Shown: positions 1-47,380 of the stretch, in pieces
Numbering within the stretch: the stretch's first letter is position 1
Layout of the letters: every line of letters starts with the position of its first letter
Assembly (NCBI GenBank): GCA_017883235.1
Contig: JADGNY010000044.1
Location: 1-47,380 of the forward strand
Origin: Thermoanaerobaculia bacterium
GTDB taxonomy: Bacteria; Acidobacteriota; Thermoanaerobaculia; Gp7-AA8
Length of the DNA: 47,380 nt
Reading direction: 5' to 3'
Notes under the pieces: model-generated
Database searches by the model: none
What the model saw: only the letters and a program-made list of their open reading frames with translations
What the model was told of the DNA's origin: nothing
Made by a program: the position numbers and the translations under genes

Positions 1-150
1 TGTTCGCAGCTACTCAGGGTGATCGGATTTACGAGGCAATCAGCTCGGCATGCAACCATGGCCCCGACATGTCCCCGTCGAAGCCGGTACGCCCCCAAAT
101 TTTCAACGAACTGCATCCTCAAACGCCCCGTCTCATGGCAGCATTCCGAT

Positions 151-1023
151 ATGACTACCCGTGAGTTTGACCACGCCATCAATCTCATCGTGCGCCATGC
201 GCTCGATGAAGACCTTCCCGACATCACCAGCGAGGCCATGTTCGATCCCGGCGACCGCGGGCAGGCGCGGTTCCTGGTCAAAGCCTCGGGGATCCTGGCG
301 GGACTCGACTTCGCGGCGGCGACGTTCGCGGCGATCGATCCCGATTCCACCTTCGATCCGAAGCGAAAGGACGGCGATGCCGTCGAAGCGGGGGATGTCG
401 TGGCCGAGGTCAGCGCATCGGTGATCGCGCTGCTGGGGGGGGAGCGGACGGCGCTCAATCTCATGCAGCGCGCCTCCGGCATCGCTACGGCCACGCGGCG
501 CTACGTCGATGCTGTCCGCGGAACGAAAGCAAGGATCTACGACACGCGGAAGACCGCTCCGGGACTGCGCGCTCTGGACAAATACGCCGTCCGCTGCGGC
601 GGCGGAGAGAACCACCGCTTCGGCCTCTACGACATGTTCCTCATCAAGAACAACCATATCGACCAGGCCGGGTCGATCACCGCCGCGGTCGAACGGATCC
701 GTTCGACGAAGAGCGCCCAGCAGATCATGGTCGAGGTGCGCAACGTCGCCGAGCTCGAGGAAGCGCTGGTCCTGCGTCTCGACTTCATCCTCCTCGACAA
801 CATGACGGCCGGGCAGATGCGCGAGGCCGTTGCCCGGGTCGCCGGCGCGGTCCCGCTCGAAGCGTCGGGCGGCATCACCATCGACAACGTCCGCGAGATC
901 GCCGAGACGGGTGTCGACCGCATCTCGATCGGAGCGCTGACGCATTCGGTGACGGCGCTGGATATATCCATGCGAATCGTTTCGTTGCGGGTTGGCCGGT
1001 TGTCGGTTATCCGTAGTTTTTGA
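151..1023 (+). CDS. nadC: Nicotinate-nucleotide pyrophosphorylase (carboxylating)
   Basis: This is quinolinate phosphoribosyltransferase, which condenses quinolinate and PRPP into nicotinate mononucleotide in de novo NAD synthesis. The family pattern runs through the protein: the ERTALNLMQRASGIAT block, the DTRKTAPGLR block with its substrate-binding Arg and Lys, GGGENHRFGLYD, IKNNH, and the C-terminal LEASGGI and ISIGALTHS phosphate-binding segments. I start at ATG 151 because the protein begins there with the normal N-terminal helix; the frame is open further upstream but shows no family similarity. At about 290 aa it has normal length. The last dozen residues (VGRLSVIRSF) are encoded by the start of the GGTTGTC repeat element, which seems to have replaced the native stop region. 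No nadA or nadB is visible here. Confidence 0.95.
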   Translation: MTTREFDHAINLIVRHALDEDLPDITSEAMFDPGDRGQARFLVKASGILAGLDFAAATFAAIDPDSTFDPKRKDGDAVEAGDVVAEVSASVIALLGGERTALNLMQRASGIATATRRYVDAVRGTKARIYDTRKTAPGLRALDKYAVRCGGGENHRFGLYDMFLIKNNHIDQAGSITAAVERIRSTKSAQQIMVEVRNVAELEEALVLRLDFILLDNMTAGQMREAVARVAGAVPLEASGGITIDNVREIAETGVDRISIGALTHSVTALDISMRIVSLRVGRLSVIRSF

Positions 1024-1180
1024 GGGTTGCGGTTGTCGGTTGTCTGCGCGCTGCGGCGCGCGTGGACAATATTTCACGGCTGCGAGGCCGAGCGCGAGGC
1101 CATACGTTATTGACCACGCGCCGCGCGCAGACAACCGACAACGCGCGCGAAGCGCGCAGACAACGCGGCGAAGCCGCAGC
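994..1180. repeat. Heptamer inverted-repeat element, GGTTGTC type
   Basis: The left arm (about 1026-1064) contains GGTTGTCGGTTGTCTG followed by GCGCGCTGCGGCGCGCGTGG. The right arm (about 1114-1175) carries the reverse complement, with CAGACAACCGACAACGCG. The two arms could form a long imperfect hairpin. It lies between nadC and the GGDEF regulator and contributes the last codons of nadC. Related copies sit near 13330-13445 and 26697-26892. Confidence 0.8.
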
Positions 1181-1211
1181 ACTGGCACCACCCTTGCGGC
1201 AGCGCTCGTCG

Positions 1212-2174
1212 ATGCCAGACTCCAGGCCCTTTCAGGTCGCCATCGTCGATGACGATCCCGCGATCAGGCGGCTGGTGAGCCTGTTTCTCAAGCGCAGTGG
1301 GTACGAGACCGTCGAATTCGGGATGGGGGAAGAGGCGAAGGAGCAACTCCCGAAGATCATCTGGGACCTGGCCATCCTCGACCGGCGCCTTCCGGATATG
1401 GATGGGGTCGAGCTCTGCCGGCAGCTCAAGTCGGAGCCCGAGCTGCGCAACCGCTACATCATCATGCTCACCGGCGAGGACGATCAGGAGGACAAGGTCC
1501 AGGGCCTCGACCTCGGCGCGGACGACTACATCACCAAGCCTTTCCAATATCCCGAGCTGATGGCGCGCATCCGCGCCGCCAAACGGATCGTCGACCTCCA
1601 GAAAGAGCTGCTCGACAGCAACCGCCGGCTGGAGCTCCTCTCGATCACCGACGGGCTGACGAAGCTATACAACCACCGCCATCTCCAGGACGAGCTGTCG
1701 CGCGCCTTCGAGGAATCGCAGCGCTACCTGCGGCCGCTCTCCTTCGTCATCGTCGATCTCGATCTCTTCAAGAAGGTCAACGATACCTACGGCCACGCGG
1801 TCGGCGATGAAGTGCTCAAGGCCATCTCGAAGATCTTCCAGGAGGCGATCCGGTCGACCGATCTGGCCGCCCGCTACGGCGGAGAAGAGTTCGCGCTGAT
1901 GCTGCCGGAGACGGTCCTCGAGGACGCCCTCATTTTTGCGGAGCAGATCCGGCGAGCCATCGAATTGACGCCGGTGATTACGCAGTCCGGCCCGATCTCG
2001 GCGACGGTCAGCATCGGCGTAGCCACCGCGCCGAACGCGCGCATCCATTCAGCCAAAGAGCTGATCGTGGCGGCGGACAAGGCGCTGTATCGGGCAAAGA
2101 AAAACGGGCGCAATCAGGTGCAGGCGGATGGCGCAAGGACGCGGCAGGCGGTCAAGGGATCGGATGCGGCGTGA
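1212..2174 (+). CDS. Response regulator with GGDEF diguanylate cyclase domain (PleD-like)
   Basis: This is a 320-aa cytoplasmic signal protein. Residues 1-125 form a receiver domain with the acidic pocket at D13-D15, phosphoacceptor D57, T87 and K109. A short helical linker leads to a GGDEF domain at about 145-305. The active-site motif is GGEEF (223-227), which is competent for making cyclic di-GMP from two GTP. An RxxD inhibitory site (RSTD, 214-217) lies five residues before it, so product feedback inhibition is expected. Phosphorylation probably drives dimerisation and activity, as in PleD. I use ATG 1212; the longer open frame upstream is translated repeat DNA. No partner kinase is adjacent, though an HPt protein lies 0.7 kb downstream on the other strand. 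Confidence 0.93.
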   Translation: MPDSRPFQVAIVDDDPAIRRLVSLFLKRSGYETVEFGMGEEAKEQLPKIIWDLAILDRRLPDMDGVELCRQLKSEPELRNRYIIMLTGEDDQEDKVQGLDLGADDYITKPFQYPELMARIRAAKRIVDLQKELLDSNRRLELLSITDGLTKLYNHRHLQDELSRAFEESQRYLRPLSFVIVDLDLFKKVNDTYGHAVGDEVLKAISKIFQEAIRSTDLAARYGGEEFALMLPETVLEDALIFAEQIRRAIELTPVITQSGPISATVSIGVATAPNARIHSAKELIVAADKALYRAKKNGRNQVQADGARTRQAVKGSDAA

Positions 2175-2218
2175 CACGGTTGCGCGGTCTCGCGGTCGGT
2201 GAACACCCCGAACTAACC

Positions 2219-2775
2219 CAGGGCCATGGCCTTATCGAGGAGCGCTCTTTCCCTGCGTGGGAAGGTATTGACGTTATTGGTCAAGGTAGGGATGATGAAA
2301 TCAATCTGACGGGCCTTCTGGCCAATGAGATTTTGTTCTGACGTAGGGCCATGGCCATATCGAAGAACGTTTTTTGCTTCCGCCGGAAGGCCCTCGCGTT
2401 CTCGCTGAAGTCAGGAAGCCTCCAAAGGTCATCCATGGACGTAGAACCGATCAGATGTTCGCTCCGGCCAAAAGCGATTTTGTTCTGACGTAGGGCCATG
2501 GCAATACGTCAGAATGTTTTTCGTTTCCGCGGGAGGGCACTGACGTTATCGCTGAAGCCAGGAAGCTTCCAAAGGCGATCCATGGACGTAGGATCGATCA
2601 AACGCTCGCTCCGGCCAAAAGAGATTTTGTTCTGACGTATTGCCATGGCCCTATTGAAGAATGTTTTTTGTTTCTTCGATAAGCCGATTCCGATACGCCG
2701 GAAGCAAATCAGCCTCCCGATGATGTCCATGGATCTACTGGCGATCGGATCTTCATTCTGAGCTTGGAGGGGTTG
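2219..2775. repeat. 147-bp tandem repeat array, three full units plus degenerate ends
   Basis: The string GATTTTGTTCTG recurs at 2329, 2476 and 2623, a spacing of exactly 147 bp (49 codons). Each copy is followed by a GCCATGG segment. A shortened unit (126 bp) precedes the array and a degenerate one follows. Read on the minus strand, the array is one frame from 2799 to 2281 encoding a 49-residue module that contains RQNKI, FGRSE, TSMD, and RK with KTF, interrupted by a TGA at 2509-2511. Between the units most base differences change the amino acid, which argues against an ordinary conserved protein. This array fills the otherwise gene-free stretch 2175-2851; a single GCGGTCTCGCGGT repeat arm lies at 2175-2201. 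Confidence 0.85.
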
Positions 2776-2851
2776 ATCAGGCGGCGTTCGTGGCCGCAAA
2801 CGGTGACAGGAAGACGGCGCAATGATCTACTGCGCAACCCCGAGAATCCCG

Positions 2852-3184
2852 CTACTTCGAAACCTCCACCGCGAACTCCTTCATCCGGCGGTCGACTTCG
2901 GCGCGCAGGCTGAAGACGTGCTGCTGGATGCGGTCGTCGATTCCCGGAGTCGTCCCCTCTCTCGCCAGTTGCTCCACGGCTGTCTCCAGCTCCGCGGCGT
3001 CGGTCGAAATCAGGCCGAAGCCGTAGCTTCCGCCTGAGCCTTTCAGTTGATGGGCGAGATACGTCAGCCGTTCCAGTGTTTCCGGCGACTGCTCGGCATC
3101 GAGCTTCGCCTGGAGCTCGCGCACCTTCTCGTCGGCTTCGGCGAGAAACTCGCGTCTCAGGTCATCCAGTTCCAGATCCACCAT
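2852..3184 (-). CDS. HPt (histidine phosphotransfer) domain protein
   Basis: This is a 110-aa stand-alone HPt domain. The motif LAHQLKGSGGSYGF places the phosphorylatable histidine at H45, followed by the Lys and the small Gly/Ser residues that give access to it. The rest is predicted all helical, as expected for the four-helix bundle. Such proteins relay phosphate between a hybrid kinase and a response regulator. Two adjacent ATGs (3187 and 3184) are possible; the second is better spaced from the GAGG sequence upstream. It is divergent from the CBM9-like gene. The nearby diguanylate cyclase response regulator is a plausible but unproven partner. Confidence 0.88.
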   Translation of the reverse strand: MVDLELDDLRREFLAEADEKVRELQAKLDAEQSPETLERLTYLAHQLKGSGGSYGFGLISTDAAELETAVEQLAREGTTPGIDDRIQQHVFSLRAEVDRRMKEFAVEVSK

Positions 3185-3206
3185 CATTTCCCTCGGGCCT
3201 CTGGCA

Positions 3207-3224
3207 GCATTGCACGCACAATGC
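3207..3224. promoter_or_regulatory. Dyad in divergent intergenic region
   Basis: A perfect inverted repeat GCATTG-N6-CAATGC lies between the divergent HPt and CBM9-like starts. It has the size of an operator half-site pair, but no regulator is known and it could be chance. Confidence 0.3.
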
Positions 3225-3240
3225 CGCGCCTGTGAGGCCG

Positions 3241-3246
3241 TATGAT
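3241..3246 (+). promoter_or_regulatory. -10-like box TATGAT next to start codon
   Basis: TATGAT lies 8 nt before ATG 3255 and there is no Shine-Dalgarno sequence. This spacing puts transcription initiation at or next to the start codon. Confidence 0.45.
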
Positions 3247-3254
3247 TTCGGTAC

Positions 3255-3875
3255 ATGCCGGTTCCCGTGATCGCTGTGCCCCGCGCCGAATTCTCGATCG
3301 AAGAGCCGTGGGACATCCCGCCCGCCTGCGAGGTGGTGACGTTGCGGCTCGCCGGTAACGGAGGCGCGCCGCGGCTTCGGACCTTGGTCGCCGCGTACTA
3401 CGACGATGACCTTCTCACCATCGTTTTCCGATGCGATGACGACGAGATCGTCGCCACCTACCTTGACCACGACCAGCCGCTCTGGCGGGAAGACGTCGTC
3501 GAGGTGTTCCTGGCACCCAGCGGTCTGACGCCCTACTTCGAGATCGAGGTCAACCCGCTTGGAACGACCTTCGACGCGCGCATCGACTCGCCCGACGGCG
3601 TCCGCGCCACGATGACCACGGATCCTGCCTGGACGTGCACCGATCTCTTCGCCGCCGTGCGGCGCGTCGATCAACGTACGCTGGACGTCGTCATCCGGCT
3701 GCCGTTCGCATCTCTCGGTGCCCATGCGAGATCGGGCGACGAGTGGCGGGCAAACCTCTTTCGTATCGACCGAAGCGCCGCGCACGGCGACGACTTCAGC
3801 GCGTGGCAACCGACGCGGAAATCGCCGCCCGACTTTCACGTTGCGGCCGCGTTCGGCGGGCTGCGCTTCGCGTGA
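3255..3875 (+). CDS. Carbohydrate-binding family 9-like (DOMON-type) protein
   Basis: This 206-aa protein resembles the CBM9-like beta-sandwich domain found in many bacterial hypothetical proteins and xylanases. Typical marks are the strand pattern around VAAYYDDDLLTIVFRCDDDEI, the segment LWREDVVEVFLAPSG, FEIEVNPLGTTFDARID, and the late W-R-NLFRID. Such domains bind sugars or haem-like ligands. There is no signal peptide, so a cytoplasmic or otherwise exported site is unclear. The start at ATG 3255 leaves only a TATGAT box 8 nt upstream and no ribosome-binding site. It stands alone. The family assignment is fairly safe; the ligand is unknown. Confidence 0.8.
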   Translation: MPVPVIAVPRAEFSIEEPWDIPPACEVVTLRLAGNGGAPRLRTLVAAYYDDDLLTIVFRCDDDEIVATYLDHDQPLWREDVVEVFLAPSGLTPYFEIEVNPLGTTFDARIDSPDGVRATMTTDPAWTCTDLFAAVRRVDQRTLDVVIRLPFASLGAHARSGDEWRANLFRIDRSAAHGDDFSAWQPTRKSPPDFHVAAAFGGLRFA

Positions 3876-3992
3876 CAAAAGCAGCTAACTTCTTGTATTA
3901 CAGGGAATTCATTCGACATTTGCTGATTTGTAATCATCTCCCCGGCATTCGCAGATTAGATTGAGCGTGGCCAAGGACCCCAGTCCCCGACA

Positions 3993-4478
3993 ATGACCGT
4001 CCGACTTTCTCATTTTCTCGTTGCAGCGCTTCTTCTCGTTCCCGCGGCGTACGCCGAGGATCGGAAGATGTGCACCTCGTCGCCGCGTGAGTGCGAGCAG
4101 GCGATCCGCCAGCTTTCGAGCGGCCGCCGCTACCTCGGCGCGAGGATCGAAGAGCTCAATCCAGGCATCGTCGTCAAGGCGGTGATCGATGACGGCCCGG
4201 CCGCCCGCGCCGACCTCAGACCCGGCGACCGGCTCATGGCCGTGAACGGCCGCAGCACCCTCGAGGGGGACATCAAGGATTTCAAGCAGATCCTCTACAG
4301 CGCGAAAGAAACCGGCGTGCTCTGGATCATCATCAAGCGTCAGGGTGTTCTGAAGAAGATCGACGTACGGCTGGAGCCGTACTCGAAGGCGCAGATCGAC
4401 AAGATGGTGGCGCAGCATCTGTTGCAGGGCCATGGCATTCCTCCCACCGTCAGCGCGACTTCGACGCCGCAGCAGTGA
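3993..4478 (+). CDS. Secreted PDZ-domain protein
   Basis: This 161-aa protein has a classical signal peptide (about residues 1-21, ending AYA) and a PDZ domain at about 45-130. The segment YLGARIEELNPGIVVKAVIDDGPAARADLRPGDRLMAVNG, quoted here only for its GPAA and RPGDR core, is the typical carboxylate-binding loop and helix region. A short Pro/Ser/Thr tail follows. There is no protease domain, so it may be a periplasmic adaptor or sensor component. It ends 12 nt before the histidine kinase start, so the two may be co-transcribed and the PDZ protein may feed that sensor; this is inference. Confidence 0.82.
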   Translation: MTVRLSHFLVAALLLVPAAYAEDRKMCTSSPRECEQAIRQLSSGRRYLGARIEELNPGIVVKAVIDDGPAARADLRPGDRLMAVNGRSTLEGDIKDFKQILYSAKETGVLWIIIKRQGVLKKIDVRLEPYSKAQIDKMVAQHLLQGHGIPPTVSATSTPQQ

Positions 4479-4490
4479 TGACGGAGACAA

Positions 4491-6032
4491 ATGGCCCGTG
4501 CCCTACTGGCGAAGTTCAAGGTGAGCCCGCGATCGGGTGACCGGCCGAACCACGTCTCACCGATTCTCGTTCCCTTTCTCATCGTCACCATCGGTCTGGG
4601 CGTCCTGGCCTGGCGCTCGTACGTGCTTTCGGCCCGGATGGAGCGCGGCGTCAACACGCTGGCAATGCAGTACGCCGGCTACGCTGCCGAGATCAGCGCG
4701 CGGCGCGTCGATACAGCAGTCCACGATGAGCTCTACCGGGCATCCGAGGAGTGGCAGAAGGTGGAGCGGCGCTCGCCGTCGCCGGAAGAACTGCAGAAGT
4801 GGATTCGCGACAACGACTGGATCATCTCCGCGCTCTACGTTCCTGACGCCGACCCGGCCAGTGCGATCTTCGCCAGCAAGCCGCCCGGGACGGCGCATGC
4901 CGGGGCTCGGTTGCCGCGCGAGTTCTACTCATCCAGCGGCATCGTCCGCTACACCTACGATCCCTCGCTGCTCCTGGCCCGCGTTGGTCCCGCGCTCGCG
5001 CACCAGCCGCTGGTGCAGGCGCAGGGGCTCTCGCAACAGGCGCAGGTCTCCATCATCGAGAATCCGTCCGCCGTCGGCGCGATCAAGACCGGCAACGGCT
5101 ACGCCTTCATCGCCCCGATGGCCGCGCCACTGTCGTCGTACGCGGTGCGCGGTTTCGTCGAGACCGGCTACGGAACCTCGGGCTGGGAAAACGCCCGTCT
5201 GATCAGCATCCTCCTCAGCGCTTTGGCCCTGTCACTCACGGCGCTAGGGGCCTACCTGGCGATGCGCGGCCTCATGCGCGAAGCCGACACGATGAAGCTG
5301 CGCGGCGCGCTTGTGGCGAACGTCTCGCACGAGCTTCGCACGCCGCTGTCGATGATCCGCCTCGGCGCCGAGACGCTCAAGCGCGGCGGCACGCGTCTGC
5401 CGGAGAAGCAGCGTCACGAGATCGAAGACTCGATCCTGCGCGAAGTGCTGCACCTCTCGCACCTCGTCGAGAACGTTCTCGACGTCGCCCGAATCCAGAA
5501 CAGCAGCGCCAAGGCGCTGGCGTTAACGCCGGTCTACCCGCGCGACCTTCTCACCTCGCTCGTCTCGACCTACGAGTCGTGGATCCGCAGCCGCGGCTTC
5601 GACGTCACGCTCCACATCGACGATGCCATCGACGAGCAGTCGTGGGATCGCGATGCCGTGTCGCGCGCCGTACTGAACCTGATCGACAATGCCATCAAGT
5701 ACTCCGGCGATGAGAACAGGATCATCGACGTCACGCTCCGGCAGACGGAGGCATCCGTGGTGATCGAGGTGAAAGACCGCGGCATCGGTATCGAAGCCGA
5801 CGATCTCACGCACATCTTCGAGCCGTATTACCGCGCGCAGTTCTCCGATACCCAGACGCGCCGCGGCGCCGGCCTGGGGCTGACGCTGGTGCAGCAGATC
5901 ATCGCCTCGCACGGCGGCACGATCGAAGTGGAATCCAGACCCGGCGCCGGATCGACATTCCGGCTCCTCTTTCCTCGGCCGCAATCGCCGAAAACCTCAT
6001 CCCTGGCGCAGCTGGCACCACAGACGCTGTAG
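4491..6032 (+). CDS. Membrane sensor histidine kinase
   Basis: This 513-aa kinase has a transmembrane helix at about 24-45, a periplasmic sensor region at about 46-235 and a second helix at about 236-260. A HisKA domain follows with the H-box SHELRTPLS (phosphorylated H280), then an HATPase_c domain with N-box NLIDNAIKY (396-404), G1 DRGIGIEADD (from 429) and G2 GAGLGLTLV (459-467). It autophosphorylates in response to an unknown envelope signal. The response regulator begins 44 nt after it ends and is the obvious partner. The PDZ protein immediately upstream may belong to the same unit. Confidence 0.93.
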   Translation: MARALLAKFKVSPRSGDRPNHVSPILVPFLIVTIGLGVLAWRSYVLSARMERGVNTLAMQYAGYAAEISARRVDTAVHDELYRASEEWQKVERRSPSPEELQKWIRDNDWIISALYVPDADPASAIFASKPPGTAHAGARLPREFYSSSGIVRYTYDPSLLLARVGPALAHQPLVQAQGLSQQAQVSIIENPSAVGAIKTGNGYAFIAPMAAPLSSYAVRGFVETGYGTSGWENARLISILLSALALSLTALGAYLAMRGLMREADTMKLRGALVANVSHELRTPLSMIRLGAETLKRGGTRLPEKQRHEIEDSILREVLHLSHLVENVLDVARIQNSSAKALALTPVYPRDLLTSLVSTYESWIRSRGFDVTLHIDDAIDEQSWDRDAVSRAVLNLIDNAIKYSGDENRIIDVTLRQTEASVVIEVKDRGIGIEADDLTHIFEPYYRAQFSDTQTRRGAGLGLTLVQQIIASHGGTIEVESRPGAGSTFRLLFPRPQSPKTSSLAQLAPQTL

Positions 6033-6076
6033 AAACTCTCGCCGCCCGAGGCCCGTACTAACACCGGAGATTGCCG

Positions 6077-6784
6077 ATGACGAAAATACTGGTCGTTGAA
6101 GATGAAGCAGGACTGCGGCAGGGACTCGAGATCAATCTCCGCATGGAGAACTACGAGACGGTGCTGGCCGCCGACGGAGAGGAAGCGATCCGTGTCTTTC
6201 ACGCGGAGACGCCCGATCTGGTGCTCCTCGATCTGATGCTGCCGAAAAAGAGCGGCTTCGAAGTCCTCGATCACATCCGTAAGTTTTCGAAGATCCCGGT
6301 CATCCTGCTCACCGCCCGCGGGCAGGAAACCGACAAGGTGCGCGGCCTGCGCGGGGGGGCGGACGACTACATCACCAAGCCGTTCGGCTTGCAGGAGCTC
6401 TTCGCCCGCATCGATGCCGTCATGCGCCGCAGCGACGCTACCTCGCTGACGACGAAGACGATCTGCGAAGACACGCTCATCAAGCTCGATCCATCAACGC
6501 GCGAGGCCTCGGCGAAAGACCACAAGCTGAAACTCTCGCCCAAAGAGTTTGATCTGCTCATGTACCTCTTCCGCAACAAAGAGCGCGTCGTTCCGCGCGA
6601 CGAGCTACTTTCGCGCGTCTGGAACTACCGCGTCGATCTCAACCTCAACAGCCGCACCGTCGACACGCACGTGACGCGCCTCCGCCGCAAGCTCCAGAAA
6701 GCGGTAGGAACCGATGCCGCGGTGATCGTCGCCGTGGCGAAGATCGGATACCGGTATCTGGGTGAGGCGAGCGATGCCGCATAA
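6077..6784 (+). CDS. OmpR/PhoB-family response regulator
   Basis: This 235-aa regulator has a receiver domain with phosphoacceptor D52, T79 and K101 in DDYITKP, then a winged-helix DNA-binding domain at about 130-232 (LKLSPKEFDLL, the TVDTHVTRLRRKL recognition helix and the IGYRYL wing). A TTG six bases earlier is possible, but ATG 6077 has a GGAGA sequence 6 nt upstream and gives the standard receiver N-terminus. It is cognate to the preceding kinase. Its targets are not evident from the window. Confidence 0.93.
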   Translation: MTKILVVEDEAGLRQGLEINLRMENYETVLAADGEEAIRVFHAETPDLVLLDLMLPKKSGFEVLDHIRKFSKIPVILLTARGQETDKVRGLRGGADDYITKPFGLQELFARIDAVMRRSDATSLTTKTICEDTLIKLDPSTREASAKDHKLKLSPKEFDLLMYLFRNKERVVPRDELLSRVWNYRVDLNLNSRTVDTHVTRLRRKLQKAVGTDAAVIVAVAKIGYRYLGEASDAA

Positions 6785-6957
6785 CCCCGCATTTGACAAC
6801 GGAAGCCAACCGTCATAGCGTCACGGCCCACATGCAGCCGACCATCTGTTGCCGCCGCCTCACAGGTCCGTTCGAGCGAACGTAGGCGCGGCATCAGCCA
6901 CTTTTCATCGAATGAGACCCGGGCAGATCGCTCGGGTCTTTTGTTTTAGGAGGAAAA
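6785..6957 (+). promoter_or_regulatory. cysK leader with hairpins
   Basis: This 173-nt leader holds a TTGACA at 6793-6798 without a convincing -10, a perfect small hairpin CGTTCGAGCGAACG at 6869-6882, and a terminator-like stem-loop at 6915-6947 followed directly by the AGGAGG ribosome-binding site (6949-6954). There is no room for a promoter between terminator and gene, so any cysK transcript from this region must pass the hairpin. I recognise no S-box, T-box or other known riboswitch consensus. Confidence 0.45.
6915..6947 (+). terminator. Intrinsic terminator or attenuator before cysK
   Basis: AGACCCG (6915-6921) pairs perfectly with CGGGTCT (6933-6939) across an 11-nt loop and is followed by a T-rich run, TTTTGTTTT. 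It could end the response-regulator transcript or attenuate cysK. Confidence 0.65.
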
Positions 6958-7944
6958 ATGCACGGGAAGATCTACAACAACATCACGGAACTGATCGGGA
7001 GTACGCCGCTGGTGAGGCTCAACCGCATTGTCCCCGCCGGCGCGGCGGAAGTGGCCGCCAAGCTCGAATCGTTCAATCCACTGTCATCCGTCAAAGACCG
7101 CATCGCCATCTCCATGGTCAACGAGGCGGAGAAAGCCGGCGAGATCACGCCCGGCAAGTCGACCATCGTCGAAGCGACGAGCGGCAACACAGGAATCGGT
7201 CTGGCCTTCGTCGCCGCGGCCAAGGGCTACAAGTGCACTCTGGTGATGCCCGATACGATGTCTGTCGAGCGCCGCAAGTTGTTCCAGGCTCTTGGCGCGG
7301 AGCTCATCCTCACGCCGGGCCCGAAAGGCATCAAGGAATCGCAGCGCGTCGCCGAGGAGTACGCGGCTAATAACGAGGGATCGTGGCTGTCGAAGCAGTT
7401 CGACAACCCCGCCAATCTCAAAGTCCATCGCGAGACCACGGCGCAGGAAATCCTTCGCGACACCGACGGCAAGGTCGACGCCATCGTTGCCGGTGTCGGC
7501 ACCGGCGGCACGGTCACCGGCATCGGTCAGGTCTTCAAGAAAGAGAAGCCAGACACGCTCATCGTCGCCGTCGAACCGATCGAATCGCAGCTGCTCAAGG
7601 GCGGAACGCACAACCCGCACAAGCTGCAGGGCATCGGTGCCGGCCTCATCCCGGCGATCTACGATGCGAACGTCGTCGACCGCGTCGTCGACGTGACCTG
7701 GGAGGATGCGCAGTCGACCGCGCGGCGTCTTTCGAAAGAGGAAGGCATCTTCGTCGGCATCTCCTCCGGTGCCATTGCCTGGGCGGCGATCGAGATTGCC
7801 AAGGAGCTCGGAGCCGGGAAGCGCGTGGTGGTCGTCCTTCCGGACACGGGCGAACGCTACCTCTCAACCGCTCTCTTTGAGTACACAGATCTGGTAAATC
7901 AGCCGGCGACCACTCCACAAATGCTCGCGGCTGCTGCAAAATAA
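6958..7944 (+). CDS. cysK: Cysteine synthase A (O-acetylserine sulfhydrylase)
   Basis: This 328-aa PLP enzyme makes cysteine from O-acetylserine and sulfide. The N-terminal segment ITELIGSTPLVRLN, the PLP lysine in NPLSSVKDR (K46), the substrate loop TSGNTG (74-79), the phosphate-binding GTGGT and the late GISSGA serine all match the family. Length is normal. The start has a strong AGGAGG sequence, unlike many genes here. It follows a leader with a terminator-like hairpin. A CAP-domain gene starts 6 nt after it and may be co-transcribed, although the two functions are unrelated. Confidence 0.95.
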   Translation: MHGKIYNNITELIGSTPLVRLNRIVPAGAAEVAAKLESFNPLSSVKDRIAISMVNEAEKAGEITPGKSTIVEATSGNTGIGLAFVAAAKGYKCTLVMPDTMSVERRKLFQALGAELILTPGPKGIKESQRVAEEYAANNEGSWLSKQFDNPANLKVHRETTAQEILRDTDGKVDAIVAGVGTGGTVTGIGQVFKKEKPDTLIVAVEPIESQLLKGGTHNPHKLQGIGAGLIPAIYDANVVDRVVDVTWEDAQSTARRLSKEEGIFVGISSGAIAWAAIEIAKELGAGKRVVVVLPDTGERYLSTALFEYTDLVNQPATTPQMLAAAAK

Positions 7945-7950
7945 CTGTCC

Positions 7951-8403
7951 ATGACACGGTTCCTGGCCCTTTTCCTTCTGGTCGCGACGCCGGCGCTCGC
8001 CTCGGACATCACCCGAGCGTCGGTCGTCGCGGCCATGAATGAGTACCGCGCGGAGCACCACCTCCCACTCCTGCGCGAGGATTTGCGTCTCGATGCCGCC
8101 GCTAACGACCGGATGCGCGACATGGAAGATCAGGGCTACTGGGCTCACGAATCTCCCGACGGCCGCTCGCCCTTCACCTGGCTCGCGCCGCACGAATACG
8201 ACTTCCACTACGCCGGTGAAAACCTCGCCTCCGGCTTCGAGACCACCGAGCTGCTGGTAGCCGGCTGGATGGAGTCGCCCGGCCACCGCGACAACATCCT
8301 TTCGCCGCATTTCGAAGATTGCGGCATCGCCATCATCGACGGAATGACGATGCGGCGCGGGACGGGGAAATCGATCGTGGTGATGTTCGGGGCCACGCGC
8401 TAG
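7951..8403 (+). CDS. Secreted CAP (SCP-like) domain protein
   Basis: This 150-aa protein has a signal peptide (about 1-17, ending ALA) followed directly by a CAP domain. The family signatures are AMNEYRAEHHLPLL, H in YWAHESPDGRSPF, AGENLASG and SPGHRDNILSPHF, which supply the two His and the acidic residues of the CAP cavity. Bacterial members are extracellular and of mostly unknown role. The 3' 155 bp of this gene are duplicated at 9616-9770, on the far side of an apparent insertion. A strong terminator follows the stop codon. Confidence 0.9.
   Translation: MTRFLALFLLVATPALASDITRASVVAAMNEYRAEHHLPLLREDLRLDAAANDRMRDMEDQGYWAHESPDGRSPFTWLAPHEYDFHYAGENLASGFETTELLVAGWMESPGHRDNILSPHFEDCGIAIIDGMTMRRGTGKSIVVMFGATR
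8245..8399 (+). repeat. 155-bp direct repeat, copy 1 (CAP gene 3' end)
   Basis: This segment matches 9616-9770 almost base for base, with differences mainly near the 5' edge (CTGGTAG versus GTCTTTG) and a few substitutions. Together the two copies bracket 8400-9615. Confidence 0.88.
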
Positions 8404-8406
8404 ACA

Positions 8407-8439
8407 AGTGGCGGACCAAACCTCGGTCCGCCACTCTTT
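8407..8439. terminator. Intrinsic terminator between convergent genes
   Basis: AGTGGCGGACC (8407-8417) and GGTCCGCCACT (8425-8435) form a perfect 11-bp stem with a 7-nt loop, followed by CTTT on the plus strand. It separates the CAP gene from the convergent secreted-protein gene. Confidence 0.8.
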
Positions 8440-8448
8440 GGCATGTGT

Positions 8449-9273
8449 TTAGTGCGGTGAAATGACCGTGACGTGCTGCGTGTCGTTGTTCGTCACTGAC
8501 ACGAAACTCCAGAACCGGAGACCGGTCGTGAGGGATGTTACCTCGATGCGAATGCGGTCGACGTTTTGAAGCTCCGGCAGTATTCCGACGTTTGAGATTT
8601 CCGCGTAACCCAAATCAAATAGCGGAGTTTCACTGCGCTGTTCAGTTGTGAGCTGGACGGTGCGTTCAGCCAGGAGCGGGTCAATCGAGGGAGGGTTGAA
8701 AACGTCCGTGGTTGTTTCGGTCGCAGGATTCACGCGATAGAAGCGAACGCGCACGGCCGCGCCCGGTCTCGCATCGACGTCATAGATCCGCAGGGTTTGC
8801 CGGAATGCAGCGCCGATGGGTACGTCAAGCAGATTCAGCGTACTTTGGTAGAGACCCTTTTCGCGGACGACCGGTACTTCCGTGCCCCAGGTCTGGCTTT
8901 GGCGCGAGACATCCTGCACGCGGAGATGAACCTCGACGTTATCAGAGTAGCGTCGATCAATCCGCAGAATGGCTCCCTGAGTAACGGCGCCGGGAACTAA
9001 TGAGGGATAGAAGGTTACGTTAGCCCGTGTAAAGTCGTGACCACAGAGAATCGGGCAACCGTGTGGGTAGGATGCATAACCTTGGATATCCACAGTATCC
9101 TGGCCAGTGTTGTTCAAGATTGAAACACGGGTTGTCCATTGTGAGCCGAACGCTCCCGGTAGCTGGCCGGTGATGACCACGGGCAGAAGAAGGCGTTCGT
9201 AGGACACAGCTTCGTCGGCAATGGCGGCAGGGCCGCAGAGAAGAGAGGCGACAACGATAGCAGTGAGGCGCAT
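8449..9273 (-). CDS. Secreted protein of unknown function
   Basis: This 274-aa protein has a signal peptide (about 1-19). The rest is beta-rich: VVITGQLPGAFGSQWTTRV, WTTRVSILNNTG and later alternating hydrophobic strands suggest one or two Ig-like or jelly-roll domains. Two cysteines in GCPILCGHD could form a disulfide. I do not recognise a catalytic motif. It lies downstream of, and on the same strand as, a subtilase C-terminal fragment, so it may once have been part of a secreted protease locus. Base composition is visibly less GC-rich than the flanking genes, consistent with transfer together with the insertion. Confidence 0.7.
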   Translation of the reverse strand: MRLTAIVVASLLCGPAAIADEAVSYERLLLPVVITGQLPGAFGSQWTTRVSILNNTGQDTVDIQGYASYPHGCPILCGHDFTRANVTFYPSLVPGAVTQGAILRIDRRYSDNVEVHLRVQDVSRQSQTWGTEVPVVREKGLYQSTLNLLDVPIGAAFRQTLRIYDVDARPGAAVRVRFYRVNPATETTTDVFNPPSIDPLLAERTVQLTTEQRSETPLFDLGYAEISNVGILPELQNVDRIRIEVTSLTTGLRFWSFVSVTNNDTQHVTVISPH

Positions 9274-9305
9274 GGAGTAATTCTCCTAAAGAGATTGGCT
9301 TAACC

Positions 9306-9554
9306 TTAGTCGAACGGAGAGATATAAGTGAGCAGGTTGTTTCGGCAAACGGTATGGGCGTCATCGACCCAATCGAAACAGCCCGGGCCGGTGGCGTGAT
9401 CATGGATGTAGTTCCAGATCTGAACGGGCGTCCAGCCAGGATGACCCTCGAGCAGCCGAGCGGCCATGCCCGTCACGATAGGTGCCGAATACGATGTCCC
9501 CAACAAGAAAAAAAGATTGGTCGGATCGCGGTAGCAGGTCGGTGACCGATCCAC
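9306..9554 (-). pseudogene. Truncated subtilase (peptidase S8), C-terminal fragment
   Basis: The 82-residue frame contains GTSYSAPIVTGMAARLL, the region around the catalytic serine of subtilisin-like proteases (GTSxxAP), and the following helix HPGWTPVQIWNYI. The aspartate and histidine parts of the triad are absent: similarity stops just upstream, near the boundary with the duplicated CAP sequence at about 9615. The fragment therefore lacks its 5' three quarters and cannot be active. It supports the idea that 8404-9615 was brought in as a piece of another locus. Confidence 0.75.
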
Positions 9555-9615
9555 GAAACTGAATGTTATTTGACCAGATAACGGATGTCAATAACTATTT
9601 CAGAGCATAGGTACA

Positions 9616-9770
9616 ACCGAGCTGGTCTTTGCCGGCTGGATGGAGTCGCCCGGCCACCGCGACAACATCCTTTCGCCGCATTTCGAAGATTGCGGCATCG
9701 CCATCATCGACGGGATGCCGATGCGGCGCGGGACGGGGAAGTCGATCGTGGTGATGTTCGGGGAGACGCG
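9616..9770 (+). pseudogene. CAP-domain gene fragment (155-bp direct repeat, copy 2)
   Basis: The segment encodes, without a start codon, the last fifty or so residues of the CAP protein, including GWMESPGHRDNILSPHF. It is a second copy of 8245-8399. It lies against the 3' end of the MoeB-like gene on the opposite strand. Confidence 0.85.
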
Positions 9771-9772
9771 GG

Positions 9773-10825
9773 CTACCTCTGTTGCCACGCGGTGAAACCA
9801 CCCCGCAGGTGTTTCGCGCGGGTGAGCCCAGCGTCACGCGCGATGTCGAGAGCACGCGCCGAACGGCCGCCGGTCTGGCAGTAGAAGACGATGTCGGCGT
9901 CGCGCGGTAGCTCGTCGAGGCGATTCGGCAGCTCGCCGAGCGGAATGTGGCGCGCGCCGTCGATGTGGCCTGCATCCCACTCGTACGGCTCGCGGACATC
10001 GACGGCGACCGCCCCTTCCGCGAGGTGCATGACCTCATGCAGGCTCGCGGGATTGCAGAACTGGTCGTAGTCGATGAGGCCGGTGATCGCCGCGTGTTGA
10101 TCGTGCTGTTCTTTCAGCCGCAACGTGCGGAACGACATCCGTAGCGCGTCGAAGAGCAGCAGGCGGCCGACGAGCGTCTCGCCGATTCGGGTGATCAACT
10201 TGATCGCTTCCGTCGCCTGAATCGTGCCGATGACGCCCGGCAATACGCCGAGGACGCCCCCTTCCGCGCATGACGGCACGAGGTGGGGCGGTGGCGGCTC
10301 CGGGTAGAGGCAGCGATAGCACGGCCCTTCCTCGGCCGAAAAAACGGAGGCCTGACCCTCGAAGCGGAAGATCGAGCCGTAGACGTTCGGCTTACCGAGG
10401 AGAACGCAGGCGTCGTTGACGAGATAGCGGGTGGCGAAATTGTCGGTGCCGTCGACGATCACGTCGTATCTCGCGATGATGGCAAGCGCGTTCTCCGATG
10501 TCAGCGCCGCGCTGTGCGTCTCGATAGCGATGTCGGGATTGAGATCCTGGAGCCGCGCCCGCGCCGCGTCGAGTTTCGGCCGCCCGACGTCCGAGGTGCC
10601 GTACAGAACCTGTCGATGGAGGTTGCTGGCATCGACATCGTCGAAGTCGACGAGACCGATGCGCCCGACACCCGCGGCGGCGAGATAGAGGCCTACCGGA
10701 CTGCCCAGCCCGCCTGCGCCGACGACCAGCACCGACCCTCCCTTGAGCTTTTCCTGTCCCGCCTCACCAACCTCGGGGAGGATGATGTGGCGTGCGTAGC
10801 GTGCGCGTTCGGAGGGGGTGAGCAT
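9773..10825 (-). CDS. MoeB/ThiF-type adenylyltransferase with C-terminal rhodanese domain (MoeZ-like)
   Basis: This 350-aa protein has an E1-like adenylylation domain with the nucleotide loop GAGGLGS (36-42), the R71/Q72 and K84 region, D127-type DGTDNF, zinc cysteines C169 and C172, and conserved C186 in PSCAEGG. A rhodanese domain follows (about 262-350) with active-site C316 in FYCQTGGRS. Such fusions activate sulfur-carrier proteins (MoaD, ThiS or CysO type) by adenylation and load sulfur. Only one cysteine (C257) is seen where the second zinc pair is usually found. ATG 10825 begins the standard MLTPSERARYARH N-terminus; the open frame beyond it is repeat DNA. The carrier protein is not in the window, so the pathway (molybdopterin, thiamine or cysteine) cannot be fixed. 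Confidence 0.9.
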   Translation of the reverse strand: MLTPSERARYARHIILPEVGEAGQEKLKGGSVLVVGAGGLGSPVGLYLAAAGVGRIGLVDFDDVDASNLHRQVLYGTSDVGRPKLDAARARLQDLNPDIAIETHSAALTSENALAIIARYDVIVDGTDNFATRYLVNDACVLLGKPNVYGSIFRFEGQASVFSAEEGPCYRCLYPEPPPPHLVPSCAEGGVLGVLPGVIGTIQATEAIKLITRIGETLVGRLLLFDALRMSFRTLRLKEQHDQHAAITGLIDYDQFCNPASLHEVMHLAEGAVAVDVREPYEWDAGHIDGARHIPLGELPNRLDELPRDADIVFYCQTGGRSARALDIARDAGLTRAKHLRGGFTAWQQR

Positions 10826-10918
10826 TGCGGTCTCGAAGTTTCGCGGTCTCGTGGTCTCGCGGTAGTTGAACTTGGGGGGGTTGCCGCGCGATCTCGCAAC
10901 CGCGAGACCGCGCAACCT
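10826..10918. repeat. Inverted-repeat element, GCGGTCTC type
   Basis: The left part repeats GCGGTCTCG at short spacing (10827-10864). The right part (10887-10918) carries the complement, GCAACCGCGAGACCGCGC. It lies between the MoeB-like gene and yqeY. A single arm of the same type is found at 2175-2201. Confidence 0.7.
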
Positions 10919-11367
10919 CACGCCGGCAACAGCCGGCTCACGATCTCCTGAATCTTCTTCCCATCAACCCTCCCCTTGTACCGGGCCGACGCTTCCTTCA
11001 TCACCTTGCCCATGTCTTTCTTCGACTGGGCGCCGGTCGAGGCGACGATCTCGCGGATTCCGGCCTCGATCTCCTCGTCGGTCAGCTCGGGAGGGAGCCA
11101 CGTTTTGAGCAGCTCCATCTCGCGGCGCTCTTTGTCAGCGAGCTCTGGGCGGTTGCCTTTCGTGTATTGCTCGATCGAATCCAAGCGCTGTTTGACTGCC
11201 TTGCGGATGACGGTCATGGCCTCTTCGTCGCTCAGCTCGTGGCCTGATTCGATCTGCTGGTATTTGAACGCCGACTGCAGCATGCGCAGCGTGGAAAGCC
11301 GCTCCGCGTCGCGCGCTTTCATTGCCGCCGTAAGCTCGGCGCGAATCGTCTCCGTCAATTGACCCAT
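10918..11367 (-). CDS. yqeY: GatB/YqeY domain protein
   Basis: This 149-aa protein matches the small all-helical YqeY family, homologous to the tRNA-binding tail of GatB. Marks are the N-terminal ELTAAMKARDAERLSTLRML, VIRKAVKQRLDSIEQY, LLKTWLPPELTDEEI and the C-terminal GRVDGKKIQEIV. Its precise function is unknown, though a role in tRNA-dependent amidation or translation quality has been suggested. The start has GAGGAG upstream. It is divergent from pyrE with only 39 bp between the start codons. The stop abuts the GCGGTCTC repeat element. Confidence 0.92.
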   Translation of the reverse strand: MGQLTETIRAELTAAMKARDAERLSTLRMLQSAFKYQQIESGHELSDEEAMTVIRKAVKQRLDSIEQYTKGNRPELADKERREMELLKTWLPPELTDEEIEAGIREIVASTGAQSKKDMGKVMKEASARYKGRVDGKKIQEIVSRLLPA

Positions 11368-11388
11368 CTTGCACTCACTCCTCGCGCC

Positions 11389-11398
11389 ATTCTATTCT
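11389..11398. promoter_or_regulatory. Overlapping divergent -10 boxes for yqeY and pyrE
   Basis: TATTCT (11393-11398, plus) lies 8 nt before the pyrE ATG, and TAGAAT (11394-11389, minus) lies upstream of yqeY. The two hexamers share two bases, so polymerase binding at one should exclude the other. Confidence 0.45.
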
Positions 11399-11406
11399 TG
11401 CCGGCC

Positions 11407-11976
11407 ATGCTCGATGTTGCCGCACTCCTGCGCGAAACGGGCGCATTGCTGACCGGTCACTTCCGTCTCTCCTCCGGCCTGCACAGCCCCGGCTACGTGC
11501 AATGCGCGCTCCTTCTCGAACATCCCCGCAATGCCAAAGCGATCGGTGAAGCGCTCGCGGTCAAGGCCTACACCTTTCTCCCCTCGAAGATCGTCGCGCC
11601 CGCCCTCGGCGGCGTGATCATCGGTTATACGGTCGCCGAAGCTCTTGACGTGCCTTTGATTTTCACCGAGCGGAAAGAGGGAGCGATGACGCTGCGGCGG
11701 GGTTTCCGAATCGCCCAGGGAGAGGCGATCGTGATCGTCGAGGACGTCGTGACCACCGGCAAGTCGACGCGCGAGACCGCGGCCGTAGTGGAATCCCTCG
11801 GCGGGTGGGTGGCCGGGTTCGCCTCGATCCTCAACCGCAGTGGATCTTTGAATCCGTTCGATGCGCCGTACGTTTCCTTGCTGGAACTGAACCTCGAAAC
11901 GTATGACGAAGCAAATTGCCCGCTGTGCGCGCGCGGCATCCCGATCGATTCACCGGGGTCGCGGTACTCACGGTGA
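11407..11976 (+). CDS. pyrE: Orotate phosphoribosyltransferase
   Basis: This 189-aa enzyme converts orotate and PRPP to OMP in pyrimidine synthesis. The PRPP loop VIVEDVVTTGKST (about 109-121) is intact, as are the early FRLSSGLHSPGYVQC substrate region and the flexible-loop segment FTERKEGAMTLRRGF. ATG 11407 gives the standard N-terminus and is preceded by TATTCT 8 nt away and no Shine-Dalgarno, so it may be leaderless. Length is normal. Confidence 0.95.
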   Translation: MLDVAALLRETGALLTGHFRLSSGLHSPGYVQCALLLEHPRNAKAIGEALAVKAYTFLPSKIVAPALGGVIIGYTVAEALDVPLIFTERKEGAMTLRRGFRIAQGEAIVIVEDVVTTGKSTRETAAVVESLGGWVAGFASILNRSGSLNPFDAPYVSLLELNLETYDEANCPLCARGIPIDSPGSRYSR

Positions 11977-12002
11977 TTGACCAACCGTCGCGATAAACTC
12001 GA

Positions 12003-12392
12003 ATGGTGAATATCGAGCTGATCACGGTACGTGGCAACGAGGCGGAGTTGCGTGTCGACGGACGCACGCACTTTGTGCCGTTCGTCATCGACGGAATGAC
12101 GATCAGCTTCTCCTACGACGGCGAGATCTGGTTCGTCGAGGCCCCTGAGAAGGGCTTGCGCGCGCGCGCCAGGCACCGCGATCACTCGATGAGTGCGCCG
12201 ATGCCGGGCGTGGTGTTGAAGATCCTTGTGGCGGTCGGTGACGAAGTGACCAAAGGCACTCCTCTCCTGATCCTCGAGGCCATGAAGATGGAGCACCAGC
12301 TCACCGCACCGTCCAACGGCATCGTCGCGTCGATCAACTGCAAGGAAGGGGAGCTTGTTCAACCTGGTTTGGATCTGGTGACGCTCTCATGA
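12003..12392 (+). CDS. Biotin carboxyl carrier protein (BCCP-type subunit)
   Basis: This 129-aa protein has a short beta-rich N-terminal region and a biotinyl domain at about 60-129 with the biotinylation motif EAMKMEH (K95). It resembles the C-terminal part of acyl-CoA carboxylase alpha chains (propionyl-, methylcrotonyl- or geranyl-CoA type) encoded as a separate protein. Its stop overlaps the HMG-CoA lyase start (ATGA), so the two are translationally coupled. That pairing points to leucine catabolism, as part of methylcrotonyl-CoA carboxylase. The carboxylase and carboxyltransferase subunits are not in this window. A biotin transporter (bioY) lies 10 kb away. Confidence 0.88.
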   Translation: MVNIELITVRGNEAELRVDGRTHFVPFVIDGMTISFSYDGEIWFVEAPEKGLRARARHRDHSMSAPMPGVVLKILVAVGDEVTKGTPLLILEAMKMEHQLTAPSNGIVASINCKEGELVQPGLDLVTLS

Positions 12393-13327
12393 AAATCACC
12401 CTCGATCACGTCGATGTCGTCGAAGTCGGCCCGCGCGACGGCCTGCAGAATGAGAAGGTCACGATCCCGACCGAGGCGAAGATCGATTACATCACCGCGC
12501 TGGCCGACGCCGGACTGCGTACGATCGAGGCGGGGGCGTTCGTCAGTCCGAAGTGGGTACCGCAGATGGCTGACACCGCCGAGGTCTATCGCAACATTCC
12601 GAAAGACCCGGGCGTCGACTATCCGGTGCTGGTGCCGAACCTCAAGGGGCTCGAGCGCGCCAGCGACGCCGGCGTGACGTCGATCGCCATCTTCACAGCG
12701 GCGTCCGAGACCTTCAACAAGCGCAACATCAACATGTCCATCGATGAGTCGTTCGAAAAGTACGCTCCGGTCGTGCAGCGCGCGCGCGGCGAGGGGATGC
12801 GCGTGCGCGGGTACGTCTCGACGGCGTTCGGCTGTCCCTACGAAGGCGACGTCGCGCCGGAGAAAGTGCTCGAGGTCTGCGCCCGGCTTCTCGACCTCGG
12901 ATGTTACGAAGTGTCGGTCGGCGACACGATCGGCGTCGGGACTCCGGTGCAGGTTCAGAGTGTGACCGGCATCCTGCTACAGGTGATTCCGCCGTCGAAG
13001 CTGGCGATGCACTTCCACGACACACGCGGGACCGCGCTGGCGAACACGCTGGCGGCGTTGGAGATGGGTATCGCCACCTTCGACGCTTCCTCGGGCGGTC
13101 TCGGCGGGTGTCCGTACGCCCCCGGCGCCAGCGGCAACATGGCCACCGAGGACCTCGTCTATATGCTCGAGAAGATGGGGATCGATACCGCCGTCGACCT
13201 CAAGCTCCTCGTGGCCGCCTCGCAGATCATCGCGCCGTATCTCGATCATCCGTTGCCGGGGCGTTATCTGCAGTCGTGTACGAAAGCCGGCGCGCCGGTC
13301 GCGCCGGCGAGCACAACCGTACATTAG
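12389..13327 (+). CDS. mvaB: Hydroxymethylglutaryl-CoA lyase
   Basis: This 312-aa TIM-barrel enzyme splits HMG-CoA into acetyl-CoA and acetoacetate, the last step of leucine degradation. It shows the N-terminal GPRDGLQNE with metal/substrate residues R16 and D17, the metal-binding HFH (H208, H210), and the signature GGLGGCPYAPGASGN with catalytic C241. ATG 12389 overlaps the end of the BCCP gene by 4 nt. The stop codon lies at the edge of a GGTTGTC repeat element. Confidence 0.95.
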   Translation: MKITLDHVDVVEVGPRDGLQNEKVTIPTEAKIDYITALADAGLRTIEAGAFVSPKWVPQMADTAEVYRNIPKDPGVDYPVLVPNLKGLERASDAGVTSIAIFTAASETFNKRNINMSIDESFEKYAPVVQRARGEGMRVRGYVSTAFGCPYEGDVAPEKVLEVCARLLDLGCYEVSVGDTIGVGTPVQVQSVTGILLQVIPPSKLAMHFHDTRGTALANTLAALEMGIATFDASSGGLGGCPYAPGASGNMATEDLVYMLEKMGIDTAVDLKLLVAASQIIAPYLDHPLPGRYLQSCTKAGAPVAPASTTVH

Positions 13328-13445
13328 CGGCGCTTCGCGCGTTGTCGGTTCTCAGTTGTCGGTTGTCTGGGCCGTGCGATCATGCTGCGCTCATGAGTCA
13401 GACCGAACCGACAACCGACAACCGACAACGCGCCGAAGGCGCACG
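13328..13445. repeat. Heptamer inverted-repeat element, GGTTGTC type, spanning a start codon
   Basis: The left arm (13338-13370) reads GTTGTCGGTT...GTTGTCGGTTGTC and the right arm (about 13403-13445) holds three complementary ACCGACA units followed by CGCGCCGAAGGCGC. The ATG of the thioesterase gene (13393) is in the loop, and its first 17 or so codons lie in the right arm. Confidence 0.8.
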
Positions 13446-13860
13446 TTGGGAAGACGGCTGGTACGTCGTTCCCTGGCAGGTCATCTTTCGGGACGTCGAT
13501 GCCTTCGGGCATGTCAACAATGCCGTCTACCTCACTTACTTCGAATGGGCGCGGGCGCAGCTGTGGTTCGCGCTGACCGGCGCGGCCGGAGTGCTGACCG
13601 ACATCGGCTTCATCGTGGCACGGGCCGAGATCGACTTCAAGCTGCAGATCGAGATGGAGCCGATCGAAATCTGTATCCGCATCGAAGGGATGCGTTAAAC
13701 GTCGTTCGACACCGTCTACGAGATCCGCAAGCGGCCGAACGGCATGGTGGCGGCTACGGGGAAGGTCGTGGTCGTGCTCTTCGATTGGAAGACGGAGACG
13801 AAGATGCCGATCAGCGACGAGCTGCGCCGGAAGGTGCAGGCCTTTCAGCAGGAAACGTGA
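13393..13860 (+). pseudogene. Acyl-CoA thioesterase (4HBT hot-dog fold) with in-frame stop
   Basis: The first 101 codons encode a 4-hydroxybenzoyl-CoA thioesterase-like domain: VIFRDVDAFGHVNNAVYLTYFEWAR carries the catalytic-type Asp and the HVNN motif (described by position 35-55). A TAA at 13696-13698 then interrupts the frame. Translation continues in the same frame for another 53 codons with the expected second half (TSFDTVYEIRKR, VVVVLFDW) to TGA 13858. The gene is therefore intact except for one nonsense codon, or the base call is wrong. The N-terminal residues (PTTDNRQRAEGA) come from the repeat element and are not part of the fold. Confidence 0.85.
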
Positions 13861-13929
13861 GGCGCATACGCCAGAAATCCATTTGATACACTCCGGTTCC
13901 TCAGATCACTACCGCCGCGGAGCTTCCTC

Positions 13930-14631
13930 GTGATTACCGGCTTCAACACCGACATCAAGCACAACGAGAAGGTCTTCCATATCCAGACCGAGGATAAGGG
14001 ACTCCAGAACCCGTATATCGAGTCGCTTGTCTACGTTGGCGGGGAGATCCTTGCTTCGAAAAAGACCTCGTACGCGGAGCAGGCCGGCGCGGGTGTCGAT
14101 GAGAAGTGGATCGGCAGTCTGATGGAGCAGCAGCATCGGACGATGATCGCGGCCATCAAGCGGGGGCGCTTCGATGCCGATGCCACGAAATCGACGGCTC
14201 GTCCGACGATGTCGCGGCCCTCGCCCGGTTCGACAGCCGTCGAGCCGCCGCCACCGCTGGTGATCGACGAGGAGAGGACTCTCGATCAGGTCATCATCGA
14301 CTACCTGGCGTCGGAAGCCGAGAGCGAGCATCTCGAGCTCTCGTTGTTGAACAGCACCGAATTCTATGCCGGCTCGGCGGTCGAGTTGCGCGTCGCGGCG
14401 AAGAAGAGCCTCTCGCAGAATCCGATCGCCGCGGCAGCGATCGAGGTGAAAGTCATCTCCACCATCGAGCCGCCGCGAGTCATCTTCCGCGGCAAAACCG
14501 CCGCCGACGGCACCGCCGTCGTCCGCTGCGAGATTCCTCCCTTCGCAGAGGGAACCGCCGCCATCATCATCTCCGCCCAGAGTCCAATCGGAAATGACGA
14601 GGTGAAGCAACTTGTGAAGAGGAAGAAGTGA
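13930..14631 (+). CDS. Conserved hypothetical protein
   Basis: This 233-aa cytoplasmic protein starts with GTG. The N-terminal 65 residues (ITGFNTDIKHNEKVFHIQTEDKG, in short a strand-rich FHIQTED core followed by GGEILASKKTSY) resemble a module I associate with acidobacterial and deltaproteobacterial hypothetical proteins. A Pro/Ser-rich linker (about 90-112) leads to a beta-rich C-terminal domain (about 128-225) that could be Ig-like (VIFRGKTAADGTAVVRCEIPPF). No enzymatic motif is visible. A TACACT box at 13887-13892 may be its promoter. A long GGGAGTC hairpin follows the stop codon. Confidence 0.75.
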   Translation: MITGFNTDIKHNEKVFHIQTEDKGLQNPYIESLVYVGGEILASKKTSYAEQAGAGVDEKWIGSLMEQQHRTMIAAIKRGRFDADATKSTARPTMSRPSPGSTAVEPPPPLVIDEERTLDQVIIDYLASEAESEHLELSLLNSTEFYAGSAVELRVAAKKSLSQNPIAAAAIEVKVISTIEPPRVIFRGKTAADGTAVVRCEIPPFAEGTAAIIISAQSPIGNDEVKQLVKRKK

Positions 14632-14634
14632 TTG

Positions 14635-14720
14635 AATCGGGAGTCGGGAGTCGGGGGTCGGGAGTCGGAGCTGAACCGCTATTCTCCGACCCCCGACCCC
14701 CGACTCCCGACCCCCGATTT
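14635..14720. repeat. Heptamer inverted-repeat element, GGGAGTC type
   Basis: The left arm has five GGGAGTC/GGGGGTC heptamers, the loop is about 13 nt, and the right arm has the complementary GACTCCC/GACCCCC heptamers. It could form a very stable hairpin between two plus-strand genes. A near copy is embedded in a coding region at 34648-34722. Confidence 0.88.
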
Positions 14721-14756
14721 CCTGTCACGCTCTCTGCATAGGCATCTCACTCCTCC

Positions 14757-17186
14757 ATGCCTCGGCATCGTCTGACTCACGCGCTCCTCCTCCTGGCCGG
14801 CCTCGTGCTGGTGACGTATGTCCTCATCAGCCTTTACCTCCCTTCGTCGCGGTGGCTGGTCTTTGGCGTCGACAAGCACACCGGCGTCGTTCGCGTCGTG
14901 CAGCAGACCATTACCTTCCTACCGCCGCATCAGTTCTACCGGCTGCGATTCGAGCGCCGGGAAGGGTACGCGCAGCGCGACGGCATCATCCGCATCACGT
15001 CAAAGGAAGGGGTGCCTGTGACGGTGAATTACCGTCTCCGTTTCGGAATCGCCGGCGAGCGGCTTCCGGACGCACGCCGCATGGTCGAGGAAGGATGGAA
15101 CGCCTGGATCCGGGCTCGCGTGGCCGAGGCCGTGTCGGCCGTGACGCAGCAGATCCCGATCGAAGACCTTCTCTCGCCAAGCTCGCAATTCAATTCGCAG
15201 CGCGACCCGCTGCGGCAGACCGTTGCCAACCATCTCGCCCGCAGCGGCCTGAAAGTCACCGCCTTCGAGGTGGCGCGATTCGAAGTCGATCGTGACGCGC
15301 TTCTCCGCGTCAAACGCGCCGAGCTCCGGCGTGACGCGCGCAGTTCGCCGACCCGCGTCGTGATCTTCGCGCTCGACGGCGCCGATTGGGAATTGCTGCA
15401 CGAACTGTCGGACGACGGCCGAATCCCCAACATCAGGGCGCTGGCGTCCGGTGGGACGACGGCGTCGTTGCAGACCATCCAGCCGACGGTCTCGCCGATG
15501 GTCTGGACGACCGTCGCCACCGGCCTGACGCCTGACCGCCACGGCATGCTCGATTACATCGACCGCGCGCACGGCACTCCGGTGGATGCCTATTCGCGGC
15601 GCGTGCCGGCGCTATGGGACATCGCCGACGCCTTCGGGCGCAGTTCGCTCGTCAGCGGCTGGTGGGGATCGTGGCCACCGACCGCGCCGAACAGTGTTTT
15701 CTACGACACACCGGTCGAGGAGGTGGCGAACGCGGTTTATCCGCCGGCGTTGACCGACCGCGCCGCGTCGCTGGCCGTTCCGGCCGACACGGTCGGCTAT
15801 TCGCAGGTGCGGCGGTTCCTGAACATCACCACGGACGAATGGGATAGCGCTGCAAAGAACCCAGCCGACCCGGCCATGATTTTCCGCTCGATCCTGGCCA
15901 AGACCTGGAACGACCATCGCGTGGCCATCAATCTCTACAACGATCAGCGGCAGCGGGGGCAGGATCCGATGCTGGTCATGGTCTCGTACGAAGGGACCGA
16001 TGCGGTCAATCATCTCTTCGCGCCCTACCATCCGCCGTATCGCGAAGGGATCAGCGAGCAGAACTACCGCAAGTACTGGCCGGCCGTGGCGAATTACTAC
16101 GCCGAGGTCGACCGGCTCATCGGCGAATGGATGAGCGTCCTGCCGCGCGACACCACGGTGATGATCATGTCGTCGTACGGCTTCCGTTGGGGAAAGAACC
16201 GACCGCGCACGATGCCCAACGGCGGCGCGGCGCTCTCCGACCATCGCAATCCGGGCATGTTCGTGGCGTACGGGCCGCATGTGATCGCCAATCACGCCGC
16301 GCAGCCGCTATCGGTCTACGACATCGCGCCGACGGTTCTGGCGCTCCTCGGCCTCCCCCCGGCAGCCGACATGCCGGGTCATGTGATCACATGGGCGTTC
16401 AAGGACGTCGCGCCGATCACTTCCGTGCGTGTGGTCAGCTACGGCGAGTTCGTCAACAGCAAGCCGCTGACGACCTCCGCGCACGTTGCCGAAGGCCCGT
16501 ACGCGAGCCAATTGCAGGCCATCGGCCACCTCAACGACCCGACCCGCAACCTCACGCCTGTGCTCGAAGACGAAGGGGACACACCGCAGCGTGCCGCCGC
16601 GCCGCTGTCGCCGGAGCAGTGGGGACAGTACGCGTACTACAACAACCTCGGCGTCGATCTGCGCGGGAAGGGGAAGCTGAGCGAGGCCGTCGATGCATTC
16701 GACCGCGCCATCGACATCAATCCGACGCGCCCGACACCGCATCTCAACGAGGCCATGACGATGTTCGACCGGCAGCAGTATTCGCCGGCCGACGATCAGT
16801 TCCTGAGGGCGGTGGCTCTCGGATTGCCGAACGCGGAGAGTTACTTCATCGACTTCGCCGCGCTCTACCGGGAGCGCAACATGGACAACCGGGCGATCGC
16901 GTTGTTGTACCAGGGGAGGAGACTCTTCCCGCAGTCGTACCTCGTCGCCGCGAACCTCGGCTCCGCGCTGCTGGCGGCGCAGCGGTACAGCGAAGGGGTT
17001 CCGGAGCTGGTCCGCGCTCTCGGAATCCAGCCGTCTTCCACACTTGCTCTCAACAACCTCGGCCTTTTCTACGCGACGCAGAACGACTTCGGGCGCGCTC
17101 TCGACTTCTGGAACCGCTCGCTGACCATCGATCCGCACCAGCCGCAGATCCGTGAAGCGGCCATGGCTGCCCGCTCGCGGTTGTAG
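14757..17186 (+). CDS. SPFH/band-7 - type I phosphodiesterase (alkaline phosphatase superfamily) - TPR fusion protein
   Basis: This 809-aa protein has a membrane anchor (about 8-30), a band-7/SPFH-like domain (about 40-190: GVVRVVQQ, DGIIRITSKEGVPVTVNYRLRF), an alkaline-phosphatase-superfamily domain (about 198-550) and TPR repeats (about 625-805). In the phosphatase domain D207 (FALDG), S246 near WTTVATG, D415 and H419 (GTDAVNH) and H496 (SDHRNPG) fit the metal and nucleophile positions. The usual SDHG motif reads SSYG (472-475), so two metal ligands seem lost and activity may be reduced or absent. It probably acts at the outer face of the inner membrane and may have a structural or signalling role. 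It is monocistronic. Confidence 0.82.
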   Translation: MPRHRLTHALLLLAGLVLVTYVLISLYLPSSRWLVFGVDKHTGVVRVVQQTITFLPPHQFYRLRFERREGYAQRDGIIRITSKEGVPVTVNYRLRFGIAGERLPDARRMVEEGWNAWIRARVAEAVSAVTQQIPIEDLLSPSSQFNSQRDPLRQTVANHLARSGLKVTAFEVARFEVDRDALLRVKRAELRRDARSSPTRVVIFALDGADWELLHELSDDGRIPNIRALASGGTTASLQTIQPTVSPMVWTTVATGLTPDRHGMLDYIDRAHGTPVDAYSRRVPALWDIADAFGRSSLVSGWWGSWPPTAPNSVFYDTPVEEVANAVYPPALTDRAASLAVPADTVGYSQVRRFLNITTDEWDSAAKNPADPAMIFRSILAKTWNDHRVAINLYNDQRQRGQDPMLVMVSYEGTDAVNHLFAPYHPPYREGISEQNYRKYWPAVANYYAEVDRLIGEWMSVLPRDTTVMIMSSYGFRWGKNRPRTMPNGGAALSDHRNPGMFVAYGPHVIANHAAQPLSVYDIAPTVLALLGLPPAADMPGHVITWAFKDVAPITSVRVVSYGEFVNSKPLTTSAHVAEGPYASQLQAIGHLNDPTRNLTPVLEDEGDTPQRAAAPLSPEQWGQYAYYNNLGVDLRGKGKLSEAVDAFDRAIDINPTRPTPHLNEAMTMFDRQQYSPADDQFLRAVALGLPNAESYFIDFAALYRERNMDNRAIALLYQGRRLFPQSYLVAANLGSALLAAQRYSEGVPELVRALGIQPSSTLALNNLGLFYATQNDFGRALDFWNRSLTIDPHQPQIREAAMAARSRL

Positions 17187-17193
17187 TGTCCGG

Positions 17194-17222
17194 TTGACAC
17201 GAAATTTCCGCGCCACTAGACT
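17194..17222 (+). promoter_or_regulatory. Sigma70-type promoter of fur
   Basis: TTGACA (17194-17199), a 17-bp spacer and TAGACT (17217-17222) make the best canonical promoter in the window. The predicted start of transcription is about 17229. Confidence 0.75.
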
Positions 17223-17234
17223 GTTAATCGCAGC

Positions 17235-17249
17235 TGAGACTTAGTCTCA
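17235..17249. promoter_or_regulatory. Fur-box-like 7-1-7 palindrome
   Basis: TGAGACT-T-AGTCTCA is a perfect 7-1-7 inverted repeat with the same layout as the classic Fur core TGATAATNATTATCA. It lies just downstream of the predicted transcription start and 3 nt before the fur ATG, where bound repressor would block initiation. This suggests iron-dependent autoregulation of fur and the permease. Confidence 0.65.
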
Positions 17250-17252
17250 TCC

Positions 17253-17759
17253 ATGCCGACCATCGACCGCGAGATCCACCGCTTCCAGGAGTTCCTGCTC
17301 CATCAGGGGCAGAAGCTCACCAAGGAGCGTACCGCACTCGTACGCGAGATCTTCGGGACGCATTATCACTTCGAGGCCGATGAGCTGCTCTTCAAGATGA
17401 AGCAGAAGAGCGTCAAGATCTCGCGGGCCACCGTTTACCGTACGCTCGAGCTGCTGGTGAAGTCGGGCCTGGTCCGCCGCGTTCACCTCGGTGAGGACCA
17501 CTACCACTACGAGCACGTCCGCGGCGACTCCCATCACGACCACCTCGTCTGCACGGCCTGCGGCTCCGTGATCGAGTTCAACGATCCGGAGCTGGAGCAA
17601 CGGCAGCTCGAGATCTGTGCCCGCAAGAAATTCACGCCGACGTTTCACAACCTGCAGATCCTCGGCGTCTGCGATTCCTGCCGCCGGAAAGGGGAGCAGC
17701 CCGCCTCTCCCGATCGCGTCATGTCGATCGGCGAAGGGGCCATGCGGCTCCGAAAATGA
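17253..17759 (+). CDS. fur: Fur-family ferric uptake regulator
   Basis: This 168-aa regulator has a winged helix (about 8-90, recognition helix around ISRATVYRTLELLVKSG), the HHDHLVC metal segment (H94-H97) and two structural zinc pairs, C100/C103 and C140/C143. The dimerisation domain ends with a longer than usual 20-residue tail. It is followed after 7 nt by an FTR1 iron permease, and a 7-1-7 palindrome overlaps its own promoter region, so iron (Fur) is more likely than zinc (Zur) or peroxide (PerR) sensing. No ribosome-binding site is obvious apart from GAGA in the palindrome. Confidence 0.9.
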   Translation: MPTIDREIHRFQEFLLHQGQKLTKERTALVREIFGTHYHFEADELLFKMKQKSVKISRATVYRTLELLVKSGLVRRVHLGEDHYHYEHVRGDSHHDHLVCTACGSVIEFNDPELEQRQLEICARKKFTPTFHNLQILGVCDSCRRKGEQPASPDRVMSIGEGAMRLRK

Positions 17760-17766
17760 TCGATCA

Positions 17767-18522
17767 ATGATTCCCGCCCTCATCATCGTGTTTCGCGAAG
17801 GCTTCGAGGCCTTCCTCTCCGTCGCCATCATCCTCGCCTATCTCCGCAAGACGGGCCGCAACTCGCTGCGTCCCGCCGTCTACGCCGGCATCATCACGTC
17901 GATCGTGGCCAGCTTCGCCCTCGGCTGGTGGCTGATGCGCGTCAACCAGTCGTTCTGGGAGGGTGTCCTCGGCCTCTTGGCCGCGGTGCTGGTGGCCTCC
18001 TTCGTGGTCCACGTCTGGCGCACCGCGCCGAAGATGAAGGGCGACATGGAGCGGCGGCTGGACGTCTACTCATCGGCCACCTCGCGCTTCCTGGCCGTCG
18101 CCGGAGTCTTCGGCTTCACGGTGCTGATGGTGACGCGCGAAGGGATGGAGACGGCGCTGATGCTGATCCAGGTCCGCAACAGCCGCTTCATCCTCGGCTC
18201 GCTCCTCGGCATCGCCGCCGCTGCCGCAATGTCATGGGCCTGGGCGCACTACGGCCATCGCATCGACATCAAACGCTTCTTCCAGGTGACCGGCCTCTTC
18301 CTGCTGCTCTTCACGCTGCAGATTCTCTTCTACTCGATCCACGAGTTCTCCGAGGCCGAAGTCCTCGGCCGCTGGAGCGAAGCCATTCACAACGCCACCG
18401 AGCCGTACTCCCCCGTCGGTATCTACGGGAAGTGGCTCTCGGTGCTGATGGTAGGACTGTGCGCGGCGTGGTTGGTGGGAGCGTCGATGAAGGACCGGTT
18501 CGCAAGATCGCGGGCGGCGTAG
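17767..18522 (+). CDS. FTR1-family high-affinity iron permease
   Basis: This 251-aa inner-membrane protein has seven predicted helices and the two REGxE iron-binding motifs of the FTR1/EfeU family: FREGFE (10-14) in helix 1 and TREGME (124-128) in helix 4. It begins 7 nt after the fur stop codon, so the two form an operon and iron limitation should induce both. No EfeO or EfeB partner is adjacent. ATG 17767 is preferred because it starts directly with the first helix (MIPALIIVFREG). Confidence 0.92.
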   Translation: MIPALIIVFREGFEAFLSVAIILAYLRKTGRNSLRPAVYAGIITSIVASFALGWWLMRVNQSFWEGVLGLLAAVLVASFVVHVWRTAPKMKGDMERRLDVYSSATSRFLAVAGVFGFTVLMVTREGMETALMLIQVRNSRFILGSLLGIAAAAAMSWAWAHYGHRIDIKRFFQVTGLFLLLFTLQILFYSIHEFSEAEVLGRWSEAIHNATEPYSPVGIYGKWLSVLMVGLCAAWLVGASMKDRFARSRAA

Positions 18523-18568
18523 CTCACCTCGTGGTAACCTCGGGCAGTACATCCTTCAGGCGATAAAC

Positions 18569-18964
18569 ATGCCAGAGTTCTTGCTTGCTCATCTGGGGAT
18601 TCCTTTCCTCGCCGGGTTGGTTTTCCTGTTCATGACCGCCGCTTCGGACACTCATCCCCTGTCCCTCGAGAGTTGCAACGATGTCGCTCTTGATTTCACA
18701 ATTCTCAGCATCGGAGCGAACGGAGCAATCTTTTTGAACCCGCGCTTAGTTACACACTGGAAGGAGCTTACCGGCGTTTATGGCATCGTTGTCGTTCTGA
18801 TCAACCTTTTGCTCGCCAGTTTCCTGGTGTACCGTCGTCGCTGGCGTCAGGAGCCGACGACGAAAGTCCAGGCATATGTAGATCTTTTCTTTGGAGTTCT
18901 TGCTCTGACGGTTACCACGATGGTGTTCTATGTCGGCTACAACGGATCGGCGCCGACCAGTTAA
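18569..18964 (+). CDS. Small membrane protein of unknown function
   Basis: This 131-aa protein has three to four predicted transmembrane helices (about 8-26, 42-56, 70-88, 105-123). I recognise no family. The sequence is less GC-rich than its neighbours and codon use looks looser, so the region 18569-19090 may have been acquired. It is followed after 9 nt by another small membrane ORF, and the two may be an operon. Confidence 0.6.
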   Translation: MPEFLLAHLGIPFLAGLVFLFMTAASDTHPLSLESCNDVALDFTILSIGANGAIFLNPRLVTHWKELTGVYGIVVVLINLLLASFLVYRRRWRQEPTTKVQAYVDLFFGVLALTVTTMVFYVGYNGSAPTS

Positions 18965-18973
18965 GGCGGAAAG

Positions 18974-19189
18974 ATGGACTTTCTAAAATTTGCTCTCACC
19001 GCAATTTTTTCGTCGGCGCTGGTCTCGGCCGCCCTCTTCGCGATCATCACGCTTCTCACGCCAAGAAGACAACCTTCAGTTCAGCTTCGCCTAACCTTCG
19101 ATCAGCGGCAACCGCTCGATCAGCCGCTGCAATCTCCGCAGAGTCCGCTCCTTTCCGAGCACCACCGCCACGTCAAAAATCGGGGGTGA
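18974..19189 (+). CDS. Possible small membrane protein overlapping the gltX 3' end
   Basis: The 71-aa frame starts with one clear transmembrane helix (about 6-27). GGCGGAAAG precedes the ATG. Its last 33 codons run antisense to the end of gltX and look like translated gltX complement (QPLDQPLQS). The real protein may be a remnant whose original 3' end was lost. Confidence 0.35.
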   Translation: MDFLKFALTAIFSSALVSAALFAIITLLTPRRQPSVQLRLTFDQRQPLDQPLQSPQSPLLSEHHRHVKNRG

Positions 19190-20488
19190 GGCGCCCCTGC
19201 CCGTCAGGGCGAGACGGAGCGGGTGGATGAGTTTCGCCGCGCTGACGCCCTGCGTTTCGGCAAGGCTGCGCAAGGCGGCCTCGGAGGTCACGACATCGAA
19301 CGGGTCTGTTGATAACAACGTCTCGTGCAGTGCGGAGAGACGGCCGGCGAGATCATCGCCTTTGATGTGCTTCTTCACCGTATCGGCGTCGTACTCGATG
19401 GCATCGTCGCCGATGAAGTAGATGGCCATCTGCTTGGCGAGCTCGCGTAGCGTCCGGACGCGCATTTTGTGAAGCTCGATGATCGTTCTCAGTTCGTCGA
19501 GCGTTCGTGGGGCATCGCCGAGAAAAGGGACGAGATGCGGATAGATCTGCTCGGCGGTCATGCGCATCAGGTATTGGCCGTTCATCCAGATCAGCTTTTC
19601 CGGGTCGAAGACGGCCGGCGCTTTGTTGACGTCGGCGAGATCGAACCATTGTGTGGCCTCGCCCGCGGTGAAGAGCTCGCGGTTCTCTCCGGGCGACCAG
19701 CCGAGAAGCGTGAGGAAATTGAAAAGCGCGTCCGGGACGATGCCCATCTCCCGGTACTCCTCGGCTGACGTGGCGCCGGTTCTCTTCGATAGCCGCTTCT
19801 TGTCGCCGCCGAGGATCAGCGGCAGATGTGCGAACGACGGCACCGCGGCGCCGAAGGCACGGAAGAGCAGGACGTGCTTCGGCGTATTCGAGAGGTGGTC
19901 GTCGCCCCGGGCGACATGGGTGATGGCCATGTCGATGTCGTCGACGACGACGGAGAGGTGGTACGTCGGATTGCGGTCGGAGCGAAGAAGGACGAAGTCG
20001 TCGATCAGCTCTCCCTCGAAATGCACGTCGCCGCGGATGAGGTCATGAAACTCGATCGGGCCCGGCTGCACCGCAAAGCGGATCACGTGCGGTTCCCCGG
20101 CGTCGCCGTCGATCTTGCGGCACCGTCCGGAGTATCGCCACTGCTTGCCGGCACGCTCCGCGGCGGAGCGTTCGGCATCGAGCTCCTCGACCGTGCAGTA
20201 GCAGCGGTATGCCTTGCCGGCCGCGACCAACTCCTCTGCACGTTCGCGGTACCGATCCAGGCGGTCGCTTTGGTAGACGGGTCCCTCGTCCCAGGCAACG
20301 CCCAGCCACTTCAAAGAGGTGATGATCTGTTCAGCGTGATGCTGCCGGGAGCGCTCGACGTCGGTGTCTTCGATGCGCAGCAGCATCGTGCCGCCATATC
20401 GCCGTGCATGGAGGAGATTGAAAATCGCGGTACGGGCACCGCCGACGTGGAGAAAGCCGGTGGGGGAAGGAGCGAAACGGAGCTTCAT
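19091..20488 (-). CDS. gltX: Glutamyl-tRNA synthetase
   Basis: This 465-aa class I synthetase charges tRNA(Glu). The HIGH-type motif is PTGFLHVGG (9-17) and the KMSKS loop is KRLSKR (231-236). C96, C98 and C123 mark the zinc-binding site of the connective domain. The anticodon-binding C-terminal domain is present and the length is normal. TAGACT lies 11 nt before the start on its strand with no clear Shine-Dalgarno sequence. An AATGTTG-type hairpin lies upstream. Confidence 0.96.
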   Translation of the reverse strand: MKLRFAPSPTGFLHVGGARTAIFNLLHARRYGGTMLLRIEDTDVERSRQHHAEQIITSLKWLGVAWDEGPVYQSDRLDRYRERAEELVAAGKAYRCYCTVEELDAERSAAERAGKQWRYSGRCRKIDGDAGEPHVIRFAVQPGPIEFHDLIRGDVHFEGELIDDFVLLRSDRNPTYHLSVVVDDIDMAITHVARGDDHLSNTPKHVLLFRAFGAAVPSFAHLPLILGGDKKRLSKRTGATSAEEYREMGIVPDALFNFLTLLGWSPGENRELFTAGEATQWFDLADVNKAPAVFDPEKLIWMNGQYLMRMTAEQIYPHLVPFLGDAPRTLDELRTIIELHKMRVRTLRELAKQMAIYFIGDDAIEYDADTVKKHIKGDDLAGRLSALHETLLSTDPFDVVTSEAALRSLAETQGVSAAKLIHPLRLALTGRGASPPIFDVAVVLGKERTLRRLQRLIERLPLIEG

Positions 20489-20499
20489 GGCAGCGGTGG

Positions 20500-20505
20500 A
20501 GTCTA
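20500..20505 (-). promoter_or_regulatory. -10-like box TAGACT upstream of gltX
   Basis: On the minus strand TAGACT ends 11 nt before the gltX ATG, consistent with a leaderless or near-leaderless transcript. Confidence 0.4.
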
Positions 20506-20519
20506 GCGCACGGTGAAAA

Positions 20520-20635
20520 CTGAGGAATGTTGAATTGAATGTTCAGTGTTCAATGTCGAATGTTGAATGAGCAAGAAGAGAACATTCAACATTGAACACT
20601 GAACATTACTGAACATTCAACATTCAACATTTGCT
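20520..20635. repeat. Heptamer inverted-repeat element, AATGTTG type
   Basis: The left arm (20525-20570) repeats AATGTTGA and AATGTTCA units, and the right arm (20581-20631) carries the complements AACATTCAACATTGAACA. It is AT-rich in a GC-rich background and sits between divergent gltX and the pseudopilin genes. A second element of the same type is at 28470-28575. Confidence 0.87.
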
Positions 20636-20686
20636 TTCTCACCAGACCCCACACAGCCCTGATCAACAGGTTCCGTTCCAACCGCG

Positions 20687-20692
20687 TAGAAT
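20687..20692 (+). promoter_or_regulatory. -10-like box TAGAAT next to start codon
   Basis: TAGAAT ends 6 nt before the ATG of the first pseudopilin gene; the intervening bases are all C, so no ribosome-binding site exists. Confidence 0.5.
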
Positions 20693-20698
20693 CCCCCC

Positions 20699-21088
20699 AT
20701 GCGCCGCTCCCGTGGCTTCTCGATGGCCGAGGTACTCGTCGCGCTGGCGATCCTGGCGATCGTGATCACTACGACGATCGCTATGTTCGCCGAGAAGACA
20801 CGGCGGATGCGGCAGGCCAGCGAGACGATCCTGGCGTGGCAGGCGCTCTCGAATGAGGCAGAGCTCTGGCGCCGCGTACCGTTCACGCAGATCGACGTCG
20901 CATCGAGCCAGTCGTTCCAGTCGGACCTGACCCTCCTCAAGCCGCTCGCTCCGTACACCACCGCGGTGAAAGTCGACGCGCCGCGCGCGGATGTCCGCAA
21001 CATCACCTTGACGATTCGCTGGACAGACGGACACGAAGCGCACCTCTCCGTCGCGCGCGCCAACACCGGCGGGAGCAACCTGTGGTGA
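20699..21088 (+). CDS. Type IV pilin/pseudopilin-like protein 1
   Basis: This 129-aa protein has a prepilin peptidase site, a short basic leader then GFSMAEVLVALAILAIV, with the conserved E5 of the mature protein. A single hydrophobic helix is followed by a small globular domain without recognisable subtype (PilV/GspI-like by size). It is first in a three-gene set of prepilin-like proteins whose ends overlap, so they are probably minor pilins of one type IV pilus or type II secretion machine encoded elsewhere. Confidence 0.85.
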   Translation: MRRSRGFSMAEVLVALAILAIVITTTIAMFAEKTRRMRQASETILAWQALSNEAELWRRVPFTQIDVASSQSFQSDLTLLKPLAPYTTAVKVDAPRADVRNITLTIRWTDGHEAHLSVARANTGGSNLW

Positions 21089-21588
21089 GCCGCCGCCGCG
21101 CGCGCGGCTACTCGCTTCTGGAGATCGTCGTGGTGATGGCGCTCTTCGGCGTCTTTCTCTTCATTCTGGTCACCCTCACGACCGAGATGCGGCGCAATGA
21201 GAAGAAGTGGCCAATCAACTTCTTCGCCCATCCGGAGGTGGGCAATGTCCTGGCGCGGATGCGGCGCGACATCCTCGACAGCACGTCGTTTCCCGACACC
21301 ATCGACAAGTACAGCCAGTCGCCGACGACGCTCATCGTCTATACGATCAACCAGGACGGCACGGCGGAAACGGTGGTGTGGGATTTCAACCAGCCCGGCG
21401 AAGTGCATCGGGTGGCGTTCAAGGCGACGCTGAAATCGTCGGAATGGATGACGCACGAGGATCCGATCTTCGTCACCTCGCTGGAACCGATGGAATCCGG
21501 CGACGAGCAGCAAGTGCACATCCGGGCCATCGACACACAAGGAAAACTTGCCATTGATGAGATCTTCGTTCCACGCCCGCACGCGTGA
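21085..21588 (+). CDS. Type IV pilin/pseudopilin-like protein 2
   Basis: This protein of about 167 aa starts at one of two consecutive GTG codons (21082 or 21085) overlapping the preceding stop. The leader ends in RGYSLLEIVVVMALFGVFLF, a class III prepilin cleavage site with E5. The following domain, with VGNVLARMRRDILDS, is GspJ/PilW-like by size and position. It is translationally coupled to gene 1 and overlaps gene 3. Confidence 0.85.
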   Translation: MSRRRARGYSLLEIVVVMALFGVFLFILVTLTTEMRRNEKKWPINFFAHPEVGNVLARMRRDILDSTSFPDTIDKYSQSPTTLIVYTINQDGTAETVVWDFNQPGEVHRVAFKATLKSSEWMTHEDPIFVTSLEPMESGDEQQVHIRAIDTQGKLAIDEIFVPRPHA

Positions 21589-21964
21589 GCGCGGGTACGT
21601 GCTGATCGCGGCGATTGCGCTGGCGATCCTCTACTTCGCTCTGATGGAGCTGATGCTGATGGACTCCTCGCGCGCATTGCGCGAGGCCCAGCGGTTCCGC
21701 TCGCACGTTATCGCGGCCACGCTGGCCGAGAGCGCGGCCGAGCTGTCGGCGGCGTCAATGGTCACGCGCAACGTCGGCGACAACATCAATGCCGACGACG
21801 AGCAGGGGTCGATGAAGGCGAACTGCAAGGTTGCCGGAACGGCCTTCGACATCGACGCCGAGGCCAATACCAGCGGCGTAATGCCGATGAAAGCCACCGT
21901 TCGCGTGCAGGGAAGAATCATCGGGCAGCGGGTGATGGTGGATTACACGTATCACTCGCAGTGA
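21557..21964 (+). CDS. PilX/pseudopilin-like protein 3
   Basis: This 135-aa protein begins at ATG 21557, overlapping the preceding gene by 32 nt. RERGYVLIAAIALAILYFALMEL is a prepilin-like leader and helix, but the usual Glu at +5 is missing (GYVLIA), as in PilX/GspK-type tip components that can lack it. The rest (AATLAESAAELSAASM) resembles the PilX N-terminal region. It probably works with the two preceding proteins in assembling a pilus or pseudopilus tip. Confidence 0.75.
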   Translation: MRSSFHARTRERGYVLIAAIALAILYFALMELMLMDSSRALREAQRFRSHVIAATLAESAAELSAASMVTRNVGDNINADDEQGSMKANCKVAGTAFDIDAEANTSGVMPMKATVRVQGRIIGQRVMVDYTYHSQ

Positions 21965-21990
21965 AACTGAGTGGTGGGGTTCATGTTGTC

Positions 21991-22018
21991 AACCATCCGC
22001 ATCCTCCTTCGGATGGTT
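21991..22018. terminator. Hairpin between convergent pilin and bioY genes
   Basis: AACCATCCG (21991-21999) and CGGATGGTT (22010-22018) form a perfect 9-bp stem with a 10-nt loop. It lies between the ends of two convergent transcripts and can act for both strands, although the T-tract is poor. Confidence 0.6.
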
Positions 22019-22053
22019 ATTCGTACTGCCAACCGGATGCCAGCGAACGGGCG

Positions 22054-22635
22054 TCAGATCTCTGCGATCAGGCGTTGCAATTGGGGCAGGAGCGAGGCTC
22101 CGATCGCCACTTTGACGATGTCGGCGAGGATGAACGGCCGCACGCCGGCAATCCACGCTTGCTTTGCGCCGCTGAACGCCGCCAGCCACGACCAGCCACC
22201 GAGGTAGATCACGCCGAGGGCGACCAGCATCCCGGCGACGGCACGGAGCGTCGTCGATCCCCAGCCGCGCTGCGAGAACCATCCGGCAACAAATGCGGCG
22301 AACGGATAGGAGAAGAGGTAGCCGGCGGTGGGGCCGGCAAGCCAGATCGGCCCGCCGTGACCCTGTGCGAACACCGGGAGGCCGCTGAAACCCTCCAGCA
22401 GATAGAGCGCCGCGGCCGCCGCGCCGCGCGATGAACCGAGCGTGACGCCGACGAGCAGGACTGCGAGCGGTTGCAGCGTCAGCGGCACCAGCGTGCCGGG
22501 GATCGGGATGGCGATCTGCGCGGCGATGGCGATGACCGCCGATGCGCCGACTACGAGCAGCATGTCGAGAGCGGCGCGGCCGCGCACGATGCGGGAAATC
22601 AGAGTCGTGGGGATGGATTGGGCGGTGGTCTGCAT
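22054..22635 (-). CDS. bioY: Biotin transporter BioY (ECF S component)
   Basis: This 193-aa inner-membrane protein has six predicted helices and the BioY signature region IPGTLVPLTLQPLAVLLVGVTLG (residues about 44-66), the long loop with GHGGPIWLAGPTAGYL, and the late FILADIVKV. It captures biotin, alone or with EcfAT modules. ATG 22635 is preceded by AGGAG. The organism has at least one biotinylated protein here (the BCCP). A GAAGGCA-type hairpin separates it from the RND exporter gene on the same strand. Confidence 0.92.
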   Translation of the reverse strand: MQTTAQSIPTTLISRIVRGRAALDMLLVVGASAVIAIAAQIAIPIPGTLVPLTLQPLAVLLVGVTLGSSRGAAAAALYLLEGFSGLPVFAQGHGGPIWLAGPTAGYLFSYPFAAFVAGWFSQRGWGSTTLRAVAGMLVALGVIYLGGWSWLAAFSGAKQAWIAGVRPFILADIVKVAIGASLLPQLQRLIAEI

Positions 22636-22650
22636 TTGGTCTCCTAAGGG

Positions 22651-22706
22651 ATGAAGGATGAGGGCTTCCCCTTCTGCCTTCATCCTTCTGCCTTCTGCCT
22701 TCTCAT
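22651..22706. repeat. Heptamer inverted-repeat element, GAAGGCA type
   Basis: GATGAAGGATGAGGG (left) faces CCTTCTGCCTTCATCC and CCTTCTGCCTTCTG (right). Units of 7-8 nt are repeated in each arm. The right arm overlaps the last codons of the RND exporter gene (QKAEG). Confidence 0.65.
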
Positions 22707-25202
22707 CACCAGGATTGCCGGCAGCAGCGTGATCGCGGCAAGTCCGCTCAGGCCGATGCCGAATGTTGAAGCATACCCAATCGAGCGCAGCCCTGGATAG
22801 TGCGAAAAGGCGAATGAGCCGTAGCCGACGATCGCCGTGAGGGCGGCCATGACGATGGCCTTGCCGGTTTCATGCGCGCTTCCGCGGAACGCAGCGGGGG
22901 CCTCGCCATAGCGCTGGAGCATGTAGATGGCGTAATCGGTAGCTACGCCGATGATCATCAGCCCGACGAAAATGTTCATGAAGTTGAACTCGAGCCCGAG
23001 CAGCGCCATCAGCCCCAGCATCCCGACCGCGCCGGCGACGAACGGGACAAACGAGAGCAAGGTCAGCTTGACGTTGCGGAAGCTGACGAACATCAGGACG
23101 AGCACGGCGATGAAGCCGATGATCGTCGAGCGCGTGGCGTCCGCTTTCACGATGTGCCGCAAGGTGGCGCTGACGAGGTTCACGCCGGTGAGGACGTCGC
23201 CCGGGTGCCGGTCGGGCAGCGCCAGCAGCTTCGCCGGCACATCGCGCGGCCATTTCCCGCCGGTCGGATAGACGTTGATCACCGACATCCAGCCGCTGCC
23301 GGCCTGTTTCACGAAGCGTGTCGTCAGCTTGGTGATTTCGGCGTTGCCGATCGTCTGCAGCGTGATCGGCTGAGCGGGCGACAACGTCTGCGCGAAGAGC
23401 TTCATGTAGTCGTCGTACACATTCGGGCGGAAGCCGTTTTCGGCCAGCGCGGCGCGGAAGGTGCGCTCGATGCGCGCGGCGTTGAATTCGTTCCCGCTAC
23501 CGGCGTGAAGCCGGTCGATGATCTTCTGCTGGTCGACCGCCGGCGGAAGGAAGGACGAGATCGACTGATAGGAGGCGATGGTGTGATCCGCCACGAGCGC
23601 GTCTAGGTCCTTCGAGGCGGTGCGCGTTTTCTCCAGCGCTTCCTCCAGCGTTTTCCCCTCGCAGACGTACATCATGAAGTCGAACGACTGTCCGAACTTC
23701 TCGGTGATGCGCGACTGATTGATGACGCCGGTATTCCCCTTCGCCCGCAGGTCCTGGATGTTGTCGCTGAAGTGGACCCCAGTCGCCAGCACGCCGCAGA
23801 CGGCGATGAATACGATCCAGATTCCGATGGTCACGAGCGGCCGGGCCACGGAGATGTCGATCAGCTTTCCGGCGCCGAACGAGTGCAGATAGAGCTTTGG
23901 CGCTTTCCGCGATTCCTTCCTCTCGGAGAAGACGATGAGCGCCGGGAGCAGGAACATCACACAGAGGAGGAAGAAGAGGATGCCGATACCGGTGAGGAGG
24001 CCGAGCTGGGTCATCCCGCGGAAGTCGGTGGCGAGGAAGGCGAAGAAGGTTCCGGCGGTGGTGATGGCGGCGACGAAGACGCCCGGCATCGTCGAGCGCA
24101 TGATCACGCGGATGGCTTCCTGCATCGACGTGCCGCGGTTTCTCTCGTCGACGTAACGGCCGTAGAGAACGGTGATGAAGTCGATGCCGAGCCCGGCCAG
24201 CAGAGCCGCGAACCCGGCGCTGGCCTGCGAGAGCTTGCCGTAGGTCACGCCGGCCATCCCGAAGGTCAGCAGTAGGCCGAGGGCGAGCGGCGCGCCGGCG
24301 TAGATGATCGAGGCCGGGCGGCGGAAAGCGTAGAGGAACAGCGCCAGCACGCCGATGACCGTGCCGAGAATGTTGTAGATGACGTCTTTGCGAATGAGGT
24401 CGGCGTCTCCGACGGCGATCTCATAGCCGCCCGTGTGGGAGACCTTCGGCAGAGGCGTTCCCGGCGGTGCGTTCTTCTGAAAGTCGGCCAGGGCCCTCGC
24501 CTCGATCAGGGAGCCTTCGTTGAGAAGCGCTTTGCCAAATGGCACATCCTGCGCCGGCCTTTTCGGCTTGGTCAGGATCAACAGCATGCTGTGATCCGAC
24601 GATAGGTAGTAGCCGCTCGAGGTGTCGATACGGAATCCGCTGCCGGCGGACTGAAACTTGCGTAGGAAGATCGGCAGGAGGTTGAAGGGATCGTATTGAA
24701 CGAGCGGCTTCATCGCCATCGCCTGCGGCGTCTGGAGCATGGACCGGTTGCGGGCAACCGACTCACGGATGCCCTGGTCGGTCAGTTTGGTGGCGACCTC
24801 GTCGAGCTCGGCGGGCGTCAGGAAGAGCAGCGCTTTCGGCAGGATGATCTCGATGAAATCGAGCGGGTTGGGGATCTTGTACGTCACGTCTTCGATCTTC
24901 GGATTCTTTCGATACCCTTCGGCGATGGCATCGATGAGCGAGTCGTAATCATGAACGTCACGCCCTTTCGGCATGTCCATCACGATGATGTGGTAGTCGA
25001 TCGTGCCGAGGTCTTTGAGGAGTTTGCGGAACTCGTTGACCTGACGGTTCTGCTGCGGGATGAGGTTCAGCAGATCGGGATCGAACGAGAGCCGGGTCGC
25101 CCCGATGACGGCAAGCACCGCCAGCACCAGCGCGGTGATGAGGATCTCTTTGTTGCGTCGCAGGCAGAGGCGCGCCAGCGCGTCGAGGATTCGGTCGGTC
25201 AA
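22680..25202 (-). CDS. RND-superfamily (MMPL/HpnN-like) exporter
   Basis: This protein of about 840 aa has the RND duplicated layout: one helix near residue 22, a large periplasmic domain (about 40-250), five or six helices (about 255-430), then a second single helix, periplasmic domain and helix bundle (about 650-830). SFDPDLLNLIPQQN after helix 1 is typical of predicted hydrophobe or lipid exporters such as HpnN and MMPL proteins. Charged residues in the helix 4 region (GLGIDFITVLYGRY and IGVATDYAIYML) provide the proton path. I choose TTG 25202, which starts the homologous LTDRILDAL segment; the longer open frame is unsupported. The last codons are repeat DNA. The substrate is probably a lipid such as a hopanoid, but this is inference. 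Confidence 0.88.
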   Translation of the reverse strand: MTDRILDALARLCLRRNKEILITALVLAVLAVIGATRLSFDPDLLNLIPQQNRQVNEFRKLLKDLGTIDYHIIVMDMPKGRDVHDYDSLIDAIAEGYRKNPKIEDVTYKIPNPLDFIEIILPKALLFLTPAELDEVATKLTDQGIRESVARNRSMLQTPQAMAMKPLVQYDPFNLLPIFLRKFQSAGSGFRIDTSSGYYLSSDHSMLLILTKPKRPAQDVPFGKALLNEGSLIEARALADFQKNAPPGTPLPKVSHTGGYEIAVGDADLIRKDVIYNILGTVIGVLALFLYAFRRPASIIYAGAPLALGLLLTFGMAGVTYGKLSQASAGFAALLAGLGIDFITVLYGRYVDERNRGTSMQEAIRVIMRSTMPGVFVAAITTAGTFFAFLATDFRGMTQLGLLTGIGILFFLLCVMFLLPALIVFSERKESRKAPKLYLHSFGAGKLIDISVARPLVTIGIWIVFIAVCGVLATGVHFSDNIQDLRAKGNTGVINQSRITEKFGQSFDFMMYVCEGKTLEEALEKTRTASKDLDALVADHTIASYQSISSFLPPAVDQQKIIDRLHAGSGNEFNAARIERTFRAALAENGFRPNVYDDYMKLFAQTLSPAQPITLQTIGNAEITKLTTRFVKQAGSGWMSVINVYPTGGKWPRDVPAKLLALPDRHPGDVLTGVNLVSATLRHIVKADATRSTIIGFIAVLVLMFVSFRNVKLTLLSFVPFVAGAVGMLGLMALLGLEFNFMNIFVGLMIIGVATDYAIYMLQRYGEAPAAFRGSAHETGKAIVMAALTAIVGYGSFAFSHYPGLRSIGYASTFGIGLSGLAAITLLPAILVMRRQKAEG

Positions 25203-25268
25203 TTGGATTTCTCGGGGGGGATTCTCGCGGTATCGTTCGCGTCGCCCTGAAAGCGGGGGGATGACAAC

Positions 25269-25859
25269 ATGCGCAGTCGAACGAGTCAAGTTGCATTCGC
25301 GCTCCTCCTTCTGGCGGTGGCCTGCCAGAAGCGCGAGCCCCTCACCGCTGCAAAAGCCGAGCAGATCCTTCGCGAGGTCCGTTTCACGGCCGAACCGATC
25401 TACGCGGAGGTGCCGCAGAAGGTCTGGTGGAATCCGCGTTTTCCGAAAGACGAGTTCGACGAGCGCTCTCTTCGCACGTTCGACCACCTTCAGAAGGCCG
25501 GCCTCATCACTGTGACGGGCGGAGCGACTGCGGAGGGAGCCGCGTACGTCGCCCACGTCACGCAGACTGGTTTCCCGATCCTCGGTACGGCGCCGAGCGC
25601 GCGCGGTCCAGTCTTCCGCGGCCTGATCTGTTACCGCGTCTACGACGGGCTCCGCAACTTTCAACGCCATCCGACCGAGCCGACTACCGGCCACGGCGAG
25701 CTGGTGTGGCACTACACCCGCCCCACGCCGCTCTACTCGATGTTCGAGACGAAGCAGAACAAGCCGCTCGACAAGCCGTTCGTCTCGCTGGTGTCGTTCT
25801 ACTACCAGGACCACCAGTGGAAGTTTGACGTGACGGTGAGGAAGACAGAAGCGGAGTGA
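25269..25859 (+). CDS. Lipoprotein of unknown function
   Basis: This 196-aa protein has a lipoprotein signal peptide with lipobox LAVAC (cysteine at about 19), followed by [17 protein letters not shown]. The rest is mixed alpha/beta with aromatic-rich strands ([13 protein letters not shown]). No family is recognised. It is divergent from the RND exporter with about 65 bp between starts, and both could act on the envelope. Confidence 0.72.
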
Positions 25860-25890
25860 CCGGCAACGCGCTGCAAGGCGCGCAATCAAG

Positions 25891-25896
25891 TATCCT
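25891..25896 (+). promoter_or_regulatory. -10-like box TATCCT upstream of rph
   Basis: TATCCT ends 9 nt before the rph ATG, with only CCACGCCCC between. No Shine-Dalgarno sequence is present. Confidence 0.45.
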
Positions 25897-25905
25897 CCAC
25901 GCCCC

Positions 25906-26694
25906 ATGAGCTCCTCCACCAAGCCCCGCACGGACGGGCGCGCGTCGAATCAGATGCGCCGCGTCCTCATTACCCCGAACTTCAGCAAGCACGCCGAGGG
26001 CTCCGCGCTGATCGAGATCGGCGACACGCGCGTGATCTGCACAGCCTCGATCCAGGAGAAGGTACCGCCGTTTCTCTATCGCACCGGCAAGGGCTGGGTC
26101 ACCGCCGAGTACGGCATGCTGCCGCGCGCCACGAGTGAGCGCACCGACCGCGAGGCCGCGCGCGGAAAACAGGGCGGCAGAACGATGGAGATCCAGCGTC
26201 TGATCGGCCGTTCTCTCCGCGCCGCCGTGAACACGGAGCTCCTCGGCGAACGCACCGTGTGGCTCGACTGCGACGTGATCCAGGCCGACGGCGGCACGCG
26301 TACGGCATCGGTCACAGGGGCCTTCGTGGCTCTGGCGTTGGCGCTGGGAAGGCTCTACATCGACGGAAAGCTCGTCAGTTGGCCGATCAGCTCCTTCGTC
26401 GCTGCCGTCTCGGTCGGCATCATCAACGGCGTCCCGGCGCTCGATCTCAACTATGAGGAAGACTCGAAAGCCGGTGTCGACATGAACATCGTTGCCACCG
26501 ACAAAGGGCAATTCGTCGAGCTCCAGGGCACCGCGGAAGGAGCCACCTTCAGCGAAGAGCAGATGACGGCGATGCTCGGTCTGGCGAAGGAAGGGATCGC
26601 GTCGCTCATCGGAATGCAGCGCGAAGTCCTGGCGCCGACGTTGACCCGTGTCGATGCCCTCGCGCGTGAGCGTCTGAATAAGAAGTTCCGGTAG
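25906..26694 (+). CDS. rph: Ribonuclease PH
   Basis: This 262-aa phosphorolytic 3'-5' exoribonuclease trims tRNA 3' ends. The family pattern is continuous: [42 protein letters not shown] with phosphate-binding Arg, [32 protein letters not shown] and [15 protein letters not shown] with catalytic acidic residues. The C-terminus is complete. A GGTTGTC repeat element follows directly after the stop. Confidence 0.96.
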
Positions 26695-26696
26695 GC

Positions 26697-26892
26697 TGCG
26701 CTACGCGCGTTGTCTGCGGCTTCGCCGCGTGGTCGGTTGTCTGCGCGCTGCGGCGCGCGTGGTCTGTCACCATGCATCGCTTCATTTGACGGTCGTTGAT
26801 TCCACGAGTAATCGATCATAGCGGACACGCGCGGCAGCGCAGACAACCATTAACGCGGCGAAGCCGCAGACAACGCGCGAAGCGCAGCCAGC
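26697..26892. repeat. Inverted-repeat element, GGTTGTC type
   Basis: The left arm (26709-26765) has GTTGTCTGCGGCTTCGCCGC and GGTCGGTTGTCTGCGCGC, and the right arm (26828-26890) has the complements GCGCAGACAACC and GCGGCGAAGCCGCAGACAAC. The loop is about 60 nt. It lies between convergent rph and the GT-C gene and supplies the last codons of the latter (ALRALSAASPR). Confidence 0.8.
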
Positions 26893-28544
26893 ACGAACAC
26901 CTCGCCTTTGTGCAGTCCGAACCATCCCTGGTACGGATAGCGCGCGATCACGCGTTTTCCAGCGAGCGGCTCGAAGGCAACCGTGTACGGGCGGTCGCCG
27001 ACACCGAACTGGTGAATGCGCCGCATCCGCTGATCGCCTTTTGACAGCTCGTAGAGATAGAACGGCTCGGCGCCGGCGTTGATCGATGTGATCGCCACAC
27101 CGCGCGCGCGAAGATCGTTGATCGCCGTCCACCGGGCCCGGTTCCACGAGAAGTACTCCCCCACCGCAAGCGTGGAGAAGATAGCGATGACGGCCAATGC
27201 CACGACGCTCATGCAGCGCACTGCACGCGATTGCCACGGGAGCATGAGCGGGAGGGCGATGACGAGCGGCCAGGCGGAGTCAAACGAGTAGCGATCGACG
27301 TACAGGCCGGACCCGAAGAGCGCCAGAGAGCCGAAGAGTGCCGAGCCCAGGGCCAGCAGGGAGGTGTTCGTGCGCGCCGCGCGGCGCAGCACGGCCCAGA
27401 TCAGAGACGCCGCCAGCAGCACGCTCGCGTACGTAATCACGAGCCGCGCCGCGTACGCCAGGCGAAACGGATAGCTGCCCGCGAGCGCCAGCGGCCCGAG
27501 GCCGAAGTCCGCGAAGATGTTGCCGGCAAAGATGTCGCAGCAGTACGGCGAGACGAAGTACGGCATCGCGATTCCGTCCGACAGGAGCGATTGCACGCGG
27601 ACAAACAGAATGACGGTCAGCACCCCGGCAATGGCGAGGTCGGACCGCCGCCAGGTCCTGGCGAATACGATCGCTAGCGGGGCGGCCAGCGGAAGGAAAA
27701 ACAACGCGCAGTTCTGCGCATTGAACGTGGCGTAATGATCGAAGACCGCGATCTGCTCCGGCAACCGGAACGTCGACTCCGTCCACATCCTGAAGTGGAC
27801 CGCAAACTCCGCCATCGAGCCGGTCAACCATCCGGGCTTCAGAAGAAAGATGATCCCGAAGAGGGCGATCGTCCCGCCGATGACGACCGTGTGACGCTTC
27901 CGCCGTTGCATCAGCGCCAGGACCAGCGGCGCCGCAAGGAGGGTAATGCCGGTCTGCCGGACGAAGCAGGCCACCAGCGCGGCCGCGCAGCCGGCGATGA
28001 GCCAGACGAGGCGTTCCTCGTCGAATGCGCGAACGAAGCAGGCCAGCGCCACCGCCGAGGCGAAGACGAAGGGCACCTCGGTCATGAACGTGCACGACGA
28101 CCAGAGGAAGATCGGGTGAAAACCGAGGGCCAGCGTGGCCACGACGCGGCCGAAACGCGGAACGTCCGCGCGCAGCAGCATGCGGTGAACGATGACGAGC
28201 GTCGCCGCGGCCAGGACGAGGGTCGACGCGCGCAGGACGTCGAACGACTCACCGAAAAGGCGCGTCCACAGCGCACCCCACAGAACCTGGGCGCGCAGAC
28301 TGACGGCGGTGAAGGCGGTGAAATGAAAGTGTCCCGTCTCGGCGAAGCGCCATGCCGCCAGCGCAAAGTCCCAGTCGTCGTCGATCGGGAAGTTGCCGCG
28401 CGGGTTGGCGAAGGCGATGGCCGCCGCCCAGATCGCGACGATCGCGAGCGGTTCGACCCGGCGGGCGGCGAATGTTGAATGTTGAATGTTCAATGAATGT
28501 TGAATTGAATGTCCGTGAGCTGAGTCTGTGCAACCATTTACCAT
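26850..28544 (-). CDS. Polytopic GT-C-type glycosyltransferase-like membrane protein
   Basis: This protein of about 564 aa has ten or more predicted helices and an acidic motif after the first helix (NFPIDDDWDFALAAWRFAETG), as in the lipid-linked-sugar glycosyltransferases of family 39/ArnT type. A C-terminal soluble domain follows (about 450-550). It probably transfers a sugar from a polyprenyl carrier to an envelope acceptor. ATG 28544 is the only usual start in the frame, but the first 25 codons are translated AATGTTG repeat (SIQHSLNIQHSTF), and the true protein probably begins near 28454. It is divergent from a related cluster of membrane proteins. Confidence 0.75.
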   Translation of the reverse strand: MVNGCTDSAHGHSIQHSLNIQHSTFAARRVEPLAIVAIWAAAIAFANPRGNFPIDDDWDFALAAWRFAETGHFHFTAFTAVSLRAQVLWGALWTRLFGESFDVLRASTLVLAAATLVIVHRMLLRADVPRFGRVVATLALGFHPIFLWSSCTFMTEVPFVFASAVALACFVRAFDEERLVWLIAGCAAALVACFVRQTGITLLAAPLVLALMQRRKRHTVVIGGTIALFGIIFLLKPGWLTGSMAEFAVHFRMWTESTFRLPEQIAVFDHYATFNAQNCALFFLPLAAPLAIVFARTWRRSDLAIAGVLTVILFVRVQSLLSDGIAMPYFVSPYCCDIFAGNIFADFGLGPLALAGSYPFRLAYAARLVITYASVLLAASLIWAVLRRAARTNTSLLALGSALFGSLALFGSGLYVDRYSFDSAWPLVIALPLMLPWQSRAVRCMSVVALAVIAIFSTLAVGEYFSWNRARWTAINDLRARGVAITSINAGAEPFYLYELSKGDQRMRRIHQFGVGDRPYTVAFEPLAGKRVIARYPYQGWFGLHKGEVFVLAALRALSAASPR

Positions 28545-28575
28545 TGCTCATCCAACATTCAACATCCAACATTGC
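28470..28575. repeat. AATGTTG-type element overlapping two divergent gene starts
   Basis: GAATGTTGAATGTTGAATG (28470-28488) and following units face CATCCAACATTCAACATCC (28552-28572). Both the GT-C gene on the minus strand and the first of the duplicated membrane-protein genes on the plus strand draw their annotated N-termini from it. Confidence 0.83.
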
Positions 28576-30007
28576 CTCTAAACCCGACCGCCGCGTCGCC
28601 GAGTGGCTTTTCCTGCTCACGTTCGGAGCCTGCGCCTACTTCTTCGCCGGCGGCGGCTGGAACCAGAACTCGCAGTTCGACCTGACGCGGGCGATCGTGG
28701 AGCGGCATACGTTTGCCATCGACGCATACGCCGGCAACACCGGCGACGTTTCCGTCGTCAACGGCCACGTCTACTCGAACAAATCACCGGCGCTGTCGTG
28801 GATTGCGGCGATTCCGTACTCCGCGTTGTACACGTTCGAGCGCAGCCGCGGAGCGAACCCGGGTGAGGCCACGCTGCTTACGATCAACGCCTGGCTCTGC
28901 TCGATTCTCTGCGTTGCCCTCCCCGGAGCTCTGATCCCTCCGATGGTCTTCGTCTACGCGCGGCGGCGAGGATTCGCGGCGGGATGGGCGACCATCGTGG
29001 CGCTATCGTCGGTGCTGGCGACGCAGCTCCTTCCGTATGCGACTCTGTTCATGCTGCATGCGCCGAGCGCCGCGCTTCTCCTCTACGCACTGACGACGCC
29101 GCATCGCGCGCGGGCCGGCTTCGCGGCAGCGCTGGCGACGGCGATGAACTATCTCTGCGCGCCTGCCCTCATCGCCTTCGCGTTTCTCGAGCGGCGCGCC
29201 ATCCTTCGCTACTGTGCGGCCGCACTCGCGCCGCTCGTCGCGCTGGCCGCATACCAGTACGTTTGCTTCGGCAGCATCTTCACCATCAGCATCGTTCACG
29301 AAGATCCGCGTTTCCTCACACATGGCGCTGGGATGGGCGTCTTCGTGCGGCCGACCCTCGGTGTTCTTTACGCGGTCACGCTCTCGCCGTATCGCGGGTT
29401 CTTCTTCTTCGCGCCGCTGCTTCTGGCCGCTCTCTTCGGCTTTCGCGCCTGGTGGCAGGCCGAGCGCGTCCAATGCGCGGCATCGCTCGCCGTGATCGCC
29501 GCCTTCTTCGCCTTCAATGTCAGCTTCAACGGGTGGGATGGGGGGTGGGGAATCGGCGGGCGGTATCTCGTTCCGATCATCCCGCTGTTCGGCATCGCGT
29601 TGCTGTACGTCCGCTGGCGCGCGGTGGTGATGTTTGCGGCCACGCTTTCTTTCGCCATCAACTTCGCCGCCACTGCCGTCGATGCGCAGCCATCGACGTC
29701 GATCGCCCGTCCGGTCACGCAGTACCTTCTGCCTCTACTGCTCAACGGCCATTTCGAGGCGGCCACACCGGCGATTCCGCCGTGGTTCGCGGCGACGTTC
29801 ACCGGCCACACGTCGGTCAATCGCACCACGCTTGACGAAGCGATGGTTTTCGAGCGCCATGCTCCCGGCACGCCGGCCTCGGAGTGGGCGAGTTTCAACC
29901 TCGGCGAGCTGTTCACGGGCCCCGGGGACGCACGCTCGCTGATTCCGGTCGTGCTCCTCATCCTAGGCGGAGGAATCGCAATCGCGCGAATGGCCACGAG
30001 ATCATGA
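28472..30007 (+). CDS. Polytopic membrane protein, GT-C-like, paralog 1
   Basis: This protein of up to 511 aa has ten or more predicted helices. After the first helix comes FAGGGWNQNSQFDLTRAIVE, then GNTGDVS and YSNKSPAL, a pattern reminiscent of family 39-type glycosyltransferases, with a C-terminal TSVNRTTLDEAMVFERH region. It is a tandem duplicate of the next gene and most positions match by eye. The start is uncertain: ATG 28472 lies in repeat DNA, and similarity to the paralog begins only at DRRVAEWLF (about 28587). The stop overlaps the next start by 4 nt. Probably envelope glycan assembly. Confidence 0.75.
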   Translation: MLNVECSMNVELNVRELSLCNHLPLLIQHSTSNIASKPDRRVAEWLFLLTFGACAYFFAGGGWNQNSQFDLTRAIVERHTFAIDAYAGNTGDVSVVNGHVYSNKSPALSWIAAIPYSALYTFERSRGANPGEATLLTINAWLCSILCVALPGALIPPMVFVYARRRGFAAGWATIVALSSVLATQLLPYATLFMLHAPSAALLLYALTTPHRARAGFAAALATAMNYLCAPALIAFAFLERRAILRYCAAALAPLVALAAYQYVCFGSIFTISIVHEDPRFLTHGAGMGVFVRPTLGVLYAVTLSPYRGFFFFAPLLLAALFGFRAWWQAERVQCAASLAVIAAFFAFNVSFNGWDGGWGIGGRYLVPIIPLFGIALLYVRWRAVVMFAATLSFAINFAATAVDAQPSTSIARPVTQYLLPLLLNGHFEAATPAIPPWFAATFTGHTSVNRTTLDEAMVFERHAPGTPASEWASFNLGELFTGPGDARSLIPVVLLILGGGIAIARMATRS

Positions 30008-31452
30008 ACGCCATCGATCGACGCATCGCCGAGTGGCTCTTTCTGCTCACCTTCGCCACCTACGGCTACTTCTTCGCCGGCGGAGGATGGAACCAGAACG
30101 CCACGTTCGATCTGACGCGCGCCATCGTGGAGCGGCATACGTTTGCGATCGACGCGTATGCCCGCAATACCGGCGACGTCTCGTTCGGCCGCGGCCACAC
30201 CTACGCGAACAAGGCGCCCGCTCTGGGGTGGCTGGCGGCGATTCCGTACGCGCCGCTCTACGCGTTCGAGCGGTCGCGCGAGGCCGATCCCGGCAACGCC
30301 CAACTGTTGACGATCAACGCGTACCTCTGCTCGCTCGTCTGCGTGGCGTTGCCGGGAGCATTCATCCCGGCGATGCTCTTTCTCTACGCGAGGCGCCGCG
30401 GCGTTGACGCGCGATGGGCCGCACTCGTGGCACTGTCCATGGCGCTGGCGACACAACTCCTCCCCTACGCCACGATCCTGATGGTGGCTGTTCCGAGCGC
30501 GGCGCTGCTGCTGTTCGCGCTGACGACGCCGCATCGCGCCCTGGCCGGATTCGCCGCCGCGCTGGCCGTGGCGATGAATTATCTCTGCGCGCCGGCGCTC
30601 CTCGTGTTCGCATTCATCGGGCCGCGGAAGAGGTGGTTTCACTACGCTCTCGGATCGCTGCCTCCGCTCGCCGCGTTGCTCGCGTACCAGCGGATCTGCT
30701 TTGGAGGATTCTTCACCACGAGCGTGGAAGTGACCGATCCGAGGTTTCTCATCCACGGCGCGCCGCTCGGCGTGATGCAGCGGCCATCGCTGGCGGTGCT
30801 CTACGCAATCACGCTCTCGCCCTACCGAGGCTTCTTCTTCTTCGCGCCGTTGCTCCTCGTCGCGCTCTTCGGCTTCGTGGCCTGGTGGCGCAGCGAGCGC
30901 ATCGTCTGCGCGGCAGCGATCGTCGTGATCGTCATATTCGTCGCGTTCAATACCAGTTTCAACGGATGGGAAGGCGGCTTCGGGATCGGCGGGCGCTATC
31001 TCGCTCCGCTCATTCCCCTCTTCGGAATCGCCCTTCTCCACGTTCGCTGGCGCGCCGTTGCCGGCGTCGCGGCGGCACTCTCGTTTGCCATCAACTTTGC
31101 CGTGGCCGCCGTCGATCCGCAACCATCGGGCACTATCCCGCGGCCGTTGACACAATACATCGCACCGCTGTTGTTGCACGGGCGTTTCGCGCCATCGGTG
31201 CCGATCACGTTTCCATGGTCATGGACGACGTTCACCGGCCACACGTCTGTGAATCGATTGACTCTCGACGAGCCGGTTGTGTTCTTTCGCCACGCCGCCG
31301 GCAGCGAGGCCTCTGAGTGGGCAAGCTTCAACCTCGGCGAGTTTGCAACTGGCCCGGGCGACGCCCGCTCGCTGATCCCGATCGCTCTGGTCATCCTCGG
31401 CGGAGGATTCGTGATCGCGCGATTGGCCATGAAATCAGCAGCAGAGCCGTGA
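30004..31452 (+). CDS. Polytopic membrane protein, GT-C-like, paralog 2
   Basis: This 482-aa protein is the tandem duplicate of the previous gene and starts cleanly at ATG 30004 (MNAIDRRIAEWLFLLTF) within an ATGA overlap. It keeps the same motifs: FAGGGWNQNATFDLTRAIVE, GNTGDVSFGRGHTYANKAPAL, LSPYRGFFFFAPLLL and GGRYLAPLIPLFGIALLHVRW. The helix count is the same. Its 3' end overlaps the convergent YfhO gene by 62 nt, so the two mRNAs have complementary tails. Function probably matches paralog 1; the duplicates may differ in sugar or acceptor. Confidence 0.8.
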   Translation: MNAIDRRIAEWLFLLTFATYGYFFAGGGWNQNATFDLTRAIVERHTFAIDAYARNTGDVSFGRGHTYANKAPALGWLAAIPYAPLYAFERSREADPGNAQLLTINAYLCSLVCVALPGAFIPAMLFLYARRRGVDARWAALVALSMALATQLLPYATILMVAVPSAALLLFALTTPHRALAGFAAALAVAMNYLCAPALLVFAFIGPRKRWFHYALGSLPPLAALLAYQRICFGGFFTTSVEVTDPRFLIHGAPLGVMQRPSLAVLYAITLSPYRGFFFFAPLLLVALFGFVAWWRSERIVCAAAIVVIVIFVAFNTSFNGWEGGFGIGGRYLAPLIPLFGIALLHVRWRAVAGVAAALSFAINFAVAAVDPQPSGTIPRPLTQYIAPLLLHGRFAPSVPITFPWSWTTFTGHTSVNRLTLDEPVVFFRHAAGSEASEWASFNLGEFATGPGDARSLIPIALVILGGGFVIARLAMKSAAEP

Positions 31453-33787
31453 CGATCGCTCCGGCCAGTCCGCCGTAGAACGATGCCGGGAAGTAGTCGA
31501 CACGCACGTCCCAGTCGCCCGGCGGAATGGTGAAGCCGAAGAACGCGCCGTTGACCAGTTGCGGCGCGATCCTCCGGCCGTTGAGGGAAACACGCCATCC
31601 CGGCCACCAGGGCTGGCTGCTGACGATGAGGGCGTGCCGTTGCGAGCGGATCCGGAGCCGGAACGCTGTGTCGCCCGCTTCCACGATCTGCACGATCGGA
31701 TCGCTCTTCGGCGCAAGGAGGTCCTGCCGCATCCTGTCGCTGTCGACCGGAAGAATGTTGACGACGGTCTGCTTCGAAAAATCGTGCTGCATCAGCGTCT
31801 GCGCGAAACGGTCGTGGTTGAACTCGAGAACGATGTCGTGCGCGGCGAAGAAGCGCGGCCTGACGTCGCGGTTCTCGAAAATGCGGCCATCTCGGCCCTC
31901 GTAGAGGAGTTGATACCGCCGGCGGTCCTTTGGATCGAAGCCGCGGTCGCCGATGACGTAGCGGACGTTGAGATAGTTCAGCAGCGGCGTGTCGAGGTTC
32001 TGCCACTTGGCGAAGTACTCGTTCGTCTCGAAATTCGTCAGGAGCCGCAGGACGCCGAGGTAGCGTCCGAACGCCATCGGATCGTGCGTGCGAATGTCGG
32101 CCAGACCGTACATCGCCTGCGCATTCGGGAAGAGCGCCGCTCCGATGCCGACGATGCGAAAGGGGTCGTTGCGCGGCGTGGCCGCCTGCAGCCGCAGCAG
32201 CGTCGCGATCAACGGAGTCTTCGGGTACATCGCCTCGACCGGCAGCACCGGATTCCAGCCGTCGGTGGCGGTCCACAACTCGGCGATGATCGCTGCGCCG
32301 GCGAGCATCGTGGCGATGTGCCTTCCGCGCACGTGCAGCACGAAGAGTACGGCTACGGTGAGGACGACCATGCTTGGAAGGATGGCGATCATGGCCGTGT
32401 CCTTCGCCGCGGCGGTCGCGAAGGGGAAGGTCAGCATCAGGTAGAGCAGAAATGCCGCGGTCGCCAGTACGCCCAGAAGAAAGGGGATGGATCGCTCGCG
32501 CCGGGCGGTGTCGATCGCCGCCGCCGTCAGCGCCGCGGCGATCCAGCAGAGCAGCAGACGCAATCGCGCATTGGCCGCCAGGCGGAAGACGAAGTGGAAA
32601 AGGGAGCTGATGACCGGCCAGTTGAAGACGATGCCCACCGCGATGAGCGCGAGAACGACCAGGAAGAACTCGCGCGTGCGAAAGCGGCGCCGCACGACCG
32701 CTTGAACGAGAAGCGCGAACCATGAGGCGATGCCGAGGATGCCGGCAAAGCCGGTGATCGACTCCGCCGTGGCCGGGCCTGAGGGTTTTTCGGCCGGCGC
32801 GTGGCCGTAGAAGTTCGGCTCGAAGGTGGCGATGGCGGAGGGAAAGTCGGAGAACGGCGGCTCGCCGTTGGGGTTGACCTGCAACTCCTGAAAGCGCCGC
32901 GACTTCTTCACCGTCTCGGCGAACGTGGCGATGAACGGCGCCGCCAGCAGTGCGGCTACGAAGATCGCCGCGGCGGCGAGCGCCAGCGCGCGGATGGCAT
33001 CGCGGCGAGGCACCGGACGCTCGACGAAGGCAATCCACAGAGCGAAGAGGCCTCCGAAGAACGTGGCGTGCGTCACCGTCTCCGGATGGCCGCCATACAG
33101 CATCGCCGTCCAGACCAGGACGGCGAAAACGAAACGCCGGTACGTGCACCGCTCGATCAGCAGCTCGATGGCCAAAAACGCCGCAGGCAGCCAGACGGCG
33201 ACCGTGACGATCGGGAAGTGCAGCCAGGTGCTGACGAACGTGCAGAAGGCGAACGAAATCGCCCCGATCGCCGATGGCAGCTCGTCATAGCGCCGCCGGC
33301 AGAAGAGGTACATCGATGTGAGCGCGATGAGCAGTTTCATGGCCGCCTCGGCGGTCATGGCGTAGCCAAGCGGCAGCGGAAGCGCCAGCAGGCGCAGCGG
33401 CGACATGGCCGAGCTCTGGCCGTTCGCCAGCAGCGGATAGCCGCATCCCGCCAGCGGATTCCAGATCGGGAACTGCAGCGAGCGCCATGCCTCGCGCGCC
33501 TGATGCGCCCACGGCACGATCTGCATCGTCAGATCGTTCATCTCCGGGTTTGACAGCAGGTGGCGGTGGCCCCAGTTCCCCCAAGGGGGAAGGATGTTGA
33601 TGAAGTCGACCGGCAGGTTGACGTAGCGGCCGGTCATCGGCCGGAAGAGATAGATCAGGACGAGCGCGTAGAAGAACGCGGCCACGCGCCACGGCAGAGC
33701 GTCACGGACCGCCGGGCTCCAGCGCCGCGCGCAGGCGATCGCGATCGCATAGAGCGCGCCGACGTAGATCCATGTGGCGTTGAACAC
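31391..33787 (-). CDS. YfhO-family membrane protein, paralog 1
   Basis: This 798-aa protein has about twelve predicted helices and a C-terminal periplasmic domain. It matches the bacterial YfhO family, GT-C-like proteins linked to glycosylation of teichoic acid or other envelope polymers. Typical elements are the early PWAHQAREAW and FPIWNPLAGCGYPLLANGQ with GYPLLA, and the late WWPGWRVSLNG and FGFTIPPGDWDVRV. It starts with GTG 33787 inside the end of the upstream paralog, preceded by TATGAT 8 nt away and no Shine-Dalgarno. The pair overlaps by 86 nt. Its 3' end overlaps the convergent GT-C gene. Confidence 0.85.
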   Translation of the reverse strand: MFNATWIYVGALYAIAIACARRWSPAVRDALPWRVAAFFYALVLIYLFRPMTGRYVNLPVDFINILPPWGNWGHRHLLSNPEMNDLTMQIVPWAHQAREAWRSLQFPIWNPLAGCGYPLLANGQSSAMSPLRLLALPLPLGYAMTAEAAMKLLIALTSMYLFCRRRYDELPSAIGAISFAFCTFVSTWLHFPIVTVAVWLPAAFLAIELLIERCTYRRFVFAVLVWTAMLYGGHPETVTHATFFGGLFALWIAFVERPVPRRDAIRALALAAAAIFVAALLAAPFIATFAETVKKSRRFQELQVNPNGEPPFSDFPSAIATFEPNFYGHAPAEKPSGPATAESITGFAGILGIASWFALLVQAVVRRRFRTREFFLVVLALIAVGIVFNWPVISSLFHFVFRLAANARLRLLLCWIAAALTAAAIDTARRERSIPFLLGVLATAAFLLYLMLTFPFATAAAKDTAMIAILPSMVVLTVAVLFVLHVRGRHIATMLAGAAIIAELWTATDGWNPVLPVEAMYPKTPLIATLLRLQAATPRNDPFRIVGIGAALFPNAQAMYGLADIRTHDPMAFGRYLGVLRLLTNFETNEYFAKWQNLDTPLLNYLNVRYVIGDRGFDPKDRRRYQLLYEGRDGRIFENRDVRPRFFAAHDIVLEFNHDRFAQTLMQHDFSKQTVVNILPVDSDRMRQDLLAPKSDPIVQIVEAGDTAFRLRIRSQRHALIVSSQPWWPGWRVSLNGRRIAPQLVNGAFFGFTIPPGDWDVRVDYFPASFYGGLAGAIVTALLLISWPIARSRILRRG

Positions 33788-36146
33788 CGGCGCGGATCAT
33801 AAAGCAGACGAGCACGGCGGCGGTCAGCAGCGCGAGGAGCGACGCGGCGTAGAACGAGACAGGGACGTAGCGGATGCGAACGGTGGTGTGGCCGGCGGGG
33901 ACGGTGAAATTGAGGAAGGGTACATCCGCGCGAGTGGCACCCCCCTCATCCGCCGGAGCTTGCCCTGAGGAGCGATAGCGACGAAGGGGCACCTTCTCCC
34001 CCCGCAAAAAGCGCGGGGGGAGAAGGGCTCTCGATTGAGAGATAGTGACCCGCCACCACCGCGACCAACCGACACTGCTGGAGATGAGCGTCTCCTTTGC
34101 TGCATCGATCTCGAGCGTGTAGGCATCGCCGCTTGCAGCGGTGATGCGCACATGAGCACCATCGCCGAAGAATCGCGGCAGAGCATGAAGATTCTCGTAG
34201 AGACGTCCGTCGGGGCCGGCGTAGCGCAGTGCATAGCGCGTTGTGTCGGTTAGCTCATGACCGGGCTCCGTCATCAGCCAGCGGACGTTCAGCCGGTCGA
34301 GGAGCGGCGTCGATTCGTCGATCCACTTCTTGTAGTAGTCGTGCGTGATGGCGCTGCCGATGAAGTGAACGTACGGCGCCGGCTCCATCGGATCGTGAAC
34401 GCGGGAGTCCTCGATGCCGAACATGGCATTGGTGTTCGGAAAGAGAACGCCGCCGATGGCGGCCACGCGATCGAAGCCGGGCCGGTGGTGGCGCAATACG
34501 GCGTCGATGAGAGGCGTGCGCGGATAGAACGCCGACATCGGAAAGGCCCGGTTCCAGCCGATCGTCAGCGGCCACATCTCCGCGATGACGGCGGCGACGA
34601 GCACCAGCGAGGCGACGCTTCGCAGCCGCGGCGCGAGGGAAGCGGGGGTCGGGAGCCGGGAGTCGGGAGTCGGAGAAACCACGGCGCTCAGCTCCGACTC
34701 CCGACCCCCGACTCCCGACTGCAGCATCGAAGCGATCGCCGCGACCGCGATGACGATGATGCTCGGGATGACCGAGAGCAGTCCGTCGTGCCGCGCGGTG
34801 GCGCTGGGGAACGGCGTCCTGGCGATGATCAGCACGATCAGCGCGGCCGACGATGCCAGTCCGATCGCGAACGGCAGGACGTTCCCGCGCGACAGACGAT
34901 CCACCGCCGCGGCGATCAGCACGGCCAGGAGCCAGGCGAACAGGAAGCGGAGCCGGGCATTGGCGGCCAGACCGATGACCGCGTGCAGCGCGGCGACGGC
35001 AGGCCCGACGTTGGCCAGCAATGCAAAGACCGCCATCACGGCGAGTACGAAAAAGACCTCGCGCTCACGGAAGCGCCGTCGCATGACTGCATCGATGGCG
35101 ATGGCGATGACCGCGGCAATCCCGAGAATCCCGGCGAATCCCGTCACCGCCTCGGCGGTAGCCGGGCCCCACGGATTCCCGGGCCGCGTGCCGTAAAGAC
35201 GCGGCTGCACGAGCAATGCGAGCGACGGCTCGTCGGAGAAGGGCATCGCGCTGCCGGAGGCTTTCTTCTCCTCGAAACGCGTCGACTGGCGGACGTTCTC
35301 CGCGAACGGCACGATCAGCGGCAGTGCCAGTAGAAAGGCCACCGCTCCCGCTCCGGCTAGCGCCGGGAGGAAATCGCGCTTCCTCTCGACGAGCACGATC
35401 CAGAGAACATAAGCGACCGCGAAGAGGAGGATGTGGACCGCCGTCTCCGGATGACCGCAGAAGACGGTCATGGCGCCGATCACGGCCGTCATCGCGAAAC
35501 GCGGAAAGGTGCGCCGCTCCGCCAGCAGATCGATCTGATAGATGACCGCCGGCAGGAAGCAGGCCGCCGTGCTCTGCGCGAAGTGCAGCCACGCGACGAC
35601 GAACGGGCCGAAGCCGTACGCGATCGCGGCGATCGTGCTCGGGAGCGTGTCATACCGGCGCCGGCAGTAGAGAAAGGTGAATGTGAGTGCGACGAGAATC
35701 TTCATTGCCGCCTCGGCGGTCATGGCGTAGGCGAGCGGAAGCGGCAGTGCGAGGATCCGCAGCGGCGAGAATGCCGCGCTCTGCGCGTTGGCCAGCAGCG
35801 GATAGCCGCAGCCGGCGAGCGCGTTCCAGAGCGGGACGTGGCCCGACAGCCATGCCTCGCGCACCTGATGCGCCCACGGCACGAGCTGCATCGGTACGTC
35901 GTGCGTCTCCATGTTCAGCACGGTGTATTTCGTCAGCCCCGGCGCCGAAGCGGACCACGGCGCGATGAGCCGAGGGATGTCCATGGCGATCGAGACGTAG
36001 GGGCCGGTCATCGCCTTGAAGAAGAAGACGGCGACGAGCGCGTAGAACAGCAGTGCGATCCGTCTCGGCAGCGGATTCCCGCCCCGCCGCGCAAGCCAGA
36101 CGGCGACGGCATAGACCGCGCCGACGTAAAGCCAAGTGGGATTCAA
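33702..36146 (-). CDS. YfhO-family membrane protein, paralog 2, with in-frame repeat insertions
   Basis: This 814-aa protein is a duplicate of the next YfhO gene and shares its layout (WLYVGAVYAVAV start, VPLWNALAGCGYPLLANAQ, late WWRVTI and FTVPAGHTTVRIRYVPVSFY). Two stretches are foreign relative to the paralog. One is a Pro/Ser-rich insert (GVGGRESELSAVVSPTPDSR and following, described by position 34648-34722) encoded by a GGGAGTC hairpin element. The other is an Arg/Pro-rich insert encoded by a REP-like element at 33938-34034. Both keep the frame and lie in non-membrane loops. The start is TTG 36146. The last 25 or so residues run past the expected end into the next gene, as if the original stop codon was lost. 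Confidence 0.82.
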   Translation of the reverse strand: MNPTWLYVGAVYAVAVWLARRGGNPLPRRIALLFYALVAVFFFKAMTGPYVSIAMDIPRLIAPWSASAPGLTKYTVLNMETHDVPMQLVPWAHQVREAWLSGHVPLWNALAGCGYPLLANAQSAAFSPLRILALPLPLAYAMTAEAAMKILVALTFTFLYCRRRYDTLPSTIAAIAYGFGPFVVAWLHFAQSTAACFLPAVIYQIDLLAERRTFPRFAMTAVIGAMTVFCGHPETAVHILLFAVAYVLWIVLVERKRDFLPALAGAGAVAFLLALPLIVPFAENVRQSTRFEEKKASGSAMPFSDEPSLALLVQPRLYGTRPGNPWGPATAEAVTGFAGILGIAAVIAIAIDAVMRRRFREREVFFVLAVMAVFALLANVGPAVAALHAVIGLAANARLRFLFAWLLAVLIAAAVDRLSRGNVLPFAIGLASSAALIVLIIARTPFPSATARHDGLLSVIPSIIVIAVAAIASMLQSGVGGRESELSAVVSPTPDSRLPTPASLAPRLRSVASLVLVAAVIAEMWPLTIGWNRAFPMSAFYPRTPLIDAVLRHHRPGFDRVAAIGGVLFPNTNAMFGIEDSRVHDPMEPAPYVHFIGSAITHDYYKKWIDESTPLLDRLNVRWLMTEPGHELTDTTRYALRYAGPDGRLYENLHALPRFFGDGAHVRITAASGDAYTLEIDAAKETLISSSVGWSRWWRVTISQSRALLPPRFLRGEKVPLRRYRSSGQAPADEGGATRADVPFLNFTVPAGHTTVRIRYVPVSFYAASLLALLTAAVLVCFMIRAGVQRHMDLRRRALCDRDRLRAALEPGGP
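33796..33801 (-). promoter_or_regulatory. -10-like box TATGAT before YfhO paralog 1
   Basis: On the minus strand TATGAT ends 8 nt before the GTG start, within the 3' end of the upstream gene. It would allow independent leaderless expression. Confidence 0.5.
33938..34034. repeat. REP-like element inside a coding sequence, copy 1
   Basis: CCCCCTCATCCGCCGG, then GGCACCTTCTCCCCCC, a loop, and GGGGGGAGAAGGGCTCTCG. In reverse complement it matches the element at 47299-47362 (CCTTCTCCCCC, loop, GGGGGAGAAGGTGCC, GGCGGATGAGGGGG). It is read through in frame by YfhO paralog 2. Confidence 0.85.
34648..34722. repeat. GGGAGTC-type element inside a coding sequence
   Basis: GGGGGTCGGGAGCCGGGAGT and following heptamers face CTCCGACTCCCGACCCCCGA across a loop of about 25 nt. 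It is the same family as 14635-14720 but lies within the YfhO paralog 2 gene and adds about 27 codons absent from paralog 1. Confidence 0.87.
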
Positions 36147-36224
36147 GGCCGCGATGGTAACGCCACTGTCGTCCTGAGCCAGAGGCGTGGGCCTTCGACT
36201 CGCAGAGGTTTGCTCAGGGCTTCA

Positions 36225-36290
36225 CCCGTCGATTTCGCGCTTCAAGCCATCGAGTTCGCGGTTCAAGTCCAATGGCCTGAACTTAGCGAA
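36225..36290. repeat. Degenerate 21-22-bp repeats, left flank
   Basis: Units of the form CATCGAGTTCGCGGTTCAAG recur two to three times immediately before palindromic block A. Similar units occur at 37200-37330. Confidence 0.55.
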
Positions 36291-36617
36291 CCCGAGCCGT
36301 GGCGTCTCGCCGGGTCGGGCGGAGGCGGTTTTCCGGAGCGCTGGCGTCTCGCCGGCTGGTCCGGCGTGCGTCCCGCCGCCGCGGGTTACCGCAAATGTCT
36401 GGCGTCTTGCCGGGCGGGCGGCGGTGGTTTTCGGAGCGCTGACGTCTCGCCGGCTAGCCCGGGGCGTCTCGCCAGGCGTCTCGCCAGGCGTCTCGCCCCC
36501 GAACCGGCAAGACTCCCAACATTCGCGTGAAACCCGGCGGCGGGACGCACGCCGGGCCAGCCGGCGAGACGCCAGCGCTCCGACCGTAAAGCGCTTAAGT
36601 TCAGGCCATTGGGTTTA
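36268..36617. repeat. Palindromic block A with inverted ends
   Basis: The ends are inverted repeats: CCAATGGCCTGAACTTAGCG at the left and CGCTTAAGTTCAGGCCATTG at the right. Inside, GGAGCGCTGGCGTCTCGCC (36335-36353) is inverted at 36563-36581, and other pairs are visible (GCGTGCGTCCCGCC with GGCGGGACGCACGC). It looks like a MITE- or REP-like unit of about 350 bp with no coding capacity of its own. Confidence 0.7.
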
Positions 36618-36638
36618 GTCCGCATTCTCACACTCATG

Positions 36639-37015
36639 CGGTGACGGTCCAATTTGATGCGGTATCGATCCAATCTGGAGCGGCATCGATCCAATTTGAT
36701 GGGGTATCGATCCGATTTGATGCGGTATCGATCCAATCTGATGCGGCATCGATCCAATTTGATGCGGTATCGATCCGATTTGATGCGGCATCGATCCAAT
36801 TTGATGCGGCATCGATCCAATTTGGTGCGGTATCGATCCAATTTGATGCGGCATCGATCCAAGTTGGATGCGGTATCGATCCGATCTGATGCGGCATCGA
36901 TCCGATTTGATGCGGTATCGATCCAATTTGATCCGATTTCGAACCAATCTGATGCGGTATCGATCCAATTTGGAGCGGCATCGGTCCAATTTGATGCGAT
37001 TTCGGGCCCCAATTT
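36639..37015. repeat. 21-bp tandem array, about 18 units
   Basis: The consensus is GCGGYATCGATCCAATTTGAT, each unit 21 bp except one of 22, with GCGGTATCGATCC and GCGGCATCGATCC forms interspersed. Every unit carries a palindromic ATCGAT core or a variant of it. Frames stay open on both strands (IGSMPHQ or MRYRSNL heptads) because 21 is divisible by three, so openness is not evidence for a protein. The array is bracketed by blocks A and B. Confidence 0.92.
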
Positions 37016-37027
37016 GGCGGAAATCAG

Positions 37028-37215
37028 CGAAACCGAGCCCTGGCGTCTTGCCTGGGGCGGGCGGCGGTGGTTTCCGGAGCGCTGGCGTCTCGCCCCCGAA
37101 CCGGCAAGACTCCCAACATTCGCTGATAACCCGGCAGCGGGACGCACGCCGGGCCAGCTGGCGAGACGCCAGCGCTCCGACCGTAAACCGCTTAAGTTCA
37201 GGCAATTGGGTTCAA
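37028..37215. repeat. Palindromic block B
   Basis: This is a shorter relative of block A in the same orientation: GGAGCGCTGGCGTCTCGCC (37076-37094) is inverted at 37160-37178, followed by the shared tail GACCGTAAA-CGCTTAAGTTCAGG. Blocks A and B therefore form a direct repeat around the 21-bp array. Confidence 0.72.
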
Positions 37216-37330
37216 GTCGCGAACTTCGCGGTTCAGACCATCAATTTCGCGCCTCAGGCCAGCCACATTTGAGTCTCAGGTCATCAAGTTCGCGCCCTCG
37301 GGCCGTCAGTTCGCGACTCAGGTCATCGAT
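37216..37330. repeat. Degenerate 21-22-bp repeats, right flank
   Basis: Units resembling CATCAAGTTCGCGCCTCAGG recur about five times and run into the last codons of tyrA. Confidence 0.55.
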
Positions 37331-38073
37331 GTCAAGGCGGCGAAGAGCTTGTTGGCTTTCACGAACGCCGGCGCGGGGTCGCCTTCCACGATCTCACGAA
37401 CCAGTTGCGCGATCTCCTCGACATGGGGCCGCAGGTTCTCCCGATTCGCCTCGATGACCGGTGCCCAAACCGAGGCCTCGCTGCCGGCGAGGCGGAGGAA
37501 GGTTCGAAGGCCGGGGCCGGCGAAGCGGAGATCGGCATTCCGGTCATTCAGGTAGGCGGCGAGCGCCGTCGACAGGATCTGCGGAAGCTGGCTGGTCAGG
37601 GCGATGGCGCGATCGTGTTCGGCGGCTTCGACCAGCTCCGCGTTCGCGCCGCAGGCGGCGATGACCTCGCGGACGACGGCGGTGTCGCGGTCGATGAACC
37701 AGGTCGCGCCGGTGAAGAGATCGGCGCGGGCCGCGGCGAGGCCGTGCTCCTGCGAGCCGGCCAGCGGATGGCCTGCAACGAAGCAGTCATCGCCGATGGC
37801 GCGGAGAGGCGCCATCACACTGCAGACCGAGGTGATCAGGGGAGCGTGGATGGAAGCGAGAAGAGTGACCGCGACATCCACCGGGGTGGCCAGAATCACC
37901 ACGTCAGAGACAGCGTCCAGCGACTCGACGCGCTCGTCGGCGGCCTGGCCCGGTTCCAGACCGCGGTCGGAATCGAGAAACGCCACATGCCATCCGTTGC
38001 GGCGCAACGCCATGCCGATCGAGCCTCCGATGAGGCCGAGTCCGGCGATCAACGCGCGCCGCGCGGTTGGCAT
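37318..38073 (-). CDS. tyrA: Prephenate/arogenate dehydrogenase
   Basis: This 251-aa enzyme oxidatively decarboxylates prephenate (or arogenate) in tyrosine synthesis. The NAD(P)-binding motif GLGLIGGSIG (11-20) is followed by D34 of the first beta-alpha-beta unit, suggesting NAD preference. HPLAGSQEHG carries the catalytic histidine, and the C-terminal helical dimerisation domain is present but short. No chorismate mutase or ACT domain is fused. Its ATG overlaps the stop of the upstream lipoprotein gene. The 3' end abuts the minisatellite. Confidence 0.92.
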   Translation of the reverse strand: MPTARRALIAGLGLIGGSIGMALRRNGWHVAFLDSDRGLEPGQAADERVESLDAVSDVVILATPVDVAVTLLASIHAPLITSVCSVMAPLRAIGDDCFVAGHPLAGSQEHGLAAARADLFTGATWFIDRDTAVVREVIAACGANAELVEAAEHDRAIALTSQLPQILSTALAAYLNDRNADLRFAGPGLRTFLRLAGSEASVWAPVIEANRENLRPHVEEIAQLVREIVEGDPAPAFVKANKLFAALTSMT

Positions 38074-38615
38074 CAGCGAGACATCATGATCAGCGTGCGG
38101 TCGACCGTCTGCGACGTCGTGGCATCGAAGTACGGGCGTTGGATGGTCACGCGCGGGCGGTTCGGCTTCGGATCGATCTCCGCGGCGCGGTAGCTGCCGA
38201 CCGCCTTCGAGATGTCGACCTTCAAATTCAGCTTCTGCGTCACCGGCAGGATCGCGGCGTTGTCTCCCGCCAGATCGCCGGTGCGATAGTACGCGGGCGG
38301 CTTCGCGGAGCTGAGGTTGTTCGTCGCATCGGGCGCGACTTTGTCGTAGCCGTACGACTGCGCGTAGAACTCGGCCACCTTGTCGATCGGCGCATCGGTG
38401 TCGTAGATGGCGATCGCCGGCACGTCTTCTTTCGGCTTGATGACCCTGTGCGCCTGCTTCCAGAGATCGGTCAGTGGCGCCAGATAGCGCGAGCCGGGAT
38501 AGATCGTGAACGAGAACGCTTCCGGCTCGTTCTCATTCTTTTTCTCTTTGCCGCAGCCGGCGACGACGAGCGTGACAAGCGCGGCGACGAGCAGCAAGCG
38601 TGTGGTTCTTGACAT
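38073..38615 (-). CDS. Lipoprotein of unknown function
   Basis: This protein of about 180 aa has a lipobox VVAGC (cysteine at about 21) and a charged linker (KEKKNENE). The body (FTIYPGSRYLAPLTDLWKQA, DAPIDKVAEFYAQSYGYDKV) resembles lipoproteins with a small alpha/beta domain, but I cannot name the family. ATG 38615 has AGGAG 10 nt upstream. It is coupled to tyrA by a TGATG overlap, an unexpected pairing with no obvious functional link. Confidence 0.75.
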   Translation of the reverse strand: MSRTTRLLLVAALVTLVVAGCGKEKKNENEPEAFSFTIYPGSRYLAPLTDLWKQAHRVIKPKEDVPAIAIYDTDAPIDKVAEFYAQSYGYDKVAPDATNNLSSAKPPAYYRTGDLAGDNAAILPVTQKLNLKVDISKAVGSYRAAEIDPKPNRPRVTIQRPYFDATTSQTVDRTLIMMSR

Positions 38616-38637
38616 GAACAAACGGCTCCTTCGGTGA

Positions 38638-38737
38638 AGTAGATCAGTGATCAGTGGATCAGTGGATTAGTGGATTAGAAACACACGGATCACGAATCCA
38701 CTAGTCGACTGATCCACTGCCCACGAGTCGACTCTAA
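38638..38737. repeat. Octamer inverted-repeat element, AGTGGATC type
   Basis: GATCAGTGGATCAGTGGATT (left) faces AATCCACTAGTCGACTGATC and CCACTGCCC (right). It lies upstream of the lipoprotein gene. The architecture matches the other heptamer elements, with an 8-nt unit. Confidence 0.75.
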
Positions 38738-38803
38738 CATACGGTTCACAAGCAAGATCCGTTGCCAGGAGGTTGAGCGGCAGAACCGATAGAGCGAAGA
38801 TGG

Positions 38804-38845
38804 TGGCCGAGCCTTGGGCAACCAACGCCGCCGGCCGTGCCGGCC
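38804..38845 (+). repeat. 42-bp palindromic repeat, copy 1
   Basis: TGGCCGAGCCTTGGGCAACC followed by AACGC(C/T)GCCGGCCGTGCCGGCC. It matches 41144-41185 with one difference; weaker similarity extends about 30 bp further upstream. The stop codon of the M28 peptidase gene lies at its edge. Confidence 0.85.
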
Positions 38846-40548
38846 TACTTCGCTGCCGCCGTGGCGCGATCGCGCGCGGCGCGGAACTCGTCGCCGCTCT
38901 TCCAATTCGGCATCGTCGCGGCGTTCGCGGCATCCCATCCCATCCAGATGCCGAGCTCGCCCATCTGCACGGCCTCGGACCAGTCCCATTTCGGATCGAA
39001 TTGATCGCTGGGCTGGTGGTAGTGGTCGGCGCGGAATTCTTTCGACCATGCGGCGCCGAATCCCGCCGGCTTGCCGACGACGTCCTGCCCCGGATCGACG
39101 GTGAAGGCCGGTATGCCGACCTTGCCGAAACTGAAGTGGTCGGAGCGGTAGTAGTGCCCTTGTTCCGGCTCGGGATCAGGGATGATCGTAAGTCCGAGCG
39201 CTTTGGTGATCCGCTGCGCGGTCGGGTAGAACGTGGTCCGCTCGATGCCGTTCATGTTGACGTCGCGCACGCGGCCGAGCTCGGGGATCATGTCGTAATT
39301 CATGCCGAGGGCGATGCGCCCGGATGGGAGCGGCGGGTTCTGGGCCAGGAAGGCCGAGCCGATCAATCCCTGCTCCTCGGCGGCCACGGCCGCGAAGTAG
39401 ACCGAGCGCTTCGGCGCCGGCATCCGCGTCCAGACACGCGCCATCTCCATGAGGATGGCGCAGCCGGAGGCGTTGTCGAGGGCTCCGTTGTAGATCGTGT
39501 CGCCGCTCTTGTCGGCGGGACCGATGCCGAGGTGATCGTGGTGCGCGGAGTAGAGGATGGCCTCACCGCGCAGCTTCGGGTCGCTGCCTTCGAGTTTGGC
39601 CACCACGTTGCTGGTGTTGAACGAGCGGAGTTTGCTGGTCATGGTGCCGGTGAGCTTCACGCCGAGCGGCACCGGTTTGAATGTACGCGACGCTGCCTGC
39701 TGCGTCAGCGCATCGAGATCCTGCCCAGCCGCTTTGAAGAGCTGCCGCGCGACCTCCTCGGTCATCCATCCTGCGAAGTGGAGCGCCGGCGCGCCGGGCT
39801 TGTTCTTCATGAACGAGTTCTCGCCGCCCCAGGAGTTGGAGACGACGTTCCATCCGTATCCGGCGGCGGGAGTGGTGTGGATGAGAATGACGCCGGTGGC
39901 GTTCTTTGCCGTGCCGATCTCGTACTTGTACGTCCAGCGGCCGTAGTAGGTGCGGGTCTTTCCTTTGAAGAGATCCGGCTCCTGCGCGTTGGCGGGAGGG
40001 TCGTCGACGAGCATCACCAGCGTCTTGCCGTGGGTGTCGAGCCCTTTGTAGTCGTCCCACTGGTACTCGGGCGCGACGACACCATGGCCGACGAAGACGA
40101 GGTCGGAGTCGAGCGTATCGCTCTCGGTCTGGGTCTGGTTCTGTCCGACGATCTGGTCGCCGAAATGGAGCGGCCCCGCGATCGTGGCGCCGTTCTTCGT
40201 GAACGAGAGCGAGCTCTTGTCGCGATCGGTGGCGATGCCGAGAAGAGGCACATTCTGGTAGTAGGTGCCGCCGTCGCCGGCGGGCTGGAGGCCGTACGCC
40301 TCGAACTGTGCGGCGATGTACTGCTGGGCGATCTCATCGCCGCGGGTGCCTGGGCCGCGCCCCTCGAGGAGATCGCTGGACAGGAACTGGTCGTGGGCGG
40401 CCATGGCCTTGCCGCTCAGCAACGCCATTCCACGAGCCACCGGTGCCGGCGCGGCCTCTTTCGTTGTCTTCGAAGCGGTCGTCGTCGCGGCGAAAGCCGG
40501 GAGGGCGGCCATCAGGCCGATGGCGAGGAACGAACGGAGTGGTTTCAT
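38845..40548 (-). CDS. Secreted M28-family metallopeptidase (aminopeptidase)
   Basis: This 567-aa protein has a signal peptide (about 1-20, ending AFA), a PA-like insert (about 140-300) and an M28 zinc peptidase domain. Catalytic and zinc residues are visible: H336 and D338 (AHHDHLG), D358 (GALDNASG), E391/E392 (AAEEQG), D419 (NYDM) and H511 (DHYHQPSD). It probably acts as an extracytoplasmic aminopeptidase. ATG 40548 has AGGAG upstream and is clearly preferable to the longer open frame. It is monocistronic. Confidence 0.92.
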   Translation of the reverse strand: MKPLRSFLAIGLMAALPAFAATTTASKTTKEAAPAPVARGMALLSGKAMAAHDQFLSSDLLEGRGPGTRGDEIAQQYIAAQFEAYGLQPAGDGGTYYQNVPLLGIATDRDKSSLSFTKNGATIAGPLHFGDQIVGQNQTQTESDTLDSDLVFVGHGVVAPEYQWDDYKGLDTHGKTLVMLVDDPPANAQEPDLFKGKTRTYYGRWTYKYEIGTAKNATGVILIHTTPAAGYGWNVVSNSWGGENSFMKNKPGAPALHFAGWMTEEVARQLFKAAGQDLDALTQQAASRTFKPVPLGVKLTGTMTSKLRSFNTSNVVAKLEGSDPKLRGEAILYSAHHDHLGIGPADKSGDTIYNGALDNASGCAILMEMARVWTRMPAPKRSVYFAAVAAEEQGLIGSAFLAQNPPLPSGRIALGMNYDMIPELGRVRDVNMNGIERTTFYPTAQRITKALGLTIIPDPEPEQGHYYRSDHFSFGKVGIPAFTVDPGQDVVGKPAGFGAAWSKEFRADHYHQPSDQFDPKWDWSEAVQMGELGIWMGWDAANAATMPNWKSGDEFRAARDRATAAAK

Positions 40549-40559
40549 GGGTGCTCCTT

Positions 40560-40625
40560 TGAGTTGCTGGGTTGCTGGGTTGCTGAGGTTGCTTGGTCTC
40601 GCTGAGACCCCCGAAACCGCGCAAC
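40560..40625. repeat. Tandem TTGCTGGG element (partial)
   Basis: GTTGCTGGGTTGCTGGGTTG is followed by a weak complementary GCGCAACC. It lies directly upstream of the M28 gene. Only one clear arm is present. The rest of 40549-40788 shows no gene. Confidence 0.55.
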
Positions 40626-40788
40626 CATACCTCAGACCATAAAAACTTGAGTGTCCGCCGCCCGCCCAATCCCTACCCGTGGTCACCAAATGTTCACCAA
40701 ACCGGCTCGGATGAGGGGCAAATCGCAGAAAAACGCCAATTGTTCCGAAAAAGAGGGTAGGGACATCGGGGGATAAATCACTCCTAGG

Positions 40789-40794
40789 TAGAGT
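40789..40794 (+). promoter_or_regulatory. -10-like box TAGAGT next to start codon
   Basis: TAGAGT ends 7 nt before ATG 40802, and no ribosome-binding site is close enough. Confidence 0.4.
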
Positions 40795-40801
40795 GCGATA
40801 T

Positions 40802-41023
40802 ATGTTCACCGAAACTTCAGACGCGTTTGGCGATGTAAGGATGCCCCTCCAGGAGCGAGTGGTCGACAAGCTGGCCGATATGTTGTTCGCCAGCGACATG
40901 ATCCTCGACATGCTCCACGACGAGCGGTCCTACAACTTCGCCGGACATCTCACCAGCGTCGAGCCGTCGGTGCGGCGCGTTTACGATCAGATCAACGAGC
41001 TGATGAAGCAGTTGACGGATTGA
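40802..41023 (+). CDS. Small cytoplasmic protein of unknown function
   Basis: This 73-aa protein is predicted to be mostly helical (VVDKLADMLFASDMILDMLHDE and SVRRVYDQINELMKQL regions). Codon usage is good for this genome, with G/C third positions, and the frame ends cleanly. I recognise no family. A possible alternative start is GTG 40793. It lies between the M28 peptidase and the nucleotidyltransferase gene, framed by the 42-bp repeats. Confidence 0.6.
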   Translation: MFTETSDAFGDVRMPLQERVVDKLADMLFASDMILDMLHDERSYNFAGHLTSVEPSVRRVYDQINELMKQLTD

Positions 41024-41143
41024 CGCGACGCCCGGAGCTCGAGACGCGCCGCTTGATCAGCGGGCGAAGAAGGAACTCATCGTTGTCTGCAGGGCGAACG
41101 GCGGCTAGAGTTTTGCGCGGTAGAAACGTTCTTGCGCCACTGC

Positions 41144-41185
41144 TGGCCGAGCCTTGGGCAACCAACGCTGCCGGCCGTGCCGGCC
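41144..41185 (+). repeat. 42-bp palindromic repeat, copy 2
   Basis: Nearly identical to 38804-38845 and in the same orientation. The GCCGGCCGTGCCGGC core is a near-palindrome, as in REP elements. Confidence 0.85.
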
Positions 41186-41233
41186 GTGTGCACCGCTGGC
41201 TCCGGCACGGGCCGTGCACTTTTTCACTGCCGC

Positions 41234-42052
41234 ATGCCGGTACTTGCCAGCCCTTCTGAAACTCTCGTCGATCCGAAGAGCCGCGCGTTCTATGTCCACT
41301 CCATGGAGCTGATGCGCGGTGGCGGCCTCCCCTTTCTGGTCGGCGGCGCATATGCCTTCGCGCGTTACACGGGGATCGAGCGCCACACGAAAGACTTCGA
41401 TGTATTCATCCGCCGCGAGGACTTCCCGAGAGCGAAGGAGATCTTCGAAGCGGCCGGATACGAATGCGAGCTGACCTTTTCCCACTGGCTGGGGAAAGCG
41501 CTCAAAGGCGAAGACTTCATCGATCTCATTTTCAGCGCCGGCAACGGCGAGGCAGCCGTCGACGAGCTCTGGTTCGATTACGCGGTTGAGAGCGTCGTCT
41601 TCGACGTCGAGGTGAAGCTCATCCCTGCCGAGGAGATGATCTGGTCGAAGGGCTTGATCATGGAGCGCGAGCGCTTCGATGGCGCCGACGTCGCGCACGT
41701 CATCCTTGCCACCGGCGACCGGATGGATTGGCAGCGGCTCATCGATCGCTACGGCGAACACTGGCGCGGCCTTTATGCCCATCTCGTGCTCTTCGGGCTC
41801 TTCTATCCATCGAAGCGCTCGCAGGTGCCCCCCTGGGTGATGAAGGAGCTCGGCGGACGCATCGCCAAGGAGACGGGGGAACCGGACGCGGGCGAGAAGG
41901 TCTGCTACGGCACGATCGTCTCGCGGCAGCAATACCTCACCGACGTGAACGCATGGGGCTACAAAGACGCGCGTCTCCGGCCGATCGGAAACCTGACCGC
42001 GGAGGAGATCGCGCACTGGACCGCGGGAATCGAGATCGACGGAACGAAATGA
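41234..42052 (+). CDS. Nucleotidyltransferase-like protein
   Basis: This 272-aa protein has an N-terminal nucleotidyltransferase-fold core: LVGGAYAFARYTGIERHTKDFDVFI carries the G-G loop (37-38) and the D54-x-D56 metal pair (quoted by position). It resembles the family that includes lincosamide-type and type IV toxin nucleotidyltransferases. The remaining 200 residues are unassigned. No antitoxin-like gene precedes it. It overlaps the metallophosphoesterase start by 4 nt (ATGA), so the two are coupled and may act on the same nucleotidyl substrate. The substrate is unknown. Confidence 0.75.
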   Translation: MPVLASPSETLVDPKSRAFYVHSMELMRGGGLPFLVGGAYAFARYTGIERHTKDFDVFIRREDFPRAKEIFEAAGYECELTFSHWLGKALKGEDFIDLIFSAGNGEAAVDELWFDYAVESVVFDVEVKLIPAEEMIWSKGLIMERERFDGADVAHVILATGDRMDWQRLIDRYGEHWRGLYAHLVLFGLFYPSKRSQVPPWVMKELGGRIAKETGEPDAGEKVCYGTIVSRQQYLTDVNAWGYKDARLRPIGNLTAEEIAHWTAGIEIDGTK

Positions 42053-42798
42053 AAGACATCCTGCGCATCGCCGCTGTGGCCGACCTGCACGTCAAGAAGA
42101 CGGGGCAGGCCAGCCTGCAGCCGCTCTTCGCCGCCGCATCAGCCGAGGCGGACGTGCTGCTTCTCTGCGGCGATCTCACCGACTACGGCCTGGTGGACGA
42201 AGCAAAGTTCCTGGCGAAGGAGATCACCTCCTCGCTCCGCATCCCCGCCATCGGTGTCCTCGGCAATCACGATTTCGAGTCAGGCAAGTCGAAAGAGGTC
42301 GTCAGGATCATGACCGAAGCCGGGGTGACCATGCTCGACGGCGGTGCGCACGAGTTCGAAGGAGTCGGCTTTGCCGGCATCAAAGGATTCGGAGGCGGCT
42401 TCGGACGCCGGCAGATCAATGCCTGGGGCGAAGACATCATCAAGAAGTTCGTGCACGAGGCCATTGAAGAGGCGCTCAAACTCGAGATGGCCCTGACCCG
42501 CCTGCGCACGCCGCAGAAGATCGCCGTGCTGCACTACGCGCCGATCCACGCTACCTGCGCCGGCGAGCCGGCGGAGATCAATCCCTTTCTCGGATCGTCT
42601 CGGTTGGAGGAGCCGATCGATCGCTATCGCTGTACCGCTGTCTTCCACGGACACGCGCATCGCGGCGCGCTGGAAGGGCGGACGAAGGGGAGCGTGCCCG
42701 TCTACAACGTGGCCATGCCTCTGCTGACTGCGAATTTCGGCGACCACCTGCCGTTCCGCGTCATCGAAGTGCCGGTCGGAGAGGCGGTGGTCGCCTGA
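42049..42798 (+). CDS. Metallophosphoesterase
   Basis: This 249-aa protein has the calcineurin-like phosphoesterase motifs in order: DLH (D12, H14), GDLTD (D42), GNHD (N73, H74), H162 in LHYAPIH, and GHAH (H202, H204). Such enzymes use two metal ions to hydrolyse phosphomono- or diesters. It is translationally coupled to the nucleotidyltransferase. No signal peptide is seen, so it is cytoplasmic. The substrate cannot be read from sequence. Confidence 0.9.
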   Translation: MKDILRIAAVADLHVKKTGQASLQPLFAAASAEADVLLLCGDLTDYGLVDEAKFLAKEITSSLRIPAIGVLGNHDFESGKSKEVVRIMTEAGVTMLDGGAHEFEGVGFAGIKGFGGGFGRRQINAWGEDIIKKFVHEAIEEALKLEMALTRLRTPQKIAVLHYAPIHATCAGEPAEINPFLGSSRLEEPIDRYRCTAVFHGHAHRGALEGRTKGSVPVYNVAMPLLTANFGDHLPFRVIEVPVGEAVVA

Positions 42799-42812
42799 AA
42801 GTGCAGGCGGTC

Positions 42813-42818
42813 TACAAT
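42813..42818 (+). promoter_or_regulatory. -10-like box TACAAT next to start codon
   Basis: TACAAT ends 6 nt before ATG 42825. There is no Shine-Dalgarno sequence between them. Confidence 0.5.
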
Positions 42819-42824
42819 CCCCGT

Positions 42825-44102
42825 ATGCGACACGCGGCCTTTCCGGACGGGGTTACGCGCGACCGGTTGATCGACTGGTATCGCGGCGGCGGGAAAATTA
42901 CCCGGCAGCTCTTCACCATTCCGGCCGCTGATGCCTATTTCGACCGACCTATCCGCCTGCGCAATCCGATCGTTTTTTATGAGGGTCACATTCCCGCGTT
43001 CGCGGTCAACACGCTGATCAAGCTGGCGCTGAAACGTGGCGGTATCGACGGCGCGTTCGAGACCCTCTTCGCCCGCGGCATCGATCCCGAGAGCGAAGAG
43101 GCAGCGAAGACGCCGACCGATTTCTGGCCCGCGCGCGAGGACATTCAGGCGTACGGGCGCGACGCTGACGATCTGATCGTCCGTGCCATGTGCGACGGTC
43201 CGATCGACGACGGCCTCGAACCGCAGAGACGCAACGCCGAGGCGGCGTTCACGATCATCGAGCACGAGCAGATGCACCAGGAGACATTGCTCTACCTGTT
43301 TCACGAACTGCCGTACGAACGGAAGAATCCGATCGCGCCGATTCGCGCGGGCGGGTCGCTGCCGCGTGGCAACGTCATCAAGGACATGGTTCGCATTCCG
43401 GCCGGTGAGGCCACTCTCGGTGCGCCCGGCGCCGACTTCGGATGGGACAACGAGCTTCCGGAGATGCGCATCGACGTCGATGCGTTTTCCATCGACCGGC
43501 ACGACGTTACGAACGGTGACTATCTCGAGTTCATCACCGCGACGAACAGAACGCCGCCGCACTTCTGGGCCGAGTGCAACGGCGCGTGGCAATGGCGCGG
43601 CATGTTCGCGCTCGCTTCGCTGCCGCTGGACGCGCCGGTCTACGTGACCCACGACGAGGCCGATGCCTACGCGGCATGGCGCGGCAAACGACTGCCGTCC
43701 GAGAGCGAGTATCACCGCGCGGCGTTCGGTTCGCCGGCAGGTGAGGAGCGCCGCTTTCCGTGGGGGGATGCGTTTCCCGATCAGAGGCGCGGCAATTTCG
43801 GATTCACGCACTGGGATCCGGTACCGATCGGCTCGTATCCCGCCGGCGCCAGCGCCTGGGGCGTCGAAGACCTCATCGGCAACGGGTGGGAGTGGACGTC
43901 GACCGTCTTCGACGGCTTCCCCGGCTTTGTTCCGATGTCGTCGTATCCTCTGTACTCCGCTGACTTCTTCGACGGCAAGCACTACGTGATGAAGGGGGCG
44001 TCGCCGGCCACGGCTCCCGAGCTCATCCGCCGCAGCTTCCGAAATTGGTTCCGTCCCGGCTATCCCTACGTCTACGCCACGTTCCGCTGCGCGAAGGATT
44101 AG
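42825..44102 (+). CDS. EgtB-like non-haem iron enzyme (DinB_2 plus FGE-sulfatase domain)
   Basis: This 425-aa protein has an N-terminal DinB-like helical domain with the three-histidine iron site expected of EgtB-type sulfoxide synthases: H55 in EGHIPAF and H147/H151 in HEQMHQE. A formylglycine-generating-enzyme-like domain follows (about 185-425) with MVRIPAGEATLGA, FSIDRHDVTNGDYLEF, KRLPSESEYHRAAF, GNGWEWTSTVF and the C-terminal SFRNWFRPGYPYVYATFRCA. EgtB joins a thiol to trimethylhistidine in ergothioneine synthesis; OvoA- and SenA-type enzymes are relatives. No EgtD methyltransferase is in the window, so the substrate is open. GTG 42801 is an alternative start, but TACAAT 6 nt before ATG 42825 favours the latter. 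Confidence 0.83.
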   Translation: MRHAAFPDGVTRDRLIDWYRGGGKITRQLFTIPAADAYFDRPIRLRNPIVFYEGHIPAFAVNTLIKLALKRGGIDGAFETLFARGIDPESEEAAKTPTDFWPAREDIQAYGRDADDLIVRAMCDGPIDDGLEPQRRNAEAAFTIIEHEQMHQETLLYLFHELPYERKNPIAPIRAGGSLPRGNVIKDMVRIPAGEATLGAPGADFGWDNELPEMRIDVDAFSIDRHDVTNGDYLEFITATNRTPPHFWAECNGAWQWRGMFALASLPLDAPVYVTHDEADAYAAWRGKRLPSESEYHRAAFGSPAGEERRFPWGDAFPDQRRGNFGFTHWDPVPIGSYPAGASAWGVEDLIGNGWEWTSTVFDGFPGFVPMSSYPLYSADFFDGKHYVMKGASPATAPELIRRSFRNWFRPGYPYVYATFRCAKD

Positions 44103-44155
44103 ATGGGTAGGGTTTTGCTCCGCCGGATCACTCCTAGAAAGGAGGTTCCTCGAGC

Positions 44156-44251
44156 ATGCCCGGATTCTGTCTACCTGTCGAAAAATGTCGGCGTGGGTAT
44201 GACTGCATCGACCTGTCATTGGCAGATCAGAGGAATCATGAATTGGTTTGA
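44156..44251 (+). CDS. Possible 31-aa Cys-containing leader peptide
   Basis: A short frame with AAAGGAGG (44138-44145) 10 nt before its ATG encodes a hydrophilic peptide with three cysteines (C5, C11, C17). CTCCT at 44131-44135 could pair with the ribosome-binding site. It overlaps the start of the TPR membrane protein in another frame. It could be an upstream peptide coupled to that gene, or chance. Confidence 0.25.
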   Translation: MPGFCLPVEKCRRGYDCIDLSLADQRNHELV

Positions 44252-46023
44252 TGTCGCCGCCGCCGTCTTCGGTGCTATCGGTGCGGTAGCAGGAATACTA
44301 ATTAATTAATCTTCACCCCACGAAGGGCCAACGAGCACGGCACCCATTCCTGAAACGACTCGATGGCAAGCAAGTCCTGCTCGGTTCAATCGCCGTCGTG
44401 TCGTTCGCCTGTGCGGTAACATTCGGCCTAACTGGCCGATGGCGTTCGCTGCCACGTACCGAGCAAAGCGAAACACCGACGGGTCTGCTGGTATCGCGCG
44501 CGACTACTGCTGGGTTCGAAGCGGACTTACGCCGGAAGGTTAGCGGACGAGCAGATGAAGCACGGGACTATTTTGCGGCTGGAGAACATGACTTTACTGC
44601 TGGTCGGTACGGGCAGGCCGCAGTAAACTACGAGCAATCGATCGCAGCTGTGCCGACGATTCCCGCGAACATTAATCTGGGAGTGTCGCTCGAGTTCACC
44701 TCAAAGTACCCAGCTGCTGTTGCCGCCTTGCAGGCGGCACTGCACTTGCTCGATCCGAATCAGGACCGCGAGTACGAAGCTGTCATCTTTACCGCCTTGG
44801 CCTTCGTCTACGATGTCCAGGGTTCACGCGATGACGCACTGAATATGGCAACGAAGGCTCTCGAGGCGGCAAGGGCGACGAAAGACCAGATCCTGATCGC
44901 CAATGCATTGGTGGTGTTGGGTCGGATCCAGGACGCACGAGGCAAACCGACGGATTCGGCCCGGACGCTCACGATGGCGCTGGAGGTGTACCGCTCGCGA
45001 GGTAGCAGGGAGGGCGAGGCCTCAGCGCTCAACAATCTTGGGTCCGCGTTGATTGATTTGGGTAGATTGACTGAGGCACTGAAGACTTATCAAGACGCCG
45101 AGGCCATATACCAACGGCTGCACTACCCGATGGGTCGGATGAGTGCTCTTACCAATATCGGAAACGCTTACGCCGACAAGGGCGACTTCGGGAAAGCGCT
45201 AGCAGCCTATGAACAGGCGCGCGTTCTAGCGCGGGAGATTGGTAGTCTTAGAGGGGAGGCAGACGCTTTGCAGGATATCGGCGAGGTAGAACGCCAGCAA
45301 AGTCACCTAGCGGACGCGATCGTCCACGCAGCGGCCGCCCTTGAGATATTTCGGCAACTCGGTATCCCAAATGGGCAAGCGAGCGCTCTGATTACCCTGG
45401 GTAACGCCCACTTCATGAAAGGGGATTACCAGGCTGCGCTGGAAGACTTCAACAGGGCCGCGGAGTTCTTTCGGCAGTCTGGCGATCCTCTCGGTGAAAA
45501 CGACGCGATAGGCAATGCGGCAGAAGTTCTGCGCGAATGGAAACGATTTGACGAATCATTAACGATGGCAAACAAGGCTCTCTCAGGATTCACTACGATT
45601 GGCAATCTCCAGGGGCAAGCAAACACTTACCTCAACATCGGAAGCACCTATATCACGATTAAGCGCTATCCCGAGGCTCTAGAGGCGTTCACGACGGCGC
45701 TAGAAATCGCTAGGCGCTCTGGCGATCGTGCCCGGCAGGCGACTGCTATCGCCGGGCAAGGCGAGGTCCTTCTCGATACGCATCACTTGGTCGAGTCCGT
45801 GGCAAAGTCGCAGGCAGCGCTCGTTATGTTTCAGTCGTTGAAGGATCCCAACGGTGAAGCCGCAGTTCTTGCCGATCTTGGTTTCGCACATGAACAGCAG
45901 GGCAACAGGTCCGACGCGTTGCGCGAGTTGACGCGCTCGCTGGAACTATACCAGGCCAACGGTATCGCAGCCTCGCAGGGAACAGAGATCCAGCAAGCAA
46001 TCGGCAGGCTACGTAAGCGTTGA
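44238..46023 (+). pseudogene. TPR membrane protein split by a 4-bp (TAAT) frameshift
   Basis: ATG 44238, with AGAGGA just upstream, opens a 23-codon hydrophobic peptide (WFDVAAAVFGAIGAVAG) that ends at TAA 44307. The next frame is open from 44305, has no usual start until GTG 44398, and continues through a second helix (VLLGSIAVVSFACAVTFGL) into at least ten TPR repeats (about 44580-46010). The break falls in (TAAT)3 at 44299-44310; removing one unit fuses both parts into a 594-codon frame. The intact protein would be a membrane-anchored TPR scaffold (units such as ALNNLGSALIDLGRLTEALKT, in short NNLGSAL-LGRLTEAL). Without restoration, translation could start at GTG 44398. Base composition is lower in GC than the neighbours, suggesting transfer. 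Confidence 0.75.
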
Positions 46024-46203
46024 CCTTGGAAGTTCGAAGGTTTGGCGCTCTGGCTCGTGGAGGTGTAGCAGGCGACGCGCGCACTCGTGGAACGCCGCTC
46101 CCCATGCGACCGCCGCCCGAGACTCATCCGCCGTTGCCGCAGGGCTGTCCCTACCTCCACGCCCCGTCCCGCCCTGCGCACGATTCATGCACTCACGTCC
46201 CAT

Positions 46204-46833
46204 ATGCAAAACGAAAGCTACAAACCCAAGACCTTCGACCTCTCCAGTCTGACAGGGATCTCCGACCAGACGCTGGAGATGCACTTCAAGCTCTACGAGG
46301 GGTATGTCACCAACACCAATCTCCTCACCGAGAAGATCTCGGAAATCCTTGCCGATGGCAAGGTGGACAAGGAGGAGGTGCCTGCCTACTCCGAGCTCAC
46401 CCGCCGTCTCGGATTCGAATACAACGGGATGGTCCTGCACGAGCACTACTTCGGCAACATGAAGCGCGGCGGGGGCGGGGAACCCGCGAAGAATGCCGGC
46501 TTCCGCTCTGCCGTCGAACGAAGCTTCCCGACCTTCGACATTTGGAAGACGGACTTCACCAGCGTCGGCAAGATGCGTGGAGTGGGCTGGGCCATCGCCT
46601 ATCTCGATCCCTCGAACGGCCGCGTCTCGAATCACTGGATCGAGTTGCACGAGAACGGCAACGTCGCCGGCTTCGTCCCGCTGCTGGTGATGGACGTGTG
46701 GGAGCACGCCTACCTTCTCGATTACAAGCCGGCCGACCGTCCGAAATACATCGAGGCCTTCCTGGCCAATGTTGATTGGGATGTGGTCGAGCGGAGGATG
46801 AAGGTTTGGGATGTGATCAGGCGCGCGGCGTAG
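46204..46833 (+). CDS. Fe/Mn superoxide dismutase
   Basis: This 209-aa enzyme converts superoxide to peroxide and oxygen. Metal ligands are in place: H27 (MHFKLYEGYV), H81 (LHEHYFGN), D164 and H168 (DVWEHAYLLDY). The sequence is divergent from the standard pattern (HHxxY is MHFKLY, and the usual GGH/Q motif reads GNM), so metal choice is uncertain, with Fe slightly favoured. ATG 46204 matches the usual start of similarity; the upstream open frame is not family-like. There is no signal peptide, so it is cytoplasmic. Confidence 0.9.
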   Translation: MQNESYKPKTFDLSSLTGISDQTLEMHFKLYEGYVTNTNLLTEKISEILADGKVDKEEVPAYSELTRRLGFEYNGMVLHEHYFGNMKRGGGGEPAKNAGFRSAVERSFPTFDIWKTDFTSVGKMRGVGWAIAYLDPSNGRVSNHWIELHENGNVAGFVPLLVMDVWEHAYLLDYKPADRPKYIEAFLANVDWDVVERRMKVWDVIRRAA

Positions 46834-46849
46834 CAGTTTATCCTGCGGC

Positions 46850-47245
46850 GCAGCGCGCAGGATCTCCGGTGGCACCGCGCTGCACTTCACGACTTGCGGG
46901 CAGCAGGTAACGTCTTCATCCTGCGGCGAAGCGCGCAGGATCTCCGGTGGCACCGCGCGGCCCCTTCACGACATGCGGGTAGGTGCTCGCCGTTTAGAAA
47001 CATACGATCGCGCGGGATGACCGGAGATCCTGCGCGCTTCGCCGCAGGATTGGTGCGTAATCGATCTCCGGTGGCACCGCGCTGCACTTCACGACTTGCG
47101 GGCAGGTACGGCTCGCCGTTTAGAAGATAAACAATCGCGCGGGATGACCGGAGATCCTGCGCGCTTCGCCGCAGGATTGGTGCGTAATCGATCTCCGGTG
47201 CACCGCGCTGCACTTCACGACTTGCGGGCAGGTACGGCTCGCCGT
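46850..47245. repeat. Compound repeat array with ATCCTGCGG palindromes
   Basis: A unit with CTCCGGTGGCACCGCG and CACTTCACGACTTGCGGGCA occurs four times (spacing about 80, 123 and 126 bp). ATCCTGCGGCGAAGCGCGCA (46917-46936) occurs inverted at 47031-47050 and again near 47152-47176. GTTTAGAA and CGCGCGGGATGACCGGAGAT segments repeat in the later units. No gene is visible in 46834-47380. Confidence 0.85.
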
Positions 47246-47298
47246 TTAGCCCGCATTTCTCACACTCTCACTTGAATCGTGGACACTCTGTTACTCGT

Positions 47299-47362
47299 CG
47301 AGAGCCTTCTCCCCCAGCGCTTTTCAGCTGGGGGAGAAGGTGCCGACAGGCGGATGAGGGGG
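47299..47362. repeat. REP-like element, copy 2
   Basis: CCTTCTCCCCCAGC, a short loop and GCTGGGGGAGAAGG form a near-perfect hairpin followed by TGCCGACAGGCGGATGAGGG. It is the intergenic counterpart, in opposite orientation, of the copy within the YfhO gene at 33938-34034. Confidence 0.87.
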
Positions 47363-47380
47363 CGTTCTCGCGCTGAAGTT

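Follow-up and report, generated by a model that had tools for sequence, protein, structure and literature searches.

Dispersed GGGNGTC hairpins in a genus of Thermoanaerobaculia, with in-frame copies in a YfhO-family gene and other protein genes

Introduction

Palindromic repeats that lie in frame within coding sequences are best known from Rickettsia. Many of the dispersed Rickettsia palindromic elements (RPEs) lie in frame within metabolic genes that are unrelated to one another, where the protein structure can accommodate them, and intergenic copies occur as well (reviewed in PMC10969869). A second class of repeats, built from the heptamers GGGNATC or GGGGA(C/T)T, has been described in Xanthomonas and Nostoc, where arrays of four units are preferred and convergent inverted pairs are found (Rehm et al. 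2015, PMC4692102). These heptamers are mostly intergenic, near the end of the upstream gene, with 7-11% intragenic in Xanthomonas (PMC4692102).

The hairpin described here is built from the heptamer GGGNGTC and is present in a 47,380-nt stretch of DNA (the window; contig JADGNY010000044.1 of assembly GCA_017883235.1) from a soil member of the Acidobacteriota, class Thermoanaerobaculia, with a genome of 6.9 Mb (G000). Two sister species of the same genus (G001 and G002) are used for comparison; all genomes are drafts, and at least these two sisters derive from metagenomes. Like the RPEs, the GGGNGTC hairpin is a many-copy palindrome, with its core at no fewer than 64 places in G000 and none in the reversed control, and it lies in frame in unrelated protein genes (33 copies in the three genomes). 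It differs in that RPEs are about 150 bp long with a conserved encoded peptide, whereas these elements span 55-120 bp and encode a peptide that varies with strand and loop. Its arms consist of four degenerate heptamers, its loop is not conserved and its host belongs to a different phylum; a sequence relation is not expected. It is also a far simpler hairpin, found in a free-living acidobacterial genus and in conserved enzymes.

With the Xanthomonas and Nostoc repeats it shares a G-rich heptamer with one free position, the preference for four units (here 61 of 102 arms) and convergent inverted pairs. However, the unit is GGGNGTC rather than GGGNATC or GGGGA(C/T)T, the inverted 4+4 hairpin with a GGAG/CTCC closing stem dominates the sampled copies, and retention of frame and sharing of sites between species are shown for the GGGNGTC hairpin. 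REP sequences and REPINs, which are associated with RAYT enzymes, resemble it as short inverted repeats near stop codons with species-specific amplification, but the GGGNGTC element has no stem-loop within each arm, and no cognate RAYT adjoins it at 17 Y1_Tnp loci. Finally, the in-frame tandem repeats of Borg elements (PMC9879509) likewise create disordered protein stretches; those are direct repeats in archaeal extrachromosomal elements, whereas this is a chromosomal hairpin family. By strict criteria, the GGGNGTC hairpin belongs neither to the RPEs nor to the Xanthomonas and Nostoc heptamers, and a search of an open-access library returned no report of it in Acidobacteriota.

The hairpin within YfhO2

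The features discussed below are as follows (window coordinates).

31391-33787, minus strand: YfhO paralog 1, adjacent to the host gene and without the insertion; 798 aa, 39% identity to paralog 2 with a gap at the insert
33702-36146, minus strand: host gene, YfhO-family membrane protein, paralog 2 (YfhO2); 814 aa, start codon uncertain; Pfam PF09586, E 4.8e-11
34644-34720, unstranded: heptamer hairpin inside YfhO2; four GGGNGTC units and GGAG, a 16-nt loop, then CTCC followed by three full GACNCCC units and part of a fourth
34676-34691, unstranded: loop of this hairpin, AAACCACGGCGCTCAG on the plus strand; loops vary among copies
34640-34732, minus strand: 93-nt (31-codon) insertion relative to the G001 ortholog, from DNA alignment with G001 and a protein alignment with 16 homologs
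33940-34045 (limits approximate), minus strand: second in-frame dispersed repeat of YfhO2, located in the C-terminal soluble domain, with its hairpin core CCTTCTCCCCC...GGGGGAGAAGG at 33992-34026
14639-14715, unstranded: a further copy of the element, between genes, with 4+4 units, lying 7 nt beyond a TGA (14629-14631) and 41 nt short of an ATG at 14757

On the plus strand, the 5' arm reads GGGGGTC GGGAGCC GGGAGTC GGGAGTC (34644-34671) and is closed by GGAG (34672-34675); beyond the loop, CTCC (34692-34695) leads into GACTCCC GACCCCC GACTCCC (34696-34716) and a partial GACT ending at 34720. The folding energy of the element is -34 kcal/mol as a DNA strand (z -5.5) and -70.3 kcal/mol for the mRNA (minus) strand as RNA (z -8.0). 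As a lone heptamer, GGGAGTC is only in mild excess in the window (12 occurrences against 7.6 expected), but its arrays greatly exceed what chance would give, as the genome-wide counts below show.

A first-pass annotation of the window had placed the element at 34648-34722, within a few bases of the refined limits, and had recognized the same kind of element near 14635, where the copy at 14639-14715 indeed matches in architecture. It had also described an in-frame insert between membrane helices, and both points hold: the reading frame is open throughout the hairpin, and hydrophobic windows at residues 456-474 and 504-529 of YfhO2 flank the insert in the protein alignment. Its figure of about 27 added residues was low, the alignment giving a net gain of 30-31.

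The comparison with homologs is direct. Over residues 1-472 the G001 ortholog is 82% identical, and it shows a clean 93-nt in-frame gap at the hairpin, while the 29-34 residues of the insert are absent from all 16 aligned homologs (paralog 1 and proteins of 15 other genomes). The G002 ortholog appears broken, its matches being scattered over several frames and the insert region lost. Conserved residues shared with orthologs at this site would have spoken against an insertion; none were found. The YfhO2 copy thus appears to have been gained in the G000 lineage after the YfhO duplication, as had been proposed from its absence in paralog 1, or else to have been precisely lost in G001. We infer that the inserted stretch is translated as a flexible linker of roughly 30 residues, rich in Gly, Ser, Arg, Glu, Pro and Thr.

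Taken as a whole, these observations and those that follow make it probable that the YfhO2 hairpin is one copy of a dispersed palindromic repeat, non-coding in origin, which has settled in a permissive loop and is tolerated there, its translation giving a flexible linker, much in the manner of the Rickettsia elements. The family is best explained as a selfish or structural palindromic repeat. In the proposed mechanism, a repeat of the form (GGGNGTC)4-GGAG-loop-CTCC-(GACNCCC)4 would insert into a permissive loop of the YfhO-family membrane protein, and the translated copy would be tolerated because tandem GGGNGTC is free of stops in all six frames. Selection would leave only those in-gene insertions whose length is divisible by three and which lie in surface or inter-helix loops; intergenic copies would persist in the gap just 3' of stop codons.

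The CCTTCTCCCCC...GGGGGAGAAGG hairpin core of the C-terminal repeat has 143 copies in G000, 123 in G002 and none in G001, and another copy lies in the window at 47305-47340. At the same C-terminal loop, G001 carries a repeat unrelated to that of G000, and the G000 repeat is absent from the other aligned homologs. Directly upstream of the YfhO genes, the window contains a long tandem array of a 21-nt unit (36590-37061).

Distribution and possible mobility

The 18-mer TCGGGAGTCGGGAGTCGG occurs 62 times in G000 (reversed control, 0). Copies in this genome were sampled by pattern, and the copy list is incomplete. In a search of 101 related genomes, the three genus members had 62, 36 and 50 matches, all 15 other genomes of the family had none, and four more distant genomes had sporadic matches (1-3 each). 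Arrays of the GGGNGTC unit occur also in cyanobacteria, Chloroflexi and other groups.

A dispersed inverted repeat with a spacer and lineage-specific amplification invites comparison with REPIN- or MITE-type elements moved in trans by a transposase, for example a Y1 (RAYT) enzyme. Each of the three genus members has Y1_Tnp genes (9, 8 and 15 matches), and some copies of the hairpin carry GTAG in place of GGAG. Nevertheless, no heptamer array of two or more units lies near any of the 17 Y1_Tnp loci read, and such genes are also common in family members that lack the element. Fixed ends are not apparent, loops are not conserved, and no target duplication consistent by eye was seen at sites where relatives lack the element. 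Neither a transposase linked to the element nor a donor was identified, and mobility of this type is an unlikely account of the family.

Anatomy of the hairpin

Statistics were compiled from 51 copies (102 arms) anchored on the core alone. Exactly four units make up 61 of the 102 arms, and five units make up 4. Conservation in the three inner units runs at about 84-100% for positions 1-3, 5 and 7 and at 75-100% for position 6, with the innermost GTC set by the search pattern; about 80-90% of the outer and middle units have G at position 5. Position 4 is free, being A, G or T in mixed order, and is shared by neighboring units in 111 of 244 cases, which is near independence. Loops range from 3 to 65 nt and have no common sequence. 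An Rfam scan returned only a tmRNA, at the window edge.

An ordinary heptamer microsatellite of G-quadruplex type, grown in place by slippage, could be imagined from the unit alone: heptamer simple-sequence repeats are common in bacteria, the Xanthomonas and Nostoc GGGNATC repeats also favor four units (PMC4692102), and four GGG tracts suit a predicted G-quadruplex. Yet slippage predicts variable copy number and identical neighbors, against the four-unit arms and the mixed position 4 just described, and it leaves the inverted second arm and the GGAG/CTCC closing stem unexplained. Slippage is therefore highly unlikely, and the earlier suggestion that these elements grow finds no support, as the arms are fixed at four units whose neighbors differ at position 4, unlike slippage products.

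Position-4 bases that face each other across the hairpin match less often than in shuffles (46 of 158 against 61.8, P 0.0035). Mutual correction between the two arms of one hairpin was rejected on this ground. Selection could disfavor perfect palindromes, or assembly could under-represent them; either may explain the deficit.

Copies within and between genes

To place the copies, a codon-usage model scored both flanks with the element itself unused, and classes were assigned where both flanks code on one strand. By this measure, 33 copies lie in frame and are open throughout (15 in G000, 14 in G001 and 4 in G002), while 22 are intergenic, the upstream gene ending 2-32 nt before the element (17, 3 and 2, respectively). 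In seven ambiguous copies (4, 2 and 1), the upstream frame stops inside the element or shortly beyond it. No copy in the three genomes joins two different open frames under the codon model; in the absence of constraint, frame should be retained by about one in three in-gene insertions. Copies of the sister genomes at orthologous sites, which were not picked for openness, also lie in continuous frames. Since 7 is prime to 3, all frames on one strand read the same seven-residue cycle; half of all heptamers share with tandem GGGNGTC the freedom from stops in all six frames.

The hosts, named from sequence motifs, include an aconitase-type dehydratase, DNA polymerase III alpha (DnaE), a NuoG-like oxidoreductase, ImuB, a PLP decarboxylase, an MFS transporter, a sulfatase and another YfhO-like protein. 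In the E1-alpha subunit of a pyruvate/2-oxoacid dehydrogenase (PDH E1-alpha), named from motifs and solved structures, the insert falls at the turn that, in solved E1 structures, precedes the GDG cofactor motif.

Age and permissiveness of the sites

For eleven in-gene sites, the joined flanks were searched in G001 and G002. Most queries gave a match split at the junction, with a heptamer hairpin at the same place whose position-4 bases differed and whose loop was usually not the same. At the ImuB, decarboxylase and DnaE sites, the loops are recognizably related between G000 and G001, which argues for vertical descent. Most of the in-gene sites tested are common to one or both sister species and probably predate the radiation of the genus. 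At the in-gene sites searched, the other family members are empty, apart from those with unrelated repeats; sites empty within the genus are those in YfhO2 and the MFS transporter (G001) and in the sulfatase (G002). At the aligned sites, the hairpin seems to have taken the place of a few residues and not simply to have been added. Recent movement into genes, the first-pass view, fits the YfhO2 copy but is not supported for the family at large, as the majority of the remaining in-gene copies tested appear older than the genus radiation. Persistence within genes spans a time long enough for fourfold-degenerate sites to differ by more than 40%.

Long retention by the genus could suggest that the inserts function as protein linkers under selection, and a T at position 4, which would code for Cys in the 5' arm, seldom occurs in that arm among in-gene copies. 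Some of the shared sites, however, bear unrelated repeats in other lineages. In G010, a member of a different genus, an octamer (CACGAGGT) hairpin occupies the very site of the GGGNGTC hairpin in PDH E1-alpha (locus L178); in G002, CGTAGGTCGGACTCTC...GAGAGTCCGACCTACG palindromes are nested in or replace the heptamer hairpins of the decarboxylase and ImuB genes (loci L175 and L186); and the C-terminal loop of YfhO2 behaves likewise. Close relatives also do without the insert, and intergenic copies show equal conservation of the motif. We accordingly give selected linkers little credence; sites that host unrelated repeats in different lineages appear simply to be permissive places. The family can serve as a natural experiment showing which places in proteins tolerate random inserts. 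Removal of the insert before or during translation, by RNA processing or by ribosome bypassing over the hairpin, would leave the protein unchanged and could be entertained for a very stable mRNA hairpin (-70 kcal/mol) that lies in essential enzymes and encodes peptides differing among lineages, but it is extremely improbable, as frame is retained by every clearly in-gene copy in the three genomes, which would be needless if the segment were skipped.

What preserves the motif

Between orthologous units of different species, position 4 differs in 56%, compared with 43-45% at fourfold-degenerate sites and 19% over whole flanks. Positions 1-3 and 5 differ in 9-14%, position 6 in 20% and position 7 in 34%, the last two values owing in part to units of the form GGGNGTG in G002 and to a small number of arms out of register. 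Departures from the consensus are comparably infrequent in intergenic copies. Selection on protein alone cannot give this positional pattern, because the heptamers rotate through the codon phases and intergenic copies are equally conserved. The motif is thus inferred to be kept at the level of nucleic acid, through structure, protein binding or correction among copies, and not for the peptide. The causes that remain are selection on nucleic acid, correction among copies and repeated fresh insertion at the same sites, the last disfavored as a sole cause because loops are related between species. With respect to gene direction, the T variant of position 4 is found mostly in the 3' arm (A/T 26 against T/A 4 in genes; A/T 13 against T/A 5 between genes).

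A more speculative idea, and one we consider rather unlikely to be correct, is that the hairpin is under active maintenance, with some factor recognizing or rewriting six fixed bases per heptamer at every locus, genic and intergenic, while position 4 and the loop drift; the coexistence of several heptamer families with different units in the genome would then point to a general process, not described before, that makes hairpins in seven-base steps, which settle in protein loops. In any event, the family is well suited to studying how a seven-base motif stays intact where the protein code cannot explain it.

Other repeats in the window

The window holds further repeats of several kinds. A heptamer hairpin of a second family (GGTTGTC) lies at 13337-13433, and exact three-unit arrays of this family number 20 in G000, 4 in G002 and 0 in G001. 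Hairpins with 7- or 8-base units (TTCAATG; AGTGGATC) are found at 20538-20607 and 38638-38733, and CAGAARG and ATGAAGG repeat families occur at other loci. A 147-nt unit is repeated three times in tandem at 2315-2755, its copies 68-80% alike, and a 158-nt duplication with 94% identity links the neighboring regions 8242-8399 and 9613-9770.

Follow-up and report, generated by a model that had tools for sequence, protein, structure and literature searches.

Does a short tandem repeat that interrupts the start of a TPR membrane protein gene act as a switch, or does it mark the place where the gene lost its frame? This question is raised by a locus near the end of a 47,380-nucleotide stretch of DNA from a Thermoanaerobaculia bacterium (contig JADGNY010000044.1; hereafter the window), whose genome is a draft of 246 contigs. 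All positions given are window positions, and the features of the gene and of its flanks are on the + strand.

The reading frame is split at a TAAT tract

As the sequence-only reading of the window had described, ATG 44238, which has a Shine-Dalgarno-like AGAGGA just 5' of it (44229–44234, by direct reading), opens a piece of 23 codons and a TAA stop (44238–44309). This piece encodes the hydrophobic peptide MNWFDVAAAVFGAIGAVAGILIN, predicted to be a first membrane helix (hydropathy 2.19 over residues 4–22), and is terminated by TAA 44307–44309 inside TAATTAATTAAT, the (TAAT)3 sequence at 44299–44310, which places a TAA in each frame (at 44299, 44303, and 44307). The main frame, encoding a charged loop, a second helix, and the TPR domain, has its final upstream stop at 44299–44301 and is then open from 44302 to 46020 (573 codons and a stop, 44302–46023). 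The only positions at which neither frame is closed are 44302–44306, which places the change of frame within the tract.

Direct reading also confirmed that the main frame contains no ATG, GTG, or TTG before GTG 44398–44400, its earliest usual start codon. A start at this GTG does cut the predicted second membrane helix (44374–44430; hydropathy 2.27), as had been claimed: the codon lies within the helix, and translation from it yields a protein without any segment above the hydropathy threshold. A separate 31-codon ORF (44156–44251; MPGFCLPVEK...), with a strong AAAGGAGG 5' of it and codon log-odds of ∼0, overlaps ATG 44238 out of frame. A scan of 44050–46250 returned no promoters or terminators.

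Evidence for one original gene

A relative in which both parts are read in one frame is present in G002, a MAG of the same genus as the window genome (Thermoanaerobaculia bacterium Chersky.9_17; JADGNZ010000063.1). It is a protein of 357 amino acids, encoded from an ATG in a single unbroken frame, in which the loop TRYQRKRYPWLCWLDGRQ joins two helices (the second with a 19-residue hydropathy maximum of 1.60) and a TPR part follows. The relative thus shares with the window the ATG start and the succession of helix, charged loop (R..P.L..LDG.QV), helix, and TPR but differs in its unbroken frame, its shorter TPR part, and its genome position, where it sits between a 291-codon and a 277-codon ORF; ∼2.4 kb upstream is an ORF that resembles an IS transposase.

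The loop and the beginning of the second helix, TKGQRARHPFLKRLDGKQVLLGSI (44320–44391), are kept in the relative and share a common origin with it: alignment of 44311–44397 with its first 75 residues gave a score of 61, compared with 32 for the best of 2000 shuffles (the main-frame protein from 44320 onward reads TKGQRARHPFLK). Because this match lies upstream of GTG 44398, the protein originally reached 5' of that codon, and with conservation extending upstream to ∼44320, GTG 44398 was rejected as the original start. The proposal that the two pieces can be joined as one gene, with the break in the TAAT tract, is therefore borne out by a relative that is one frame and whose loop matches 5' of the GTG. 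In the read-through window protein 40 residues precede LDG, and in the relative 42; ATG 44238, in the other frame, yields almost the length of the relative.

The N-terminal helix, on the other hand, is matched by layout only. The score of the 23-residue peptide against the first helix of the relative was reached by 742 of 2000 shuffles, a similarity no better than composition, and a sequence match between the two was rejected. The place of the peptide in the gene accordingly rests on its length, hydropathy, start codon, and position. When codon log-odds were computed with the TPR part of the gene as the training set, frame 0 was favored before the tract (+17.9 versus −10.4 and −17.9) and frame 1 beyond it (+0.7 versus −11.2 and −8.4); the test is weak because at 44398–44500, inside the training stretch, the true frame (−1.5) was not separated from another (−0.7).

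Wider searches left the G002 protein as the one relative that covers the N-terminal part, at ∼30–35% identity. When the N-terminal 154 read-through residues were compared with 148 genomes of the class, three genomes matched: the window genome itself, in which no second copy of the N-terminal part was found, G002 (query residues 26–150, E = 7e-11), and a third with 45 TPR residues only. The reciprocal search from the G002 relative returned the window locus, from 44311. A two-row profile matched 22 of 396 genomes of the phylum, and the 20 matches besides the window genome and G002 start at a model position of at least 66. At the DNA level, 44100–44700 matched two of 60 genomes: the window genome itself and one that shares a stretch of 32 bases. 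No match was obtained in phage records, in viral contigs, or in a contig search with the window frame; the plasmid search returned 133 records, every one below 60% identity, and the 15 matches listed carry TPR or CHAT-domain annotations. Neither the 60 genomes, the viral contigs, nor the contig search yielded a second strain of the species. Overall, the comparisons support well the view that the 23-residue start peptide and the main frame formerly belonged to one gene. Programmed frameshifting was rejected because the frame of the G002 relative is unbroken.

A TPR protein with a predicted membrane anchor

The TPR superhelix (44707–46020) matched Pfam TPR_12 (6.1e-69) at 228.7 bits, compared with a curated cut-off of 30.1, which identifies the product as a TPR protein. 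AlphaFold2, run on the read-through sequence alone (mean pLDDT 73.3), modeled residues 158–594 confidently as a TPR superhelix; residues 1–157 were below 50 pLDDT, with low-confidence helices at 3–25 and at 43–70, the latter corresponding to the second membrane helix. Neither Pfam nor the PDB gave more than generic TPR matches, and the solved structures matched are natural and designed TPR proteins. A TPR superhelix is likewise common to GPSM2/Pins and kinesin light chain (TPR_12-type, by sequence), a likeness of generic repeats that implies no common partner or function. Thirteen NCBIfam models matched the main frame, each below its cut-off, and when five proteins were scanned against a defense library, the window protein matched a generic TPR model and a neighbor of the G002 relative matched HEC-09 weakly. 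Under the positive-inside rule, the charged loop between the two helices would place the TPR part outside the cytoplasm, and the joined product is probably a membrane-anchored scaffold.

The gene lies in an insert between conserved neighbors

The TPR gene lies within a 2.1-kb insert that separates an EgtB-like enzyme gene with an FGE-sulfatase domain (42801–44102) from an Fe/Mn superoxide dismutase gene (46204–46833). The insert is missing in relatives, where the two genes adjoin: in 14 of the 19 loci examined in other genomes they are at most ∼210 nt apart, and the remaining five have no superoxide dismutase match within the stretch examined. The TPR gene has a G+C content of 57%, compared with 64% for the EgtB-like gene.

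At its far edge the insert carries a decayed second copy of the EgtB-like 3' end (46073–46192), so that it is flanked by two copies of this end. Compared with G001, the relic gave a local score of 46 (shuffle maximum 30; reached at 0 of 1000 window places). Over its 120 nt there are 14 gaps, and 98 of the 114 aligned bases agree; the working EgtB-like end had 172 of 202 aligned bases identical and 2 gaps. One indel in the TPR frame against 14 gaps in the neighboring relic argues that the TPR frame stayed open once the insert was in place. Should the relic be as old as the insertion, there would have been time for many indels, and the TPR gene would have remained open until recently or would still be used. 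The sequence GCGCACGATTAGTGCAC, the end seen in G001, is also found in G002, where it lies 3' of another EgtB end, a hint that such events have recurred at the site.

Origin of the frame break

We favor, as the probable though by no means certain history, a recent loss-of-frame allele, fixed or segregating, rather than an evolved contingency switch. The locus would have been one gene, encoding helix 1, a positively charged loop, helix 2, and a long TPR superhelix. The break in its frame, within the TAAT tract, would be recent, and the simplest mechanism is that replication duplicated a 4-nt unit in tandem. As a result, the good start at ATG 44238 would now yield the hydrophobic peptide of 23 residues, whereas the TPR part would be unmade or, starting weakly at an internal site, would be poorly made and lack helix 1. 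The nature of the event, its recency, and its effect on the product are inferred. No other stop interrupts the 573 codons of the main frame, so that signs of further decay are missing; this is consistent with a recent break, of which decay is not required, and also with a gene that is still expressed or with a sequence error.

An error of sequencing or assembly in the draft genome, behind which the true gene would be intact, is unlikely but is the most probable of the alternatives. The 246 contigs of the draft and the otherwise clean main frame speak for it; a clean extra 4-nt unit, however, is atypical of short-read consensus errors. In what the GeneTack paper says of singletons, frame breaks with a joined product supported by BLASTp are expected to be mostly sequencing errors (PMC3711429), which also counts in favor of an error. 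The singleton classes described there (pseudogene, hypothetical pseudogene, and error) resemble the window case in being single, in having a homologue-supported joined product, and in a break that is not conserved; the window differs in that its break happens to fall in a short tandem tract (PMC3711429). By the criteria set out there, the window case would be classed as a singleton frame break, that is, a pseudogene or an error (PMC3711429).

It is quite improbable that the gene is split but expressed. In that case translation of the TPR protein would begin, perhaps through translational coupling, at a nonstandard codon (ATT 44305 or CTG 44350), and the 23-residue piece would be a leader or separate subunit. 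Such an arrangement would fit the absence of further decay in the main frame; ATT 44305 overlaps TAA 44307 of the short frame, and initiation at CTG 44350 would place KRLDGK ahead of an entire hydrophobic helix, as is normal for a signal anchor. Against it, the G002 relative manages with an ATG and one frame, and no Shine-Dalgarno-like sequence was seen, by reading, immediately 5' of 44350 or 44398.

Is the TAAT tract a switch?

The frame changes precisely within a tandem repeat, the unit is not divisible by three, and the repeat stands close to the 5' end of a gene for a membrane protein, where contingency tracts are usually located. The sequence-only reading had named the locus a candidate switch, in which slipped-strand mispairing would toggle between two and three TAAT units and so turn the protein on and off. 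The tract itself does not support this proposal. Some tetranucleotide was repeated three times in 138 of 200 first-order Markov copies of the window (mean 1.71 starts; the real window has one), and thus, unlike an SSR contingency locus, the tract is no longer than chance would make it. TRF, at its lowest score of 30, returned 62 rows for the window and none for (TAAT)3. The sequence occurs once in the 6.92-Mb assembly, a count for which the reversed pattern, being identical, is an uninformative control. The frame break is real; the repeat alone is unremarkable.

Repeats of other kinds are found elsewhere in the window: ∼17 copies of the 21-nt unit ATGCGGTATCGATCCAATTTG at 36636–36998 (TRF score 507); a 127-nt unit, palindrome-like in places, in 2.5 copies at 46939–47249, directly 3' of the superoxide dismutase gene; 2.4–2.7 copies of a 147-nt unit at 2320–2717; the 25-mer TGGCCGAGCCTTGGGCAACCAACGC at 38804–38828 and again at 41144–41168; and long exact repeats shared by 8260–8392 and 9631–9763, ∼1.37 kb apart, likely a local gene duplication.

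A second objection to a switch lies in the unit. With a TAA every 4 nt, all three frames are closed from three copies up (a stop in every frame was found for n = 3, 4, and 6), so that added TAAT units cannot reopen the gene and the single possible on state is a tract of 8 nt. Units of CAAT, AGTC, GCAA, GACA, and CCAA leave all frames open; a contingency unit leaves its gene readable at recurring copy numbers, which TAAT does not. The eight in-ORF tetranucleotide units listed for Haemophilus influenzae (CAAT, GACA, CCAA, AGCC, AGTC, TTTA, GCAA, and CAAA) hold no stop, AGCC, TTTA, and CAAA being judged by reading rather than computed (PMC2651432). The same source gives three units as the maximum chance length of H. 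influenzae tetranucleotides, lists copy numbers of mostly 4–51, and reports ATTA, of the repeat class of TAAT, in nine copies 225 bp upstream of mutM (PMC2651432). Like the lic, mod, and hgp loci described there, the window tract has a tetranucleotide unit close to a gene's 5' end, but it differs in having three copies only and a unit that closes all three frames (PMC2651432). One literature search pairing Thermoanaerobaculia with phase variation found no paper.

We therefore consider the phase-variable switch very unlikely, although a slow polymorphism of two and three copies is possible. The sequence-only reading had itself cautioned that three units are short and that a fixed mutation was equally possible; the shortness agrees with the chance-level tract, but the odds fall well short of equal, a loss-of-frame allele being probable and a switch very unlikely. 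Least probable of all is that the pieces were never one gene and that a chance hydrophobic ORF precedes a TPR gene, for which the missing significant similarity of the 23-residue peptide to the relative could be cited, against a conserved loop that starts a few codons past the tract and requires an upstream start, and a length and layout that agree with the G002 relative.

One variant deserves mention, small as its chances are. The tract may be a one-sided fuse, the whole membrane TPR protein being made at one short copy number. Gain of a unit would close all frames and leave nothing or, via the AUU overlapping the stop, the TPR protein minus its first helix and with altered topology, and the population would hold two protein forms. 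Taken alone, little hangs on this locus. A simple check nonetheless separates contingency candidates from accidents: a unit that puts a stop in every frame cannot be an expandable coding tract. A fuse of this kind, should it exist, would be a switch that is on at one copy number only and that also changes the membrane topology of its protein.
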